A stretch of DNA of 44,625 nucleotides from a virus. The DNA lies in IMG/VR virus record IMGVR_UViG_3300026521_000002, positions 1-44,625 of that record; one strand, given 5' to 3'. The notes under the pieces are model-generated. The model had not been told where the DNA came from. It made no database searches and worked only from the letters and a program-made list of their open reading frames with translations. Positions 1 through 44,625 of the stretch are shown one piece after another. The position numbers and the translations under genes are program-made. Each line of letters starts with the position of its first letter. The first letter of the stretch is position 1.

Positions 1-127
1 ATAGTTAGCTTCTGAACTAACATCCATTAATTTAACTACACCAACTGCATCAGATGTAAATAATAGACCTTGAAGTTTCTTATTAGTACCTGCAACATCT
101 ACAGCTGTATCTTTACCAAATTGGTTA
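1..127. repeat. Terminal direct duplicate, left copy (assembly overlap)
   Basis: These 127 bases are identical to the last 127 bases of the window (44499-44625). The duplicated stretch lies inside the capsid reading frame and continues it without a break when the ends are joined. That is what a circular assembly graph gives when the overlap has been left in, and 127 is a common assembler k-mer size. It is not a phage terminal repeat: T7-like phages keep theirs next to terL and the early genes, far from the capsid gene. Confidence 0.95.
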
Positions 128-843
128 GACATTGCTACTTTGATACCAGCAATCTCAATGATGTTACCTTTAGCGATTGAACCATTATCACCACCATTGA
201 AATCTCTATTTACAGCTTTAGCAGATTGTACTAAGTTGTAGTAGTTGATTGGGTCAGTAATAAAGATTGGGTCACCTGTTACATCATTAGACTCTAAATG
301 TGCTTTAGCTGCAAAGATAGTATCTAAGATAGCATCACCTTTAGCTTCTGCATCTGCACCATTAGCGATATCATCATTATTGATTTCAAAACCATCTGGT
401 TGAGCGGCAACACCTGTAGCTTGTGTAGCAGCTAATACTGTAGCAAATACTTGCTTATCAATCTTAACAGCTAAAGACTCACCACTTCTCTTAGCAAGTT
501 CACCTCTGATTTCAAAGTGTGCCATTTTCTCTTCATAGTTATCAACGAATGTAGATACATATTGTAAATCTTCAATTAAGATTGTTCTCTCATTATCTAC
601 CATATCTGTTGTAGATACATCCTCACCTGGTAGGTGTGTTGCAACTGCTGTATCTGAAATGTTACCAGTAACTACAAATTGAGCTGATTTACCATTAGAG
701 ATTGTTCTAACTTTAACTAAGTCAAGACCTAAATTTTTCTTATCAAATGCGTGTAAAACCTCACCTGAGTATACTTTAAGGTTAAGTGCTTTTCTATCAC
801 CAGCCCCTTCAATTTGTGTAATTCCTACTGCTGAAATTGCCAT
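1..843 (-). CDS. Major capsid protein (T7 gp10-like), N-terminal 281 residues; continues at 44397
   Basis: This is the shell-forming subunit of the icosahedral head. The ATG at 843 has a short AAGGAAAC ribosome site upstream, and the protein begins MAISAVGITQIEGAGDRKAL. The frame is open to base 1. Joined across the circular ends to 44498, it runs to a TAA at 44397-44399, giving 314 residues and a C-terminus of AITGGDA. Phrases such as GEVLHAFDKKNLGLDLVKVR and the stretch around FITDPINYYNLVQSAKAVN are typical of T7-type capsid proteins, and the length fits (T7 gp10A is about 345). The scaffold gene lies immediately upstream and a strong terminator follows, as in T7. I saw no T7-style gp10B frameshift signal at the 3' end. 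The gene is cut only by the way the circle was opened. Confidence 0.95.
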   Translation of the reverse strand, partial: MAISAVGITQIEGAGDRKALNLKVYSGEVLHAFDKKNLGLDLVKVRTISNGKSAQFVVTGNISDTAVATHLPGEDVSTTDMVDNERTILIEDLQYVSTFVDNYEEKMAHFEIRGELAKRSGESLAVKIDKQVFATVLAATQATGVAAQPDGFEINNDDIANGADAEAKGDAILDTIFAAKAHLESNDVTGDPIFITDPINYYNLVQSAKAVNRDFNGGDNGSIAKGNIIEIAGIKVAMSNQFGKDTAVDVAGTNKKLQGLLFTSDAVGVVKLMDVSSEANY

Positions 844-901
844 TTTGTTTCCTTGTGTTTGTTTAGTTTTGTTTTATAAAACACTCTTCTATTGTATATT
901 A

Positions 902-929
902 AGGGAAGTAAGAAGAGACAATCTTCCCT
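902..929 (-). promoter_or_regulatory. Hairpin in the leader between scaffold and capsid genes
   Basis: In the 98-base gap before the capsid start, AGGGAAG pairs with CTTCCCT (7 bp) around a 14-base loop. No T-run follows and no phage promoter motif is present. The position matches where T7-like phages have RNase III processing sites or 5' stabilising hairpins for the highly expressed capsid message. The structure is seen; that role is inferred. Confidence 0.4.
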
Positions 930-941
930 CTACGTTTATAA

Positions 942-1703
942 CTAGAACCTGCTGTTAGCTATCTTAGTTGCTACCATATTAGTATATGAAGCATCTTTGC
1001 CATACATACTATTATTCATAGCTTTATACATATCAGCTTTAGTCTCAAAACTGTTTGTATTACCTGAAGTTCCTTGCTGAGTACCTTTAAGAACTCTCTT
1101 AGGAAGTCCCTCACCGTTAGCAGCTTTATACTGAGATGTTAAAGAGTTAATACCAAACATCATAGTTTCAGTATCACCACTAGAAACAGCAGCATTAAAT
1201 ACCTCAATCTGCTCAGGTGTCCAAGTTTCTTTAGCCCATGTTACCATAGTCTCAAAACCTTCTTTACCACCTGTTGCTTCATAAGCTTTAGCTTCTTGTG
1301 CTTCAACTATAGCTGCTTGTCCTTGTAGGAAACTCTCAGCTAAGTCTGGAGATACACCTAGAGACTCTAAGCCTTTTAATGTGTCTTCTGTTAGCACACC
1401 AGATGTTCTATAGTCTTCTACAAAATCACCTAATGTTGGTTCCTCTGTTTCCACTGCTTCTACTTGAGGTGTTTCAGGCTCATTAGATACTTGCTCTTCT
1501 TCTTGAGAGGCTTTAAGCTTCTCGTATTCAGCTTTGTAATCTATCTCAGGAGCTTTAACTTCCTCTACAAACTCAGGAGCTTTCTCAGGGTCTGCTTGAC
1601 CTTGTGCTTTAGCTTCTTTATTATCTACTAAATCAAGCATCTCTTGTTCATGAGGAGTTACCTCAGGAGTTACTTGTTCTTCTTGTACTGCCTCTTGTTC
1701 CAT
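942..1703 (-). CDS. Capsid assembly scaffolding protein (T7 gp9-like)
   Basis: A 253-residue protein. Its first 90 residues or so are very acidic (MEQEAVQEEQVTPEVTPHEQ at the start), followed by a predicted helical region and a basic, polar C-terminus ending NMVATKIANSRF. This layout (disordered acidic N-terminus, helices, capsid-binding basic tail) is that of T7 gp9 scaffolds, which direct capsid subunits into procapsids and then leave. It sits directly between the portal and capsid genes, the conserved T7 position. A small basic protein gene ends two bases before its start, so translation is probably coupled. The assignment rests mainly on composition and position, because scaffolds diverge quickly. 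Confidence 0.88.
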   Translation of the reverse strand: MEQEAVQEEQVTPEVTPHEQEMLDLVDNKEAKAQGQADPEKAPEFVEEVKAPEIDYKAEYEKLKASQEEEQVSNEPETPQVEAVETEEPTLGDFVEDYRTSGVLTEDTLKGLESLGVSPDLAESFLQGQAAIVEAQEAKAYEATGGKEGFETMVTWAKETWTPEQIEVFNAAVSSGDTETMMFGINSLTSQYKAANGEGLPKRVLKGTQQGTSGNTNSFETKADMYKAMNNSMYGKDASYTNMVATKIANSRF

Positions 1704-1705
1704 GA

Positions 1706-1840
1706 TTATTTACCTTTAGGTGCTTTAGGTTTAGTTAAATCTCTATAACCTGGGTTAGCTCTTTTACCAGCTTTAAAATCTGCTGCTTCTTTCTTTTTAT
1801 CTCTTGGTTTGTAACTTGCGTCTACTATCATTTTTGCCAT
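1706..1840 (-). CDS. Small basic protein between portal and scaffold genes (44 aa)
   Basis: The protein begins MAKMIVDASYKPRDKKKEAA and ends in a lysine- and proline-rich tail (KPKAPKGK). I chose the ATG at 1840 over an upstream start inside the portal gene, because GGATAAACAT precedes it and the portal stop lies just before, at 1845-1847. About one third of its residues are charged, and it has no membrane segment or recognisable domain. Wedged between head genes, it is probably a minor virion or assembly factor made in amounts set by translational coupling. No family is recognised. Confidence 0.7.
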   Translation of the reverse strand: MAKMIVDASYKPRDKKKEAADFKAGKRANPGYRDLTKPKAPKGK

Positions 1841-1844
1841 ATGT

Positions 1845-3359
1845 TTATCCTTGTTGTATTTTATTAGGGTCTTGCACGTTTGGTACACCTGCATCTGTTA
1901 ACCCTTGTTGTTCTTGTTGTACTTCTTCTTGTGAAGCAAACAACGCCTCTACATCTTTAATTGCTAAAGCTGTTCCTAGTCTCTTTAGGTATTCATCCAT
2001 CTTAATGTATTTAACTACATATTCTGGGTTTACCTCTGCTAATAGACCATTAAGTTGTCTAAGCTTCTCTAGGTCTTGTGTTCTACCTAAGGCTGATAAA
2101 CCTGTTGTAATAGAGGGTTCTACCATATTACCTAAGTCCATTTTCATATCTTGCATCATAAGATTTACAAGAGGTAATTGAAACTCTTGTGAGATAATAC
2201 TGTAGATACCACCTAAGGCATCTTCAAGCTCTCTAGCTAAATATTGTATCTCCAGTGCTGTAGTTCTCTCTGAGTCTCTTGTAGTTGTAGATTGTAACAG
2301 AAATGCTGCCCCAATTCTTCTAGTAATATCATCAACTATTTTCAATGGTATCTGAAGGTCAGCTTGTTTATCTACTGCTAGTCTTGAAATATCTCGTTCT
2401 AAATCTCCAACTATAACACCACCATTTTCAGCTTCTTCAAGTTCATCAGCTTCTATAGGGCTTCCAGGTCTAATACCAAATACAACCTTAGCTGCAATAG
2501 CTGAGTATTCAATCATCATCTGTGTAAGACCTTCAAGACTTCTGAAGTCCCCTATATGCATCTCAACAAGACCTCTACCATAGTTTTCACCATTTATCTT
2601 AGACCAGCGTAGTACCATAAGAGGCATGTGTTTATCTTTAATAGTTGTTTCAGAACCATCTACGATAATTGTATTCACCTCTTGGTATGTCAACCAGTTA
2701 GTTCCTTGTCTAATATATCTAGTATATAATTCTACATCTTGTTTCTTATCTTCATCAGTAAGTTCTAGTTTAGATGCTAAATCATCTGGAAGTGCTGTAT
2801 AAGCTATCTTCTCTTTAAGAATTATATCTGTAACATTACCAGCATAATCTCTTACTACAACATAGCTATCTATCTTGTATAAGTTCATTTTACCTTCATC
2901 ATAAAGCAATGCTGCATTACCAGTTACAATAAGATTTACAAAAGCTTGATGAACTATAGGTCTCATACCTGATGCTTCTATTTTACCCATTATTCTTGTT
3001 TCAAGTTTAGATAACTGAGCTTCAATCTCAGCGTCCATACCATCCTGTTCTTCTACCTGTGCTTGTTCATCATCAGTTGTTTTCAATCTGAAGAACGCAC
3101 TGTTAGGAGGTAATAACCCCAGTAGCAGTTTATTACTTAGATTGTTAACTGCTCTAGCTCCTAGAGAGTTGAAAGTATCTGGTAACCTTGTTTGCTCTGT
3201 GAAACTTGCTTCAGGTAATACACTAGGTATTGTAAGTTTACTACAATCTCTTGCTTTATTAAGTGTGGTAATTCTATCACCATCCAGCTTATCAAACCTA
3301 GCTTTAAGCCCAGACTCTTGTTTTAATTCCTCAGCTATTGGGAATGTTTCTTTTGACAT
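1845..3359 (-). CDS. Portal protein / head-tail connector (T7 gp8-like)
   Basis: 504 residues, close to T7 gp8 (536). The portal dodecamer replaces one capsid vertex, nucleates head assembly and is the channel for packaging and ejection. The N-terminal region carries the family pattern of an early helix (ARFDKLDGDRITTLNKARDC) followed by the surface around NNLSNKLLLGLLPPNSAFFR. In the middle is LMVLRWSKINGENYGRG, and later RRIGAAFLLQSTTTRDSERT followed by a TALEIQYLARELEDALGG helix, all characteristic of the Autographiviridae head-tail connector. The C-terminus is glutamine-rich. An ATG with CTTTCAT/AAGGAG-type spacing precedes it. The order gp7.3-like, portal, small gene, scaffold, capsid supports the call. 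Confidence 0.96.
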   Translation of the reverse strand: MSKETFPIAEELKQESGLKARFDKLDGDRITTLNKARDCSKLTIPSVLPEASFTEQTRLPDTFNSLGARAVNNLSNKLLLGLLPPNSAFFRLKTTDDEQAQVEEQDGMDAEIEAQLSKLETRIMGKIEASGMRPIVHQAFVNLIVTGNAALLYDEGKMNLYKIDSYVVVRDYAGNVTDIILKEKIAYTALPDDLASKLELTDEDKKQDVELYTRYIRQGTNWLTYQEVNTIIVDGSETTIKDKHMPLMVLRWSKINGENYGRGLVEMHIGDFRSLEGLTQMMIEYSAIAAKVVFGIRPGSPIEADELEEAENGGVIVGDLERDISRLAVDKQADLQIPLKIVDDITRRIGAAFLLQSTTTRDSERTTALEIQYLARELEDALGGIYSIISQEFQLPLVNLMMQDMKMDLGNMVEPSITTGLSALGRTQDLEKLRQLNGLLAEVNPEYVVKYIKMDEYLKRLGTALAIKDVEALFASQEEVQQEQQGLTDAGVPNVQDPNKIQQG

Positions 3360-3373
3360 ACAACTCCTTTCAT

Positions 3374-4579
3374 TTAGTATATACCAAGTGCTTGGCTAGT
3401 AGAAGCTACAGAAGATGAAGCATCAAAAACACTACGCTTCTTTTTCTTCTGTAAACCTGTAGCACCACCTACACCAGTTGTTTGTATCTGCTCAGGAGCT
3501 GTTGCTGAACTTAAAGCATCTGGAGCTGACTTACGTCTCTCTTCAAGTACATTATATCTAGCTATCTCCTGACGCTCTTTTATGTAGTTATTCCAGTCAG
3601 CTTTAGCTGCTTCGTAGTCTACACCTGATTTTAAACTATATCTTTTAAAGTTAGCATCATAGTTTAAACCTTTACGCTCTAAAGCTGCATCATACTCTGC
3701 TTGGTTCCTGAAACCATTACTGGCTTTAACACCATAAGCTCTTTTAGCTACACCAATACGTTTCTCTGTAATTGTTTTACCAGGTGCTTTCTTAACAGGA
3801 ATTATTTTATTCATAATACTCTTAGCAGGTTTTTCTATTATTTCTTTAGTTATCTTTTTTGATAATTTCTCAGCTGGTTTTTCTATAAACTTTCTTACAG
3901 GCTCAGAAATAATATCTATACCTTTATTAATAGGCTTACCTACATCATGTACAATGTCACCTGTGAAATTATATACATCCTCACCTAGGTTTTTAGTGAA
4001 ATCTGTAAGTGGTTTAAGTGTCTTCCTAGTGTCTTTATAAGCCTTCTTAATAGCAAGTTTAGAAGTACCTACAGGATGTCTAGTAAATCTCTCAGCTTTC
4101 TTAACAGGTTTAGATACTTCCTTAATAGTATCCTTTACTGCTTTAACTGTAGTCTTCTTAGTGTCTGTGTAAACCTTCTTACCTGCCTTCTTAGTTGTCT
4201 TAATAGGATGTCTAGTAAATCTCTCAGCTTTCTTAAAAGGACTCTTAATATGTTTCGATATACTAAACTTAGGCATATGTAGCTTACTTAGAGGCGACTT
4301 AACCTTCTTAAAAGGAGATTTTAGTTTTATACTTAATTTATTCATCTGTTTTTTACTAAGCGTAGCTGAAATCTGCTTCTTAGTATCTTTATAACCTTTA
4401 ACTGCAGTCTTCTTAGTGTCTTTATAAGCTTTAACTGTAGTCTTCTTAGTATCCTTATAAGCCTTCTTACCTACCTTCTTCGTATCTTTGTAAGACTTCT
4501 TACCTGCCTTCTTAGTTGTCTTAATAGGATGCTTTACAGCACCTTTAGTTTTCTTATAGATCTTCTTTAACCAACCCAT
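3374..4579 (-). CDS. Lysine-rich repeat protein, probable virion protein in the T7 gp7.3 position
   Basis: A 401-residue, strongly basic protein. The first 70 residues are short repeats built on YKDTKK (KKSYKDTKKVGKKAYKDTKK and so on). A second copy of the block, HPIKTTKKAGKKVYTDTKK, occurs at about residues 120-145 and a third degenerate one near 165. The middle resembles an amphipathic helical stretch, and the C-terminus is serine- and glycine-rich (ASSSVASTSQALGIY). T7 gp7.3, a minor virion/tail assembly protein between genes 6 and 8, is much shorter (about 99 residues) but also starts with lysine-rich repeats and ends in a glycine/serine tail. I therefore infer the same slot, without claiming proven homology. 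The polylysine character could bind DNA or the inner membrane. Confidence 0.55.
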   Translation of the reverse strand: MGWLKKIYKKTKGAVKHPIKTTKKAGKKSYKDTKKVGKKAYKDTKKTTVKAYKDTKKTAVKGYKDTKKQISATLSKKQMNKLSIKLKSPFKKVKSPLSKLHMPKFSISKHIKSPFKKAERFTRHPIKTTKKAGKKVYTDTKKTTVKAVKDTIKEVSKPVKKAERFTRHPVGTSKLAIKKAYKDTRKTLKPLTDFTKNLGEDVYNFTGDIVHDVGKPINKGIDIISEPVRKFIEKPAEKLSKKITKEIIEKPAKSIMNKIIPVKKAPGKTITEKRIGVAKRAYGVKASNGFRNQAEYDAALERKGLNYDANFKRYSLKSGVDYEAAKADWNNYIKERQEIARYNVLEERRKSAPDALSSATAPEQIQTTGVGGATGLQKKKKRSVFDASSSVASTSQALGIY

Positions 4580-4582
4580 GGA

Positions 4583-4882
4583 CTATACCATACCATGTGC
4601 TTTTCTAGGCGATACATAACCACCTGCTGCTACATTACTACCTGAAACATCTGTTGGGATTACAAGCCTAGATATTCCTTGAGATGCTATACGTTTCTCT
4701 TTAGTTGTTCTTTTAACACCTGGTGTAAACAGTGCGTCATCTAGAAACTCTGGCATAGCTTCAGCAGATGTTCGGATTGGTGCATTGTATGTAACTACAT
4801 CAGGAGCTGCTGCTGCTATATACTTATCGTCTTCTTTACCTTCTATTCTGTAACCACGTAGGTTATCTACTGCACTTGACAT
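4583..4882 (-). CDS. Unknown small late protein (99 aa)
   Basis: The protein begins MSSAVDNLRGYRIEGKEDDK and ends GGYVSPRKAHGMV. Its ATG follows directly on the stop of the 57-residue gene, and its stop lies three bases before the next start, so it is translated as part of the first late operon. It is hydrophilic with an alanine-rich turn (IAAAAPD) and has no membrane segment or cysteine motif. Its place upstream of the portal gene suggests a minor head or tail-assembly component. I do not recognise the family. Confidence 0.75.
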   Translation of the reverse strand: MSSAVDNLRGYRIEGKEDDKYIAAAAPDVVTYNAPIRTSAEAMPEFLDDALFTPGVKRTTKEKRIASQGISRLVIPTDVSGSNVAAGGYVSPRKAHGMV

Positions 4883-5056
4883 CTATCTACCTTTCTCTAA
4901 TGCTTGTTTTAATTCACGTAGTAATAATACTACACCTGCTCTTTTACCTCGTTCAAAAGGACCCATAGTCTCAGAAGTATCTAGAACATCTGGGTATCTT
5001 TTATCTAGTAAGGTTATTAAATCACTACTAGCTGTTGGTATTTTCATTATTGCCAT
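4883..5056 (-). CDS. Unknown small late protein (57 aa), first well-supported gene of the structural operon
   Basis: The frame reads MAIMKIPTASSDLITLLDKR, then a helical basic second half (RGKRAGVVLLLRELKQALEK), and stops directly against the next ATG at 4882. The start at 5056 is preceded by a strong GGAGG nine bases upstream. It lies about 210 bases downstream of the late promoter at 5266-5291. Proteins of this size occupy the 6.5-7 interval of T7-like phages and several are virion-associated. I assign no function. Confidence 0.75.
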   Translation of the reverse strand: MAIMKIPTASSDLITLLDKRYPDVLDTSETMGPFERGKRAGVVLLLRELKQALEKGR

Positions 5057-5134
5057 TGTTAATAGCCTCCGTTTATCTATTTATTGTAATTAAATGTAAT
5101 TTTATCAAGTGGTCTATAGTACGCCCACGAAAGA

Positions 5135-5227
5135 TTACAAAACTCTGTACTTATGTGTATATAATCCAAACAGTGATACACGAATCTGGATAGAGAAGTT
5201 TAATGAAGTTAAGGTATTTATTACCAT
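5135..5227 (-). CDS. Possible leader peptide or small hydrophobic protein (30 aa)
   Basis: An ATG at 5227 with AGGA four bases upstream opens a 30-codon frame beginning MVINTLTSLNFSIQIRVSLF and ending in TAA at 5135-5137. It is the first start codon after the late promoter at 5266-5291. The sequence is hydrophobic but short and has no known family. It may be a real small protein, a leader peptide, or chance; the ribosome site is the main support. Confidence 0.3.
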   Translation of the reverse strand: MVINTLTSLNFSIQIRVSLFGLYTHKYRVL

Positions 5228-5265
5228 AGTATCCTTAAGTATCTTAAAGAGGCTTATATCGCTTC

Positions 5266-5291
5266 CTTCTCTTAATATGTCCAGTCTAATT
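5266..5291 (-). promoter_or_regulatory. Phage RNA polymerase promoter P1 (late, structural genes)
   Basis: The minus strand reads TTAGACTGGACATATTAAGA followed by GAAGG. The same motif occurs at 18636-18662, 23416-23441 and 26191-26216, all on the coding strand and all outside genes or at their edges. The shared core is GGACATATTA (A or G next). T7-type polymerases use one conserved promoter of about 20 bp, and this copy lies where T7 has phi6.5, ahead of the head genes. The repeats and positions are seen; recognition by this polymerase is inferred. Confidence 0.75.
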
Positions 5292-5317
5292 CAATAAAGT
5301 ACCTGTAAGCCCTATAG

Positions 5318-5422
5318 CTACGATGTTTTAGAGCTATTTATCTTTTTACTACAATCATTACAAATTAATGTATGCCAGTTACCTGGTTTCTGCTGATTAC
5401 ACATTCTACATAATACGTTCAA
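5318..5422 (-). CDS. Small zinc-ribbon-like protein (34 aa)
   Basis: Starting from TTG at 5422, the frame reads MNVLCRMCNQQKPGNWHTLI then CNDC and a basic tail, and ends in TAG at 5318-5320. Two CxxC knuckles separated by 16 residues make a minimal zinc-binding fold. AAGGATATACT precedes the TTG at good spacing; the internal ATG at codon 7 would destroy the first knuckle, so I prefer TTG. It follows the exonuclease gene by 16 bases. The CxxC pair resembles the N-terminal zinc fingers of the homing endonucleases in this genome, so it could also be a remnant of such a gene. No function is assigned. Confidence 0.5.
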   Translation of the reverse strand: MNVLCRMCNQQKPGNWHTLICNDCSKKINSSKTS

Positions 5423-5438
5423 AGTATATCCTTTCTAT

Positions 5439-6233
5439 TTAAAATGGTATATAATCCAACTGTTCTTCACCTTGTTTAGGAGGTGCCCATAGTTGTATTC
5501 TTAATTTACCTTGTTTGTTTCTCTTCAGTTGGTGCATGTTAGCTAACCTCATTGTTGTATAGGCTTCAAGCTTCTTCATGTTAGCTTTCCTATAGGCTAA
5601 TAACACCTTAGCCCACAAGGTTCTCTCAGAGTACTCTCCTGGCTCTCCAAGTATTTTCTTAGCCTTTACTGGTCCTATGTTCTTACAGCCCTTGTAGCCA
5701 TCTGTAGTGTCCCCTGTGAGGGTCTGTAAGAAACTATAGTATATAGCTTCCTCTTGGCTAACTGTTATCCATTTATCTGTACCATAATTGTAATGTCTAC
5801 CTACACTTTGATACAAAACATCTTTATCAATAGCACACAGTATGTATTTATCAGGAGACTCAGCTTTCTTATAGCAGACTACATCATCTACCTCACAGTC
5901 TAAAGGACTCATAGATTTATATGTTTTCTTTATATAAGCTAACATCTCTTTGTATTTATCAGGTTTCCTAGACTCTTTCCTGTTGTGTTTGTATAGGTCT
6001 TTAAGATTCTCTGATAGCTTATATCTGAAGTTTGTACCTCTTTCACCTAACCATAGTTCTGCTGTATCACAATCAGTATTGAATAATATACCATCAATTA
6101 GACCATCTATAAAGTCTTTAGCGTTACTTAAGTCTACATTATATGTTATGTTTCCATCAGCATCTTCAAACTCTTCTTCAAGGGCAAAACCTACCTTGTA
6201 GAGTATACTGTCTCCGTCAATTAAGGCTACGAT
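5439..6233 (-). CDS. 5'-3' exonuclease (T7 gp6-like, FEN family), apparent ATC start
   Basis: A nuclease that degrades duplex DNA 5' to 3', used by T7-like phages for primer removal, recombination and host DNA turnover. The N-terminal metal site is VALIDGDSILYKVGFA (Asp at the IDGD turn). Later come SMSPLDCEVDDVVCY, ILCAIDKDVLYQ (second acidic cluster) and LTGDTTDGYKGCKNIGPVKA, the helix-hairpin-helix region of the FEN fold. Extending upstream from the first internal ATG (5945) recovers the essential N-terminal half. In that frame the region between an upstream TGA and the IDGD motif holds no ATG, GTG or TTG. An ATC at 6231-6233 lies six bases after a perfect AGGAGG, giving 264 residues (T7 gp6 has 300). 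The 5' end overlaps the endonuclease VII-like gene by seven bases. Confidence 0.88.
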   Translation of the reverse strand: MVALIDGDSILYKVGFALEEEFEDADGNITYNVDLSNAKDFIDGLIDGILFNTDCDTAELWLGERGTNFRYKLSENLKDLYKHNRKESRKPDKYKEMLAYIKKTYKSMSPLDCEVDDVVCYKKAESPDKYILCAIDKDVLYQSVGRHYNYGTDKWITVSQEEAIYYSFLQTLTGDTTDGYKGCKNIGPVKAKKILGEPGEYSERTLWAKVLLAYRKANMKKLEAYTTMRLANMHQLKRNKQGKLRIQLWAPPKQGEEQLDYIPF

Positions 6234-6634
6234 AAATCACCTCCTAAGTATTTATAGGCTTTAGCTATTCCTTGTAGATTATCACCTAATTGACCTATAG
6301 CTCCGTTACATTGTCTACATAAGACTCCTCTAAATTCCATAGTATTATGGTCATGGTCGTAGCATAAATCAGTTGTTTTTGAGCATATCTGACATACATC
6401 TGATGTTGCCATACATTTATCATACTCCTCTACAGATATGCCATAGTATATCTTAACTCTTGATTTCTTCCTAGTATCATATGTTCTTGTTTTGTTCTGA
6501 TGTATTTGATTACATTTTTTACATATAGTATTCCTGCCATGAGGAAGTCTAGAGCTTTTAACAAATAAATTAAGTTCCTCTGCTGTATTAGCCTCAACAC
6601 TACATTTCCTACACTTCCTTAATGCTGTTTTCAT
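6227..6634 (-). CDS. Endonuclease VII-like free-standing homing nuclease (135 aa)
   Basis: The N-terminus has paired zinc knuckles (CRKCS and CKKCN), a basic linker, then YGISVEEYDKCMATSDVCQI and the catalytic zinc/His-Asp box around CYDHDHNTMEFRGVLCRQCN, ending GQLGDNLQGIAKAYKYLGGD. This is the recombination endonuclease VII (His-Me finger) family, named after T4 gp49. Many short phage members with an added zinc finger are free-standing homing endonucleases. It lies between the DUF3310 and exonuclease genes. Its last codons (for LGGDLS) contain the ribosome site and start of the exonuclease, so it looks inserted in front of that gene. It could alternatively serve as a junction resolvase, but a RusA-like protein is also present. 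Confidence 0.88.
   Translation of the reverse strand: MKTALRKCRKCSVEANTAEELNLFVKSSRLPHGRNTICKKCNQIHQNKTRTYDTRKKSRVKIYYGISVEEYDKCMATSDVCQICSKTTDLCYDHDHNTMEFRGVLCRQCNGAIGQLGDNLQGIAKAYKYLGGDLS
6236..6245 (-). promoter_or_regulatory. Perfect Shine-Dalgarno site for the exonuclease gene
   Basis: The minus strand reads AGGAGGTGAT, fully complementary to the usual 3' end of 16S rRNA. AGGAGG is followed by six bases and then ATC at 6233-6231, the best placed codon in the exonuclease frame. No standard start codon exists between the upstream in-frame stop and the conserved IDGD motif. The strength and spacing of this site are the reasons for choosing the ATC start. Confidence 0.7.
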
Positions 6635-6635
6635 T

Positions 6636-6878
6636 TTAATCCTTTGTTGTTATTGCTATTAATCTATCTAAGTACCACTTAGCTTTCTTAAGGTCTTCTA
6701 CACCATGCTTATCTTTGTATCTAGTTATGTATTTAACTATGTTAGCCTCATGGAAACCAAGGCTATTGGCTTCTATGTATTCTATAGGTTGTATAGGTTT
6801 AGTTTCATAATGAGTACCACCTATTTGATGTTGAGGTTTTAAAGCTTCGTAACCTTGCATATCGCTCCACTCATCCAC
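6636..6878 (-). CDS. DUF3310-family protein (80 aa), possible nucleotide kinase relative
   Basis: The family signature is clear: QIGGTHYETKPIQPIEYIEA, then a SLGFHEANIVKYITRYKDK helix and the DLKKAKWYLDRLI motif. DUF3310 proteins are common in tailed phages, and T7 gp1.7, a dTMP/dGMP kinase, carries a related domain; whether this short form has kinase activity is unknown. The start is GTG at 6878, which overlaps the TAG of the MazG-like gene (TAGTG) and has GGAGA six bases upstream. An ATG six codons in is the alternative. Its neighbours (MazG-like, NrdB, NrdA) place it in nucleotide metabolism. Confidence 0.85.
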   Translation of the reverse strand: MDEWSDMQGYEALKPQHQIGGTHYETKPIQPIEYIEANSLGFHEANIVKYITRYKDKHGVEDLKKAKWYLDRLIAITTKD

Positions 6879-7342
6879 TATAGGTCTCCTGCATCTTTAA
6901 GAATATCTCTTATAGTTTCTTTAGGGTCTATCCAAGATTCTCCCTTCTGAACCTTACCATCAATCTTTGTAGTTCCTTTAGCTTTGTTAGCATCTATAAC
7001 AGCTTGTAGACACTCGTTTAGAGTCTCAGGCAGTATGTCAAGACTTACAGTCAGTATGTGATACATGAACCTATCTTGTTGTACATATTCAGATAAATCA
7101 GGTGTGTATAGAGAGCCTAGTGTTTTATACATCGTACCTTGAAGAACAAACTGATAATCTGCCCAGGCATCTACCATCTCTACAATAGCATCATCTCTAT
7201 AGCCTTTTTTAGATGTTTCATACTCAAAGTACATGTTTAAACCATCTTTGAACTCTTGAGCTTCTTCAGCTAACATTCTGTTCTCTAGTTCCATATCTAG
7301 ACTTGTGTTGTTTCTTTCATAATTCCATTGTGCTACTTGCAT
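6878..7342 (-). CDS. MazG-like nucleoside triphosphate pyrophosphohydrolase (154 aa)
   Basis: An all-alpha NTP pyrophosphatase fold is indicated by LAEEAQEFKDG (the EExxE metal motif) and a second acidic helix, EMVDAWADYQFVLQGT (ExxDAxAD type), followed by further helices. Phage MazG-like enzymes hydrolyse (d)NTPs to monophosphates, or act on ppGpp-like signals. I start at the ATG at 7342, because AAAGGAAATAC precedes it, rather than at an upstream start deeper in NrdB; it overlaps the end of nrdB by ten bases. It lies directly after the ribonucleotide reductase genes, consistent with nucleotide pool control. Substrate cannot be read from the sequence. Confidence 0.78.
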   Translation of the reverse strand: MQVAQWNYERNNTSLDMELENRMLAEEAQEFKDGLNMYFEYETSKKGYRDDAIVEMVDAWADYQFVLQGTMYKTLGSLYTPDLSEYVQQDRFMYHILTVSLDILPETLNECLQAVIDANKAKGTTKIDGKVQKGESWIDPKETIRDILKDAGDL

Positions 7343-8346
7343 GTATTTCCTTTTAATTCGTCCCAAGAGCCTGTAAGCCCACCTTTAGCATAGTCAGTTA
7401 CTCTGTTCTCAAAGAAGTTTACAAGACTAACACCACCTAAAACCTCATCCATGAATGGTAATGGGTTCTCTTTAACATTGTAGTTAGGTTTCATACCCAA
7501 CAGCTTTAAGCTCTCATCAGCTCTATACCTAATGTATTCTTTACATACCTCATTATCCATGTGTGGTGGATTAAGATAATCTATTGTAACCTCTTCTTGA
7601 GATACAACCTCTCTTATTGCTTGATATATATCATATTTTAAATCATCATCCCAGATGTCTGGGTTCTCTGCTACAAACTCTCTGAACAGTCTACTGTTAT
7701 TCACCTGATGTTGTGCTTCATCTTTGATACTGTAGTCTACAATCTGACACAATCCTTTGTATTTGTTTTGAAACTGAAACTGTAACAACATAGCGAACTG
7801 TGCAAACAGCTCAATACCTTCTAAACAACCTCCATATACTGCTAACATTCTAGCAACATCTCTACGATATTGTTTATCAACCTCTATATCAGATAGACCT
7901 ACAGATTTGTAGTCTTCATACTTTCTAACCTTAGCTTTATCAAGATAGTCTGTTTTTATTGACATCTCAGGTATATCTAGGAACTCTTTGTATATCTCAT
8001 CACCAAAGCCTAGTGTTTCTGTGAACAGGCTGTAAGCATCTATATGACAGGCTTCACGTGCTGCAAAGCTTGAAAGCATCATAACTACCTCTGTTGGCTT
8101 AAAGATACGTAGAAGCCCTGTATAGCCCTGTGAGGCTGCTATATCATTTGTTGTAAACATCTTCATAACGTTCTCTATGAACTTCTTGTTGGCTTCTGTA
8201 TCTGCTTCATAGTCTTTAACATCATCTGCTAAAGGTATCTCTGTAGCCAACCAGTGCATAGACTCATGTGTTCTATAGGCTTCAAAAGCCCATGGATAGT
8301 TAAAGGGTTTGAACACCTTTGACTCCCCTTTAATTAAATTACTCAC
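7333..8346 (-). CDS. nrdB: Ribonucleoside-diphosphate reductase small subunit, class Ia
   Basis: This subunit holds the di-iron centre and tyrosyl radical that drive reduction of ribonucleotides by NrdA. Iron ligands and radical site are visible: Asp in TTNDIAASQGY, the REACHIDAY block (Glu, His and the radical Tyr in the E-x2-H-x3-Y spacing), Glu in GCLEGIELFAQF, and EAQH further on. The protein has 337 residues, a little shorter than E. coli NrdB (376). GTG at 8346 is the start, with AAGGAGAAAAA before it. This GTG overlaps the TGA stop of the HNH gene (GTGA). In the ancestral order it would follow nrdA directly; the HNH gene separates them. Confidence 0.95.
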   Translation of the reverse strand: MSNLIKGESKVFKPFNYPWAFEAYRTHESMHWLATEIPLADDVKDYEADTEANKKFIENVMKMFTTNDIAASQGYTGLLRIFKPTEVVMMLSSFAAREACHIDAYSLFTETLGFGDEIYKEFLDIPEMSIKTDYLDKAKVRKYEDYKSVGLSDIEVDKQYRRDVARMLAVYGGCLEGIELFAQFAMLLQFQFQNKYKGLCQIVDYSIKDEAQHQVNNSRLFREFVAENPDIWDDDLKYDIYQAIREVVSQEEVTIDYLNPPHMDNEVCKEYIRYRADESLKLLGMKPNYNVKENPLPFMDEVLGGVSLVNFFENRVTDYAKGGLTGSWDELKGNTCK

Positions 8347-8720
8347 TTTTTCTCCTTAGCGTTATAATAGTGTCCTGAGCTTATATGACGTAACCTATGG
8401 CAGTTAGGACATAATAGAACACATTTAGATACTTCTACTAACACCTTATCTAAAGATGCTGTAGATAACATTTGAGATATAGGTCTAGACTTATTATTTG
8501 GTTTAATATGATGCCAATCAAAGAATCCTGGATTTGGATGTGTAATACCACAATCCTTACAAGCATTACCAACTGCATTAACTATTAATCTCTGTCTTTC
8601 TAACCTCTTCCTTCTCTTCCTAGTAGCGGTACAATCCTTACAATGTGATGTTAAACTATTTAACTTTTTATGAAAGTTATCATCCGTTAAAGTTCTTAAG
8701 CATTTTGTACACTGTTTCAT
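8343..8720 (-). CDS. HNH endonuclease inserted between nrdA and nrdB (125 aa)
   Basis: The start at 8720 (MKQCTKCLRTLTDDNFHKK) forms an ATGA overlap with the nrdA stop. An N-terminal zinc knuckle pair (CTKC, CKDC) is followed by a basic linker, CKDCGITHPNPGFFDWHHIK (the HH of the HNH box) and VLLCPNCHRLRH, the closing C-x2-C-H of a classic zinc-HNH nuclease. Such small genes between conserved phage genes are typical free-standing homing endonucleases that cut the same locus in rivals lacking the insert. Its final codons (KEKK then TGA) contain AAGGAG, the ribosome site for nrdB, with a 4-base overlap, so the insertion keeps nrdB translatable. Confidence 0.9.
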   Translation of the reverse strand: MKQCTKCLRTLTDDNFHKKLNSLTSHCKDCTATRKRRKRLERQRLIVNAVGNACKDCGITHPNPGFFDWHHIKPNNKSRPISQMLSTASLDKVLVEVSKCVLLCPNCHRLRHISSGHYYNAKEKK

Positions 8721-10465
8721 TGGCAAGAAATACACTCATCAACTGCTATAATTTGTCTCTCACCACTGTTATCACCTCTGACTGCTGCAGTTGACCTACA
8801 GTAATACAGTGACTTCAATCCTTGTTTCCAAGCTCTGACATGCATATTGTATACATTAGCTACATGTTCATCAGCTGGTATAAATAGGTTAACACTCTGT
8901 GCCTGGTCTATGTAAGGTGCTCTATCACAGGCTAAATCAACTGTTACAAACTGATTGATTTCAATAGCTGTTTTGAACACATCCTTTTCATAGTCCGTTA
9001 GGAAGTCTAGGTGTTGTACTGAGCCTCCATGTTTTACTATAGATTTCCATATGTCTTCATAGCTACTCTTAAACACACTACCATCTTGTATTATACTATA
9101 CAAATAATCAGTTATAATCCTATCAAGATACTTATTCTTTATTGTATAACTACCTATATTAGTTTTATGTAGATAACCATTAGCTAACCTAGGGTCTATA
9201 CCTTGGCTTGTGGCATTACACAAAGTACTTATAGACGCTGTTGGTGCTATAGATGTAGAATGTGTATTCCTAGACATAGTATCTGTTGCTTCACTGATAG
9301 GTGATTGTCCAAATGTTAATGCAGCTTTTAAATCAGCAACTACAGTAGCCTCTTTGATAGCTTTAAAGATTAACATATTCAACCCTTTAGCCATAGGGCT
9401 TTCCCAAGGTAGCATGTTATTCTGTAGTAAGCTATGGAACCCCATTACACCTAAGCCGATACTTCTCTCATATATAGCTGACTTCCTAGGAGCTTCAAAC
9501 CCTGGCATAGACTCTGTTTCATCTATAAACTCCTGTAGTACGTTATCTAAGAACCTTGTACAGTCATAAGCTACCTGTTCTATATCATCTTTGTATTCAT
9601 CCCAGTACTCTAGGTTTAGACTACCAAGACAACAAACACCTGTGTAACCTGGTTCTGTATGTAGTGTTATCTCAGCACACAGGTTACTCATAGAGACTTC
9701 CCATTGCTTTTGTTTGTATTCTTCTGGTACAGCTCTGTTTACATTGTCTTTAAACAACATGTAAGGCTCTCCAGTTTCCATACGAGTTGTTAGGATTCTC
9801 TTGAACAGGTCAAAAGCATCTACTGTTTTAACTATTTTACCATCCTTAGGTGATACAAGATTCCAAGAACCTCTAGCTTCAACAGCTTCCATGAAAGCAT
9901 CAGGAATAACTACACCATGGTGAACATTTATACTTCTTCTGTTTGTATCACCTGTTGGTCTTCTAACGTCGATGAACTCTTCGATTTCAGGGTGGCTAAC
10001 ATCAAGGTATACTGCTTGTGAAGCTCTTCGTAACCCTCCTTGACTAACTGCAAGTGTTGAGCTGTCTGAGACTTTGATAAATGGTATAATCCCTGAACTT
10101 TTACCATGTGTTCCAACGACAGCTCCAAGTTCTCTAACTGAGCTCCAAGAAGTTCCAATTCCTCCACCCTCTGCTCCAAGATTGTTATTTTCTGTAAATA
10201 CATTGAATATTCCTTGTTTATCATCTGGTACTTCGTTAGTATAGCAGCTGATAGGTAGTTTACCTGGACTGCTTATAGGTGTGCTAGGGTGGAACCAGTA
10301 GTTGTTTATGTATTGTTTTATACGCTCTGCATGAGCTAAATCATCTGTGTACTTTGACATACGGTTTAACCAGCTGCTGTAGTCCTCACCATGTCTAAAG
10401 TATCTTTCTTTATATAGGTCTTGGCTAAATGCCTGTAAGCCTTGCCATCCTCTATCTATTCTCAT
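8717..10465 (-). CDS. nrdA: Ribonucleoside-diphosphate reductase large subunit, class I, no ATP cone
   Basis: Converts ribonucleoside diphosphates to deoxy forms for phage DNA synthesis. Active-site parts are visible: LPISCYTNEV (first redox Cys), GGGIGTSWSSVRELG (substrate loop), SNLCAEITL (radical Cys and Glu), GVCCLGSLNLE (second redox Cys), LKSLYYCRS (the radical-transfer Tyr pair) and the C-terminal CISCQ swinging thiols. At 582 residues it lacks the regulatory ATP cone of bacterial NrdA (about 760), so dATP feedback inhibition is probably lost, a common phage trait. The ATG at 10465 gives MRIDRGWQGLQAF. The gene stop overlaps the HNH gene start. Confidence 0.96.
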   Translation of the reverse strand: MRIDRGWQGLQAFSQDLYKERYFRHGEDYSSWLNRMSKYTDDLAHAERIKQYINNYWFHPSTPISSPGKLPISCYTNEVPDDKQGIFNVFTENNNLGAEGGGIGTSWSSVRELGAVVGTHGKSSGIIPFIKVSDSSTLAVSQGGLRRASQAVYLDVSHPEIEEFIDVRRPTGDTNRRSINVHHGVVIPDAFMEAVEARGSWNLVSPKDGKIVKTVDAFDLFKRILTTRMETGEPYMLFKDNVNRAVPEEYKQKQWEVSMSNLCAEITLHTEPGYTGVCCLGSLNLEYWDEYKDDIEQVAYDCTRFLDNVLQEFIDETESMPGFEAPRKSAIYERSIGLGVMGFHSLLQNNMLPWESPMAKGLNMLIFKAIKEATVVADLKAALTFGQSPISEATDTMSRNTHSTSIAPTASISTLCNATSQGIDPRLANGYLHKTNIGSYTIKNKYLDRIITDYLYSIIQDGSVFKSSYEDIWKSIVKHGGSVQHLDFLTDYEKDVFKTAIEINQFVTVDLACDRAPYIDQAQSVNLFIPADEHVANVYNMHVRAWKQGLKSLYYCRSTAAVRGDNSGERQIIAVDECISCQ

Positions 10466-10474
10466 TGTAATCCT

Positions 10475-10690
10475 TTATATTAAAAAAGCGTATATTTCTT
10501 GTATAACGACTGAAATAGAGTCATACTTATCTTGTATCCTTAACGCCTCTTCTTTTGATAAATAATCAGGTAATTCACCTGTATTTTCAATGTGTTTACT
10601 AATTTCAACATCAATATCCTCTGACTCTCGTTTATATTCCTCAAGTAGTGTTTCTAAATATGCAGCTATGTTATCTTTAGTGTGTATCAT
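10475..10690 (-). CDS. Unknown acidic helical protein (71 aa)
   Basis: The protein begins MIHTKDNIAAYLETLLEEYK and ends VIQEIYAFLI. It is predicted almost entirely helical, with many Glu, Asp and Lys residues, and could form a coiled-coil hairpin. I chose ATG 10690, because AAGG lies seven bases upstream, over a TTG two codons earlier. That ribosome site and the start lie inside the last codons of the preceding endonuclease VII-like gene. It sits between DNA polymerase and nrdA. No family is recognised. Confidence 0.7.
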   Translation of the reverse strand: MIHTKDNIAAYLETLLEEYKRESEDIDVEISKHIENTGELPDYLSKEEALRIQDKYDSISVVIQEIYAFLI

Positions 10691-11120
10691 CTTCAAACCT
10701 TTTTAAGTATTCATATGCTTTTAATACAGAACCTGCTGTATCACCTAATAAACCAAGCCCTCTATTACAATTATTACAAAGCAAACCTCTGATTTTATTT
10801 GTAGTGTGACAGTGGTCTACACTTAACTCGTGACTAGAGCTTCTAGTCTCAGTACTTCCACATATTCTACAGCAGCCTCTCTGTTCTTTGTTTAATTTAA
10901 TATACTCCTCAGAAGTTATACCATATTTCTTATATTTAGCTCTTCTACCTCGTAATGTCCTCTTCTCTAAAGAAGTTTCATTCTCCTGGTAATATTTAGC
11001 CCTAGCTTTAGAATCACAAGTTTTACATCTGTAACCCTTACCATCTTTACACGCCTTACAATTATAGTAATCTGTTAAAGGCTTCTCTTTTTTACATATT
11101 GTACATCTTTTTAATGACAT
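10677..11120 (-). CDS. Endonuclease VII-like free-standing homing nuclease next to DNA polymerase (147 aa)
   Basis: Same architecture as the gene at 6227: an N-terminal zinc finger pair (CTICKKEK, CKTC), a very basic linker (RTLRGRRAKYKKYG), YGITSEEYIKLNKEQRGCCR, then the catalytic box SVDHCHTTNKIRGLLCNNCN and GLLGDTAGSVLKAYEYLKRF. The two copies are clearly paralogous in layout but well diverged. The start is the ATG at 11120, which overlaps the end of the DNA polymerase gene (its TGTCATTAA). Its 3' end carries the ribosome site of the next gene. It probably promotes its own inheritance by cutting within or near the polymerase gene; resolvase activity is a less likely alternative. Confidence 0.88.
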   Translation of the reverse strand: MSLKRCTICKKEKPLTDYYNCKACKDGKGYRCKTCDSKARAKYYQENETSLEKRTLRGRRAKYKKYGITSEEYIKLNKEQRGCCRICGSTETRSSSHELSVDHCHTTNKIRGLLCNNCNRGLGLLGDTAGSVLKAYEYLKRFEDDTH

Positions 11121-12982
11121 TCGTACCACGAGCTCCCTATCTTTGCTTCACCTTCAAGTCTAATCCTGAAGCCTATCTGTTGTGTTATAGTTAAGAAAGC
11201 TTCCTCAGCTATCTTACCTACATCCTCTGCTATCTCTTCTTTACACTCTACCTGAGCCTCATCATGAATATTTAATACAAACTCATAGTCTAAACCTGGT
11301 TTGTATTTAGCTTGTAGAGCTCTATCATATTCTATCAACCAATATTTCATTACTAAAGCACCAGCACCTTGAAGTAATACATTTAATGCTGAGTGTTCAC
11401 TTCGTATTAAATAAGGGTTACCATCAATGGCTTTTAGTGTTCCATTAGCTTTAACAGCTTTAACAACTGCTTCTCCAAGTTTTGCGATAGCTGGTAACTT
11501 TCTAAGAAATCTCTTCTTAAGTTTATCGCCTTCTTTGAATCCACCCCCAACAATTTCGCCAAGCTTTGCAGCCCCTGCACCATAGAGGAACCCATAGATA
11601 AAAGTCTTAGCGTTGTTTCTTGTTGGTAATCCAGCTGCTTTTTGATTTGCTGTATGTATATCTCCTTCGAGAATTGTTTTTCCATAGGTTCCTCCATCGT
11701 ACTTTGCCATGAAGTGAGCTAATACACGTAGTTCCAAACCACTTGCATCACACCCAACTATTTTGTATCCTTCTTTAGCTTTGAATAGTTTCCTACATTC
11801 AGCACCTTTATAAGCTGTTACACTAGGTACTTGAGCCATATTAGGACGACTGTGTGTACATCGTCTTGTAACAGCACCTAAGGTGTCTACAGAACCATAT
11901 ATTCTATTATCACTTTCTACAAGATTTAACCATGCTTGTTTACCTGTTGCTAGTTGACTTAATAGCTTATTAACCTCTAGATAGTGTAGTAGTGGCTGTG
12001 CCCATGGTTTATCCTCAAACATAGCTACAATCTCATCAGCTCCTGTTTTAGGTTGACCATCAGGGTTAGATTTTGTAGGTTTAGTCATTGACCACTTCTG
12101 TTTACCATATAACTCTTCAATCCAGTAGACTACATGTTTACCAGATGTAGGTTTGAACTCTGTAGTTACATAACAACCCCATTCTAAAGTATCCTCATGG
12201 TATCTACATCCTTTATCCAGCTGTTTTTGGTAGGCTACACTAGGAGTTCCATCTTTCTTCAATGGGTTCTTAAGTTCCTTAACAGGTGTCCATATAGGTA
12301 GTGGTGGGAACGCTTCCATGAGCTTCTTAAAAGCTGTTTCTTTAGCTTCTTCAAGTTCTACATGTAGTTTCTGTGCTTCCTTAACATCAAACAGAACACC
12401 ATAAGCTTCTTGTCTTGCTATAATATGTGCGAAACCCTGTTCCAAGTCTATAGCTTCCTGAGGTGGTAAACCCTTCTCTAAGAACCTTCTGTATATAGCA
12501 GCTGTTGCAACACCATCTTGTCTACAGTAGTCAAACATTTCTTGGTTTAATGTATCCCAAGTACCATTATAATCATCTTTCATGGTTTTAGTTCTGTAAC
12601 CCCAGGCAGCTAAAGAGTGCTTACCTTTAAGTTTAGGAGGCATTGCAAATCTTCTAGCATCTTCTTTCATCATGTCAGGATACATGAGTTTACTACATAT
12701 TAATGTATCAATACAATTAACTGTTTTTGTTAGATTTATATTATATAGTTTTTGTATAACCATATTGTCAAACTTAATGATGTTGTGTCCTATTATTGTA
12801 TCAGCCTCACTAAGGTATCTAACTAAAGCTCCAATACCACCGTCTCTACCTACCATATTCTCATCATCACTAAACATATAGGTCTTATCTGTATCTAGGT
12901 CGTATATAGTACCACAGTGTATCTTTGTAGTCTGTCTTAGAAGTCCATTTGTTTCTAAATCCCACACTAGCCTTTTCATCAT
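11111..12982 (-). CDS. DNA polymerase, family A (T7 gp5-like)
   Basis: Replicative polymerase with proofreading. The 3'-5' exonuclease motifs are RLVWDLETNGLL (Exo I, DxE), IIGHNIIKFDN (Exo II) and the YCRQDGVAT box (Exo III). Polymerase motif A is IVGCDASGLELRVLAH, motif B RNNAKTFIYGFLYGAG (Lys and Tyr of the O helix) and motif C NIHDEAQVECK. The C-terminus, GSSWYECH, ends in His as T7 gp5 does. 623 residues against 704 in T7, so the thumb and thioredoxin-binding region may be reduced; whether it uses host thioredoxin cannot be told. The start overlaps the stop of the preceding 44-residue gene (ATGATGA). Confidence 0.96.
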   Translation of the reverse strand: MMKRLVWDLETNGLLRQTTKIHCGTIYDLDTDKTYMFSDDENMVGRDGGIGALVRYLSEADTIIGHNIIKFDNMVIQKLYNINLTKTVNCIDTLICSKLMYPDMMKEDARRFAMPPKLKGKHSLAAWGYRTKTMKDDYNGTWDTLNQEMFDYCRQDGVATAAIYRRFLEKGLPPQEAIDLEQGFAHIIARQEAYGVLFDVKEAQKLHVELEEAKETAFKKLMEAFPPLPIWTPVKELKNPLKKDGTPSVAYQKQLDKGCRYHEDTLEWGCYVTTEFKPTSGKHVVYWIEELYGKQKWSMTKPTKSNPDGQPKTGADEIVAMFEDKPWAQPLLHYLEVNKLLSQLATGKQAWLNLVESDNRIYGSVDTLGAVTRRCTHSRPNMAQVPSVTAYKGAECRKLFKAKEGYKIVGCDASGLELRVLAHFMAKYDGGTYGKTILEGDIHTANQKAAGLPTRNNAKTFIYGFLYGAGAAKLGEIVGGGFKEGDKLKKRFLRKLPAIAKLGEAVVKAVKANGTLKAIDGNPYLIRSEHSALNVLLQGAGALVMKYWLIEYDRALQAKYKPGLDYEFVLNIHDEAQVECKEEIAEDVGKIAEEAFLTITQQIGFRIRLEGEAKIGSSWYECH

Positions 12983-13113
12983 AATCTATATGCCTTATAT
13001 AAAGCAGCTACTACAGCCTCAACTAAGTCAGAACCAGGCTCACCTGATGTACTCTCATAACATTGTGCTAGTTCAAATACCTCATTTAAATCATCTCTTA
13101 TATCTTGTGTCAT
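12979..13113 (-). CDS. Unknown small acidic protein (44 aa)
   Basis: ATG at 13113 follows the primase-helicase stop by one base and has GAGGATTTTAAG ahead of it. The protein begins MTQDIRDDLNEVFELAQCYE and ends VVAALYKAYRL, acidic first and a short amphipathic helix last. It is translationally linked to both neighbours (primase-helicase and DNA polymerase), which suggests a replication accessory role. No family is recognised. Confidence 0.7.
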   Translation of the reverse strand: MTQDIRDDLNEVFELAQCYESTSGEPGSDLVEAVVAALYKAYRL

Positions 13114-13114
13114 C

Positions 13115-14728
13115 TTAAAAATCCTCTTCTGTATCTTCATCAACCAACTGGTCAATCTCATCACTCTCTAACAGAGCACCTGTAGCAGTACAATACCTAA
13201 AGCCTATAGTTTGCCCTGTAGCTTCACCAGAGAACCTGTCTTTAATTACTCTGATTAGACCCTTCTGTCTTTCCTCAGGTTCTTCAGCTATTGTATTCCT
13301 CTCAACACCTAGCATTAAGGCTGACCAACGCATTATGGCTCTTGAGCCTGTGAATTGATTCTGTTCGACCTTACCACCTTGCTCATGGCTGTTACCTTTC
13401 TTAGGTGGGTTAAGGTGACTAACTAATAGTATCCAAATGTTCAACTCCTGTGCTAGACTAGCTACCTCAGCCATTAGCTTATCCAGGTTTCTTCTTTCAT
13501 CATCAGCTGCTGCATTAAGTGCTGTAAGGTTATCAATGTAGAAATGTTCTACACCAAAGCTATGCTTCATGAATCTAATCTTAGAGCTTATTGTTTCCCA
13601 ATCTATTGCACCAAAGTTATCATAGATATACAATCCGTTTATAGCTCTTATAGTTGCTTCAAGTTTCTTAGGGTCAGTTTCCTGATTAGGTAAATGATAA
13701 AAACAACCATCTACTTTACCAGCTACCCTAAGTAATGTCTCTCTTGTAGACTGCTCTAGCATGAATGTACCTACATTGTATCCTTGTTTCAAGTCATAGG
13801 CTATACTTTGCATTATTGTATCTGTTTTACCTACTGAAACTCCAGCACCTAATGATACAATCTCACCAAGTCTTCTACCATATGTTATGTTTGTAAGCTT
13901 CTCAAAGAACCAAGGTCTACCAACTTCAACAGGTTTCAAGGCTTCTTCCATGATGTCTAGTGGAACACATATACCCTCAGGCTTGTAGGGTTCTGCATTG
14001 TAGAAAGCATTTATGATACTAGGCTTACCCTTAGCTACTAACAGTTCGTTAGCATCTTTGTAATCAGGGTGTCTTATAATCCTGATTTTCTCGATAGGTA
14101 GTATCATACATACTTGTTCTGTTGCTTTTCTTCCTGGTTCATCATTATCAAACCAGATGTAAATCTCATCGAAACTACTAACCCACTCTAGGTGTTTAGC
14201 AATCTCTTTACGAGCACTTTGAGCACCAGCTGATAAACTTACAACTGGATACTTATTGTCAAAGGCTGAGCTGACACTTAAAGCATCAATCTCACCCTCT
14301 GTTATTGTTAATTTTTTACCACCTGATGCAAACAGGTGTTGTCCATACATCAAAGCATCTTTAGTATCACCAAGAAACTTAAAGGTTTTATCTTTGAAAC
14401 GAATTTTCTGAGCTACAGGTTGTTTCTCTTTATCATAGTATGTAGCTACTTGACAGGCTTTACCACCTAGAGAACCTACACCATAGCTGTATTTACTACA
14501 TGATGCTTCAGGTATTGCCCTAGATTTTATAGGATGAGGTTCGTATTCTATTAAAGCCATGTTGCTAGACTTCTTAGGTCGTTCTCTACGTTCTTCATGT
14601 TCTTCACTACAGTACTTTTCGCAAGAGAAACAATAGGAAGAGCCGTTAGTATAGTACGCCCTAGCATCATTAGAGCCACAAGCATCGCAAGGACCATGGT
14701 AATCAAATCCACCTTTATCTTGTTCCAC
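13115..14728 (-). CDS. Bifunctional DNA primase-helicase (T7 gp4-like)
   Basis: A ring helicase that unwinds DNA and primes the lagging strand. The N-terminal zinc-binding domain (CDACGSNDARAYYTNGSSYC then FSC) reads the primer template site. The TOPRIM core includes LTITEGEIDALSVSSAF (catalytic Glu) and EIYIWFDNDEPGRKA (DxD). The RecA-like helicase has Walker A GAGVSVGKTDT, Walker B region HFYIDNLTALNA, and WILLVSHLNPPKK (sensor His). The C-terminus is acidic and ends in Phe (DEDTEEDF), as in T7 gp4, where this tail contacts DNA polymerase. 537 residues (T7 566). ATG at 14728 overlaps a small upstream gene by 14 bases. Confidence 0.96.
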   Translation of the reverse strand: MEQDKGGFDYHGPCDACGSNDARAYYTNGSSYCFSCEKYCSEEHEERRERPKKSSNMALIEYEPHPIKSRAIPEASCSKYSYGVGSLGGKACQVATYYDKEKQPVAQKIRFKDKTFKFLGDTKDALMYGQHLFASGGKKLTITEGEIDALSVSSAFDNKYPVVSLSAGAQSARKEIAKHLEWVSSFDEIYIWFDNDEPGRKATEQVCMILPIEKIRIIRHPDYKDANELLVAKGKPSIINAFYNAEPYKPEGICVPLDIMEEALKPVEVGRPWFFEKLTNITYGRRLGEIVSLGAGVSVGKTDTIMQSIAYDLKQGYNVGTFMLEQSTRETLLRVAGKVDGCFYHLPNQETDPKKLEATIRAINGLYIYDNFGAIDWETISSKIRFMKHSFGVEHFYIDNLTALNAAADDERRNLDKLMAEVASLAQELNIWILLVSHLNPPKKGNSHEQGGKVEQNQFTGSRAIMRWSALMLGVERNTIAEEPEERQKGLIRVIKDRFSGEATGQTIGFRYCTATGALLESDEIDQLVDEDTEEDF

Positions 14729-14852
14729 ACAGTATCTCCTCTAGAGTATCATCTTCTAATGTCTTATTGTATTCTTTAGCTAGTGCTAAACATCTATGTA
14801 TTTCTTGTAGTTCTACCTTTAGGCTGTAGATTTCCAATTCGTGTTCATTCAT
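14715..14852 (-). CDS. Small helical protein upstream of primase-helicase (45 aa)
   Basis: ATG at 14852, preceded by AAAGGAATATTTT, opens MNEHELEIYSLKVELQEIHR and ends CGTR before TAA at 14715-14717. It is predicted as one amphipathic helix, possibly a coiled coil. Its stop lies inside the primase-helicase start region, so the two are probably co-translated. There is no recognised family. Confidence 0.65.
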   Translation of the reverse strand: MNEHELEIYSLKVELQEIHRCLALAKEYNKTLEDDTLEEILCGTR

Positions 14853-14863
14853 AAAATATTCCT

Positions 14864-15256
14864 TTATATTTCTTTTATTCTTAATTCAATGTGAGGGTTA
14901 TCTCTGTCAATAGCCCCAACAGTACCTGTAACTTGTACAATATGGTCGAAGTTATCGTCAGGGAGTCTCCCTAGTTCTACTAAAGCATCACAAGAAAACT
15001 TAGATACAATCGATAAGAAGTTATCTATATCGAATTTCCTAAGGTTCTCATAGTGCATTACAAAATGAAGCTTAACTCTAGTCATAACTGGTAGGTCAAG
15101 TACATCATCTGTAATAATTTCTTTAAACTCTTTCTTCATAGCATTTGTAGTCCTGTAGTGGGTGTTTTTATACCCATTTAGGTTACATGAATAACGCTTA
15201 TTCTTTAGAGTTATGAAGTATGGGACCTTTATTGTGTGTATGTCCCCTGAAGCCAT
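14864..15256 (-). CDS. RusA-like Holliday junction resolvase (130 aa)
   Basis: The C-terminal half has the RusA pattern: RKFDIDNFLSIVSKFSCDAL (paired Asp residues), then LGRLPDDNFDHIVQV (DD) and a final strand HIELRIKEI. In RusA these aspartates bind Mg2+ and cut four-way junctions. T7 uses endonuclease I (gp3) for this, and I find no gp3 homologue here, so this protein probably fills the slot; it lies between SSB and primase, near where gp3 lies in T7. The N-terminal 45 residues (MASGDIHTIKVPYFITLKNK) match the first strand of the fold. The stop of SSB overlaps the start. Confidence 0.72.
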   Translation of the reverse strand: MASGDIHTIKVPYFITLKNKRYSCNLNGYKNTHYRTTNAMKKEFKEIITDDVLDLPVMTRVKLHFVMHYENLRKFDIDNFLSIVSKFSCDALVELGRLPDDNFDHIVQVTGTVGAIDRDNPHIELRIKEI

Positions 15257-15891
15257 TAGAAGTCTCCATTCTCCTCATCAATATCTTCCTCATCAGCAAG
15301 ACCATCAGCATCTGTAGTTTCTGGTATTTCACCATCTTCATCTTCAAGGTCATCATCACCACCAAATGATACTAACTCAATTAGCTGTACCTTTTCAAGG
15401 ATAAGACTAACACCTATAGTTTTATCAGAAGCCATAGAGTAAGGGTTTGCAAATGCAACACATCTAATGACACTACCATTACCAATGTTTACCATAGGGA
15501 TAGCTCCCTCAGAAGCTTTAGGACCAACTAAGATAACCTTATTTTGACCTTCTCTTCTATCATCAACGTTGTTCATCTTGAATTTAAATACAATGTTACC
15601 AGTTTCTTCGCCATCTTTATCATATTCTTCTTTAAATACTGGTCTTGGTTTGTATTGCTTAGGTTTTGGTTTACCTTTGTTAGCTTGTTCTAGTGCTGTG
15701 TCTCTAAGTTCCTCAAGGTTCTCAATGAACGCTGCTACTTTAGAGTCTCCTGGGTCACATACTAAATCAACTGAGTATTGACCTTTTTCATTGTATTCTC
15801 TATCTGGTTTATCTAACTTAGCCCATAGAGCAGCTCCCTTTGGTGATGTTACTTTCTTACCTTTGATTTTAAATGGTTTATTAATTGCCAT
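15256..15891 (-). CDS. Single-stranded DNA-binding protein (T7 gp2.5-like)
   Basis: Coats single-stranded DNA and coordinates the replication proteins. The start MAINKPFKIKGKKVTSPKGA is followed by an OB-fold-like core (GQYSVDLVCDPGD, VFKFKMNNVDD, VILVGPKASEG, IRCVAFANPYSM) and VQLIELVSFGGDDDLED, a frequent phrase in gp2.5 relatives. The tail is highly acidic and ends in Phe (DIDEENGDF), the feature that binds polymerase and helicase. 211 residues (T7 232). It overlaps the preceding small gene by 11 bases and shares its last base with the RusA-like start. Confidence 0.9.
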   Translation of the reverse strand: MAINKPFKIKGKKVTSPKGAALWAKLDKPDREYNEKGQYSVDLVCDPGDSKVAAFIENLEELRDTALEQANKGKPKPKQYKPRPVFKEEYDKDGEETGNIVFKFKMNNVDDRREGQNKVILVGPKASEGAIPMVNIGNGSVIRCVAFANPYSMASDKTIGVSLILEKVQLIELVSFGGDDDLEDEDGEIPETTDADGLADEEDIDEENGDF

Positions 15892-16084
15892 ATTGTTTAT
15901 TCCTTTTATTGTTTTCTATTTCTATTAAAGCTGTTTGCTCACCTAAATCTAACTTAATGTCTTCTACAAGGTCCTGTAGAGTAAGTAAGATACCTCCATA
16001 GGCTTTCTGCCTAGCTACAGGAGTTTCCATTGTATCTATAAGCTCTAACCTATCTACAATGAAGCTCCTAATCTCTGTTCTCAT
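15881..16084 (-). CDS. Unknown small protein between RNA polymerase and SSB (67 aa)
   Basis: The protein begins MRTEIRSFIVDRLELIDTME and ends ENNKRNKQYGN; it is mostly helical and acidic with a basic end. It starts 13 bases after the RNA polymerase stop and overlaps SSB. Small proteins in this slot of T7-like phages include host RNA polymerase inhibitors (T7 gp2), but there is no visible similarity to gp2, so I make no such claim. Confidence 0.7.
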   Translation of the reverse strand: MRTEIRSFIVDRLELIDTMETPVARQKAYGGILLTLQDLVEDIKLDLGEQTALIEIENNKRNKQYGN

Positions 16085-16096
16085 TATGTTTCCTTA

Positions 16097-18622
16097 TCAA
16101 CTGAATATGTAATCACTGTTTCTAACCTTGTTTAAATCTAAATCACCTATTACCAGTTGCTCTGCTTCAAGAGCCTTGAAAGGTGCTGTTTGTTCTACAA
16201 AATCATACAAAGGACTTCCTTCAAACAATTCTATATATGCCTCTCTAACTTCTTCAGCTAGTTTGTGTGTATCAGCAGCATGTACACCATAGCTATCATG
16301 TATCAATGCAAAACTACTAACACCTCTTGATAGAAGCCTCTCAACTGTTCTAAACATTAGAGTAGCATCGAGACTGTGTATATAGTTAGGTGCAATACCA
16401 TTAACCATCTTCTTACCATCTAACTGAGTTGTAGGTGTTCTTATGGATAGCTTAGCTAATGCTGTTGTAACTCTAGTTGTTTTGTATTTCACTATTCTAT
16501 GTACAACAGGGAAACCAAATATAGGTGTCCTATAGAATATATGACTTCCTTTAGATATAACTTCTTTAGTTAAACTCTTTAAGAAGTCTCTACACACTAC
16601 AGCACCTTTAACAACATCTCCAATACCTCTATAGTTTAGTTTGGATAGTAGTGTAGCAACCTGCCACTTCTCAGCACCTTCTAACCAGAACTGATGTTTT
16701 GTACCCTCATAAGGGTCTAATATATCATCTATAACTTGGTCTTTCATACCAAAGGTAGATACATTATATGGGAAAGTCATTGTGTTTCTTTTAGTAATCT
16801 TACGGTTAATCTTACCAACCATAGAGTTACCTATGGCTATAAAGTCTATACTATGCTCTCTCTTATCAGCTGTTGTATATGTAAATACACTAGGATAGTC
16901 TTGAAGCTCTAGGTACTTATTGACACATGTAGCTACCTCACCATATATATCAGCTATTGACTGATTATTATCTGTATTTACTACATTAACTGCCTTAGCC
17001 CCTATTTCATCTAACATCAACCCTGAGTATATTTGTATCCCTGAGCATGTAGCATCAAGAGCTATCGGTATATGAGACTTAAAATCCCTAGGATTGTTAA
17101 TCCAAGCTGCATACTCAAAACACCAAGCAAGATAAATATAAGGCTCATCGGCATCCGTCCACTGGGTGTTAGCCAACGGGTCTTTGGCAATTTCGCATAT
17201 TTCTTGTTCCATTTCATCTATTTTTTCCACTCTTTCATGATATAATAATTTATCGTATCCATATACATTAGCCCCATGTACCTTAAACCACGCTACTGCT
17301 TCTTCTGTGTCTAAAGGTTTACCTTCTGCGAACATAAGTAAAGACTTTACTGTTTTAGCACCTTGTGGGTTTAGATGAGGCTGTATAGGATACAATCTGC
17401 CTCTGAAGTCTACTTGATAACTGAAGTATAGTTCTTTGTATTTACGATACTTCTTGGCTGTAGACATAGCTAGTTTTACAACTAAGCCTTTAGATTTTAA
17501 AGTATTGAACTTATCCTCTAAAGCCATTATCTTATCTCTGTATTCTACATAAGGCTCTTTATTGTGTTCATCGTATTCAACGACTGGTACAATATCATAA
17601 GGGTTAGGAAGGTCATCATCAGGAACATCACCAACTAATGTATAGTCTTTAGTGTAGTCCATGAGATGTTTATCATACACTGTTTCCAGAACCTCTAGAA
17701 CCCTTGTGTTCACTTTCCAGGGTACTCTCTGAACAGCATTTACAATATTCATGAACCTCTTAGCAAACTTAGGGTGTGAGTCAAAGTACCCTTTAACCAT
17801 CTTACGATTTGTACGGTCATTGTGCATTTTAACTAAGTCTACATCAAGGAAATCACAATAATAGCCTCCAGTACCACTGAACTCTGTCCACTCCTGTGGT
17901 TTAACTACAAAAATAGGATAACTATAGGTGAACAAAGGAGATAAATCTCTCATCTGCTCTATAATAGCTACTGTAGTATCTGTTAGTTTCAATAAGGTTC
18001 TCTTCTTGTTGCCTTTAGTACGAATAACAGATGTTTGTATTAACCCTATGTCAGATTTAATAACAGCATCAATTAGATTTATACCTAAGGTTAGACCTTG
18101 GATGTTATCAGGATTACCTAATTCCATCTTCTTACGACCTAACATCATTTTCTTTGTAGTCCTACGTCTAACAGATAGCTTTTTGTATTTCTTATCTATG
18201 TATTTATCGAGACTAGGTGCTTTACCTTTAAATAATTCAAGCTTGTACTCTTGTTTTATAGATGATAATATACTTCTGGCTACTGTAAGCAGTGGTACAT
18301 TATAAACAGGATATTTACCACCCCAGGATTTCAATGTGTTGTTCATGATAGCACTAAGAACCATATAAGCTAAGGTATCTTCATTACCTAAGTAATCCAT
18401 GATAGGCTCTCTTGTTGCAAATGAAGCACCTCTAAGGCTCTTAGACGTTAGATACTCTCTGATTTTACTAGCTACAGGAGGTATTGTTCTCTTTATAAGT
18501 ATAATACCTTCATTAGTTTCACTACCTCTAGAGGCTTCTACATTATCATCAAATAAGTTTCTAGCTTTAATAATAGATATATCATAGGCTTCTTTCTCTA
18601 GCTGTTTCTGTAGTTCAATCAT
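16097..18622 (-). CDS. Single-subunit DNA-directed RNA polymerase (T7 gp1-like)
   Basis: Transcribes the middle and late genes from phage promoters. Motif A is HIPIALDATCSGIQIYSGLM (catalytic Asp), motif B INRKITKRNTMTFPYNVSTF (Lys, Arg, Met and Tyr spaced as in T7 R627-Y639), and motif C FALIHDSYGVHA (second catalytic Asp). 841 residues (T7 883); the C-terminal foot reads SDYIFS where T7 has DFAFA. The protein defines this phage as Autographiviridae-type. A phage-type promoter sits about 15 bases before the start, so the gene can amplify its own transcription once the first protein is made from early transcripts. AAAGG lies upstream of the ATG. Confidence 0.97.
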   Translation of the reverse strand: MIELQKQLEKEAYDISIIKARNLFDDNVEASRGSETNEGIILIKRTIPPVASKIREYLTSKSLRGASFATREPIMDYLGNEDTLAYMVLSAIMNNTLKSWGGKYPVYNVPLLTVARSILSSIKQEYKLELFKGKAPSLDKYIDKKYKKLSVRRRTTKKMMLGRKKMELGNPDNIQGLTLGINLIDAVIKSDIGLIQTSVIRTKGNKKRTLLKLTDTTVAIIEQMRDLSPLFTYSYPIFVVKPQEWTEFSGTGGYYCDFLDVDLVKMHNDRTNRKMVKGYFDSHPKFAKRFMNIVNAVQRVPWKVNTRVLEVLETVYDKHLMDYTKDYTLVGDVPDDDLPNPYDIVPVVEYDEHNKEPYVEYRDKIMALEDKFNTLKSKGLVVKLAMSTAKKYRKYKELYFSYQVDFRGRLYPIQPHLNPQGAKTVKSLLMFAEGKPLDTEEAVAWFKVHGANVYGYDKLLYHERVEKIDEMEQEICEIAKDPLANTQWTDADEPYIYLAWCFEYAAWINNPRDFKSHIPIALDATCSGIQIYSGLMLDEIGAKAVNVVNTDNNQSIADIYGEVATCVNKYLELQDYPSVFTYTTADKREHSIDFIAIGNSMVGKINRKITKRNTMTFPYNVSTFGMKDQVIDDILDPYEGTKHQFWLEGAEKWQVATLLSKLNYRGIGDVVKGAVVCRDFLKSLTKEVISKGSHIFYRTPIFGFPVVHRIVKYKTTRVTTALAKLSIRTPTTQLDGKKMVNGIAPNYIHSLDATLMFRTVERLLSRGVSSFALIHDSYGVHAADTHKLAEEVREAYIELFEGSPLYDFVEQTAPFKALEAEQLVIGDLDLNKVRNSDYIFS

Positions 18623-18635
18623 ATTTTTCCTTTGT

Positions 18636-18662
18636 TGTATCTAATTATGTCCAGTCTTAAGC
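18636..18662 (-). promoter_or_regulatory. Phage RNA polymerase promoter P2 in front of the RNA polymerase gene
   Basis: The minus strand reads CTTAAGACTGGACATAATTA followed by GATAC, matching P1 over AGACTGGACATA and diverging slightly after it. It begins right at the stop of the 86-residue gene and leaves a leader of only about 15 bases before the polymerase ATG at 18622. It is likely a weaker variant, because the last part differs from the other three copies. Confidence 0.65.
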
Positions 18663-18922
18663 TAACTTTTATAATCTATGTTATTTGCAGGTTCTAAATG
18701 CTGTTTTAATTGCATATTACCATTATCCATTATCAGGGTTGATATAAACTTACCTAACTGAGTTGAAGCTATTGTAAAACCAGCTTCAGCATCTTCTTTA
18801 GCATCTAAATCACCCTCAGGTACTCTACAAACAGCTATAGTTTGATGTACTAGGTTACTGATTAATGTGTTTACTACATTTGTTTTCTCTGCAATATCTA
18901 GTTGTATTTCATCTTTAGTCAT
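18662..18922 (-). CDS. Unknown protein (86 aa) upstream of RNA polymerase
   Basis: The protein begins MTKDEIQLDIAEKTNVVNTL and ends HLEPANNIDYKS. Two helical segments surround a short acidic loop (EGDLDAKEDAEAG). The ATG overlaps the end of the preceding gene by eight bases, and the stop touches promoter P2. No cysteine motif, membrane segment or known domain is visible. As the last gene of the middle block, it may be a regulator or host-interaction protein; that is position only. Confidence 0.7.
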   Translation of the reverse strand: MTKDEIQLDIAEKTNVVNTLISNLVHQTIAVCRVPEGDLDAKEDAEAGFTIASTQLGKFISTLIMDNGNMQLKQHLEPANNIDYKS

Positions 18923-19253
18923 ATTGTTGCCCTCTCCCTAGTGGAAATTCACTTATATAATTAACTACATACATATCTAAGTCCCAAGGTTGTCCTATCT
19001 CTGTAACAGCATTATCCTCACCTATAGCTATAAGACCTTTAGAGCCATCATCACAATCACTTATAAAAGAATTAATAGCGTCTACATCTTCATAACCCTC
19101 ATACCATTTTAACCATTCACCATAAACATAGTAATAATCCTCATCAGCAACAGTTTCCATGTAATCTAATATATCATTATCTTTTAATAGAGTACTTAAA
19201 GCCTCCTCGTGTTCCCTATCTACTTTTATATATACGTGACTTCTGTATCCCAT
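18915..19253 (-). CDS. Conserved phage protein of unknown function (112 aa)
   Basis: I start at ATG 19253 (MGYRSHVYIKVDREHEEALS), two bases after the thyX stop, rather than at an in-frame start inside thyX. The sequence is rich in aromatic and acidic residues (DEDYYYVYGEWLKWYEGYED) and has a central IGEDNAVTEIG turn. Proteins with the MGYRS start are widespread in phages and their hosts, but have no assigned function that I know of. It may be a small alpha-beta protein. Confidence 0.75.
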   Translation of the reverse strand: MGYRSHVYIKVDREHEEALSTLLKDNDILDYMETVADEDYYYVYGEWLKWYEGYEDVDAINSFISDCDDGSKGLIAIGEDNAVTEIGQPWDLDMYVVNYISEFPLGRGQQYD

Positions 19254-19254
19254 T

Positions 19255-19905
19255 TTATTTTTCCTTGTTGTTATTGTTTGATACAAACTCTTTGAAGAGA
19301 AACCTGTGGTCTTCTGGAAGTGCATAGTACACTGCATAGGCAATGTTTCTTATCTCCCACAAGGCAGCTGATGATGTTCTAAGTGCTAAGAAGTTCTGTA
19401 AGCTTCTAGCATTTATAGTCCATACTAAGCTTGTTTTGTAAGCTTCTGGTATACAATATTTAGCTTTGTCGTTGGAAACACCTAATGATATAAGTTTTCG
19501 TAGTTCCTCAAGGTTAAATACACTTGCTTCATCAACTAAACCCTCGTCAGTAAATACTAAATACTTCTTAGCTCTCTCATAACCACCTTCTACAACCTCA
19601 TATTCATCGTAAATATAATCAGCAAAAGGTGCTTCATCTTTAAGCTCCTTCAGCGTATATCTTGAACTCTTAACACTAAGGGACGCCATTCTATGCCTAG
19701 ACCACTCCTGTAGACATGCTCTTGACATCTCGATTTCAAAGGTATAGTTTAGGTGTTCAATGGTACTAGCATGTTTGTTTTTGTTAGCTACACGCTCTAT
19801 ACGCTCTGTGTTAATTGTCCCAGGAGCACTAGGTTTGTCCCAGCACTTAGAGATTGCTACATCGGCTAAATACAATGGCGTGTGGTATAATAGTTTAACA
19901 CTCAT
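19255..19905 (-). CDS. thyX: Flavin-dependent thymidylate synthase
   Basis: Makes dTMP from dUMP using FADH2, methylene-tetrahydrofolate and NADPH. The diagnostic ThyX signature RHRMASLSVKSSRY (RHR-x7-S) is present, preceded by the FEIEMSRACLQEWSRHR helix. Near the end, RTSSAALWEIRNIA gives the second substrate-binding block. 216 residues, normal for the family. The ATG at 19905 overlaps the WYL-like gene by 11 bases. The enzyme, with NrdA, NrdB and the MazG-like protein, feeds phage DNA synthesis in an AT-rich genome. Confidence 0.95.
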   Translation of the reverse strand: MSVKLLYHTPLYLADVAISKCWDKPSAPGTINTERIERVANKNKHASTIEHLNYTFEIEMSRACLQEWSRHRMASLSVKSSRYTLKELKDEAPFADYIYDEYEVVEGGYERAKKYLVFTDEGLVDEASVFNLEELRKLISLGVSNDKAKYCIPEAYKTSLVWTINARSLQNFLALRTSSAALWEIRNIAYAVYYALPEDHRFLFKEFVSNNNNKEK

Positions 19906-20332
19906 TGATTTTACCTAGCCCCTGAGCTTTTAACCATTCATTTGCACAAGCTGTTTTAGTTGTGTTAAAGTATTTAGGGTTACTTATTGTAAGAGCTACA
20001 ATACCCTCACCATTGGTTAAATCATAATGATAACCATTCTCATTATTGGCAATACACGCTATATTTAATGCTTTGATTTCATTATCTTGTACAATATAAA
20101 CAGTTGTACCTACACCTATAGGTAGTTTAGGGTTCTCTTGAGTAACTATCTCTACAGCTTCTAGTATTCTATTCTTTAGAAACCTTCTATATGCCTTTCT
20201 CTCATGACACCAACCTATAACAGCATCAGCGTCTACATCTGTAACTGTTACACCTCTGAGTGTTATGTTGTACTCACTATCACAGTATCTTATTGCTATA
20301 ACTTGGTCTACTTGTATGTCTTCTACTCTCAT
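19895..20332 (-). CDS. WYL-domain-like protein (145 aa)
   Basis: The first 55 residues resemble a WYL domain: VIAIRYCDSEYNITLRGVTV (strand with the ligand-contact Arg), then AVIGWCHERKAYRRFLKNRI, equivalent to the usual 'ayC-Lr-d-RxF-l-RI' pattern. The second half (VYIVQDNEIKALNIACIANN and onward) is not recognised. WYL domains bind single-stranded nucleic acid or nucleotides and sit in regulators, many of them tied to phage defence. There is no HTH here, so it might act as a decoy, a ligand sensor or an inhibitor. It begins one base after the ligase stop, with AAGGA upstream. Confidence 0.55.
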   Translation of the reverse strand: MRVEDIQVDQVIAIRYCDSEYNITLRGVTVTDVDADAVIGWCHERKAYRRFLKNRILEAVEIVTQENPKLPIGVGTTVYIVQDNEIKALNIACIANNENGYHYDLTNGEGIVALTISNPKYFNTTKTACANEWLKAQGLGKINEC

Positions 20333-21181
20333 TTAATCTTCCTTATCTTTATCTTCTCTAATTCCAACATACACAGGCTGTATATATGTTGTATCTATTC
20401 TCTCATAACTTATCTCTATTATTTTACCTATGAAGTAATCCTTAGGCTTGTTACGCAACTCATCAGTTAGTCCTGAACCTACATACACTATTCTACCTTC
20501 ACTGTCTTTAAGGGCTAAGCTTCCTATAAGTCCTTCGTATTTACCTGTTCCAGGTGATATCTGTATACACAGCAAGTCAGCTGTTGGTCTTCCTTTAAGT
20601 TTTATAGCGTGGTGTACACGTTTACCAGGTTCATAGATACTATCTGGTCGTATTAACATACCACCTTCCCATCCTAGATATACCCAAGTTTCTACAATAT
20701 GTAAAGCATCTGTCATTGATATACTTACACTATCCACTACATCAAGCCCAGCAGGTAGCTCTAACCCTTGTAGAAAACTATATCTATTTATGTATGTAGT
20801 CTCAAAAGAAGGGATACAATCAAATATCATAATCTTAGATAGTCTCTCATCTTGATAATCATTATCAATACCTTTAGACCAGTTGGTTCTAAAGGTAGTA
20901 AGCTTAGCACTCTTAGACCTAGAGCCTAGTTTACCGTCTGAGTCATACAAATACTCACCTATAAGCACAAAGTCCTCTTGTAGATGGCTTAAAGGCTCTC
21001 TAATGACCTCTATGTTGAACTGCTTACCTTGACTTGTATAGAATTTAACTTCAGTTCCAATCTTCTCAATGAATACTTGATGTCCGTCGTACTTCTTTGA
21101 CAGTCTCCAAGTACCTGTAGTGCTTTTAATCTTATCCTTACCATAGGTTTTAGCCTTTTGTTGTTTAAACATCATAACCAT
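20333..21181 (-). CDS. ATP-dependent DNA ligase (T7 gp1.3-like)
   Basis: Seals nicks between Okazaki fragments. Motif I is RLSKKYDGHQVFI (the adenylated Lys in KYDG), motif III region DFVLIGEYLYDSDG (Glu), motif IV WEGGMLIRPDS, and motif V HHAIKLKGRPTAD. The OB-fold C-terminus has GSLALKDSEGRIVYVGSGLT and IGKIIEISYERI. 282 residues, somewhat shorter than T7 ligase (359), mostly in the N-terminus and loops. The start overlaps the 85-residue gene by ten bases; several Met codons at the start (MVMMFKQQ) leave the exact first residue open. Confidence 0.93.
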   Translation of the reverse strand: MVMMFKQQKAKTYGKDKIKSTTGTWRLSKKYDGHQVFIEKIGTEVKFYTSQGKQFNIEVIREPLSHLQEDFVLIGEYLYDSDGKLGSRSKSAKLTTFRTNWSKGIDNDYQDERLSKIMIFDCIPSFETTYINRYSFLQGLELPAGLDVVDSVSISMTDALHIVETWVYLGWEGGMLIRPDSIYEPGKRVHHAIKLKGRPTADLLCIQISPGTGKYEGLIGSLALKDSEGRIVYVGSGLTDELRNKPKDYFIGKIIEISYERIDTTYIQPVYVGIREDKDKED

Positions 21182-21429
21182 CCTTCATTTACTTTATCCA
21201 TTTCTTCTTGCATATCTCTAGCGTCATTTATAGCGTCCATTATAGCATCTTCCCTAAGCTCCTCAATGAACAACTCTCTGTGAGACTCTCTAACTTCTGC
21301 TTTCTCTATATCTTCTATGTACAACCTCTTGTTCTTGTAGTTTTCCTCCAGTGGGAATACAGTCTCTGCTGAATACCCTGTCTGGTTGAACCTGTTGTGG
21401 TCATTCCAAGGTAATGTGTCTACATTCAT
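21172..21429 (-). CDS. Unknown acidic helical protein (85 aa)
   Basis: The protein begins MNVDTLPWNDHNRFNQTGYS. Its second half is a long charged helix (EVRESHRELFIEELREDAIM). ATG at 21429 forms a 4-base ATGA overlap with the preceding gene, and the stop overlaps the ligase start, so all three are translationally coupled. No domain recognised. Confidence 0.7.
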   Translation of the reverse strand: MNVDTLPWNDHNRFNQTGYSAETVFPLEENYKNKRLYIEDIEKAEVRESHRELFIEELREDAIMDAINDARDMQEEMDKVNEGWL

Positions 21430-21806
21430 AGTATTGCTCCATTACAAATATCGCTTATTTCATCTTTAGATAACTTACAATGAGTTTCAAGATACTCAGC
21501 CATAGCTTTGTTCTCTCTACAAATCATATCGTAATCTTCTTGACTAATAGTAGGATAATTTAATTCACCTAAATCAGCAGAAGTTAAATATTCTAATCTT
21601 TTATAAATATCATCAACAACACATATTGCCAATTCATTATCTTTAGGACATATAGATACAATCTTCTTTATCTTGTTGTCGGAGGTATCTATTACAAATC
21701 TGCCTAGCCATTTAGCTCTATCATATGGAGGATAAATAGTTACATCTGAAACAGTAACCTTATACCCAGCTACCAAACTATCAATCTGTTTTTTACTTAA
21801 ATTCAT
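21426..21806 (-). CDS. Unknown protein (126 aa)
   Basis: The protein begins MNLSKKQIDSLVAGYKVTVS and ends SKDEISDICNGAIL. Predicted strands in the first half (WLGRFVIDTSDNKIKKIVSI) and helices in the second suggest a small alpha-beta protein. AAAGGAATAACAG precedes the ATG. It lies between the GP88-like gene and the 85-residue gene in the middle operon. I do not recognise a family. Confidence 0.7.
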   Translation of the reverse strand: MNLSKKQIDSLVAGYKVTVSDVTIYPPYDRAKWLGRFVIDTSDNKIKKIVSICPKDNELAICVVDDIYKRLEYLTSADLGELNYPTISQEDYDMICRENKAMAEYLETHCKLSKDEISDICNGAIL

Positions 21807-21817
21807 CTGTTATTCCT

Positions 21818-22408
21818 TTAATGTTTCTTAAAATATACTCCGTTTTTACACGCACCTTCAGCTTGATAACACCAAGTACATATCTCAGGACTACACTTAA
21901 CATCACTGAAGGTAGCTGGACACTTGAAGGTTAAGCCTCCATCATCTCTAGCACCATAGTTTATCTTACCATCCATAAGACTATCTGTTATGAATACATT
22001 AGGCAGTGCCATAAACTTCTTAAAGGCTAGTGGGAAGTCGTTAAGTCGCTTTGTGAAGCTGTAGAATATCCAATCAGGACAGTTCTTCGCTATCCACCTC
22101 CACTTCTTGATGTAGTCTTTAGAGTAAAACTCACCAGCTTCGTGTATTCTTACAACTCGTTGCTTAATACCTTTCTTAGCTAACTTTATATCCCAAGCAT
22201 ATAACTCTCCAGTCATTAATTCAATAAAATCATCCCCTTGAGTAACCTCATAGGTTCTGTTTCTAGCTTCAAGTACCTTAGGAAACCTTACCTGAGGCTT
22301 TAAAGCATAACACCCTGGGCACTGTCTACCACATATCTCCATAGAGACTGGGATTGAGAAGATAAGTTGCTGTTTTAGCTTTGCATTTTCATATTTAAGT
22401 AGTGCCAT
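21818..22408 (-). CDS. GP88-family protein with cysteine clusters (196 aa)
   Basis: The N-terminal block ICGRQCPGCYALKPQVRFP, the central RVVRIHEAGEFYSKDYIKKW and KNCPDWIFYSFTKR, and the C-terminal cluster CSPEICTWCYQAEGACKNG follow the layout of the phage 'gene product 88' family. Eight cysteines in two groups suggest bound metal, possibly an iron-sulphur or zinc centre. The biochemical function of the family is unknown to me. It is expressed with the middle genes under P3. 196 residues is near the usual length. The ATG is preceded by GAGGTTATTAAT. Confidence 0.78.
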   Translation of the reverse strand: MALLKYENAKLKQQLIFSIPVSMEICGRQCPGCYALKPQVRFPKVLEARNRTYEVTQGDDFIELMTGELYAWDIKLAKKGIKQRVVRIHEAGEFYSKDYIKKWRWIAKNCPDWIFYSFTKRLNDFPLAFKKFMALPNVFITDSLMDGKINYGARDDGGLTFKCPATFSDVKCSPEICTWCYQAEGACKNGVYFKKH

Positions 22409-22409
22409 A

Positions 22410-22895
22410 TTAATAACCTCTTACAATCTCTATTATTTTATCCATAATCTCTCGGATTACAACTTGATTTATCTCTTGTTCTTTAGCTTCATCTTTACCA
22501 TAGCTTAAAGGTACCTCTGATACATAACAAGAACCTCTATGATAAAATCCAGCTAACTCTTTAAATAACTCAAATCTTCTAAAGAGCTCACATAGCTGCC
22601 AAGCTTCTTTATCTGTAAATGTAGTTTTACTAAGGATAGGTTCTTTACCGTTCCATTTAATACACCACTCCATAAAGTTTCCAGCGTGTTGGTGGCTATT
22701 AACATCTCTACTTGTTGAAGGAGAGTTGTTATTAGTATAAGTTTCTATGTAAACAAAGCCCCAATAGTGACCACAATCCCAAGATGGAGCTTCTAACCAG
22801 TATCTAATACCATCTTTATCTTCTCCAAGTAAGAATACATCTTTCTTAAAAGCGTGGCTCTTACTCTTCTCTATTGTACCATAACTTATTGCCAT
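22410..22895 (-). CDS. Conserved phage protein of unknown function (161 aa)
   Basis: The protein begins MAISYGTIEKSKSHAFKKDV and contains a striking aromatic stretch, WLEAPSWDCGHYWGFVYIET, then DVNSHQHAGNFMEWCIKW with a histidine pair. The Trp/Cys/His pattern is conserved in hypothetical phage proteins I have seen, but no function is attached to them. ATG at 22895 overlaps the previous stop (TAATG) with GAAGGAG ahead. Its conserved polar aromatics could form an enzyme pocket. Confidence 0.72.
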   Translation of the reverse strand: MAISYGTIEKSKSHAFKKDVFLLGEDKDGIRYWLEAPSWDCGHYWGFVYIETYTNNNSPSTSRDVNSHQHAGNFMEWCIKWNGKEPILSKTTFTDKEAWQLCELFRRFELFKELAGFYHRGSCYVSEVPLSYGKDEAKEQEINQVVIREIMDKIIEIVRGY

Positions 22896-23326
22896 TATAA
22901 ACTCCTTCTAAATGCTATAGCTTGTGATAACATCTTGTTTCTAAACTTCTTGTAGTCTCTAACCCAGTTATAGATTGTAACATCACAATAGCCAGTTGAT
23001 TTAACTACATCCTTAACAGTTAATACACTATCACATATTAATCGAGCATAATGTACTCTATCAACTAAGTAACTGTTCTGTGTCTTCTTCTTAGCTCTAA
23101 AGACTGTGTAAGGTGCTACAGCTTTCGTTAGTGTTCTTCTATTTATCTGTAGTAAGCTACAAATTGTTGTAGGTGATACATTAAAAACTAATCTCATTTT
23201 ATGAATAGTTGCTACTATTGTGTATTGTGTTTGTTCTATCTGTTGTGTATCACAGAATACATCAAGCTTTCTTAGCTTGTTTAGGTCTGTTCTTAGTTTC
23301 TCTAGTTGTTTCTTTATTTTCTTCAT
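22895..23326 (-). CDS. Helix-turn-helix DNA-binding protein (143 aa)
   Basis: The N-terminal 30 residues form a basic coiled coil (MKKIKKQLEKLRTDLNKLRK). Two HTH-like segments follow: VSPTTICSLLQINRRTLTKA at about residues 50-70, and LTVKDVVKSTGYCDVTIYNW at about 103-122. It is the first gene downstream of promoter P3, after a leader of roughly 90 bases with a conserved 14-base element. This suggests a regulator that switches early to middle expression, or that acts on the leader. The HTHs are pattern-based; no named family is recognised. Confidence 0.65.
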   Translation of the reverse strand: MKKIKKQLEKLRTDLNKLRKLDVFCDTQQIEQTQYTIVATIHKMRLVFNVSPTTICSLLQINRRTLTKAVAPYTVFRAKKKTQNSYLVDRVHYARLICDSVLTVKDVVKSTGYCDVTIYNWVRDYKKFRNKMLSQAIAFRRSL

Positions 23327-23367
23327 TGTTATTATTCCTTGTATTATTATTTATAGTTATTAGTTTA

Positions 23368-23392
23368 AAGAATACTATAGTATCTTAAAGAG
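23368..23392 (-). promoter_or_regulatory. Conserved leader element with palindrome downstream of P3
   Basis: The 14 bases CTCTTTAAGATACT (minus strand, 23379-23392) occur identically downstream of P1 at 5238-5251. Here they run into the perfect 12-base palindrome ATACTATAGTAT at 23372-23383. A shared element in two transcript leaders, 15 and 24 bases from their promoters, is likely an RNase III site, a 5' stabilising hairpin or a protein operator. Confidence 0.45.
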
Positions 23393-23415
23393 TCTTATAG
23401 TATATCTCACACTGC

Positions 23416-23441
23416 CTTATCTTAATATGTCTGGTCTTCAG
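23416..23441 (-). promoter_or_regulatory. Phage RNA polymerase promoter P3 (middle genes)
   Basis: The minus strand reads GAAGACCAGACATATTAAGA followed by TAAGG, matching P1 at nearly every base of the core and its downstream AAGG. It lies between the 113-residue early gene and the HTH gene and would drive the middle block (HTH, GP88, ligase, ThyX) from the phage polymerase. Confidence 0.72.
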
Positions 23442-23453
23442 CAGACTTTAAGT

Positions 23454-23795
23454 TTACATCAATAGTTTTCTATCTAGCCAAGTGATGATTACATTTAATG
23501 TATCTGTAATCTTGAACCACAGTGTCTTAGTGTTTACTATATGACTATATCCTTTCTTTTGTGTAGATACATCATCTAACACTTGCCATAGGTTCGGATT
23601 ACTGAATTTATAGTTTCTTTTTCTTCTAGGATTACTTCTGATTTGTAGTCCAGTATAGTAGTCTTTATATACTTTATACCCTTCATTATTCACTAAGACA
23701 TAGCCCTTGTTTAAAAGGTTAATACATTCCTCACTTGTAGTCAGTGGACTCTCTTTAGGCACTAACCACCTGATGTTTCTTAATTCATTCTTCAT
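23454..23795 (-). CDS. Unknown early protein (113 aa)
   Basis: The protein begins MKNELRNIRWLVPKESPLTT and has a basic centre (IRSNPRRKRNYKFSN) and a C-terminal hydrophobic stretch (LWFKITDTLNVIITWLDRKL) that could lie on the membrane or form strands. ACAAGGAATAAC precedes the ATG. It is the last gene before P3 and so belongs to the early class read by host RNA polymerase. Early T7-like genes commonly counter host defences or alter host transcription; no similarity supports a specific role. Confidence 0.65.
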   Translation of the reverse strand: MKNELRNIRWLVPKESPLTTSEECINLLNKGYVLVNNEGYKVYKDYYTGLQIRSNPRRKRNYKFSNPNLWQVLDDVSTQKKGYSHIVNTKTLWFKITDTLNVIITWLDRKLLM

Positions 23796-24214
23796 TGTTA
23801 TTCCTTGTTAGTGTTTATCGTCCATTTAAGAGCCTGTAAGGCACTTTAGGAGCTTAAACCTATGTTTATACTAATTACACTTAAAACAGCCCTGATGGCT
23901 ATTTAGTAATATAATTAAATATTATAACTGATTAGGTACATTGTAGTACCTTATGGGCTTTCAGTTATGCCCCTTCACTTTCATTCTAACCCTTTGATTT
24001 ATAGTGGTTATTATCTGTGTCAAAACTAATGACCGTATAGTGCCCACCGTAAGTGCGATACATTAAATCATATTATAGTTATGTTTTTCTTCTATATTAA
24101 GTGAAGTTATAGCAGTCCACAAGCTTAATAAAAAGCAGATACAAGATGTTTTATGTATCTACAAGCCTAGTTTTATAGTTTCAAGGCAATCAACTATGTA
24201 AAATTATAGCGAGT
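23796..24214 (-). other. 419-base noncoding early leader with hairpins
   Basis: No frame with a good ribosome site was found here. The stretch has an AGGTAC/GTACCT stem (23934-23951), TATAAT boxes on the minus strand near 23921 and 24071-24076 without good -35 boxes, and an AT-rich hairpin near 24137. It probably holds a terminator for the gene above and a host-type promoter or leader for the 113-residue gene below. Confidence 0.5.
24131..24160 (-). terminator. Weak candidate terminator after the 200-aa early gene
   Basis: On the minus strand AGATACA pairs perfectly with TGTATCT (7 bp, 24137-24160) around a 10-base loop, and GCTTTTTATT follows. The stem is AT-rich, so termination would be partial. 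It lies about 55 bases after the stop of the 200-residue gene. Confidence 0.4.
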
Positions 24215-24817
24215 TTATTCTTTAGTTTCGCTTAAATCTTTAGAAAGTTTAGCAATTAAAGCTTTTTGAGCTTCAAGGCTTAGGCTTTTAAACATTGTTT
24301 CTATCTTAACACCTTTAGTTTCTTCATCATCTTCAAGTTTATATTCTTTGTACAACTCAGATAGCTTACTAGAATACAATTCATTATACTTGTTTTTATC
24401 TGTTCGGCTAGTGTTGAAACTCTTCGCCTTACCTTTTAGACCATTTAGCAAGTTTTTGATAGTAGCTACATCAGCTGGATAGTTCTCAAGTAGATGTTCC
24501 ATAAGCTTTAGTGCTTTTTCTACATTATACCAATGAAGTAGGTTAGTATCTATTGCTAGTTTACTATTACAGGCTATCGTTGCATACTTTACAATGCTAG
24601 TTAGTTTATTCTTATAGTAGCTTGTATAATTTCCTTCTGTAACTTGTTCAGTTATAAGGTTCTTTAGGGCTGATACACCAGTGTCAAGAGTTGATACACT
24701 CTTTAAATAGCTTAGACTATCTACAAATAAAGCTTTTGAGCTGTTATCTGCTGTTTCAAGTGCTGTCAGTGTTTCTTTAATTGTTGTTGTTATTGTTGTT
24801 AGGTTGTTGTTTTTCAT
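24215..24817 (-). CDS. Unknown early protein (200 aa)
   Basis: The protein starts with a threonine-rich run (MKNNNLTTITTTIKETLTAL), is helical throughout, and ends with a charged tail (FKSLSLEAQKALIAKLSKDL). No cysteines form a motif, and there is no membrane segment. AAAAGGAACAACATT precedes the ATG. A separate sigma70-like promoter lies just upstream (24895-24921), so it is expressed strongly from the moment DNA enters. The gene layout matches T7's 0.3-0.7 region, where anti-restriction and host shut-off proteins are found. A mimic of that kind is possible but unproven. Confidence 0.7.
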   Translation of the reverse strand: MKNNNLTTITTTIKETLTALETADNSSKALFVDSLSYLKSVSTLDTGVSALKNLITEQVTEGNYTSYYKNKLTSIVKYATIACNSKLAIDTNLLHWYNVEKALKLMEHLLENYPADVATIKNLLNGLKGKAKSFNTSRTDKNKYNELYSSKLSELYKEYKLEDDEETKGVKIETMFKSLSLEAQKALIAKLSKDLSETKE

Positions 24818-24894
24818 AATGTTGTTCCTTTTGTTATTCTTTGTTATTTATGTTGATAAACTTTAAAGTGAGTGTTTATCCAAACTCATAATGT

Positions 24895-24921
24895 ATTATA
24901 TCGAGTTATTCTTAATGTAAA
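24895..24921 (-). promoter_or_regulatory. Host sigma70-like early promoter before the 200-aa gene
   Basis: On the minus strand TTTACA (24916-24921) and TATAAT (24895-24900) are separated by 15 bases, a little short of the optimum. A 13-base element, TACATTAAGAATA, overlaps the -35 region and recurs in the promoter of the 132-residue gene (25396-25408). Confidence 0.55.
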
Positions 24922-24928
24922 CTTAATA

Positions 24929-25327
24929 TTAATACTTTTCTATAAATTCTTTGTATGTTATAGTGTGGTTACATAAAGATATATGATTTGTCCCTACTAA
25001 TACATAAATATTTGACCATAATACAACCGATTTTGTAGGATATAAACCTGCTATAACTTTTGTTATCTCTTCTTTATCTGTTGTAATATAAGATAAATCA
25101 ATTTTAAAAGGTTCAAACTGTCTATTTATTAAGATAGCTTTATGGTAGCTATAAGTATTAGTAAACTCTATTTGACTAAATATTTCCCATTGAGATGTTT
25201 TATTATCATAAAAGAATAAAGTCATATTAATAAACTTATAGTTTACCCCGTCGTGTTGTTGGTTACTACTAGAACCATTACTAAAGTTAAAACCCGTTTC
25301 AAGTGTTGCTTGTGTATCTGTCATCAT
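24929..25327 (-). CDS. Unknown first early protein (132 aa)
   Basis: The protein begins MMTDTQATLETGFNFSNGSS. It is mostly predicted strands with aromatic and polar residues (YKFINMTLFFYDNKTSQWEI), ending CNHTITYKEFIEKY. It is the first gene after the presumed genome end and would be the first to enter and be expressed, the place of T7 gene 0.3 (anti-restriction). It lacks the extreme acidity of Ocr-type DNA mimics. AAAGGATAACAA lies before the start. Function unknown. Confidence 0.65.
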   Translation of the reverse strand: MMTDTQATLETGFNFSNGSSSNQQHDGVNYKFINMTLFFYDNKTSQWEIFSQIEFTNTYSYHKAILINRQFEPFKIDLSYITTDKEEITKVIAGLYPTKSVVLWSNIYVLVGTNHISLCNHTITYKEFIEKY

Positions 25328-25372
25328 TTGTTATCCTTTGTGTTTTAAGCCCTTTAGTGGACTTGAGCTGAC

Positions 25373-25408
25373 ATTATACACATATAAACTTAATGTATTC
25401 TTAATGTA
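25373..25408 (-). promoter_or_regulatory. Host sigma70-like early promoter before the first early gene
   Basis: A perfect TATAAT (minus strand, 25373-25378) lies 46 bases before the first early ATG. No good TTGACA is found at 17 bases; instead an AT-rich stretch with the TACATTAAGAATA element (25396-25408) lies upstream. Promoters in some low-GC Gram-negative bacteria work with a -10 box and AT-rich upstream DNA alone. Confidence 0.5.
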
Positions 25409-25927
25409 GATACAATATACAAAAGAATTGTTAAATTTGCTAGAGTGGCTATAAGATACCTAGGTGTATAAAGGATTATGTGTGTGAATACAATAAGATA
25501 CCTTAAGATTTCCTGAAGCCCTTTAGTGGCTAATGAGTTCTTTAGGATTATGTGTAGAATAGTAACAATAGTAAGATAGTGTGTAGATTTGTAGCACCTG
25601 AAGATGCTTAAAGAAACTTAACGAAGCTTTAAGGATACATTAAGATAGTATGTGATATGTGGATACAATAGGTCATCATCAGTTGGTATTGATAATGGTT
25701 ATCATTATAAGGTGCAATAAGACACTTTGAGTGCCTATGGGGGACTTTGGGAAACCTCTGGAGTGATGATACCCCTTGGAATTTCTGTAGTATTTTTTGA
25801 GATGCTTAAAGAACATCTGAGATGTGTGGCTATAAAGAAAACTCTCTAGGAATCCTAACAGCGATACAAGATACTTGTAGAACACTTAAGAATCCAAACA
25901 GAGATACTATAGTCTTTATGTTGTTTT
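25409..25927. other. Gene-free repeat-rich region, probable physical genome end
   Basis: No convincing gene is present between the first early promoter and the 83-residue frame after terL. The stretch contains several imperfect direct repeats spaced 40-200 bases, a near-palindrome, and motifs resembling host promoters. In T7 the terminal repeat and its flanking short repeats lie exactly here, between gene 19.5 and the early promoters. The exact terminus cannot be read from a circular assembly. Confidence 0.55.
25691..25709. promoter_or_regulatory. Palindrome resembling a Fur box
   Basis: GATAATGGTTATCATTATA matches 16 of 19 positions of the classical Fur consensus GATAATGATAATCATTATC and also forms a 6-bp stem (TGATAA/TTATCA). 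It lies in the gene-free region. A good match can arise in AT-rich DNA, so binding by host Fur is only a possibility. Confidence 0.25.
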
Positions 25928-26179
25928 TCATTTAGTTTTGTTCTTCTGCATCCCTAGAAACGATATACAATACAAGAGGTCACGAGGTGCATCAAGCCTT
26001 ACTACCCCAGGACCTGCAAAAGTCTTACTCTGGAATTGTAACATCGTATTGTATATCACCCAGCAAGAGCTTAAAGCAACCCTCGGAGGCAAGAGGGCTA
26101 CTTTAAATTCTGTATGAGTCAATGTTTCTAGCGAAGCAGCATCATATAGAACGATAGTAAACTTTATGTTTGTTATCAT
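25928..26179 (-). CDS. Possible small protein after terL and promoter P4 (83 aa)
   Basis: An ATG at 26179 opens MITNIKFTIVLYDAASLETL and ends LGMQKNKTK at a TGA. The sequence has alternating hydrophobic residues that would form strands, and its GC content is higher than its surroundings. It starts about 12 bases past promoter P4, but without a clear ribosome site (GAAGAAGAAC only). T7 has a small gene 19.5 in this slot. A 12-base inverted repeat lies within the frame, so the region may instead be structured RNA or terminus-processing DNA. I rate it as uncertain. Confidence 0.4.
   Translation of the reverse strand: MITNIKFTIVLYDAASLETLTHTEFKVALLPPRVALSSCWVIYNTMLQFQSKTFAGPGVVRLDAPRDLLYCISFLGMQKNKTK
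25962..26057. repeat. 12-bp inverted repeat with 72-base spacer
   Basis: GATATACAATAC at 25962-25973 is the exact reverse complement of GTATTGTATATC at 26046-26057. A CCCTC/GAGGG stem (8-base loop) lies just above it. Together these could fold into a large structure in the transcript started by P4, or mark a packaging/processing site. Confidence 0.45.
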
Positions 26180-26190
26180 TTTAGTATGTT

Positions 26191-26216
26191 CTTCTTCTAA
26201 TATGTCCACTCTAATG
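26191..26216 (-). promoter_or_regulatory. Phage RNA polymerase promoter P4 near the genome end (phiOR-like)
   Basis: The minus strand reads TTAGAGTGGACATATTAGAA followed by GAAGA, sharing the GGACATATTA core with P1. It lies about 55 bases past the terL stop and faces the presumed genome end, the position of T7 phiOR, which is used in replication and packaging rather than for structural genes. Confidence 0.68.
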
Positions 26217-26270
26217 GTGTTTTTAGTCTCTAGAGCCCACTGTATAGGCTCTAAGAGGGTATTTATCTAT

Positions 26271-27992
26271 TTACCTGAAGGATTTAAGATGCTTAGTAGA
26301 TTTCCTACTATTATTACCATATCTACCTGCATTAAGAGGGTTAGTTCTATAGCTCTTAGTGAACTCCTTGAGCTGTTTATCAAGCTGTTTGGACCTGTAG
26401 GATGCTAAGGCATTATCTAAGTTCTGTTCAAGGACATCACGTTCCAACCAATAACTAACTGCTAAAGCTAATACATCTAGTCTATCATCATGTCTAAGTG
26501 ACTGTCTATCTCTTGTTATGTGACTAAGCTGAAACATAAGACCATACATCATGTTGTTAGGGTCCTTAAGACAGTAGTTTATATCAGATGCTGTAGAGCT
26601 ATAATTAAATACTAACCTATGCTGATTCATTATAGGCTCTAGTGTATCTATTATCCTAACCTCTTTTTGTGTATTAACCCTAACCTCTTCTATATTACAA
26701 GGGTAGATACTATTAACGATAGGTGCTAGTAATGCTCTATACATACCATCACCAAAGTTCTGTTCTACATATATATCATGTACCTTAAACTCTTTAGCTT
26801 TCTTAGCTAGAAACATTAAATTCTTATCATTGTATCCACCCCTAAAACCACCAAAGTCTAGAACATATAATCTACCAAGTAAATGTGCTACAACACACCA
26901 ACCTGTTTCATCTGTACCAGTACCACTAGGGTCAACTGCTAATACAATACCCTCATACTTCTTAGTATCTGATGCTTGTGTGTTTGGTCTATGAAGTTTA
27001 TCACCTCTGAAACCTACATTAGGTATTTCTTGTATCTCATGTGAGCCTTGTGAACTCCAAGTTATAGAGCTAGGACCTTCAGTTGCATCAAGGTCAGTTA
27101 CAATCAAATCTTTAAGTTTAAGAGGATACTTCTCAGCGTCACTAAGTGTTGTATCTAACATGAACTGTAGTTTGAATCCTGACCTACCATAACGATTCTC
27201 TCTCATGATTAAATCTTCTTCAGTAAACCTAGGCTCTGTAGTTGTTCCTATAATCTCAGGATTTCTTTCCATAGCTTCAACCATATAAGGTGCTAAACAA
27301 CCTTCATATATTGAAGTCTCCTCAGGGTATCTTGCTGGGAATATACGTGTTACATAACCATCTTCTCTAAACCCATTGTATATAGACTCAGCACTCTGTG
27401 GTGTACCAAGTACAAGTATCTGAGCACCTTCAGTAGTCTGTAGGATAGCCTCAAACTCTGCTGTTTGTGTTCTTAACTGTTCTCTTCTCATTTCTGTAGC
27501 AGAGTTCTGTTGACCCTCAACATCATCTGAGATAAGTAGCGACGCTCTATTACCTTGTAGCTGACTTGTGATACCTAAAGCTCTTAGTGAAGGTTGTACT
27601 GATACCTCACAACCGTTTACATCAAAGGCTGTATTTGATGTTCTGTGTCCTTTACTCATATCAGGTTTTAAGTGCTCAAGTATAGGCATAGTCTCTATAA
27701 GCTTTCTAATGAATATAGCAATATTATCTGAGTGTCCTCCAGACTGTGATACGATTAGTATCTTCTCGTTAGGGTCTCTTAATAATCTCCAAGCCGCAAA
27801 TGCACCAGTCTCCCAAGTTTTACCGGCTCCCCTTAAGGCTTGTAGTACAGAACGGCTGTGTCCTTCTTGAAGAAAGTCTGCAATCTCATACTGAAGTCTT
27901 GAAGGTTCTGGTAATCTTAAATGCTCCCAACATAACTTCAGGAATACCTTAAAGTCTGCTAAAGCCATAAGTTCTACTCTAGTATTATCCAT
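26271..27992 (-). CDS. terL: Terminase large subunit (T7 gp19-like)
   Basis: The ATP-driven DNA packaging motor and concatemer nuclease. Walker A is LRGAGKTWETGAFAAW, Walker B ASLLISDDVEGQQ, and the coupling motif ILVLGTPQSAES. The RNase H-like nuclease domain has LAVDPSGTGTDETGWCVVA (first Asp), IYVEQNFGDGMY and HDDRLDVLALAVSYW (final Asp). 573 residues, close to T7 gp19 (586). The start overlaps the end of the GIY-YIG-like gene, with AAGG six bases upstream, and the C-terminus is basic. It is the last clear gene before the genome end. Confidence 0.97.
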   Translation of the reverse strand: MDNTRVELMALADFKVFLKLCWEHLRLPEPSRLQYEIADFLQEGHSRSVLQALRGAGKTWETGAFAAWRLLRDPNEKILIVSQSGGHSDNIAIFIRKLIETMPILEHLKPDMSKGHRTSNTAFDVNGCEVSVQPSLRALGITSQLQGNRASLLISDDVEGQQNSATEMRREQLRTQTAEFEAILQTTEGAQILVLGTPQSAESIYNGFREDGYVTRIFPARYPEETSIYEGCLAPYMVEAMERNPEIIGTTTEPRFTEEDLIMRENRYGRSGFKLQFMLDTTLSDAEKYPLKLKDLIVTDLDATEGPSSITWSSQGSHEIQEIPNVGFRGDKLHRPNTQASDTKKYEGIVLAVDPSGTGTDETGWCVVAHLLGRLYVLDFGGFRGGYNDKNLMFLAKKAKEFKVHDIYVEQNFGDGMYRALLAPIVNSIYPCNIEEVRVNTQKEVRIIDTLEPIMNQHRLVFNYSSTASDINYCLKDPNNMMYGLMFQLSHITRDRQSLRHDDRLDVLALAVSYWLERDVLEQNLDNALASYRSKQLDKQLKEFTKSYRTNPLNAGRYGNNSRKSTKHLKSFR

Positions 27993-28398
27993 GTGTAGCC
28001 TTATTAATATATTTAACTATATATTTTAATGCGTCCTCTTTAGCTACTTTAAACCATTCATTCTTATTCATAAGCTTTCTATATTCTATAAAGTGTTTGT
28101 GTATTTCGTGTTCTATTTTCATATCATCAACACTTATAGAAAAGTATAATTCATAATCTCTTAAAGGAGCCCCTGTATTATAATCAGCTAATCTCTTTAT
28201 AGGGTCCCCAGCTCTTCCAATTTTAACCCATTCTTCCCAAGCTGGATTTATTATAATATAAATATAGCCAGGCTGTGGTTTGTTATAATACATTCTTGTT
28301 ATCTTAGCTCTCTCTAACCCACATGCTTTACATATAAGATGCCCTTTGTAAAATTCATTATTCTTTTTATTAATACCACAATCTGTGCATATTTTCAT
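27985..28398 (-). CDS. GIY-YIG/T5orf172-type nuclease with zinc finger, inserted before terL (137 aa)
   Basis: An N-terminal zinc knuckle (CTDCGINKKNNEFYKGHLIC then KAC) is followed by GYIYIIINPAWEEWVKIGRA, GDPIKRLADYNTGAPLRDYE and a C-terminal helical part with EHEIHKHF, all typical of the T5orf172 branch of the GIY-YIG superfamily. Together with the N-terminal finger, this suggests a free-standing homing endonuclease. It separates the small and large terminase genes. Its last codons (NKATHG) contain the AAGG ribosome site and ATG of terL. The start ATG has TAGGAGGATTAAT ahead. Confidence 0.82.
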   Translation of the reverse strand: MKICTDCGINKKNNEFYKGHLICKACGLERAKITRMYYNKPQPGYIYIIINPAWEEWVKIGRAGDPIKRLADYNTGAPLRDYELYFSISVDDMKIEHEIHKHFIEYRKLMNKNEWFKVAKEDALKYIVKYINKATHG

Positions 28399-28491
28399 AT
28401 TAATCCTCCTAAGATTATTGTATAGTGTTTTAAAGCCTTCTAGCAGCCCTAGGAAGCCTTTAAGTAAGTTACCCTACCCAAAGGTCGTCTA

Positions 28492-28508
28492 GAGCCTAAA
28501 GAAGGCTC
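28492..28508 (-). promoter_or_regulatory. Hairpin between small terminase and GIY-YIG gene
   Basis: GAGCCT and AGGCTC form a perfect 6-bp stem with a 5-base loop, ten bases after the small terminase stop. No T-run follows. A second imperfect stem (AAGGCTTCC / AAGGCTTT) lies 40-70 bases further on. Similar AGCC/GGCT hairpins recur at 35028-35046. They may be RNase III processing sites. Confidence 0.35.
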
Positions 28509-28517
28509 ACGCCTCTC

Positions 28518-28769
28518 CTATGCACCCATAGCTAACATATCATCAACTGATAGTTTTTTATCTGTAGTGCTAGGCATCTTTAGGTGCTCTTTTATCATAG
28601 AACCTAAAGAATTTTCACTCTCATCAGTCATTAAGTCAGCTGTTATATCGTTGTCCTTTAAGAACTTAATAGCTGCTGAGAGTATCTTAGGGTCATCAAG
28701 ACCCTTAGCTAACTCTTGGGCTACTAAATCATGTAGAGTATTTAAACTCTCTAAACTTGCTTTTGCCAT
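28518..28769 (-). CDS. terS: Terminase small subunit (T7 gp18-like)
   Basis: 83 residues (T7 gp18 has 89), starting MAKASLESLNTLHDLVAQEL. It consists of helical segments with ILSAAIKFLKDNDITADLMT, a pattern common to small terminase subunits of the T7 group, and an acidic C-terminal part (KKLSVDDMLAMGA). It recognises DNA and regulates the large subunit. The terS-terL order is conserved apart from the inserted GIY-YIG gene. Confidence 0.8.
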   Translation of the reverse strand: MAKASLESLNTLHDLVAQELAKGLDDPKILSAAIKFLKDNDITADLMTDESENSLGSMIKEHLKMPSTTDKKLSVDDMLAMGA

Positions 28770-28779
28770 GTCGGCTCTC

Positions 28780-31680
28780 CTATTTATTCTGTAATAGTTC
28801 AGTTATTTTATCAACTGCTATAATACCTAAAGCATAATGCTTACCAGGGTTGTCAAATACAGCATCCTCTGCATCACCATTAACAACTCTATGTACACCT
28901 CTAGCTGTTTTATCTAAAGCACCTCCAAAAGGACCAGCTATAGCACTTGTAGCACTAGGTACATAATCACCTCTAGAAGTTATTGTAGCACCTGTTAAGC
29001 CTCCTGCTTTATCATATATAACAGAAGGTAGTGACCCTATAGGCGTATTAGCAATACCATACAAGATATGATGTCTTAAACCTTCTTCTGTATTGAAATC
29101 ATGTTTCCTACCCTTAGCTTCGTCTTTTATAATAGAAACCATAGTAAAGAAACCTACTGTAGTCATAAGAGATACAGCTCTAGAAGCATCAGCTTCATCT
29201 AGGTTCTTAATCAGTAGTTTCTCATAAGAAGCTATAGGAAATCTCGTGAATTGCATCATTATTTTACCTACAAAATCACCTTTAGATACTAAACCTGGCA
29301 GTGCTTCTGCACCAGCATCAAGTATTGTAGATGTTATATGGTTATCTAGAGCAAATGATACCCTATCCGACAGTTGTTTATCCCAAGAACGTATATTATA
29401 ATCAGATACATTACCCCATGAACCTTCCTTGATTGTACCGTCTTTAACCAGCTTATTTATCTGTTTTAAGTCAGCTGTATCTAAACCCATACGAGCTAAT
29501 GCTTTAGCTTCTGATGTAGATAATTTACCTTTCTTAGCTAATGTTATAATCCAATCCATACCTGTCTCAGCAGCCATTAGTTTACCTACTTCTGTAATAG
29601 GACCTAAACCAGCTTTATGTATATAATGGTTTACTTTATCTAATGTACCTTCTAGCACACCAGTAACTCCTGTACGGCTTGATTGTAATACATCCTCTGT
29701 ATCATACCTGTTTAGATTTCTTGCAGATAATACATCACCTACTTTAACTAATCTATATAAGTCTTCATGTTTCTTAGAAATCTTACCTGACGATAATAAA
29801 CCTGTAACTGTCTTTAAAGCAGGTACAAAACTAGAAAGAGTCTTTACTACACCTACTCCATTTATAACTTGAGCTAATTCAGCAAAACCTGATAATACAA
29901 AGTTAGGGCTATATAATGCTCTAGAACTCTTAGCTGCTATACGTACTGTAGTATCTACTAAACCTTTAGGGTCTGTTTGAAGTCCTCTAGAGTCTAACAT
30001 AGTTTCTACAAGAATATCTAAATCTTCTAACTCTTCCTTAGATAGTTCTTTATCTTTGAATAACTTAGTTCGCATCTTAGAATATTCAGCGAAGTTAGAT
30101 ATACCTAAGCCTCGTTGTAGTCCTATTTTACCTGCCATATTGTAGTTATACTTACTAGCCATAGACTCTAAATCACCATCTAACCATTTAGCCATATCTG
30201 CATCATAGTACTGTAACGTTCTTTTATTACTAGCTTTCATGTGTTTTATATCTGTGTGTTTTTGAATTGCTTTAAGCTCTTCAGCTTGTAATTGCTTTTC
30301 ATATACCTTCTTAGCTTGTTTAGTTAAAGTAGAAAATTTCTTATCTCTGTTTGTAGGGTGTTTAGCCATAGCTGCAGCTAAATCTACAATAAACTCCTCA
30401 GGGTTCTCTTTCATCTTCTTGATTAAGTAGTTTCTATTAAGATAACCATCTTTATTAAGATTAGTAAACCCTTTGATTTTAGCATCCCCTGCTTGTGCTC
30501 CTATAGTCTTATAGTAGTTGTTTTCAATCTCGGCTGCTTGTTGTATAAACTTATTCTTATGTTTAAAGTTTGTTTTAACAGTTATAGAGGCTATAGTCTC
30601 CTCTGAAACATCATCTAAGTTCTTATATGCTTTTTCATGTGCTTTCTTTGAGGCTTTACGATAATGATTTAAATATTCATCTTGAAATGCTTTATAATTC
30701 CCTGAGTAACCATTTCTCTTAGCTTCTTTAAAAACTAAATCTAGGTTACGCTGTCTTAGATGTTCTTCTTTCTTAACCTGTTGTTTATACCAGTTTCCAT
30801 TAAGACCTGTTGGTATAAGGTCTCCAACTTTATTAGTTAATGCTTTAACTGGTGAAAATAACTTACCAGCTAACTCCACTGCTTTAGCATTTGTAGAAGA
30901 TAACATCTTAGATACAGGAGTTATGTATTTTAATACACTATTCTTTTTAAGAACAGCATCACTAGCATTACCTATAGTATGTTTCTCACTATCCATAGCA
31001 TCCTTTACAATTCTATCTGTAAATGTAGTGCCATCTTCAGACACCTTAGTAGCGTTCTTAGATAAATATCCTCCTAGTATAGCACCTCCAGCACCACCAA
31101 ACATCATAGCATAACCTGTCTGTAACGCTTTATCGCTACCGTGCTGTGCTTGTAACATCCTATCACTTACAGCAGCGTCTGTAGCTCCTATAAGCCCAGC
31201 TGTAGTAACCTGAGCAGCTCTAGATGCTTTAAACATCTTAGCTCCAAGTTGGAAAGGTTTAGCTATAACACCTCCAGCTATTAAATCTACATCAAGCAGA
31301 CCTGCTCCTAGCTTCCAAGGAAGTGCTACATCCTCATTGATTTCAGCTGCTTTCTTTAATTCTTCTCTTCTGTTTATATGTTTTTTAAACTCATATAATG
31401 TATCTACAAAAGGGAAGTCTTCCCAGTCTTGAGCTGTAAAGTCTTTAGTAGCTTCTTGAACATAAGGGTCTGAGTAACTAAACTTATAGCCACTCTTCTT
31501 CTCGTTATCTATTTCATCATCATCTATTGTTAATCTTTTAGTATTGTTATTAATAGCATAAGCACCTAGAATATTGTATTCATACATAACTGATTTATAT
31601 TTCTTAAATAACCCTACATCTTCTTTAGGTGCTTCTGGTTTATCTAACTCCGTTGAGATAATACTCTTTCCTAATTGCAT
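28780..31680 (-). CDS. Internal virion / DNA ejection protein (T7 gp16-like), 966 aa
   Basis: A large internal core protein that in T7-like phages is ejected to form a channel across the cell envelope. Hydrophobic, glycine-rich segments occur at about residues 185-205 (YAMMFGGAGGAILGGYLSKN) and near 850-870 (AVSLMTTVGFFTMVSIIKDE), with long helical charged stretches between. 966 residues against 1318 in T7 gp16; the lytic transglycosylase domain at the T7 N-terminus is absent here, and the neighbouring 863-residue protein carries a lysozyme domain instead. Its position just before the terminase genes matches gp16. Confidence 0.8.
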   Translation of the reverse strand: MQLGKSIISTELDKPEAPKEDVGLFKKYKSVMYEYNILGAYAINNNTKRLTIDDDEIDNEKKSGYKFSYSDPYVQEATKDFTAQDWEDFPFVDTLYEFKKHINRREELKKAAEINEDVALPWKLGAGLLDVDLIAGGVIAKPFQLGAKMFKASRAAQVTTAGLIGATDAAVSDRMLQAQHGSDKALQTGYAMMFGGAGGAILGGYLSKNATKVSEDGTTFTDRIVKDAMDSEKHTIGNASDAVLKKNSVLKYITPVSKMLSSTNAKAVELAGKLFSPVKALTNKVGDLIPTGLNGNWYKQQVKKEEHLRQRNLDLVFKEAKRNGYSGNYKAFQDEYLNHYRKASKKAHEKAYKNLDDVSEETIASITVKTNFKHKNKFIQQAAEIENNYYKTIGAQAGDAKIKGFTNLNKDGYLNRNYLIKKMKENPEEFIVDLAAAMAKHPTNRDKKFSTLTKQAKKVYEKQLQAEELKAIQKHTDIKHMKASNKRTLQYYDADMAKWLDGDLESMASKYNYNMAGKIGLQRGLGISNFAEYSKMRTKLFKDKELSKEELEDLDILVETMLDSRGLQTDPKGLVDTTVRIAAKSSRALYSPNFVLSGFAELAQVINGVGVVKTLSSFVPALKTVTGLLSSGKISKKHEDLYRLVKVGDVLSARNLNRYDTEDVLQSSRTGVTGVLEGTLDKVNHYIHKAGLGPITEVGKLMAAETGMDWIITLAKKGKLSTSEAKALARMGLDTADLKQINKLVKDGTIKEGSWGNVSDYNIRSWDKQLSDRVSFALDNHITSTILDAGAEALPGLVSKGDFVGKIMMQFTRFPIASYEKLLIKNLDEADASRAVSLMTTVGFFTMVSIIKDEAKGRKHDFNTEEGLRHHILYGIANTPIGSLPSVIYDKAGGLTGATITSRGDYVPSATSAIAGPFGGALDKTARGVHRVVNGDAEDAVFDNPGKHYALGIIAVDKITELLQNK

Positions 31681-31695
31681 GTTTCCTCCTAAACA

Positions 31696-34287
31696 CTATT
31701 TAGTGTTCTTAATATCCTTTGTGTATATACCTTCTGCATATCTATAAGGATTTCTCTCATCTAGCTCATTACCTAAACCAGACCACAATTTGCTCCATAA
31801 GCCTTTATGATGCTCATTATCCCATGAAGCTGAAGCTGTTCTTATGTCTTGTATATCTTTAATACGTCTCTTAAAATCAGCTACAGATACAGCACCTATT
31901 CGTATACCATGCTCATCATCTATAGTTACATTACCTCTTATTACATTTATAGCACATCCATCAGGAATATCTCCTAATGCTATATCTACAATCTCTTGGT
32001 TACTATTGAAAGTCTCTAAGAATTTATGTGAAACTTTATGTTCACCTTCTCCAAACTCATCAACACCAAAAGACTTCTCTAGAATATCCATATCGACATG
32101 ACCTGTTGTAAGTAACTGTAGGTTAACCTCTTCTCTGAAAGCATTAACATCATTATACTGTATTGTTTCTTCAAAATCTTTAACTTCTTGAGGTATATTA
32201 CCTCTAGCTATAGTAAGTGTCTTACCAGCATCTTCTCTAGCTTGTAGTATATCTTTATACTCTTGTTTGGAAGTAGCTCTATTCAATAACTGTAATTTAA
32301 CTTTATCATCTGTAGATAGAGAACTCTTTAATATACTACTATCTATCTCTGATGTATACTTTAATAATGTAGCTGCTTGTTCTCCCCAAGCCTCTTCATC
32401 TTCTATTGTCAATAAGCTATTAAATCTCTGTAGTAAATCAGTTTTAAACTTAGGCTTTAAGTACTCTGGATTACTATTGATTAATACCTCTAGACTAGCT
32501 ATCTCTCCGTTAGCCATAGCTTCATTCCACTTAGAGTCTAAACTCTTCTTCATAGAGTCTTTAAATATATCAGGTACATTACTTAAGTTCATAGGTCTTC
32601 CTGTGCTCTGTTCTTCATCTTCTATAAACTTATTAATTAAGAATTTAACTACATACTTATTCTTCTCATCAGCAATCTTATCATCTGAGTACCCTAGTGC
32701 CTTCATAGAAGATACAAACTTACTATCATCTAACCCTTGGATACCTGAAGTAACAACATCTTGTATATTATTAGCCATTATTGTAGTTGTATCTATAGCT
32801 GTTAGTGTTGATGGTATCTCTGTTGTATACGCCTTTACTTCTTTAATATAGTTCTTAGCTTCTTTATCTTGAGCAGCTTTAACTTTATTCCTATGAAGTA
32901 CATCTTTCTTTTCTATAGCACCAAGTAATCTATTTAATTCACTCTTATATTTCATGAAACTAGGTGATGCTACAAGAACATCAGACTCTAAATCTTTTGT
33001 ATTATCAATAGCTTTTATTACGTCTGAAGCTTCATCAAGTCTATCATGAACACCTTGGTACTTATAGTAATCTGGTGTATCTATAATATGTTTAGCAGCT
33101 GTTTCGTAATCACCTTCATTAAAAGCTTTAACCCATGTGTAGTCTTTCTTAACATCTCCACGATACATAGCTGCAACTAGAACAGCTTGTACACTTTCAG
33201 GGTAACCATCAAAGTTCTTAAAGTGTTTCTTAGCTTTAGCTGTAAAAGCATCTACAACATCTGGGAAAGGTTTATCGGCATATTCACCTGTTTGTCCTAC
33301 ACCAGTTGTTTGGATTCCTTTAGCATCAGTATATACATTAGGATTGTAACCTTCCTTCATAACTATATACTTCTCAATGTATGTTAGTTCTTTATTATAT
33401 TTATTACTTACCATAGCTACAGCATCTACTGCGTGATACGAACCATCTGAACCTACTTGAGGGTTACTAACTGGCTGAGTATTCTCCATGCTTGGTATTG
33501 TAGGCTCACCTGAGCTCATAGCTTTTAACTCATTTAGTCTTTTAGTTAATACTTCTTTATTATCACTAAATGCACTTAAATTATCTGTAATTACTTTAAG
33601 TATGTCGTCTACAGGAGAATCATTGTTAGCTAAACCTTCTTGTATATTTTCTGTATTCTTTAAAATCTCTACCAGAGGTACATTAGTGTTGTTGAAGTCC
33701 TCTGTAATTGTAGCTTGTAGTAACCTGTTTAATCTAACAGCATTTGCTTTCTTATAGTCTTTAACTGCTCCTGTACCCCATGTTTTTAAATCTGGAGATA
33801 ATACAGTATCTAAGCCATTTAATACATCCTTCTTCTCACTATCAGATAACTTATATTTAGCTATTGTTTGTAGTTGCCCAGCCTCAAAGTCTTGTAGCAT
33901 TTTAATCTTATTAGCGTTAGAGAATACACTAGGGTCGTAGTCTTCTACAGATGTATCTGCTTCTGCTACCATTAGTCCATTTTTAAACTTAGTATAACTT
34001 GCTTTGATTTCATTTTTAGCTGATAGTATTCTATCCTTAGAGTCTACCTCAGCTTGTCTAGCTTCCTGTGCATCCATTTTATGTGCCTGTAGTGCTCTGT
34101 TAGAAGCCATACCTGCTATAGATACTACAGAAGACATGATACTATCAAAAGCGTTCCATGAGGGTCTAGACATACCTTCATGTGCTACAGATGTATCATG
34201 TCTCTTAGGTGCTCTTATTCTCTCAGAGTAGTTTAAACTCTCTGCATCTTTATTCTCTTTAGTATATATTAATAAATCATTTGCCAT
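31696..34287 (-). CDS. Internal virion protein with GH24-type lysozyme domain, 863 aa
   Basis: Residues of about 310-410 form a T4-lysozyme-like (GH24) domain: EKYIVMKEGYNPNVYTDAKG with the catalytic Glu, then IQTTGVGQTGEY (the T-x-G-G-T type glycan-binding turn) and the helical end AVLVAAMYRGDVKK. The rest is long and helical, as in gp15 of T7, and the N-terminus is hydrophilic. The domain probably digests peptidoglycan so that the ejection tube can cross the wall, the job of the transglycosylase in T7 gp16. Located between the gp14- and gp16-like genes. Confidence 0.8.
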   Translation of the reverse strand: MANDLLIYTKENKDAESLNYSERIRAPKRHDTSVAHEGMSRPSWNAFDSIMSSVVSIAGMASNRALQAHKMDAQEARQAEVDSKDRILSAKNEIKASYTKFKNGLMVAEADTSVEDYDPSVFSNANKIKMLQDFEAGQLQTIAKYKLSDSEKKDVLNGLDTVLSPDLKTWGTGAVKDYKKANAVRLNRLLQATITEDFNNTNVPLVEILKNTENIQEGLANNDSPVDDILKVITDNLSAFSDNKEVLTKRLNELKAMSSGEPTIPSMENTQPVSNPQVGSDGSYHAVDAVAMVSNKYNKELTYIEKYIVMKEGYNPNVYTDAKGIQTTGVGQTGEYADKPFPDVVDAFTAKAKKHFKNFDGYPESVQAVLVAAMYRGDVKKDYTWVKAFNEGDYETAAKHIIDTPDYYKYQGVHDRLDEASDVIKAIDNTKDLESDVLVASPSFMKYKSELNRLLGAIEKKDVLHRNKVKAAQDKEAKNYIKEVKAYTTEIPSTLTAIDTTTIMANNIQDVVTSGIQGLDDSKFVSSMKALGYSDDKIADEKNKYVVKFLINKFIEDEEQSTGRPMNLSNVPDIFKDSMKKSLDSKWNEAMANGEIASLEVLINSNPEYLKPKFKTDLLQRFNSLLTIEDEEAWGEQAATLLKYTSEIDSSILKSSLSTDDKVKLQLLNRATSKQEYKDILQAREDAGKTLTIARGNIPQEVKDFEETIQYNDVNAFREEVNLQLLTTGHVDMDILEKSFGVDEFGEGEHKVSHKFLETFNSNQEIVDIALGDIPDGCAINVIRGNVTIDDEHGIRIGAVSVADFKRRIKDIQDIRTASASWDNEHHKGLWSKLWSGLGNELDERNPYRYAEGIYTKDIKNTK

Positions 34288-34291
34288 TAAA

Positions 34292-34987
34292 TTACCTCCT
34301 ACCTTGTAATACAGCAGTTCCTATAGCTCCTGAAGGAACATTAGCAGCCTGAGTGCTTCTATAATTATTGAAACTATTTGTTAAAGACATACCCATTTGT
34401 ATTCCTTGTAAACCACCTGCAACCACACCTGCAGTTCCTCTTGATGAACTATCTACATAACCTCTAACTTCATTATTATTAGCTGCTGTGATAGCATTAT
34501 CTAAATCAATATCTAAATCTAATTGTTGTGTTTCTAAATCCATAGCTAGAGTTTCAAGTTTAGCACTTATCTCTTTATTTTGAGTTACAGCTTTTTGAGT
34601 TATAGAGCCTTTAGCCATATCCCCTTTGATATCAGCAGCATTTTTCAACCTAGCAGCTAGTCTACCTGTTATATGTCTAGAAGCTAATGTATTATCTGTT
34701 TTACTCCTAGCCTCTAAAAGACTCATATCTAAGCTTGTAAGCTCTACAGATGTAGCCATGTTTATTTGCTGTCTAGAGTCATCTATTTTACTACCAGAGA
34801 TATTAAATCTTCTTAGTAGCTCTGCTTTTCTAGCAGTTGCATCTTCTTCAGCTCGTCTCCTAGCTTCTTCAGCAGCTGCTTTATTAGCTGCGTTCGCTTT
34901 AGAGGCTCTTTTATCTGCTTCCTTATTTTGCTTATCTGCTTCAACCATACTGTATATTGCTAAACCAGCTGTTAATAATCCTAACAT
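34292..34987 (-). CDS. Internal virion protein (T7 gp14-like), 231 aa
   Basis: An N-terminal hydrophobic segment (MLGLLTAGLAIYSMVEADKQ) is followed by a long alanine- and glutamate-rich helix (about residues 25-60) and a C-terminal glycine-rich hydrophobic part (GTAGVVAGGLQGIQMGMSLT). In T7, gp14 (196 aa) inserts in the outer membrane as the first piece of the ejection channel. The order gp14-, gp15-, gp16-like is conserved. TAAGGAGATTTA lies before the ATG. Confidence 0.8.
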   Translation of the reverse strand: MLGLLTAGLAIYSMVEADKQNKEADKRASKANAANKAAAEEARRRAEEDATARKAELLRRFNISGSKIDDSRQQINMATSVELTSLDMSLLEARSKTDNTLASRHITGRLAARLKNAADIKGDMAKGSITQKAVTQNKEISAKLETLAMDLETQQLDLDIDLDNAITAANNNEVRGYVDSSSRGTAGVVAGGLQGIQMGMSLTNSFNNYRSTQAANVPSGAIGTAVLQGRR

Positions 34988-35027
34988 TAAATCTCCTTAT
35001 ATGTTTATTGTTGTTTTAAATACCCTA

Positions 35028-35046
35028 GAAGGCTCAAAGAGCCCTC
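35028..35046 (-). promoter_or_regulatory. Hairpin after the amidase gene
   Basis: GAGGGCTC and GAGCCTTC form an 8-bp stem with one G-U pair and a 3-base loop, nine bases after the amidase stop. No T-run follows directly. It may stabilise or process the mRNA between the lysis and core genes. Confidence 0.35.
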
Positions 35047-35054
35047 AGAGGTAC

Positions 35055-35450
35055 CTATAGCTGCCTAGTGAACTTAAAAGCTTCTACATCAAAGTTAGGG
35101 CATGTCTTATGACTTACTGCATAATGTCCTATAACCTTTCTTGTATCCACTTCAAACTCTCTTATTAATTTCTCTAAGCTATTGAATTGCATAGGTGTGA
35201 AATTATCCTTACCTATCAAACAGATACCAACATAATGATTGTATCCTTTAGCATGAGCACCTTTTTTACCTAATGGTCGTCCTTCCTGAACTACACCATT
35301 TTCTAATATAACATAGTGATACCCTATACCTGACCAGCCACGTTCCTTATGCCAACGGTCAATGGTAGAAGCATCATCACCTCTACCTTGAGGACTGTCA
35401 GAACAGTGTATTACTATGCCAGGGACTTTCCCAGCGACTCTAGAGCTGTT
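35055..35450 (-). CDS. N-acetylmuramoyl-L-alanine amidase (T7 lysozyme-like), no start codon; likely frameshift product
   Basis: Cuts the amide bond of peptidoglycan at lysis; in T7 (gp3.5) it also inhibits the phage RNA polymerase. The zinc-amidase motifs are all present: GIVIHCSDSPQGRGD (first His ligand), IDRWHKERGWSGIGYHYVI, KGAHAKGYNHYVGICLIG, and GHYAVSHKTCPNFD (second His ligand, catalytic Lys and Cys ligand). The frame is open from 35450 to a TAG at 35055-35057, but holds no ATG, GTG or TTG before the conserved core. The upstream 74-residue gene is in the +1-offset frame and overlaps by 37 bases with a GGGAAAG heptamer in the right register. A -1 shift there yields a 194-residue protein: 71 residues of the upstream gene plus 123 from here, joining LGK to VPGIVIHC. 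An ATA start at 35415-35417 is the alternative but would remove part of the first strand. Confidence 0.85.
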   Translation of the reverse strand, partial: NSSRVAGKVPGIVIHCSDSPQGRGDDASTIDRWHKERGWSGIGYHYVILENGVVQEGRPLGKKGAHAKGYNHYVGICLIGKDNFTPMQFNSLEKLIREFEVDTRKVIGHYAVSHKTCPNFDVEAFKFTRQL

Positions 35451-35638
35451 TTAAACACATCCTGAGTTGTAGGATTCTGTTTGGATTCTGCTATACCATT
35501 AATCATAGTTTTAGCTAAATCTTTGTTTATACCACCCTTTGTAGAGTCTAATAGTTTGTTAACGCCTATAGCCACTAACTGCTCAGCAGCTTTACTAGAT
35601 GCTATCTTTAATAATAGTTTTATAATGAATGTAATCAT
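35414..35638 (-). CDS. Small membrane-type protein upstream of amidase (74 aa), zero-frame partner
   Basis: The first 14 residues (MITFIIKLLLKIAS) are hydrophobic with two lysines, followed by AAEQLVAIGVNKLLDSTKGG and a polar end. The N-terminus could be a short signal anchor or amphipathic membrane helix. ATG at 35638 has AGGAGG in front. It follows the XhlA-like holin gene. By itself it could be a pinholin or antiholin; as the first part of a frameshift fusion it would tether the amidase to the membrane (a signal-arrest-type endolysin). No family recognised. Confidence 0.7.
   Translation of the reverse strand: MITFIIKLLLKIASSKAAEQLVAIGVNKLLDSTKGGINKDLAKTMINGIAESKQNPTTQDVFKTALESLGKSLA
35426..35432 (-). 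promoter_or_regulatory. Candidate -1 ribosomal frameshift site G GGA AAG
   Basis: In the reading frame of the 74-residue gene, the codons CTG GGA AAG give the X XXY YYZ heptamer GGGAAAG, the same heptamer known to shift ribosomes in the lambda G/GT tail genes. It lies three codons before the zero-frame TAG. A -1 slip enters the amidase frame exactly. About 18 bases downstream ACTGT/ACAGT can pair (5 bp, 4-base loop), a weak stimulatory structure at best. Confidence 0.65.
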
Positions 35639-35644
35639 AATACA

Positions 35645-35944
35645 CTATCCTCCTAATAATATTTTTAAATTGTCTAATCCGATATACCCTAATAGCATAC
35701 CAACACCAGATACAACATAAACCAGTTTACTTAATTTAGCAACCTCTAGCTCTATTGTATCATACTTTTTCATCTCTGCAACATCATGTTCCTTAAAGAA
35801 CTTAGTTAAGTCTTCCATCTTCTCTAACAAAGTTTTATCCCTTTCTGCTGATACAGCCTGATGTGTTTCAATCATACGTACCCTATCGAACAGTTCGTTA
35901 AGGTCTTTCTTCATATCATGTATCACGATACTATCTTCTTCCAT
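35645..35944 (-). CDS. XhlA-like holin or holin-associated protein (99 aa)
   Basis: A charged coiled-coil N-terminal region (DMKKDLNELFDRVRMIETHQ, continuing through about residue 65) is followed by one membrane segment near the C-terminus (LVYVVSGVGMLLGYIGL). This layout matches haemolysin XhlA-type phage proteins that aid membrane disruption during lysis. It sits between the phospholipase-like gene and the amidase module, supporting a lysis role. Alternatives are a spanin-like or a virion protein. Confidence 0.65.
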   Translation of the reverse strand: MEEDSIVIHDMKKDLNELFDRVRMIETHQAVSAERDKTLLEKMEDLTKFFKEHDVAEMKKYDTIELEVAKLSKLVYVVSGVGMLLGYIGLDNLKILLGG

Positions 35945-36154
35945 TTAACACCTTTTGTAGAAATACCACCCAAAGGCTCTTACACCTAGGTACATTATAG
36001 CTGCAACAGGTTTACTGTGTTTAGCTACACACCTATAGAGTAGTATATCTGCTTGTCTTCTTGTAATTCTTTTATTTTCATATCTTCTATCATGTCTAGC
36101 ACAGCAAGAGCTCCAAGAGCCCTCTGGAAACATAGTACAGTTGTTAGTTGACAC
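35945..36154 (-). CDS. Phospholipase A2-like small protein (69 aa)
   Basis: The core reads NNCTMFPEGSWSSCCARHDR, giving the CCxxHDxxY signature of the phospholipase A2 active site (catalytic His-Asp pair), preceded by a glycine turn that could bind calcium. RRQADILLYRCV supplies the matching Asp and Cys of the second helix, and the C-terminus is a hydrophobic helix (AAIMYLGVRAFGWYFYKR). Such mini-PLA2 proteins are found in phage genomes near lysis or tail genes. The start is GTG at 36154, overlapping the preceding stop; starting at the later ATG would drop the NNCT part. Whether it acts in lysis or in entry is open. Confidence 0.7.
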   Translation of the reverse strand: MSTNNCTMFPEGSWSSCCARHDRRYENKRITRRQADILLYRCVAKHSKPVAAIMYLGVRAFGWYFYKRC

Positions 36155-36824
36155 CTATAATTCTTCCCTTCTCTAGAAGACCTTTAGCTCTAGCTTCTAT
36201 CATATCGTCTATAGATACTTCAAGAACACCGTTAGCTGTTTTCCATAGGTACTTATCTAGCCCTTGGTCTGTCATGATAGCTATAGCATCACTAAGGTCT
36301 GCTCTACTCTCAGGGTCTGCATAAAATACATTACCTGATTCTGTAGTAACTGTAATCCTAGTGATAGCTTCTTTAGCATCAGCCTTAGCTAATTCGTACA
36401 GATATGGTTCTATATATTCCTCTATTCTCTCAGTAGTATCTGGTTGTTCAAACACTCTAACAGGTTCAGTAACCTCAGGCTCTATAAGTGTACCATCTTC
36501 ATCGTAAATAGCTTCTGTAATCAACTTAGTTTCATTTAAGTACTCTTCAAAAGTTATAAAATCTTCATCATCTGAGTAATCTATAGTAACTTCAGGATAT
36601 ACAAAATCATCTTCTCGCTCTATAGGCTCACCATTTTCATCTGTGTTAAATTCATTGATTTCATCATCAGTCATCTGTCTAGTAGCAGGATACAAGATGT
36701 CATATTCATTGTGTATCCCCTGAAGCCAACTAGCTTTATCTTGAGCTTCAAAGTACTCTTTTAAAAGTACTTTAGCTCCTTTGATTTTACCTAATTTTAA
36801 AACTCTATTTATTTTATCTAACAT
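36144..36824 (-). CDS. Tail fibre assembly chaperone-like protein with DUF4376-type C-terminus (226 aa)
   Basis: The N-terminal 130 residues are very acidic (for example TIDYSDDEDFITFEEYLNET). The C-terminal 90 residues match the DUF4376 pattern: AKEAITRITVTTESGNVFYA, DPESRADLSDAIAIMTDQGL and WKTANGVLEVSIDDMIEARA. DUF4376 proteins are usually encoded just after receptor-binding tail fibres and act as assembly chaperones or fibre-linked proteins. Here the gene follows the 1045-residue fibre and overlaps it by one base. Confidence 0.7.
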   Translation of the reverse strand: MLDKINRVLKLGKIKGAKVLLKEYFEAQDKASWLQGIHNEYDILYPATRQMTDDEINEFNTDENGEPIEREDDFVYPEVTIDYSDDEDFITFEEYLNETKLITEAIYDEDGTLIEPEVTEPVRVFEQPDTTERIEEYIEPYLYELAKADAKEAITRITVTTESGNVFYADPESRADLSDAIAIMTDQGLDKYLWKTANGVLEVSIDDMIEARAKGLLEKGRIIGVN

Positions 36825-39800
36825 TAGTTATCTCCTTTGAATATACCAGTTCTTTTGAAACCAGTGTATGTTCTTACAGTTGCACCATTGTCATCTGTTA
36901 AAGTTCCATTAGTTAACTGCGTGAAGTCGTTACCTGAGTCACCGTAGTCTAAAGCATCAGCATCATAGATTAGCTCTTGACCGTTTACCTGAATAAGATA
37001 CTCATTGTTGTTATCTATTGCTAGGCTTGTGAAAGCTTTAGCAGTTGGTGATGGCTCAGCGTCTAGGTTTACTTGGTTGTGCGTTGGTGTAGAATCTGTA
37101 TATCCAATTAATTTCCAGCTAACGGAAAAGTCATAATCGGTAGGATAAGCACCATCTGCTGCAGTTCCAATTTTTTCAAATATCATCCCATCATACTTAT
37201 TAAAACCTTTAATTTTATACTTTTTACCATCAATTCTATCAGTCAGAACATTTGGGTAAATTATCGCATCATAAGTAATCTCAGCATCTTCAAGACCCTT
37301 AGCAACCAACGACTTACTACCATTTCCAACACTAACCTTACCAGTGATAGCATTAACAACACCACCTGCTCTATACCAAGAGTGTGAGTTACTAGCTATT
37401 GCTTTAGAACCTACAAGCTCTATTGGTTTAGATGTAGATGTTACTAGGGGTGTGTTTAGGCTTGTGTAATGTACTATTCCTACAAAGTTAGACGGGAAAG
37501 TATTGTTATCATACCTATTGTTAGCTATATAATCAAAATAATTGTGCCAAGAAGTCGAAGCGTTTAATATATCCCCACTTGTAATTGTATATACATAGTT
37601 ATCTGGAAGCCAAGAGACCTTATTACTCATCATTATATTAGGATTTATTACACCATCAGGAATATAATCACTACCATCTTGACCAACTAACAACGGATTA
37701 AACGGTAAACTTAAGCCACTATCTAATCTATTATACCAGCTGTTAGGATACCTACCGATTACATATTCCCACTTAGCGACATCTGTATAATCTTCTACCG
37801 TTAGGTCTACATTATCTCTGTCATCTGTATCTAGATATCTATACATTTTACTATCAGCTATGTTCCAAGATAAAGCATTAAGTCTAAGCTCTGTACCTGT
37901 GTCTGTAGAGTCACTTTGTAACGCTCCTGTAGTATCTGTTGATATGTATTTACTTGGGTTTCCAATAACATCTAGCGTAAGGTTTGTACCTTGTGTTAGT
38001 GTAGTGTTGTCTGGTATAGTAATACTTAACCATTCTATTGTATCTCCAGATGCATAAGTATCTGCTCCATCATAAACAACTATTAATGTCCCATCCGAAC
38101 TAGACTTATATACACTCTTTGTTTTTAGTCTTTCAACTACTCCATTTCTACTTAGTTGTATTACTGCGTTAGCATTAATTGTAGTATCTGTTGTAAGTGA
38201 AGTTTTGTAGTTTATTTTAAATAGACTAGACGCTAACACATAATGAATTGTCGTAGGTATTCCGTATTGCTCTACACACTCAACACCAGCACTCTCAGCC
38301 ATTGCATCAACACCTATAAGCTCATTCTCACCATGAGTCAAAATATCAGAAGCACTAGGTGTAATTGCATAGCTAGGTTTAAATACAAGACCACCGATAG
38401 AGTCAAAGTATAATTTATCGTAGAAAGCACCATCTGGTCTTCCGTTATAAGATAATCCTGAAGCTATTTCACCAGCTCCACCGTTGTTCAATACACAGTC
38501 ATATGTAGCCAGTATTTCATTTGTTGTATACCATGTCTGCCAAGTAGAAGAACTATCTCTAAATTTACCACAAGCTTTAGAGTTAAACACAGGATGATAA
38601 GCACCAGCATTAAGCCGACTACTAAGTCCCACAATAATACTCTCAACACCATCAACACTATATAAACCATTGCCTAGTTTACTCCATGAATATGCACTTG
38701 CAATTTCATCGTTTGAAGTTCCTGGTGCAAATGTATGTAGACCTTTCATAGTCTTGTATACAGCTTTACCATTTTCTACAGCTATAGTTATAACATCTTG
38801 TCTAGTTATAGAATCTAATTTTTGAAATTTAGAACTTGTTAATAGTTCTCCAGATGTTGTAGGTTCTATAGCTTGATATGTTTGTTCTATAGGTGTTACT
38901 GAGATGTTGTCGAAATACACAATATCATCTGTAGCATCTCCATCAGTACCCTCACATCTAACACCTACACTATCATACATTCCACTAACTGCTAATACTG
39001 TTAGTGTTATTTTTTCCCATTTATCATCTTCTGTAATGGTTGCAGATTCAGTTCCAAGTATAAGTTTTGCTGCTTTGGCTTTGGCATTTGAGCTTGGACT
39101 ATAAGCGTAACATTCTACTTTGTACATAGTTCCTATAGCTAATTTAGATAATATTTCTTGCTTAAAAGTATTAGCATAAGTATCATTATTAGTTAACTTT
39201 ACAACATTATCTCGTCCAGCAAATGTACCTCTGTCTATTGTAACACTATCCTCAGCAGTCCATCCATCAGTATTTGTATCAAAAGTACCATTAGTAACTA
39301 ACTCCTGACCATTACCACAGTGTACTATATCACCAAGCTCATGTGCAATCTGTGTAGTAACACCATGAAGACTATAATCTAATAATGTATCTGTAGAACT
39401 TGGTGAAAATGGAGCTTCAGGAAGTTCTAGTGTCTGTAACTTTCTAACCGTATATATAACCCCTATATCTCTATCATAAGTATCAGCTACTCTGATAAAA
39501 GCGTCAGATATTTCTGTAACTGTAGTTATCATATCTACTATGTTCTCTGCATATACATGTACTATATCGTTCACTGAAAATAAAGTAGGGTCTATAACAT
39601 ATACTGCTGTAGCACTATAGTCATTACTAAGTGCCGCAAAGTTACTTTCAGTAGATTGTTCATACAGCCCATCACTGAACCTTACTTTATCACCAGTAAC
39701 ATCAGTAACTGTACCATCAGCGTTCTCTATAAATCTATCAGCTTTCTTTACGTTTTTAGTGTATCCATAGGCTGTCATTAGTGCATCATTTTTATGCTTA

Positions 39801-39961
39801 TTGTGCTCAGTTAATGTTGGAACCATCTCTCCGCCAGGAGTTACACCATTATGTACAGCTAGTCTATTTTCATCAGTTACTACTGTAATTTCTCCAGCAG
39901 AGCCTGTAAAAACCTCATGCTGTGCTTTGGTACCTCTTCTTAATTGTAATCTTTTTGCCAT
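36824..39961 (-). CDS. Receptor-binding tail fibre/spike (1045 aa)
   Basis: The N-terminal 45 residues (MAKRLQLRRGTKAQHEVFTG and on to LAVHNGVTPGGE) match the 'RRGT' attachment domain seen at the start of phage receptor-binding proteins such as the major tropism determinant. At about residues 220-355, a jelly-roll carbohydrate-binding module is suggested by QELVTNGTFDTNTDGWTAED, YKVECYAYSPSSNA and IVYFDNISVTP. The long remainder is rich in Thr, Asn and Asp, as in beta-structured fibres, and probably carries host recognition. It follows the adaptor fibre gene by two bases. No autoprotease or known depolymerase motif was seen. Confidence 0.82.
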   Translation of the reverse strand: MAKRLQLRRGTKAQHEVFTGSAGEITVVTDENRLAVHNGVTPGGEMVPTLTEHNKHKNDALMTAYGYTKNVKKADRFIENADGTVTDVTGDKVRFSDGLYEQSTESNFAALSNDYSATAVYVIDPTLFSVNDIVHVYAENIVDMITTVTEISDAFIRVADTYDRDIGVIYTVRKLQTLELPEAPFSPSSTDTLLDYSLHGVTTQIAHELGDIVHCGNGQELVTNGTFDTNTDGWTAEDSVTIDRGTFAGRDNVVKLTNNDTYANTFKQEILSKLAIGTMYKVECYAYSPSSNAKAKAAKLILGTESATITEDDKWEKITLTVLAVSGMYDSVGVRCEGTDGDATDDIVYFDNISVTPIEQTYQAIEPTTSGELLTSSKFQKLDSITRQDVITIAVENGKAVYKTMKGLHTFAPGTSNDEIASAYSWSKLGNGLYSVDGVESIIVGLSSRLNAGAYHPVFNSKACGKFRDSSSTWQTWYTTNEILATYDCVLNNGGAGEIASGLSYNGRPDGAFYDKLYFDSIGGLVFKPSYAITPSASDILTHGENELIGVDAMAESAGVECVEQYGIPTTIHYVLASSLFKINYKTSLTTDTTINANAVIQLSRNGVVERLKTKSVYKSSSDGTLIVVYDGADTYASGDTIEWLSITIPDNTTLTQGTNLTLDVIGNPSKYISTDTTGALQSDSTDTGTELRLNALSWNIADSKMYRYLDTDDRDNVDLTVEDYTDVAKWEYVIGRYPNSWYNRLDSGLSLPFNPLLVGQDGSDYIPDGVINPNIMMSNKVSWLPDNYVYTITSGDILNASTSWHNYFDYIANNRYDNNTFPSNFVGIVHYTSLNTPLVTSTSKPIELVGSKAIASNSHSWYRAGGVVNAITGKVSVGNGSKSLVAKGLEDAEITYDAIIYPNVLTDRIDGKKYKIKGFNKYDGMIFEKIGTAADGAYPTDYDFSVSWKLIGYTDSTPTHNQVNLDAEPSPTAKAFTSLAIDNNNEYLIQVNGQELIYDADALDYGDSGNDFTQLTNGTLTDDNGATVRTYTGFKRTGIFKGDN

Positions 39962-39963
39962 GT

Positions 39964-41229
39964 TTATAAACTCCCAAAGTCTAAATTATAATCCGTACCT
40001 TCGTACAACTCTTTTATCTCCTGAGCACTCTGGTCAGCAGTAGCTCCTGTTTCTATAGTATCTAACTTATCTGTAGAGTCCTTGATGTAGTTAGCGTTCT
40101 CTAGAGCGTGTTCTATGTTAGAATACGAAGCATTTAAATCTGCTGCTACATCATCTATAGCTTGTTTATCATTAGCAACAGTTAGAATAGCTGAAGCTCC
40201 TATGTTCTCTGTAGTTATAGGGTCTGCTATACTTCCATTGTCTTCAATGTAGCTAGTATTTGCTGCTAAGTCCTCAGCTATTATATTAACATAGCTTGTG
40301 TTATCTGCTACCTTTGTAATATCACTTGAGTTACTTGCTGTAGATACAACATCACTAGAGATAGCTACAACATCGTTAATAGCTGTTTGCATACCTATGA
40401 TTGTGTTAATATCTGTATCTGCTTTAGCTACAGTTGTAATATCGCTAGATATAGAAGCTGCATGAACCACATCAGCTATGTTACCAGATAATGTATTAAT
40501 GTTAGCTTCATTAGCTTCAACTCTGTTTATATTGTATTCATTATCAGCTACTCTAGTGATGTTTGAACTATTAGCTACAGCACTATTGATGTTAGCTTCA
40601 TTAGCTACAGCACTGTTTATATTAGCTTCATTAGCTACAGCACTGTTAATGTTCCCAGAGTTAGCTACAGCACTATTAATGTTAGCTTCATTATTTACTA
40701 CACTATTTATGTTACTCTCGTTTGATACAACACTGTTGATGTTGCTTTCATTAGCTACAACACTATTTATGTTGCCCTCATTGGCTCCAGCTTTAACTAC
40801 ATTAACAATGTTAGTAGATACATCAGTTATACTACTCATGTTATCAACTGTTGTGTTTATATTAGCTTCATTAGCAACAGCATTATTAATGTTAGCTTCA
40901 TTAGCTACAGCTTTGTTTATATTAGCCTCATTATTCGCTACTGCTAATAAGTTGTCTATGTTACTAGCTATATCACTGTATACACTAGGAGCTGTTGTAA
41001 GTCCCTCACCATCTGTAGATGTTGTAATCTTAACAACGTATCCTGCTGCTGGAGCTTCGTGGAACACAATACTATTATTTATAACATCCCACAGATTGTC
41101 TGTAATTTCGTGGTCACTATCATCATAATAAAAATCTACCCTACAATGACTCTGTGAGAGTATTGTAGAAGCAGCAGTGTATATCTTGTTTGTACCATCT
41201 GCGTTAAAACTTTCGGTTGTAATCGCCAT
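39964..41229 (-). CDS. Tail fibre adaptor with decapeptide repeats (421 aa)
   Basis: The first 95 residues (MAITTESFNADGTNKIYTAA, then NSIVFHEAPAAGYVVKITTS) form the attachment region common at the start of podovirus fibres. From residue 101 to 250 there are fifteen successive 10-residue units around NEANINSAVA, and degenerate units continue to about 320. The C-terminal 60 residues are helical (DKQAIDDVAADLNASYSNIE). The gene directly follows gp12, so this protein probably attaches to the tail and carries the 1045-residue receptor-binding protein. 13 bases separate it from tail tube B. Confidence 0.8.
   Translation of the reverse strand: MAITTESFNADGTNKIYTAASTILSQSHCRVDFYYDDSDHEITDNLWDVINNSIVFHEAPAAGYVVKITTSTDGEGLTTAPSVYSDIASNIDNLLAVANNEANINKAVANEANINNAVANEANINTTVDNMSSITDVSTNIVNVVKAGANEGNINSVVANESNINSVVSNESNINSVVNNEANINSAVANSGNINSAVANEANINSAVANEANINSAVANSSNITRVADNEYNINRVEANEANINTLSGNIADVVHAASISSDITTVAKADTDINTIIGMQTAINDVVAISSDVVSTASNSSDITKVADNTSYVNIIAEDLAANTSYIEDNGSIADPITTENIGASAILTVANDKQAIDDVAADLNASYSNIEHALENANYIKDSTDKLDTIETGATADQSAQEIKELYEGTDYNLDFGSL
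40480..40929 (-). repeat. Tandem 30-bp repeats encoding decapeptides in the fibre adaptor
   Basis: About fifteen in-frame 30-base units encode variations of NEANINSAVA (NESNINSVVS, NSGNINSAVA, NEANINKAVA). The most similar stretch is 40570-40700. The units are separated enough in sequence to be stable, but the closest copies could recombine and change fibre length by whole decads without loss of frame. Confidence 0.85.
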
Positions 41230-41241
41230 GCTTTAGTCTCC

Positions 41242-43737
41242 TTAAACTATATCCTTACCTTTATCCCTGTATGTACCACTCATTGTGATAGCACTAACTG
41301 TAAAGGGTTTATCTCCGTTGTTATTGATACTTAACGTTGTTTTGTTTGTATCACTCAACACATTTACTTGTCTTCTGTTTGTAAGGTCTTTATCTATTGT
41401 AAGACCTCTATCTTCTTTAAAGATACTTAGCGTAGCATTACCTTCTAAACTAACACCTATAGTCCTTAACTGTAGTCTACCTCTATTGGTTTGTATTTGA
41501 GCATTAGTCTTCTTAGGTCTCCAACGTGTAAGCTCAATAGTAGATGTATACTCAGTTGTACCTATGTCCTTATGACTATATGAAGCATCAAACACCTTAG
41601 TACCTAATGGTATCTTGTACAGATAATTTGATACACCATCTAAAGATACGAAATACAAATAGTCATCTATAACTGTTACATGGTCTATATCAGATGTAAG
41701 GAAGTTAGAGAAATCCCAAGTATACCAAGAACTCTGTACAAGCTGGTCGCCAGATATAACCTCCCTATACATGTAGAGCTTCTTACTGTTACCTGTACGT
41801 ACTATAAGTGTACCATCCTCAACATAATTTACTATCTGTTTTACTGTACCTTGTATATAAGTAGGCACTTGTATAGTCAAGTCAAGGGCTTTATTCTCAG
41901 AGGTTAATCTAGCAACCCTGTATCTATAGAGTCTAGCTGTATCACCAGTGTTACCTGAGAATACAATACTATCACCATCATACACCGTACCACCTTCATT
42001 ATTATAACTATAGTTAGATAATTTATTAACTATAACAGTTGAAGGTGAGATACCATCTTCTGTATTAAGTAAATACTGTCCTTCAGAGGTCATTATTAAT
42101 AAACCACTTTGAAATATAGATACATTCAAAATATCCAACACTGACTCTGAGGCTATCTTAATCTCTATAGTATCTCCATCTAATACATTAGTTATTGTAG
42201 TTGCGTAGAAATTCCAAAGAACATCAACTTCACTGAATGTTAGAGCATCATCTGATACAATACAAACTCTTCCATTTATGTAGAATAATTGTTGTATCTT
42301 ACTATCTACAAAATTAGGATGTTTATTGTTATCACTATTACCGACTAAAGGTGGTTTAAGCTGGTCTGTGTCTTTCAACAGGTCAGCACTGAAGTTACCA
42401 TCAGGTAATCTCCTTATAACTATAGGCATATTATCTAGCATAGGTAAAAACCTTACACCATCAATATATTTAGCATAGCTAGTGTATTCTTGCCATGTGT
42501 CTTTCCACCTTATTGCATAGTAATCAGTAGCTATATCCCCATCAGTGCTATTTATTTTTACCACTGTACCTTCCCAAGGGAAACTAGCTGGTAAATCTTG
42601 AAGCTTAGCTACATCATATTTCCAACCAAAGGATGCTAAAGAACCCCAAGAGTCCCAGAAGTTGAAAATAAAATCTTCATAACTATCTTTCCATATCTTT
42701 ATTATAGAGCCTCTAGCTTCTGTATTGAAACCATTATCATTTCTAACAGGTGTAACCATAGAACCTACAAAATCAGCTAACTGGTTTGTAAAGTTATCAG
42801 CTACTTTATCTGTAGCAACCTCAGCAACTACAGTGAACTCTTGTTCACCTATATTCAGTAGATACGATGTAGGGTCTTCAGGGTTAGCTGTGTTAACTGT
42901 AACAGTATATTTACCTACATCATCTCTAGTCCATGTTAGAGCACCATCACCATTAGCTGTATCATTAATACCATCTATAGAAGTCCAAGTGAACCCATTG
43001 ATGTCTATCAAGTCACCAGAGCCTACTGTAGAGCCTTTACGTATCTCAACTTTAAAGAAGTCATCTTGAGCATCAGCTTTTGTAGATACAATATTACAAA
43101 CCTCAGATTTATACATTATTTTATTAGCTAGTATCCTTGCAGCATACTCAGATTTATCGCTATCTGCCTCATATTGTACACCATCAAGCTCTGTAACATA
43201 CCTATATTGATGTTCTACATCATTAGAGCTTCTAGATAACCAGTAGTAGGCTATATTTTCAGCATGTTCCTCACCATCTGTTAGAGGTGCTTTATACATA
43301 GGGTCTATGTCTGCTATATTTGAAGCAGCTACATAGTTACTTACTACAGTCTTCTCACTATTAACTATATATGTTGTGTCTCCTATAGTAATACCAGATA
43401 AAGCTGTTTGGTCTGTATGTGTTAAGTATGGAACTACACTCGCATCAGTATCTATAGTTTTAGTTCCTTCACCTATTGTAGTGGCTTCTATAGTACCATC
43501 TTTAGCTATAGCTATTATATGAGACTTACCATCACTTCTAGTATAGTCATATATAAAACTAGCTTCATCTAGTAGACTAATATCAGTAGTCTCTACATTA
43601 GGTCTCCTAGTAGTCCCAAGTACAAGACTTGGATTACAATTTATCATCTCAGTTACTTGGTTATCTTTTCTTAAACTATCTGTCTGACTTGAAACACCAC
43701 CATAGACACCTGGTAGAGTTTTAACTACCAAAGACAT
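41242..43737 (-). CDS. Tail tubular protein B / nozzle (T7 gp12-like), 831 aa
   Basis: Forms the end of the tail tube below gp11. It begins MSLVVKTLPGVYGGVSSQTD and then MINCNPSLVLGTTRRPNVET, the typical opening of gp12 proteins ('...L..GVSQQ...R...Q...N..P....G...R...'). Large beta-rich domains follow, ending TALSINNNGDKPFTVSAITM-like strands. 831 residues (T7 794). The start overlaps the gp11 stop. Confidence 0.95.
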   Translation of the reverse strand: MSLVVKTLPGVYGGVSSQTDSLRKDNQVTEMINCNPSLVLGTTRRPNVETTDISLLDEASFIYDYTRSDGKSHIIAIAKDGTIEATTIGEGTKTIDTDASVVPYLTHTDQTALSGITIGDTTYIVNSEKTVVSNYVAASNIADIDPMYKAPLTDGEEHAENIAYYWLSRSSNDVEHQYRYVTELDGVQYEADSDKSEYAARILANKIMYKSEVCNIVSTKADAQDDFFKVEIRKGSTVGSGDLIDINGFTWTSIDGINDTANGDGALTWTRDDVGKYTVTVNTANPEDPTSYLLNIGEQEFTVVAEVATDKVADNFTNQLADFVGSMVTPVRNDNGFNTEARGSIIKIWKDSYEDFIFNFWDSWGSLASFGWKYDVAKLQDLPASFPWEGTVVKINSTDGDIATDYYAIRWKDTWQEYTSYAKYIDGVRFLPMLDNMPIVIRRLPDGNFSADLLKDTDQLKPPLVGNSDNNKHPNFVDSKIQQLFYINGRVCIVSDDALTFSEVDVLWNFYATTITNVLDGDTIEIKIASESVLDILNVSIFQSGLLIMTSEGQYLLNTEDGISPSTVIVNKLSNYSYNNEGGTVYDGDSIVFSGNTGDTARLYRYRVARLTSENKALDLTIQVPTYIQGTVKQIVNYVEDGTLIVRTGNSKKLYMYREVISGDQLVQSSWYTWDFSNFLTSDIDHVTVIDDYLYFVSLDGVSNYLYKIPLGTKVFDASYSHKDIGTTEYTSTIELTRWRPKKTNAQIQTNRGRLQLRTIGVSLEGNATLSIFKEDRGLTIDKDLTNRRQVNVLSDTNKTTLSINNNGDKPFTVSAITMSGTYRDKGKDIV

Positions 43738-44306
43738 TATATTAACCCTGTAGGGTTCTGTGTTCTATTTAGTAATCTACTACCAGACATTAAATTAACT
43801 TTCTTATGTTTAAACTGTGCTTTCTGTAAGGCTATCTGTGCTCTCTCTGCGTTCCCTTGGAGAACTCTAAGTTCTTGTGTATCACCTAGGACATTATTAT
43901 AATAAGCAGAGGCAGCTTCTCTAACTACAGCATCAGCTACTACAAAAGGTAAATCATCAAAAGCTACATTGAAAACTACATCAAGCTCTTGTGTTTTATC
44001 GAACTTATAGCTTCTAGTAGCTGTATTATAAAGCTTATGGTCTTTTACAATAAATTCAGGACTATAAACAGCTAATACATTATCACTTATAGGTATGTAG
44101 CCATCTGTGTTTGGAACCATTGGATAATTCTTCTCTGTATTAAACCAGTATCCCTCTTGTTGTATACTATCGCTCATTCTTAATAGTGTGTCTCTAGCTA
44201 TACCTACATCACTTGTAGACTCAGCATCTATTGCTTGTGTATTATCTGTAATAGGTATTTCACCTATAGCCCCAAGTAATACATTAACTCCTTCATAAAT
44301 ATCCAT
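43737..44306 (-). CDS. Tail tubular protein A (T7 gp11-like), 189 aa
   Basis: Adaptor ring that joins portal to nozzle and receives the fibres. It begins MDIYEGVNVLLGAIGEIPIT and continues SDVGIARDTLLRMSDSIQQE and GYWFNTEKNYPMVPNTDGYI, the clear gp11 signature. Length matches T7 gp11 (196). It lies about 90 bases past the capsid gene, after the terminator, as in T7, with AAGGAAACAATATG at the start. The C-terminal helices are typical of connector proteins. Confidence 0.95.
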   Translation of the reverse strand: MDIYEGVNVLLGAIGEIPITDNTQAIDAESTSDVGIARDTLLRMSDSIQQEGYWFNTEKNYPMVPNTDGYIPISDNVLAVYSPEFIVKDHKLYNTATRSYKFDKTQELDVVFNVAFDDLPFVVADAVVREAASAYYNNVLGDTQELRVLQGNAERAQIALQKAQFKHKKVNLMSGSRLLNRTQNPTGLI

Positions 44307-44351
44307 ATTGTTTCCTTTATTTAACTTTAATTTAGCTATAAAACTAAATAG

Positions 44352-44384
44352 AAAAAACTAGGCAGTCCGAAGACCACCTTAGTT
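44352..44384 (-). terminator. Strong rho-independent terminator after the capsid gene (T-phi-like)
   Basis: On the minus strand an 8-bp stem closed by a TTCG tetraloop (GTGGTC TTCG GACTGC core), extended by four more pairs past a one-base bulge, is followed by TTTTTT. It lies 13 bases after the capsid stop and 45 bases before gp11. T7 has its T-phi terminator at exactly this place, so capsid and head messages greatly exceed tail messages. Confidence 0.85.
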
Positions 44385-44396
44385 AATTAGAGAGGC

Positions 44397-44625
44397 TTAC
44401 GCATCTCCACCTGTGATTGCTACAGAAGCACCTGGGTTTAATATACCCATACCTAGTGCATATGTAGAAGTCATTAATGTACCTAATTTCTCAGGGATAT
44501 AGTTAGCTTCTGAACTAACATCCATTAATTTAACTACACCAACTGCATCAGATGTAAATAATAGACCTTGAAGTTTCTTATTAGTACCTGCAACATCTAC
44601 AGCTGTATCTTTACCAAATTGGTTA
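44397..44625 (-). CDS. Major capsid protein, C-terminal part (continues at 843)
   Basis: This is the rest of the capsid gene that begins at 843. Only 44397-44498 adds new sequence (33 residues plus the TAA at 44397-44399), because 44499-44625 duplicates 1-127. The C-terminus reads IPEKLGTLMTSTYALGMGIL then NPGASVAITGGDA. Joined across the ends, the open frame is 945 bases with no interruption, giving 314 residues. Confidence 0.95.
   Translation of the reverse strand, partial: NQFGKDTAVDVAGTNKKLQGLLFTSDAVGVVKLMDVSSEANYIPEKLGTLMTSTYALGMGILNPGASVAITGGDA
44499..44625. repeat. Terminal direct duplicate, right copy (assembly overlap)
   Basis: Identical to 1-127. Removing one copy closes the circle at 44,498 bp and restores one uninterrupted capsid gene. 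Confidence 0.95.

Follow-up and report, generated by a model that had tools for sequence, protein, structure and literature searches.

A T7-lysozyme-type amidase of a T7-like podovirus, predicted to be produced only through a programmed -1 frameshift

Introduction

How can a phage supply an amidase whose reading frame holds no start codon ahead of its conserved core? The question is raised by a locus on the minus strand of a 44,625-nucleotide stretch of viral DNA (IMG/VR virus record IMGVR_UViG_3300026521_000002; this whole stretch is referred to here as the window), in which the amidase frame overlaps the end of a 74-codon gene. A first-pass annotation, made from the DNA letters, had proposed that the amidase is produced only by programmed -1 frameshifting from that gene, giving a membrane-anchored endolysin. 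The timing of phage lysis is usually attributed to holins, signal-anchors or alternative starts.

The phage had been taken to be T7-like, and its gene content agrees with this: it exhibits a single-subunit RNA polymerase, a T7-type helicase-primase and terminase, and podovirus portal and tail genes. The window also carries a gene for the large subunit of ribonucleotide reductase (8717-10465, minus strand; phrog_84, 1.8e-141). The amidase locus is placed between tail-fibre-like and internal virion genes. The latter include an 863-aa internal virion-type protein (31696-34287, minus strand) with a lysozyme-like domain at residues ~283-432, for which the match to Pfam Phage_lysozyme (0.019) is below the cut-off and the identity to gp39 of Alteromonas phage H4/4 is 34% (6e-27). 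This domain lies in one continuous frame in the window, whereas the H4/4 annotation links it to the following ORF through a -1 frameshift.

Results

The zero-frame gene (35638-35414, minus strand; 74 aa) provides both the start codon and the ribosome-binding site. Its ATG is preceded by AGGAGGATAGTGTATTATG (35639..35654, minus strand), comprising AGGAGG and a spacer; AGGAGG stands 10 bases 5' of the ATG and represents a strong ribosome-binding site. In frame 0, the gene ends with CTG GGA AAG TCC CTG GCA TAG, the stop being located at 35416-35414. The slippery heptamer G_GGA_AAG (35432-35426, minus strand) sits in the codons CTG GGA AAG, three sense codons 5' of this TAG, and follows the X_XXY_YYZ pattern in the zero-frame register and within the overlap. 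The frames, coordinates and heptamer of the first-pass annotation were recomputed on the minus strand, and all agree.

GGGAAAG occurs five times in the window when both strands are counted, and not once in slippery register in the 11,950 codons of the 32 other ORFs of the window. CTG, the source of the first G of the heptamer, represents 4.7% of the leucine codons in these ORFs. One in-phase A_AAA_AAG was observed at 3860 (minus strand) in the ORF at 3374-4579 (401 aa), distant from the end of that ORF.

After a slip, the -1 frame reads GGG AAA GTC CCT GGC ATA GTA ATA CAC TGT and stays open until the stop codon at 35055-35057. This part of the fusion (35055..35426, minus strand) comprises the amidase, with 123 post-slip codons and the stop, and the predicted product has 71 + 123 = 194 residues, the length given in the first-pass annotation. 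Inspection of the frame bore out the claim that it is devoid of ATG, GTG and TTG before the conserved core: none was found in the interval from the preceding in-frame stop to the VIHC core. Such a codon first appears within the domain, and translation from there would give only a 54-aa fragment.

The -1 frame is predicted to encode a complete T7-lysozyme-type N-acetylmuramoyl-L-alanine amidase. It matches Amidase_2 (Pfam 1.8e-13, above the curated cut-off), the PHROG lysis amidase profile (2.4e-39) and T7 lysozyme 1lba (2.7e-23). In an alignment of 19 amidases, the zinc ligands and conserved residues H9, H103 and C111 of the domain are invariant, and the initiator methionine of the stand-alone enzymes aligns with the heptamer-encoded Gly-Lys or lies at most a few residues from it. 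The structure predicted for the domain from this GK on exhibits a pLDDT of 93.7 and a TM score of 0.87 with 1lba. Given that the junction falls at the place of the initiator methionine of stand-alone relatives, the whole catalytic domain would be joined to the 74-aa protein; as the domain is also confidently modelled from GK on, the shift would substitute for a start codon.

The first-pass annotation had named the alignment of related loci as a check, and two relatives were available: L002 (IMG/VR contig 3300026521_000028) and L051/L059 (IMG/VR contig 3300026521_000032). The comparative set thus consists of three loci, the window included, two of which come from one metagenome sample. In coding-frame alignments, L002 and L051 exhibit 69-75% DNA identity to the window, with a synonymous divergence of ~1 or more. 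Their amidases are respectively 74% and 73% identical to that of the window, and their 74-aa homologues 66-74%. GGGAAAG, the frame offset and the lack of an amidase start were all found to be kept in both relatives, which strongly supports the programmed -1 frameshift that had been proposed. L002 reads ACG CTG GGA AAG TAG and L051 reads TCG CTG GGA AAG TAG, with TAG immediately 3' of AAG in both. In L002, a TAA closes the -1 frame two codons 5' of GGG; as the frame opens only there, entry is confined to ~10 codons without a canonical start.

The heptamer, invariant across the two relatives, is contained in the 12-base block CGCTGGGAAAGT (35425..35436, minus strand), and no other invariant run in the three-way alignment is as long (12 of 600 columns, the next longest being 9). 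Under phase-specific rates, invariance at every position of this block has a p of ~5e-4. Upstream of the heptamer, 42/62 third positions of frame 0 are variable versus 13/62 second positions; downstream, the corresponding figures for frame -1 are 77/116 and 28/117, and in the first 40 bases past the heptamer the variation at frame -1 third positions is already 10/13. Since third-position variation shifts from frame 0 to frame -1, the heptamer marks a change of coding frame. The dN/dS values of 0.16-0.23 for the upstream 74-aa protein and 0.06-0.16 for the amidase indicate that purifying selection acts on both frames.

With regard to stimulatory elements, the RNA downstream of the heptamer folds no better than shuffles in the three genomes (z of -0.3, +1.4 and 0.0), and no structural stimulator is therefore claimed. 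No conserved downstream stem or pseudoknot was seen in these genomes, and a hairpin ~35 bases 3' of the heptamer in the window is not common to the relatives. The three loci exhibit no conserved Shine-Dalgarno-like stimulator; AGGG is present 5' of the site in L051 only.

The arrangement appears to be specific to these loci. When 131 related-amidase loci, some of them duplicates, were scanned, a canonical start (ATG, GTG or TTG) was found before the core histidine in 129, the exceptions being the two GGGAAAG relatives. When the viral collection was scanned for GGGAAAG at most 33 bases from an [IV]HC[ST][DE]-type core, 83 stretches were returned, and the right phase, amidase homology and lack of a start came together only in the same two relatives. 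Among the matches listed from this collection, none had AAAAAAG before an amidase core in the right phase and without a start. Profile searches with the 74-aa protein and with its 99-aa neighbour found no relatives besides the same two contigs, and no credible homologue of the 74-aa protein was found in named phages (E at least 6).

Another solution is found in L003, whose amidase is 76% identical to that of the window and which possesses a distant homologue (27%) of the 74-aa gene. In L003:3746-4363, this homologue and the amidase are in the same frame, with TGA and then GTG between them and GAGG upstream. L003 would thus use reinitiation, or conceivably read-through, in place of a frameshift. 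As its amidase would be made from its own GTG right after TGA, the fusion appears to be dispensable in some cousins; both solutions occur among these phages, and the heptamer is present where the start is missing.

The neighbourhood of the amidase includes a coiled-coil protein of 99 aa (35645..35944, minus strand), which has a hydrophobic segment at its C-terminus and is weakly XhlA-like. Its L003 counterpart exhibits a clearer XhlA match (3e-4), still below the Pfam cut-off. The 99-aa protein is, weakly, the best candidate for a holin-type partner in the cassette. Given this XhlA-like neighbour and its clearer counterpart in L003, the gene group may represent a lysis cassette, with the short and the amidase-fused forms working together. 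The same late gene group contains a 69-aa protein with a GTG start (35945-36154, minus strand), which matches phrog_6098 (3.9e-20), a family of unknown function, and also weakly a tail assembly chaperone profile.

A hydrophobic, membrane-anchoring N-terminus followed by a 40-residue linker had been attributed to the fusion, and neither was confirmed. The N-terminus of the 74-aa protein exhibits a hydrophobic stretch of ~12 residues that is broken up by lysines and falls short of the usual transmembrane thresholds, the best 19-residue hydropathy being 1.2. Across the three heptamer loci, these best 19-residue values are 1.06-1.21, and in the L003 homologue 1.57. The AlphaFold model of the 74-aa protein is all-helical, with four helices, and of low confidence (pLDDT 57); the linker finds no confirmation in this model or in the hydropathy. 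Membrane anchoring of the fusion is a weak possibility; no clear transmembrane helix is predicted in the 74-aa protein.

Discussion

This analysis provides good support for a programmed -1 frameshift yielding a 194-residue fusion, which we regard as very probable. From the sequence comparisons it also appears likely, with high confidence, that this T7-like podovirus uses the amidase as its late endolysin and makes it only in this way. Ribosomes would initiate at the ATG of the 74-codon gene, and most of them would read through CTG GGA AAG and terminate at TAG, giving the short protein. The remaining minority would slip one base back on G_GGA_AAG, re-read GGG AAA and enter the amidase. Slippage would yield a single 194-residue protein, and the amidase output would be a fixed fraction of the translation of the 74-codon gene.

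Slippage at this site is itself inferred; in lambda, the shift rate at G_GGA_AAG is a few per cent. The heptamer is indeed the lambda G/GT site, as the first-pass annotation had pointed out, and shifting there is sensitive to tRNA-Lys modification (PMC7618472). It is highly shift-prone in E. coli (PMC5009743). GGGAAAG is also the shift site of podovirus capsid genes (PMC7881722, PMC9965538), and for the capsid gene of Privateer, where G_GGA_AAG is the predicted site, the longer product was detected by mass spectrometry (PMC7881722).

The short 74-aa protein may take part in lysis, perhaps together with its XhlA-like neighbour at the membrane, and it may position or restrain the enzyme. A broader proposal is more tentative, and we would place it somewhat below even chances: the endolysin would be controlled solely by the obligatory -1 frameshift, the unfused protein would recruit, restrain or help export the fused enzyme, and the translational ratio would set the timing of lysis. 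If the lytic enzyme depends on obligatory recoding, the ribosome fixes both the dose of the enzyme and its fusion partner. Gene callers would list the short protein and at best a truncated amidase, and similar endolysins may therefore be missed elsewhere.

The main rival explanation is that the amidase is made by termination followed by reinitiation at a non-standard codon. In all three loci TAG adjoins the amidase frame, a TGA GTG stop-start is indeed used by L003, and a precedent exists in the lysis gene of MS2, where a 1982 proposal of frameshifting was followed in 1987 by one of termination at the overlapping gene, according to the entries cited as refs 66 and 69 in PMC5009743. Nevertheless, none of the three loci has a canonical start. 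The sole near-start column that they share reads ATA, ATT or GTT and is not conserved as an initiator, while reinitiation at the next isoleucine would delete the first strand of the predicted amidase fold. Reinitiation would also leave the invariant heptamer and its synonymous sites unexplained, and we consider it improbable. Even less credit, close to none, can be given to a decayed or mis-assembled gene, with a sequencing indel or a pseudogene behind the frame break. Assemblies commonly carry single-base breaks, but three distinct genomes with 69-75% DNA identity share this one at the same base, and its conservation in two relatives removes sequencing error as an explanation; the dN/dS of the amidase (0.06-0.16) and the retention of all zinc and catalytic residues argue against decay. 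Stop-codon reassignment was rejected: frame 0 recloses a few codons past TAG, and the amidase is in a different frame.

A different type of objection accepts the fusion as proposed and questions its role, which could be that of a virion or injection component, or of a regulator, rather than that of a lysis endolysin. T7 lysozyme also binds RNA polymerase, and the present phage has a T7-type RNA polymerase as well as a second, lysozyme-like domain in its 863-aa virion protein. The position of the gene between tail-fibre-like and internal virion genes would suit such a role, and fixed-ratio fusions are typical of structural proteins. On the other hand, the enzyme falls in PHROG lysis families, no second endolysin was found among the genes scanned, and the neighbouring coiled-coil/membrane protein is weakly XhlA-like, its positional counterpart in L003 matching XhlA better. 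We therefore consider a role outside lysis unlikely, though with an appreciable chance of being correct, and retain the lysis endolysin as the preferred reading.

Programmed -1 frameshifting and the heptamer are already known; what would be new is their use to make an endolysin. A close known enzyme is T7 lysozyme gp3.5, which shares its fold and its zinc and catalytic residues with the amidase of the window (2.7e-23; TM 0.87). Unlike the latter, gp3.5 is a soluble protein translated from a start of its own, and its gene belongs to the non-structural region. With regard to the mechanism, lambda gpG/gpGT is similar: its upstream gene likewise carries G_GGA_AAG close to the end, and a -1 shift gives a minor, C-terminally extended product. 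However, the lambda product is a tail chaperone, whereas here it is a muralytic enzyme, and the stop follows the heptamer directly in two of the three loci. The capsid extensions of T7 (10A/10B), Privateer and Kuravirus likewise pair a podovirus gene with a minor extended product, and Privateer and YF01 share the GGGAAAG heptamer with the window; there a structural protein is extended, whereas here the extension would be the sole source of the enzyme.

The literature searched yielded no endolysin for which dependence on a -1 slippery heptamer had been shown. The first-pass statement that no T7-like phage has been described with this arrangement is roughly right within that literature, with the qualification that a related case has been annotated in H4/4 (PMC5658483) and another suggested in Ms6 (PMC3111421). 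In mycobacteriophage Ms6, frameshifting at GTGA into lysA has been suggested (gp1/lysA; PMC3111421), and the lysin of lactococcal phage vML3 is cited as frameshifted (PMC10885494, ref 35). Both systems resemble the window in their overlapping lysis genes; they differ in that no slippery heptamer or comparative evidence was found for them in the literature searched, in their Gram-positive or mycobacterial hosts and, for Ms6, in a lysA that has a start. The H4/4 case (vB_AspP-H4/4 gp39/gp40, Foturvirus) also concerns a T7-like marine phage and a putative -1 frameshift involving a muralytic domain; as annotated, the shift fuses this lysozyme-like domain with an internal virion protein (PMC5658483). 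In MF278336 gp39/gp40 (L053:32835 region), A_AAA_AAG is followed at once by TAG, as GGGAAAG is in L002 and L051. In contrast to the amidase of the window, the lysozyme-like domain of H4/4 lies upstream and has its own start, and its extension gives a giant internal virion protein. The nearest precedents, namely Ms6 gp1/lysA, vML3 and H4/4 gp39/40, are thus only suggested or annotated, and the shift by which H4/4 links a lysozyme-like domain with a virion protein hints that recoded wall-cutting enzymes may be more numerous than the records indicate.
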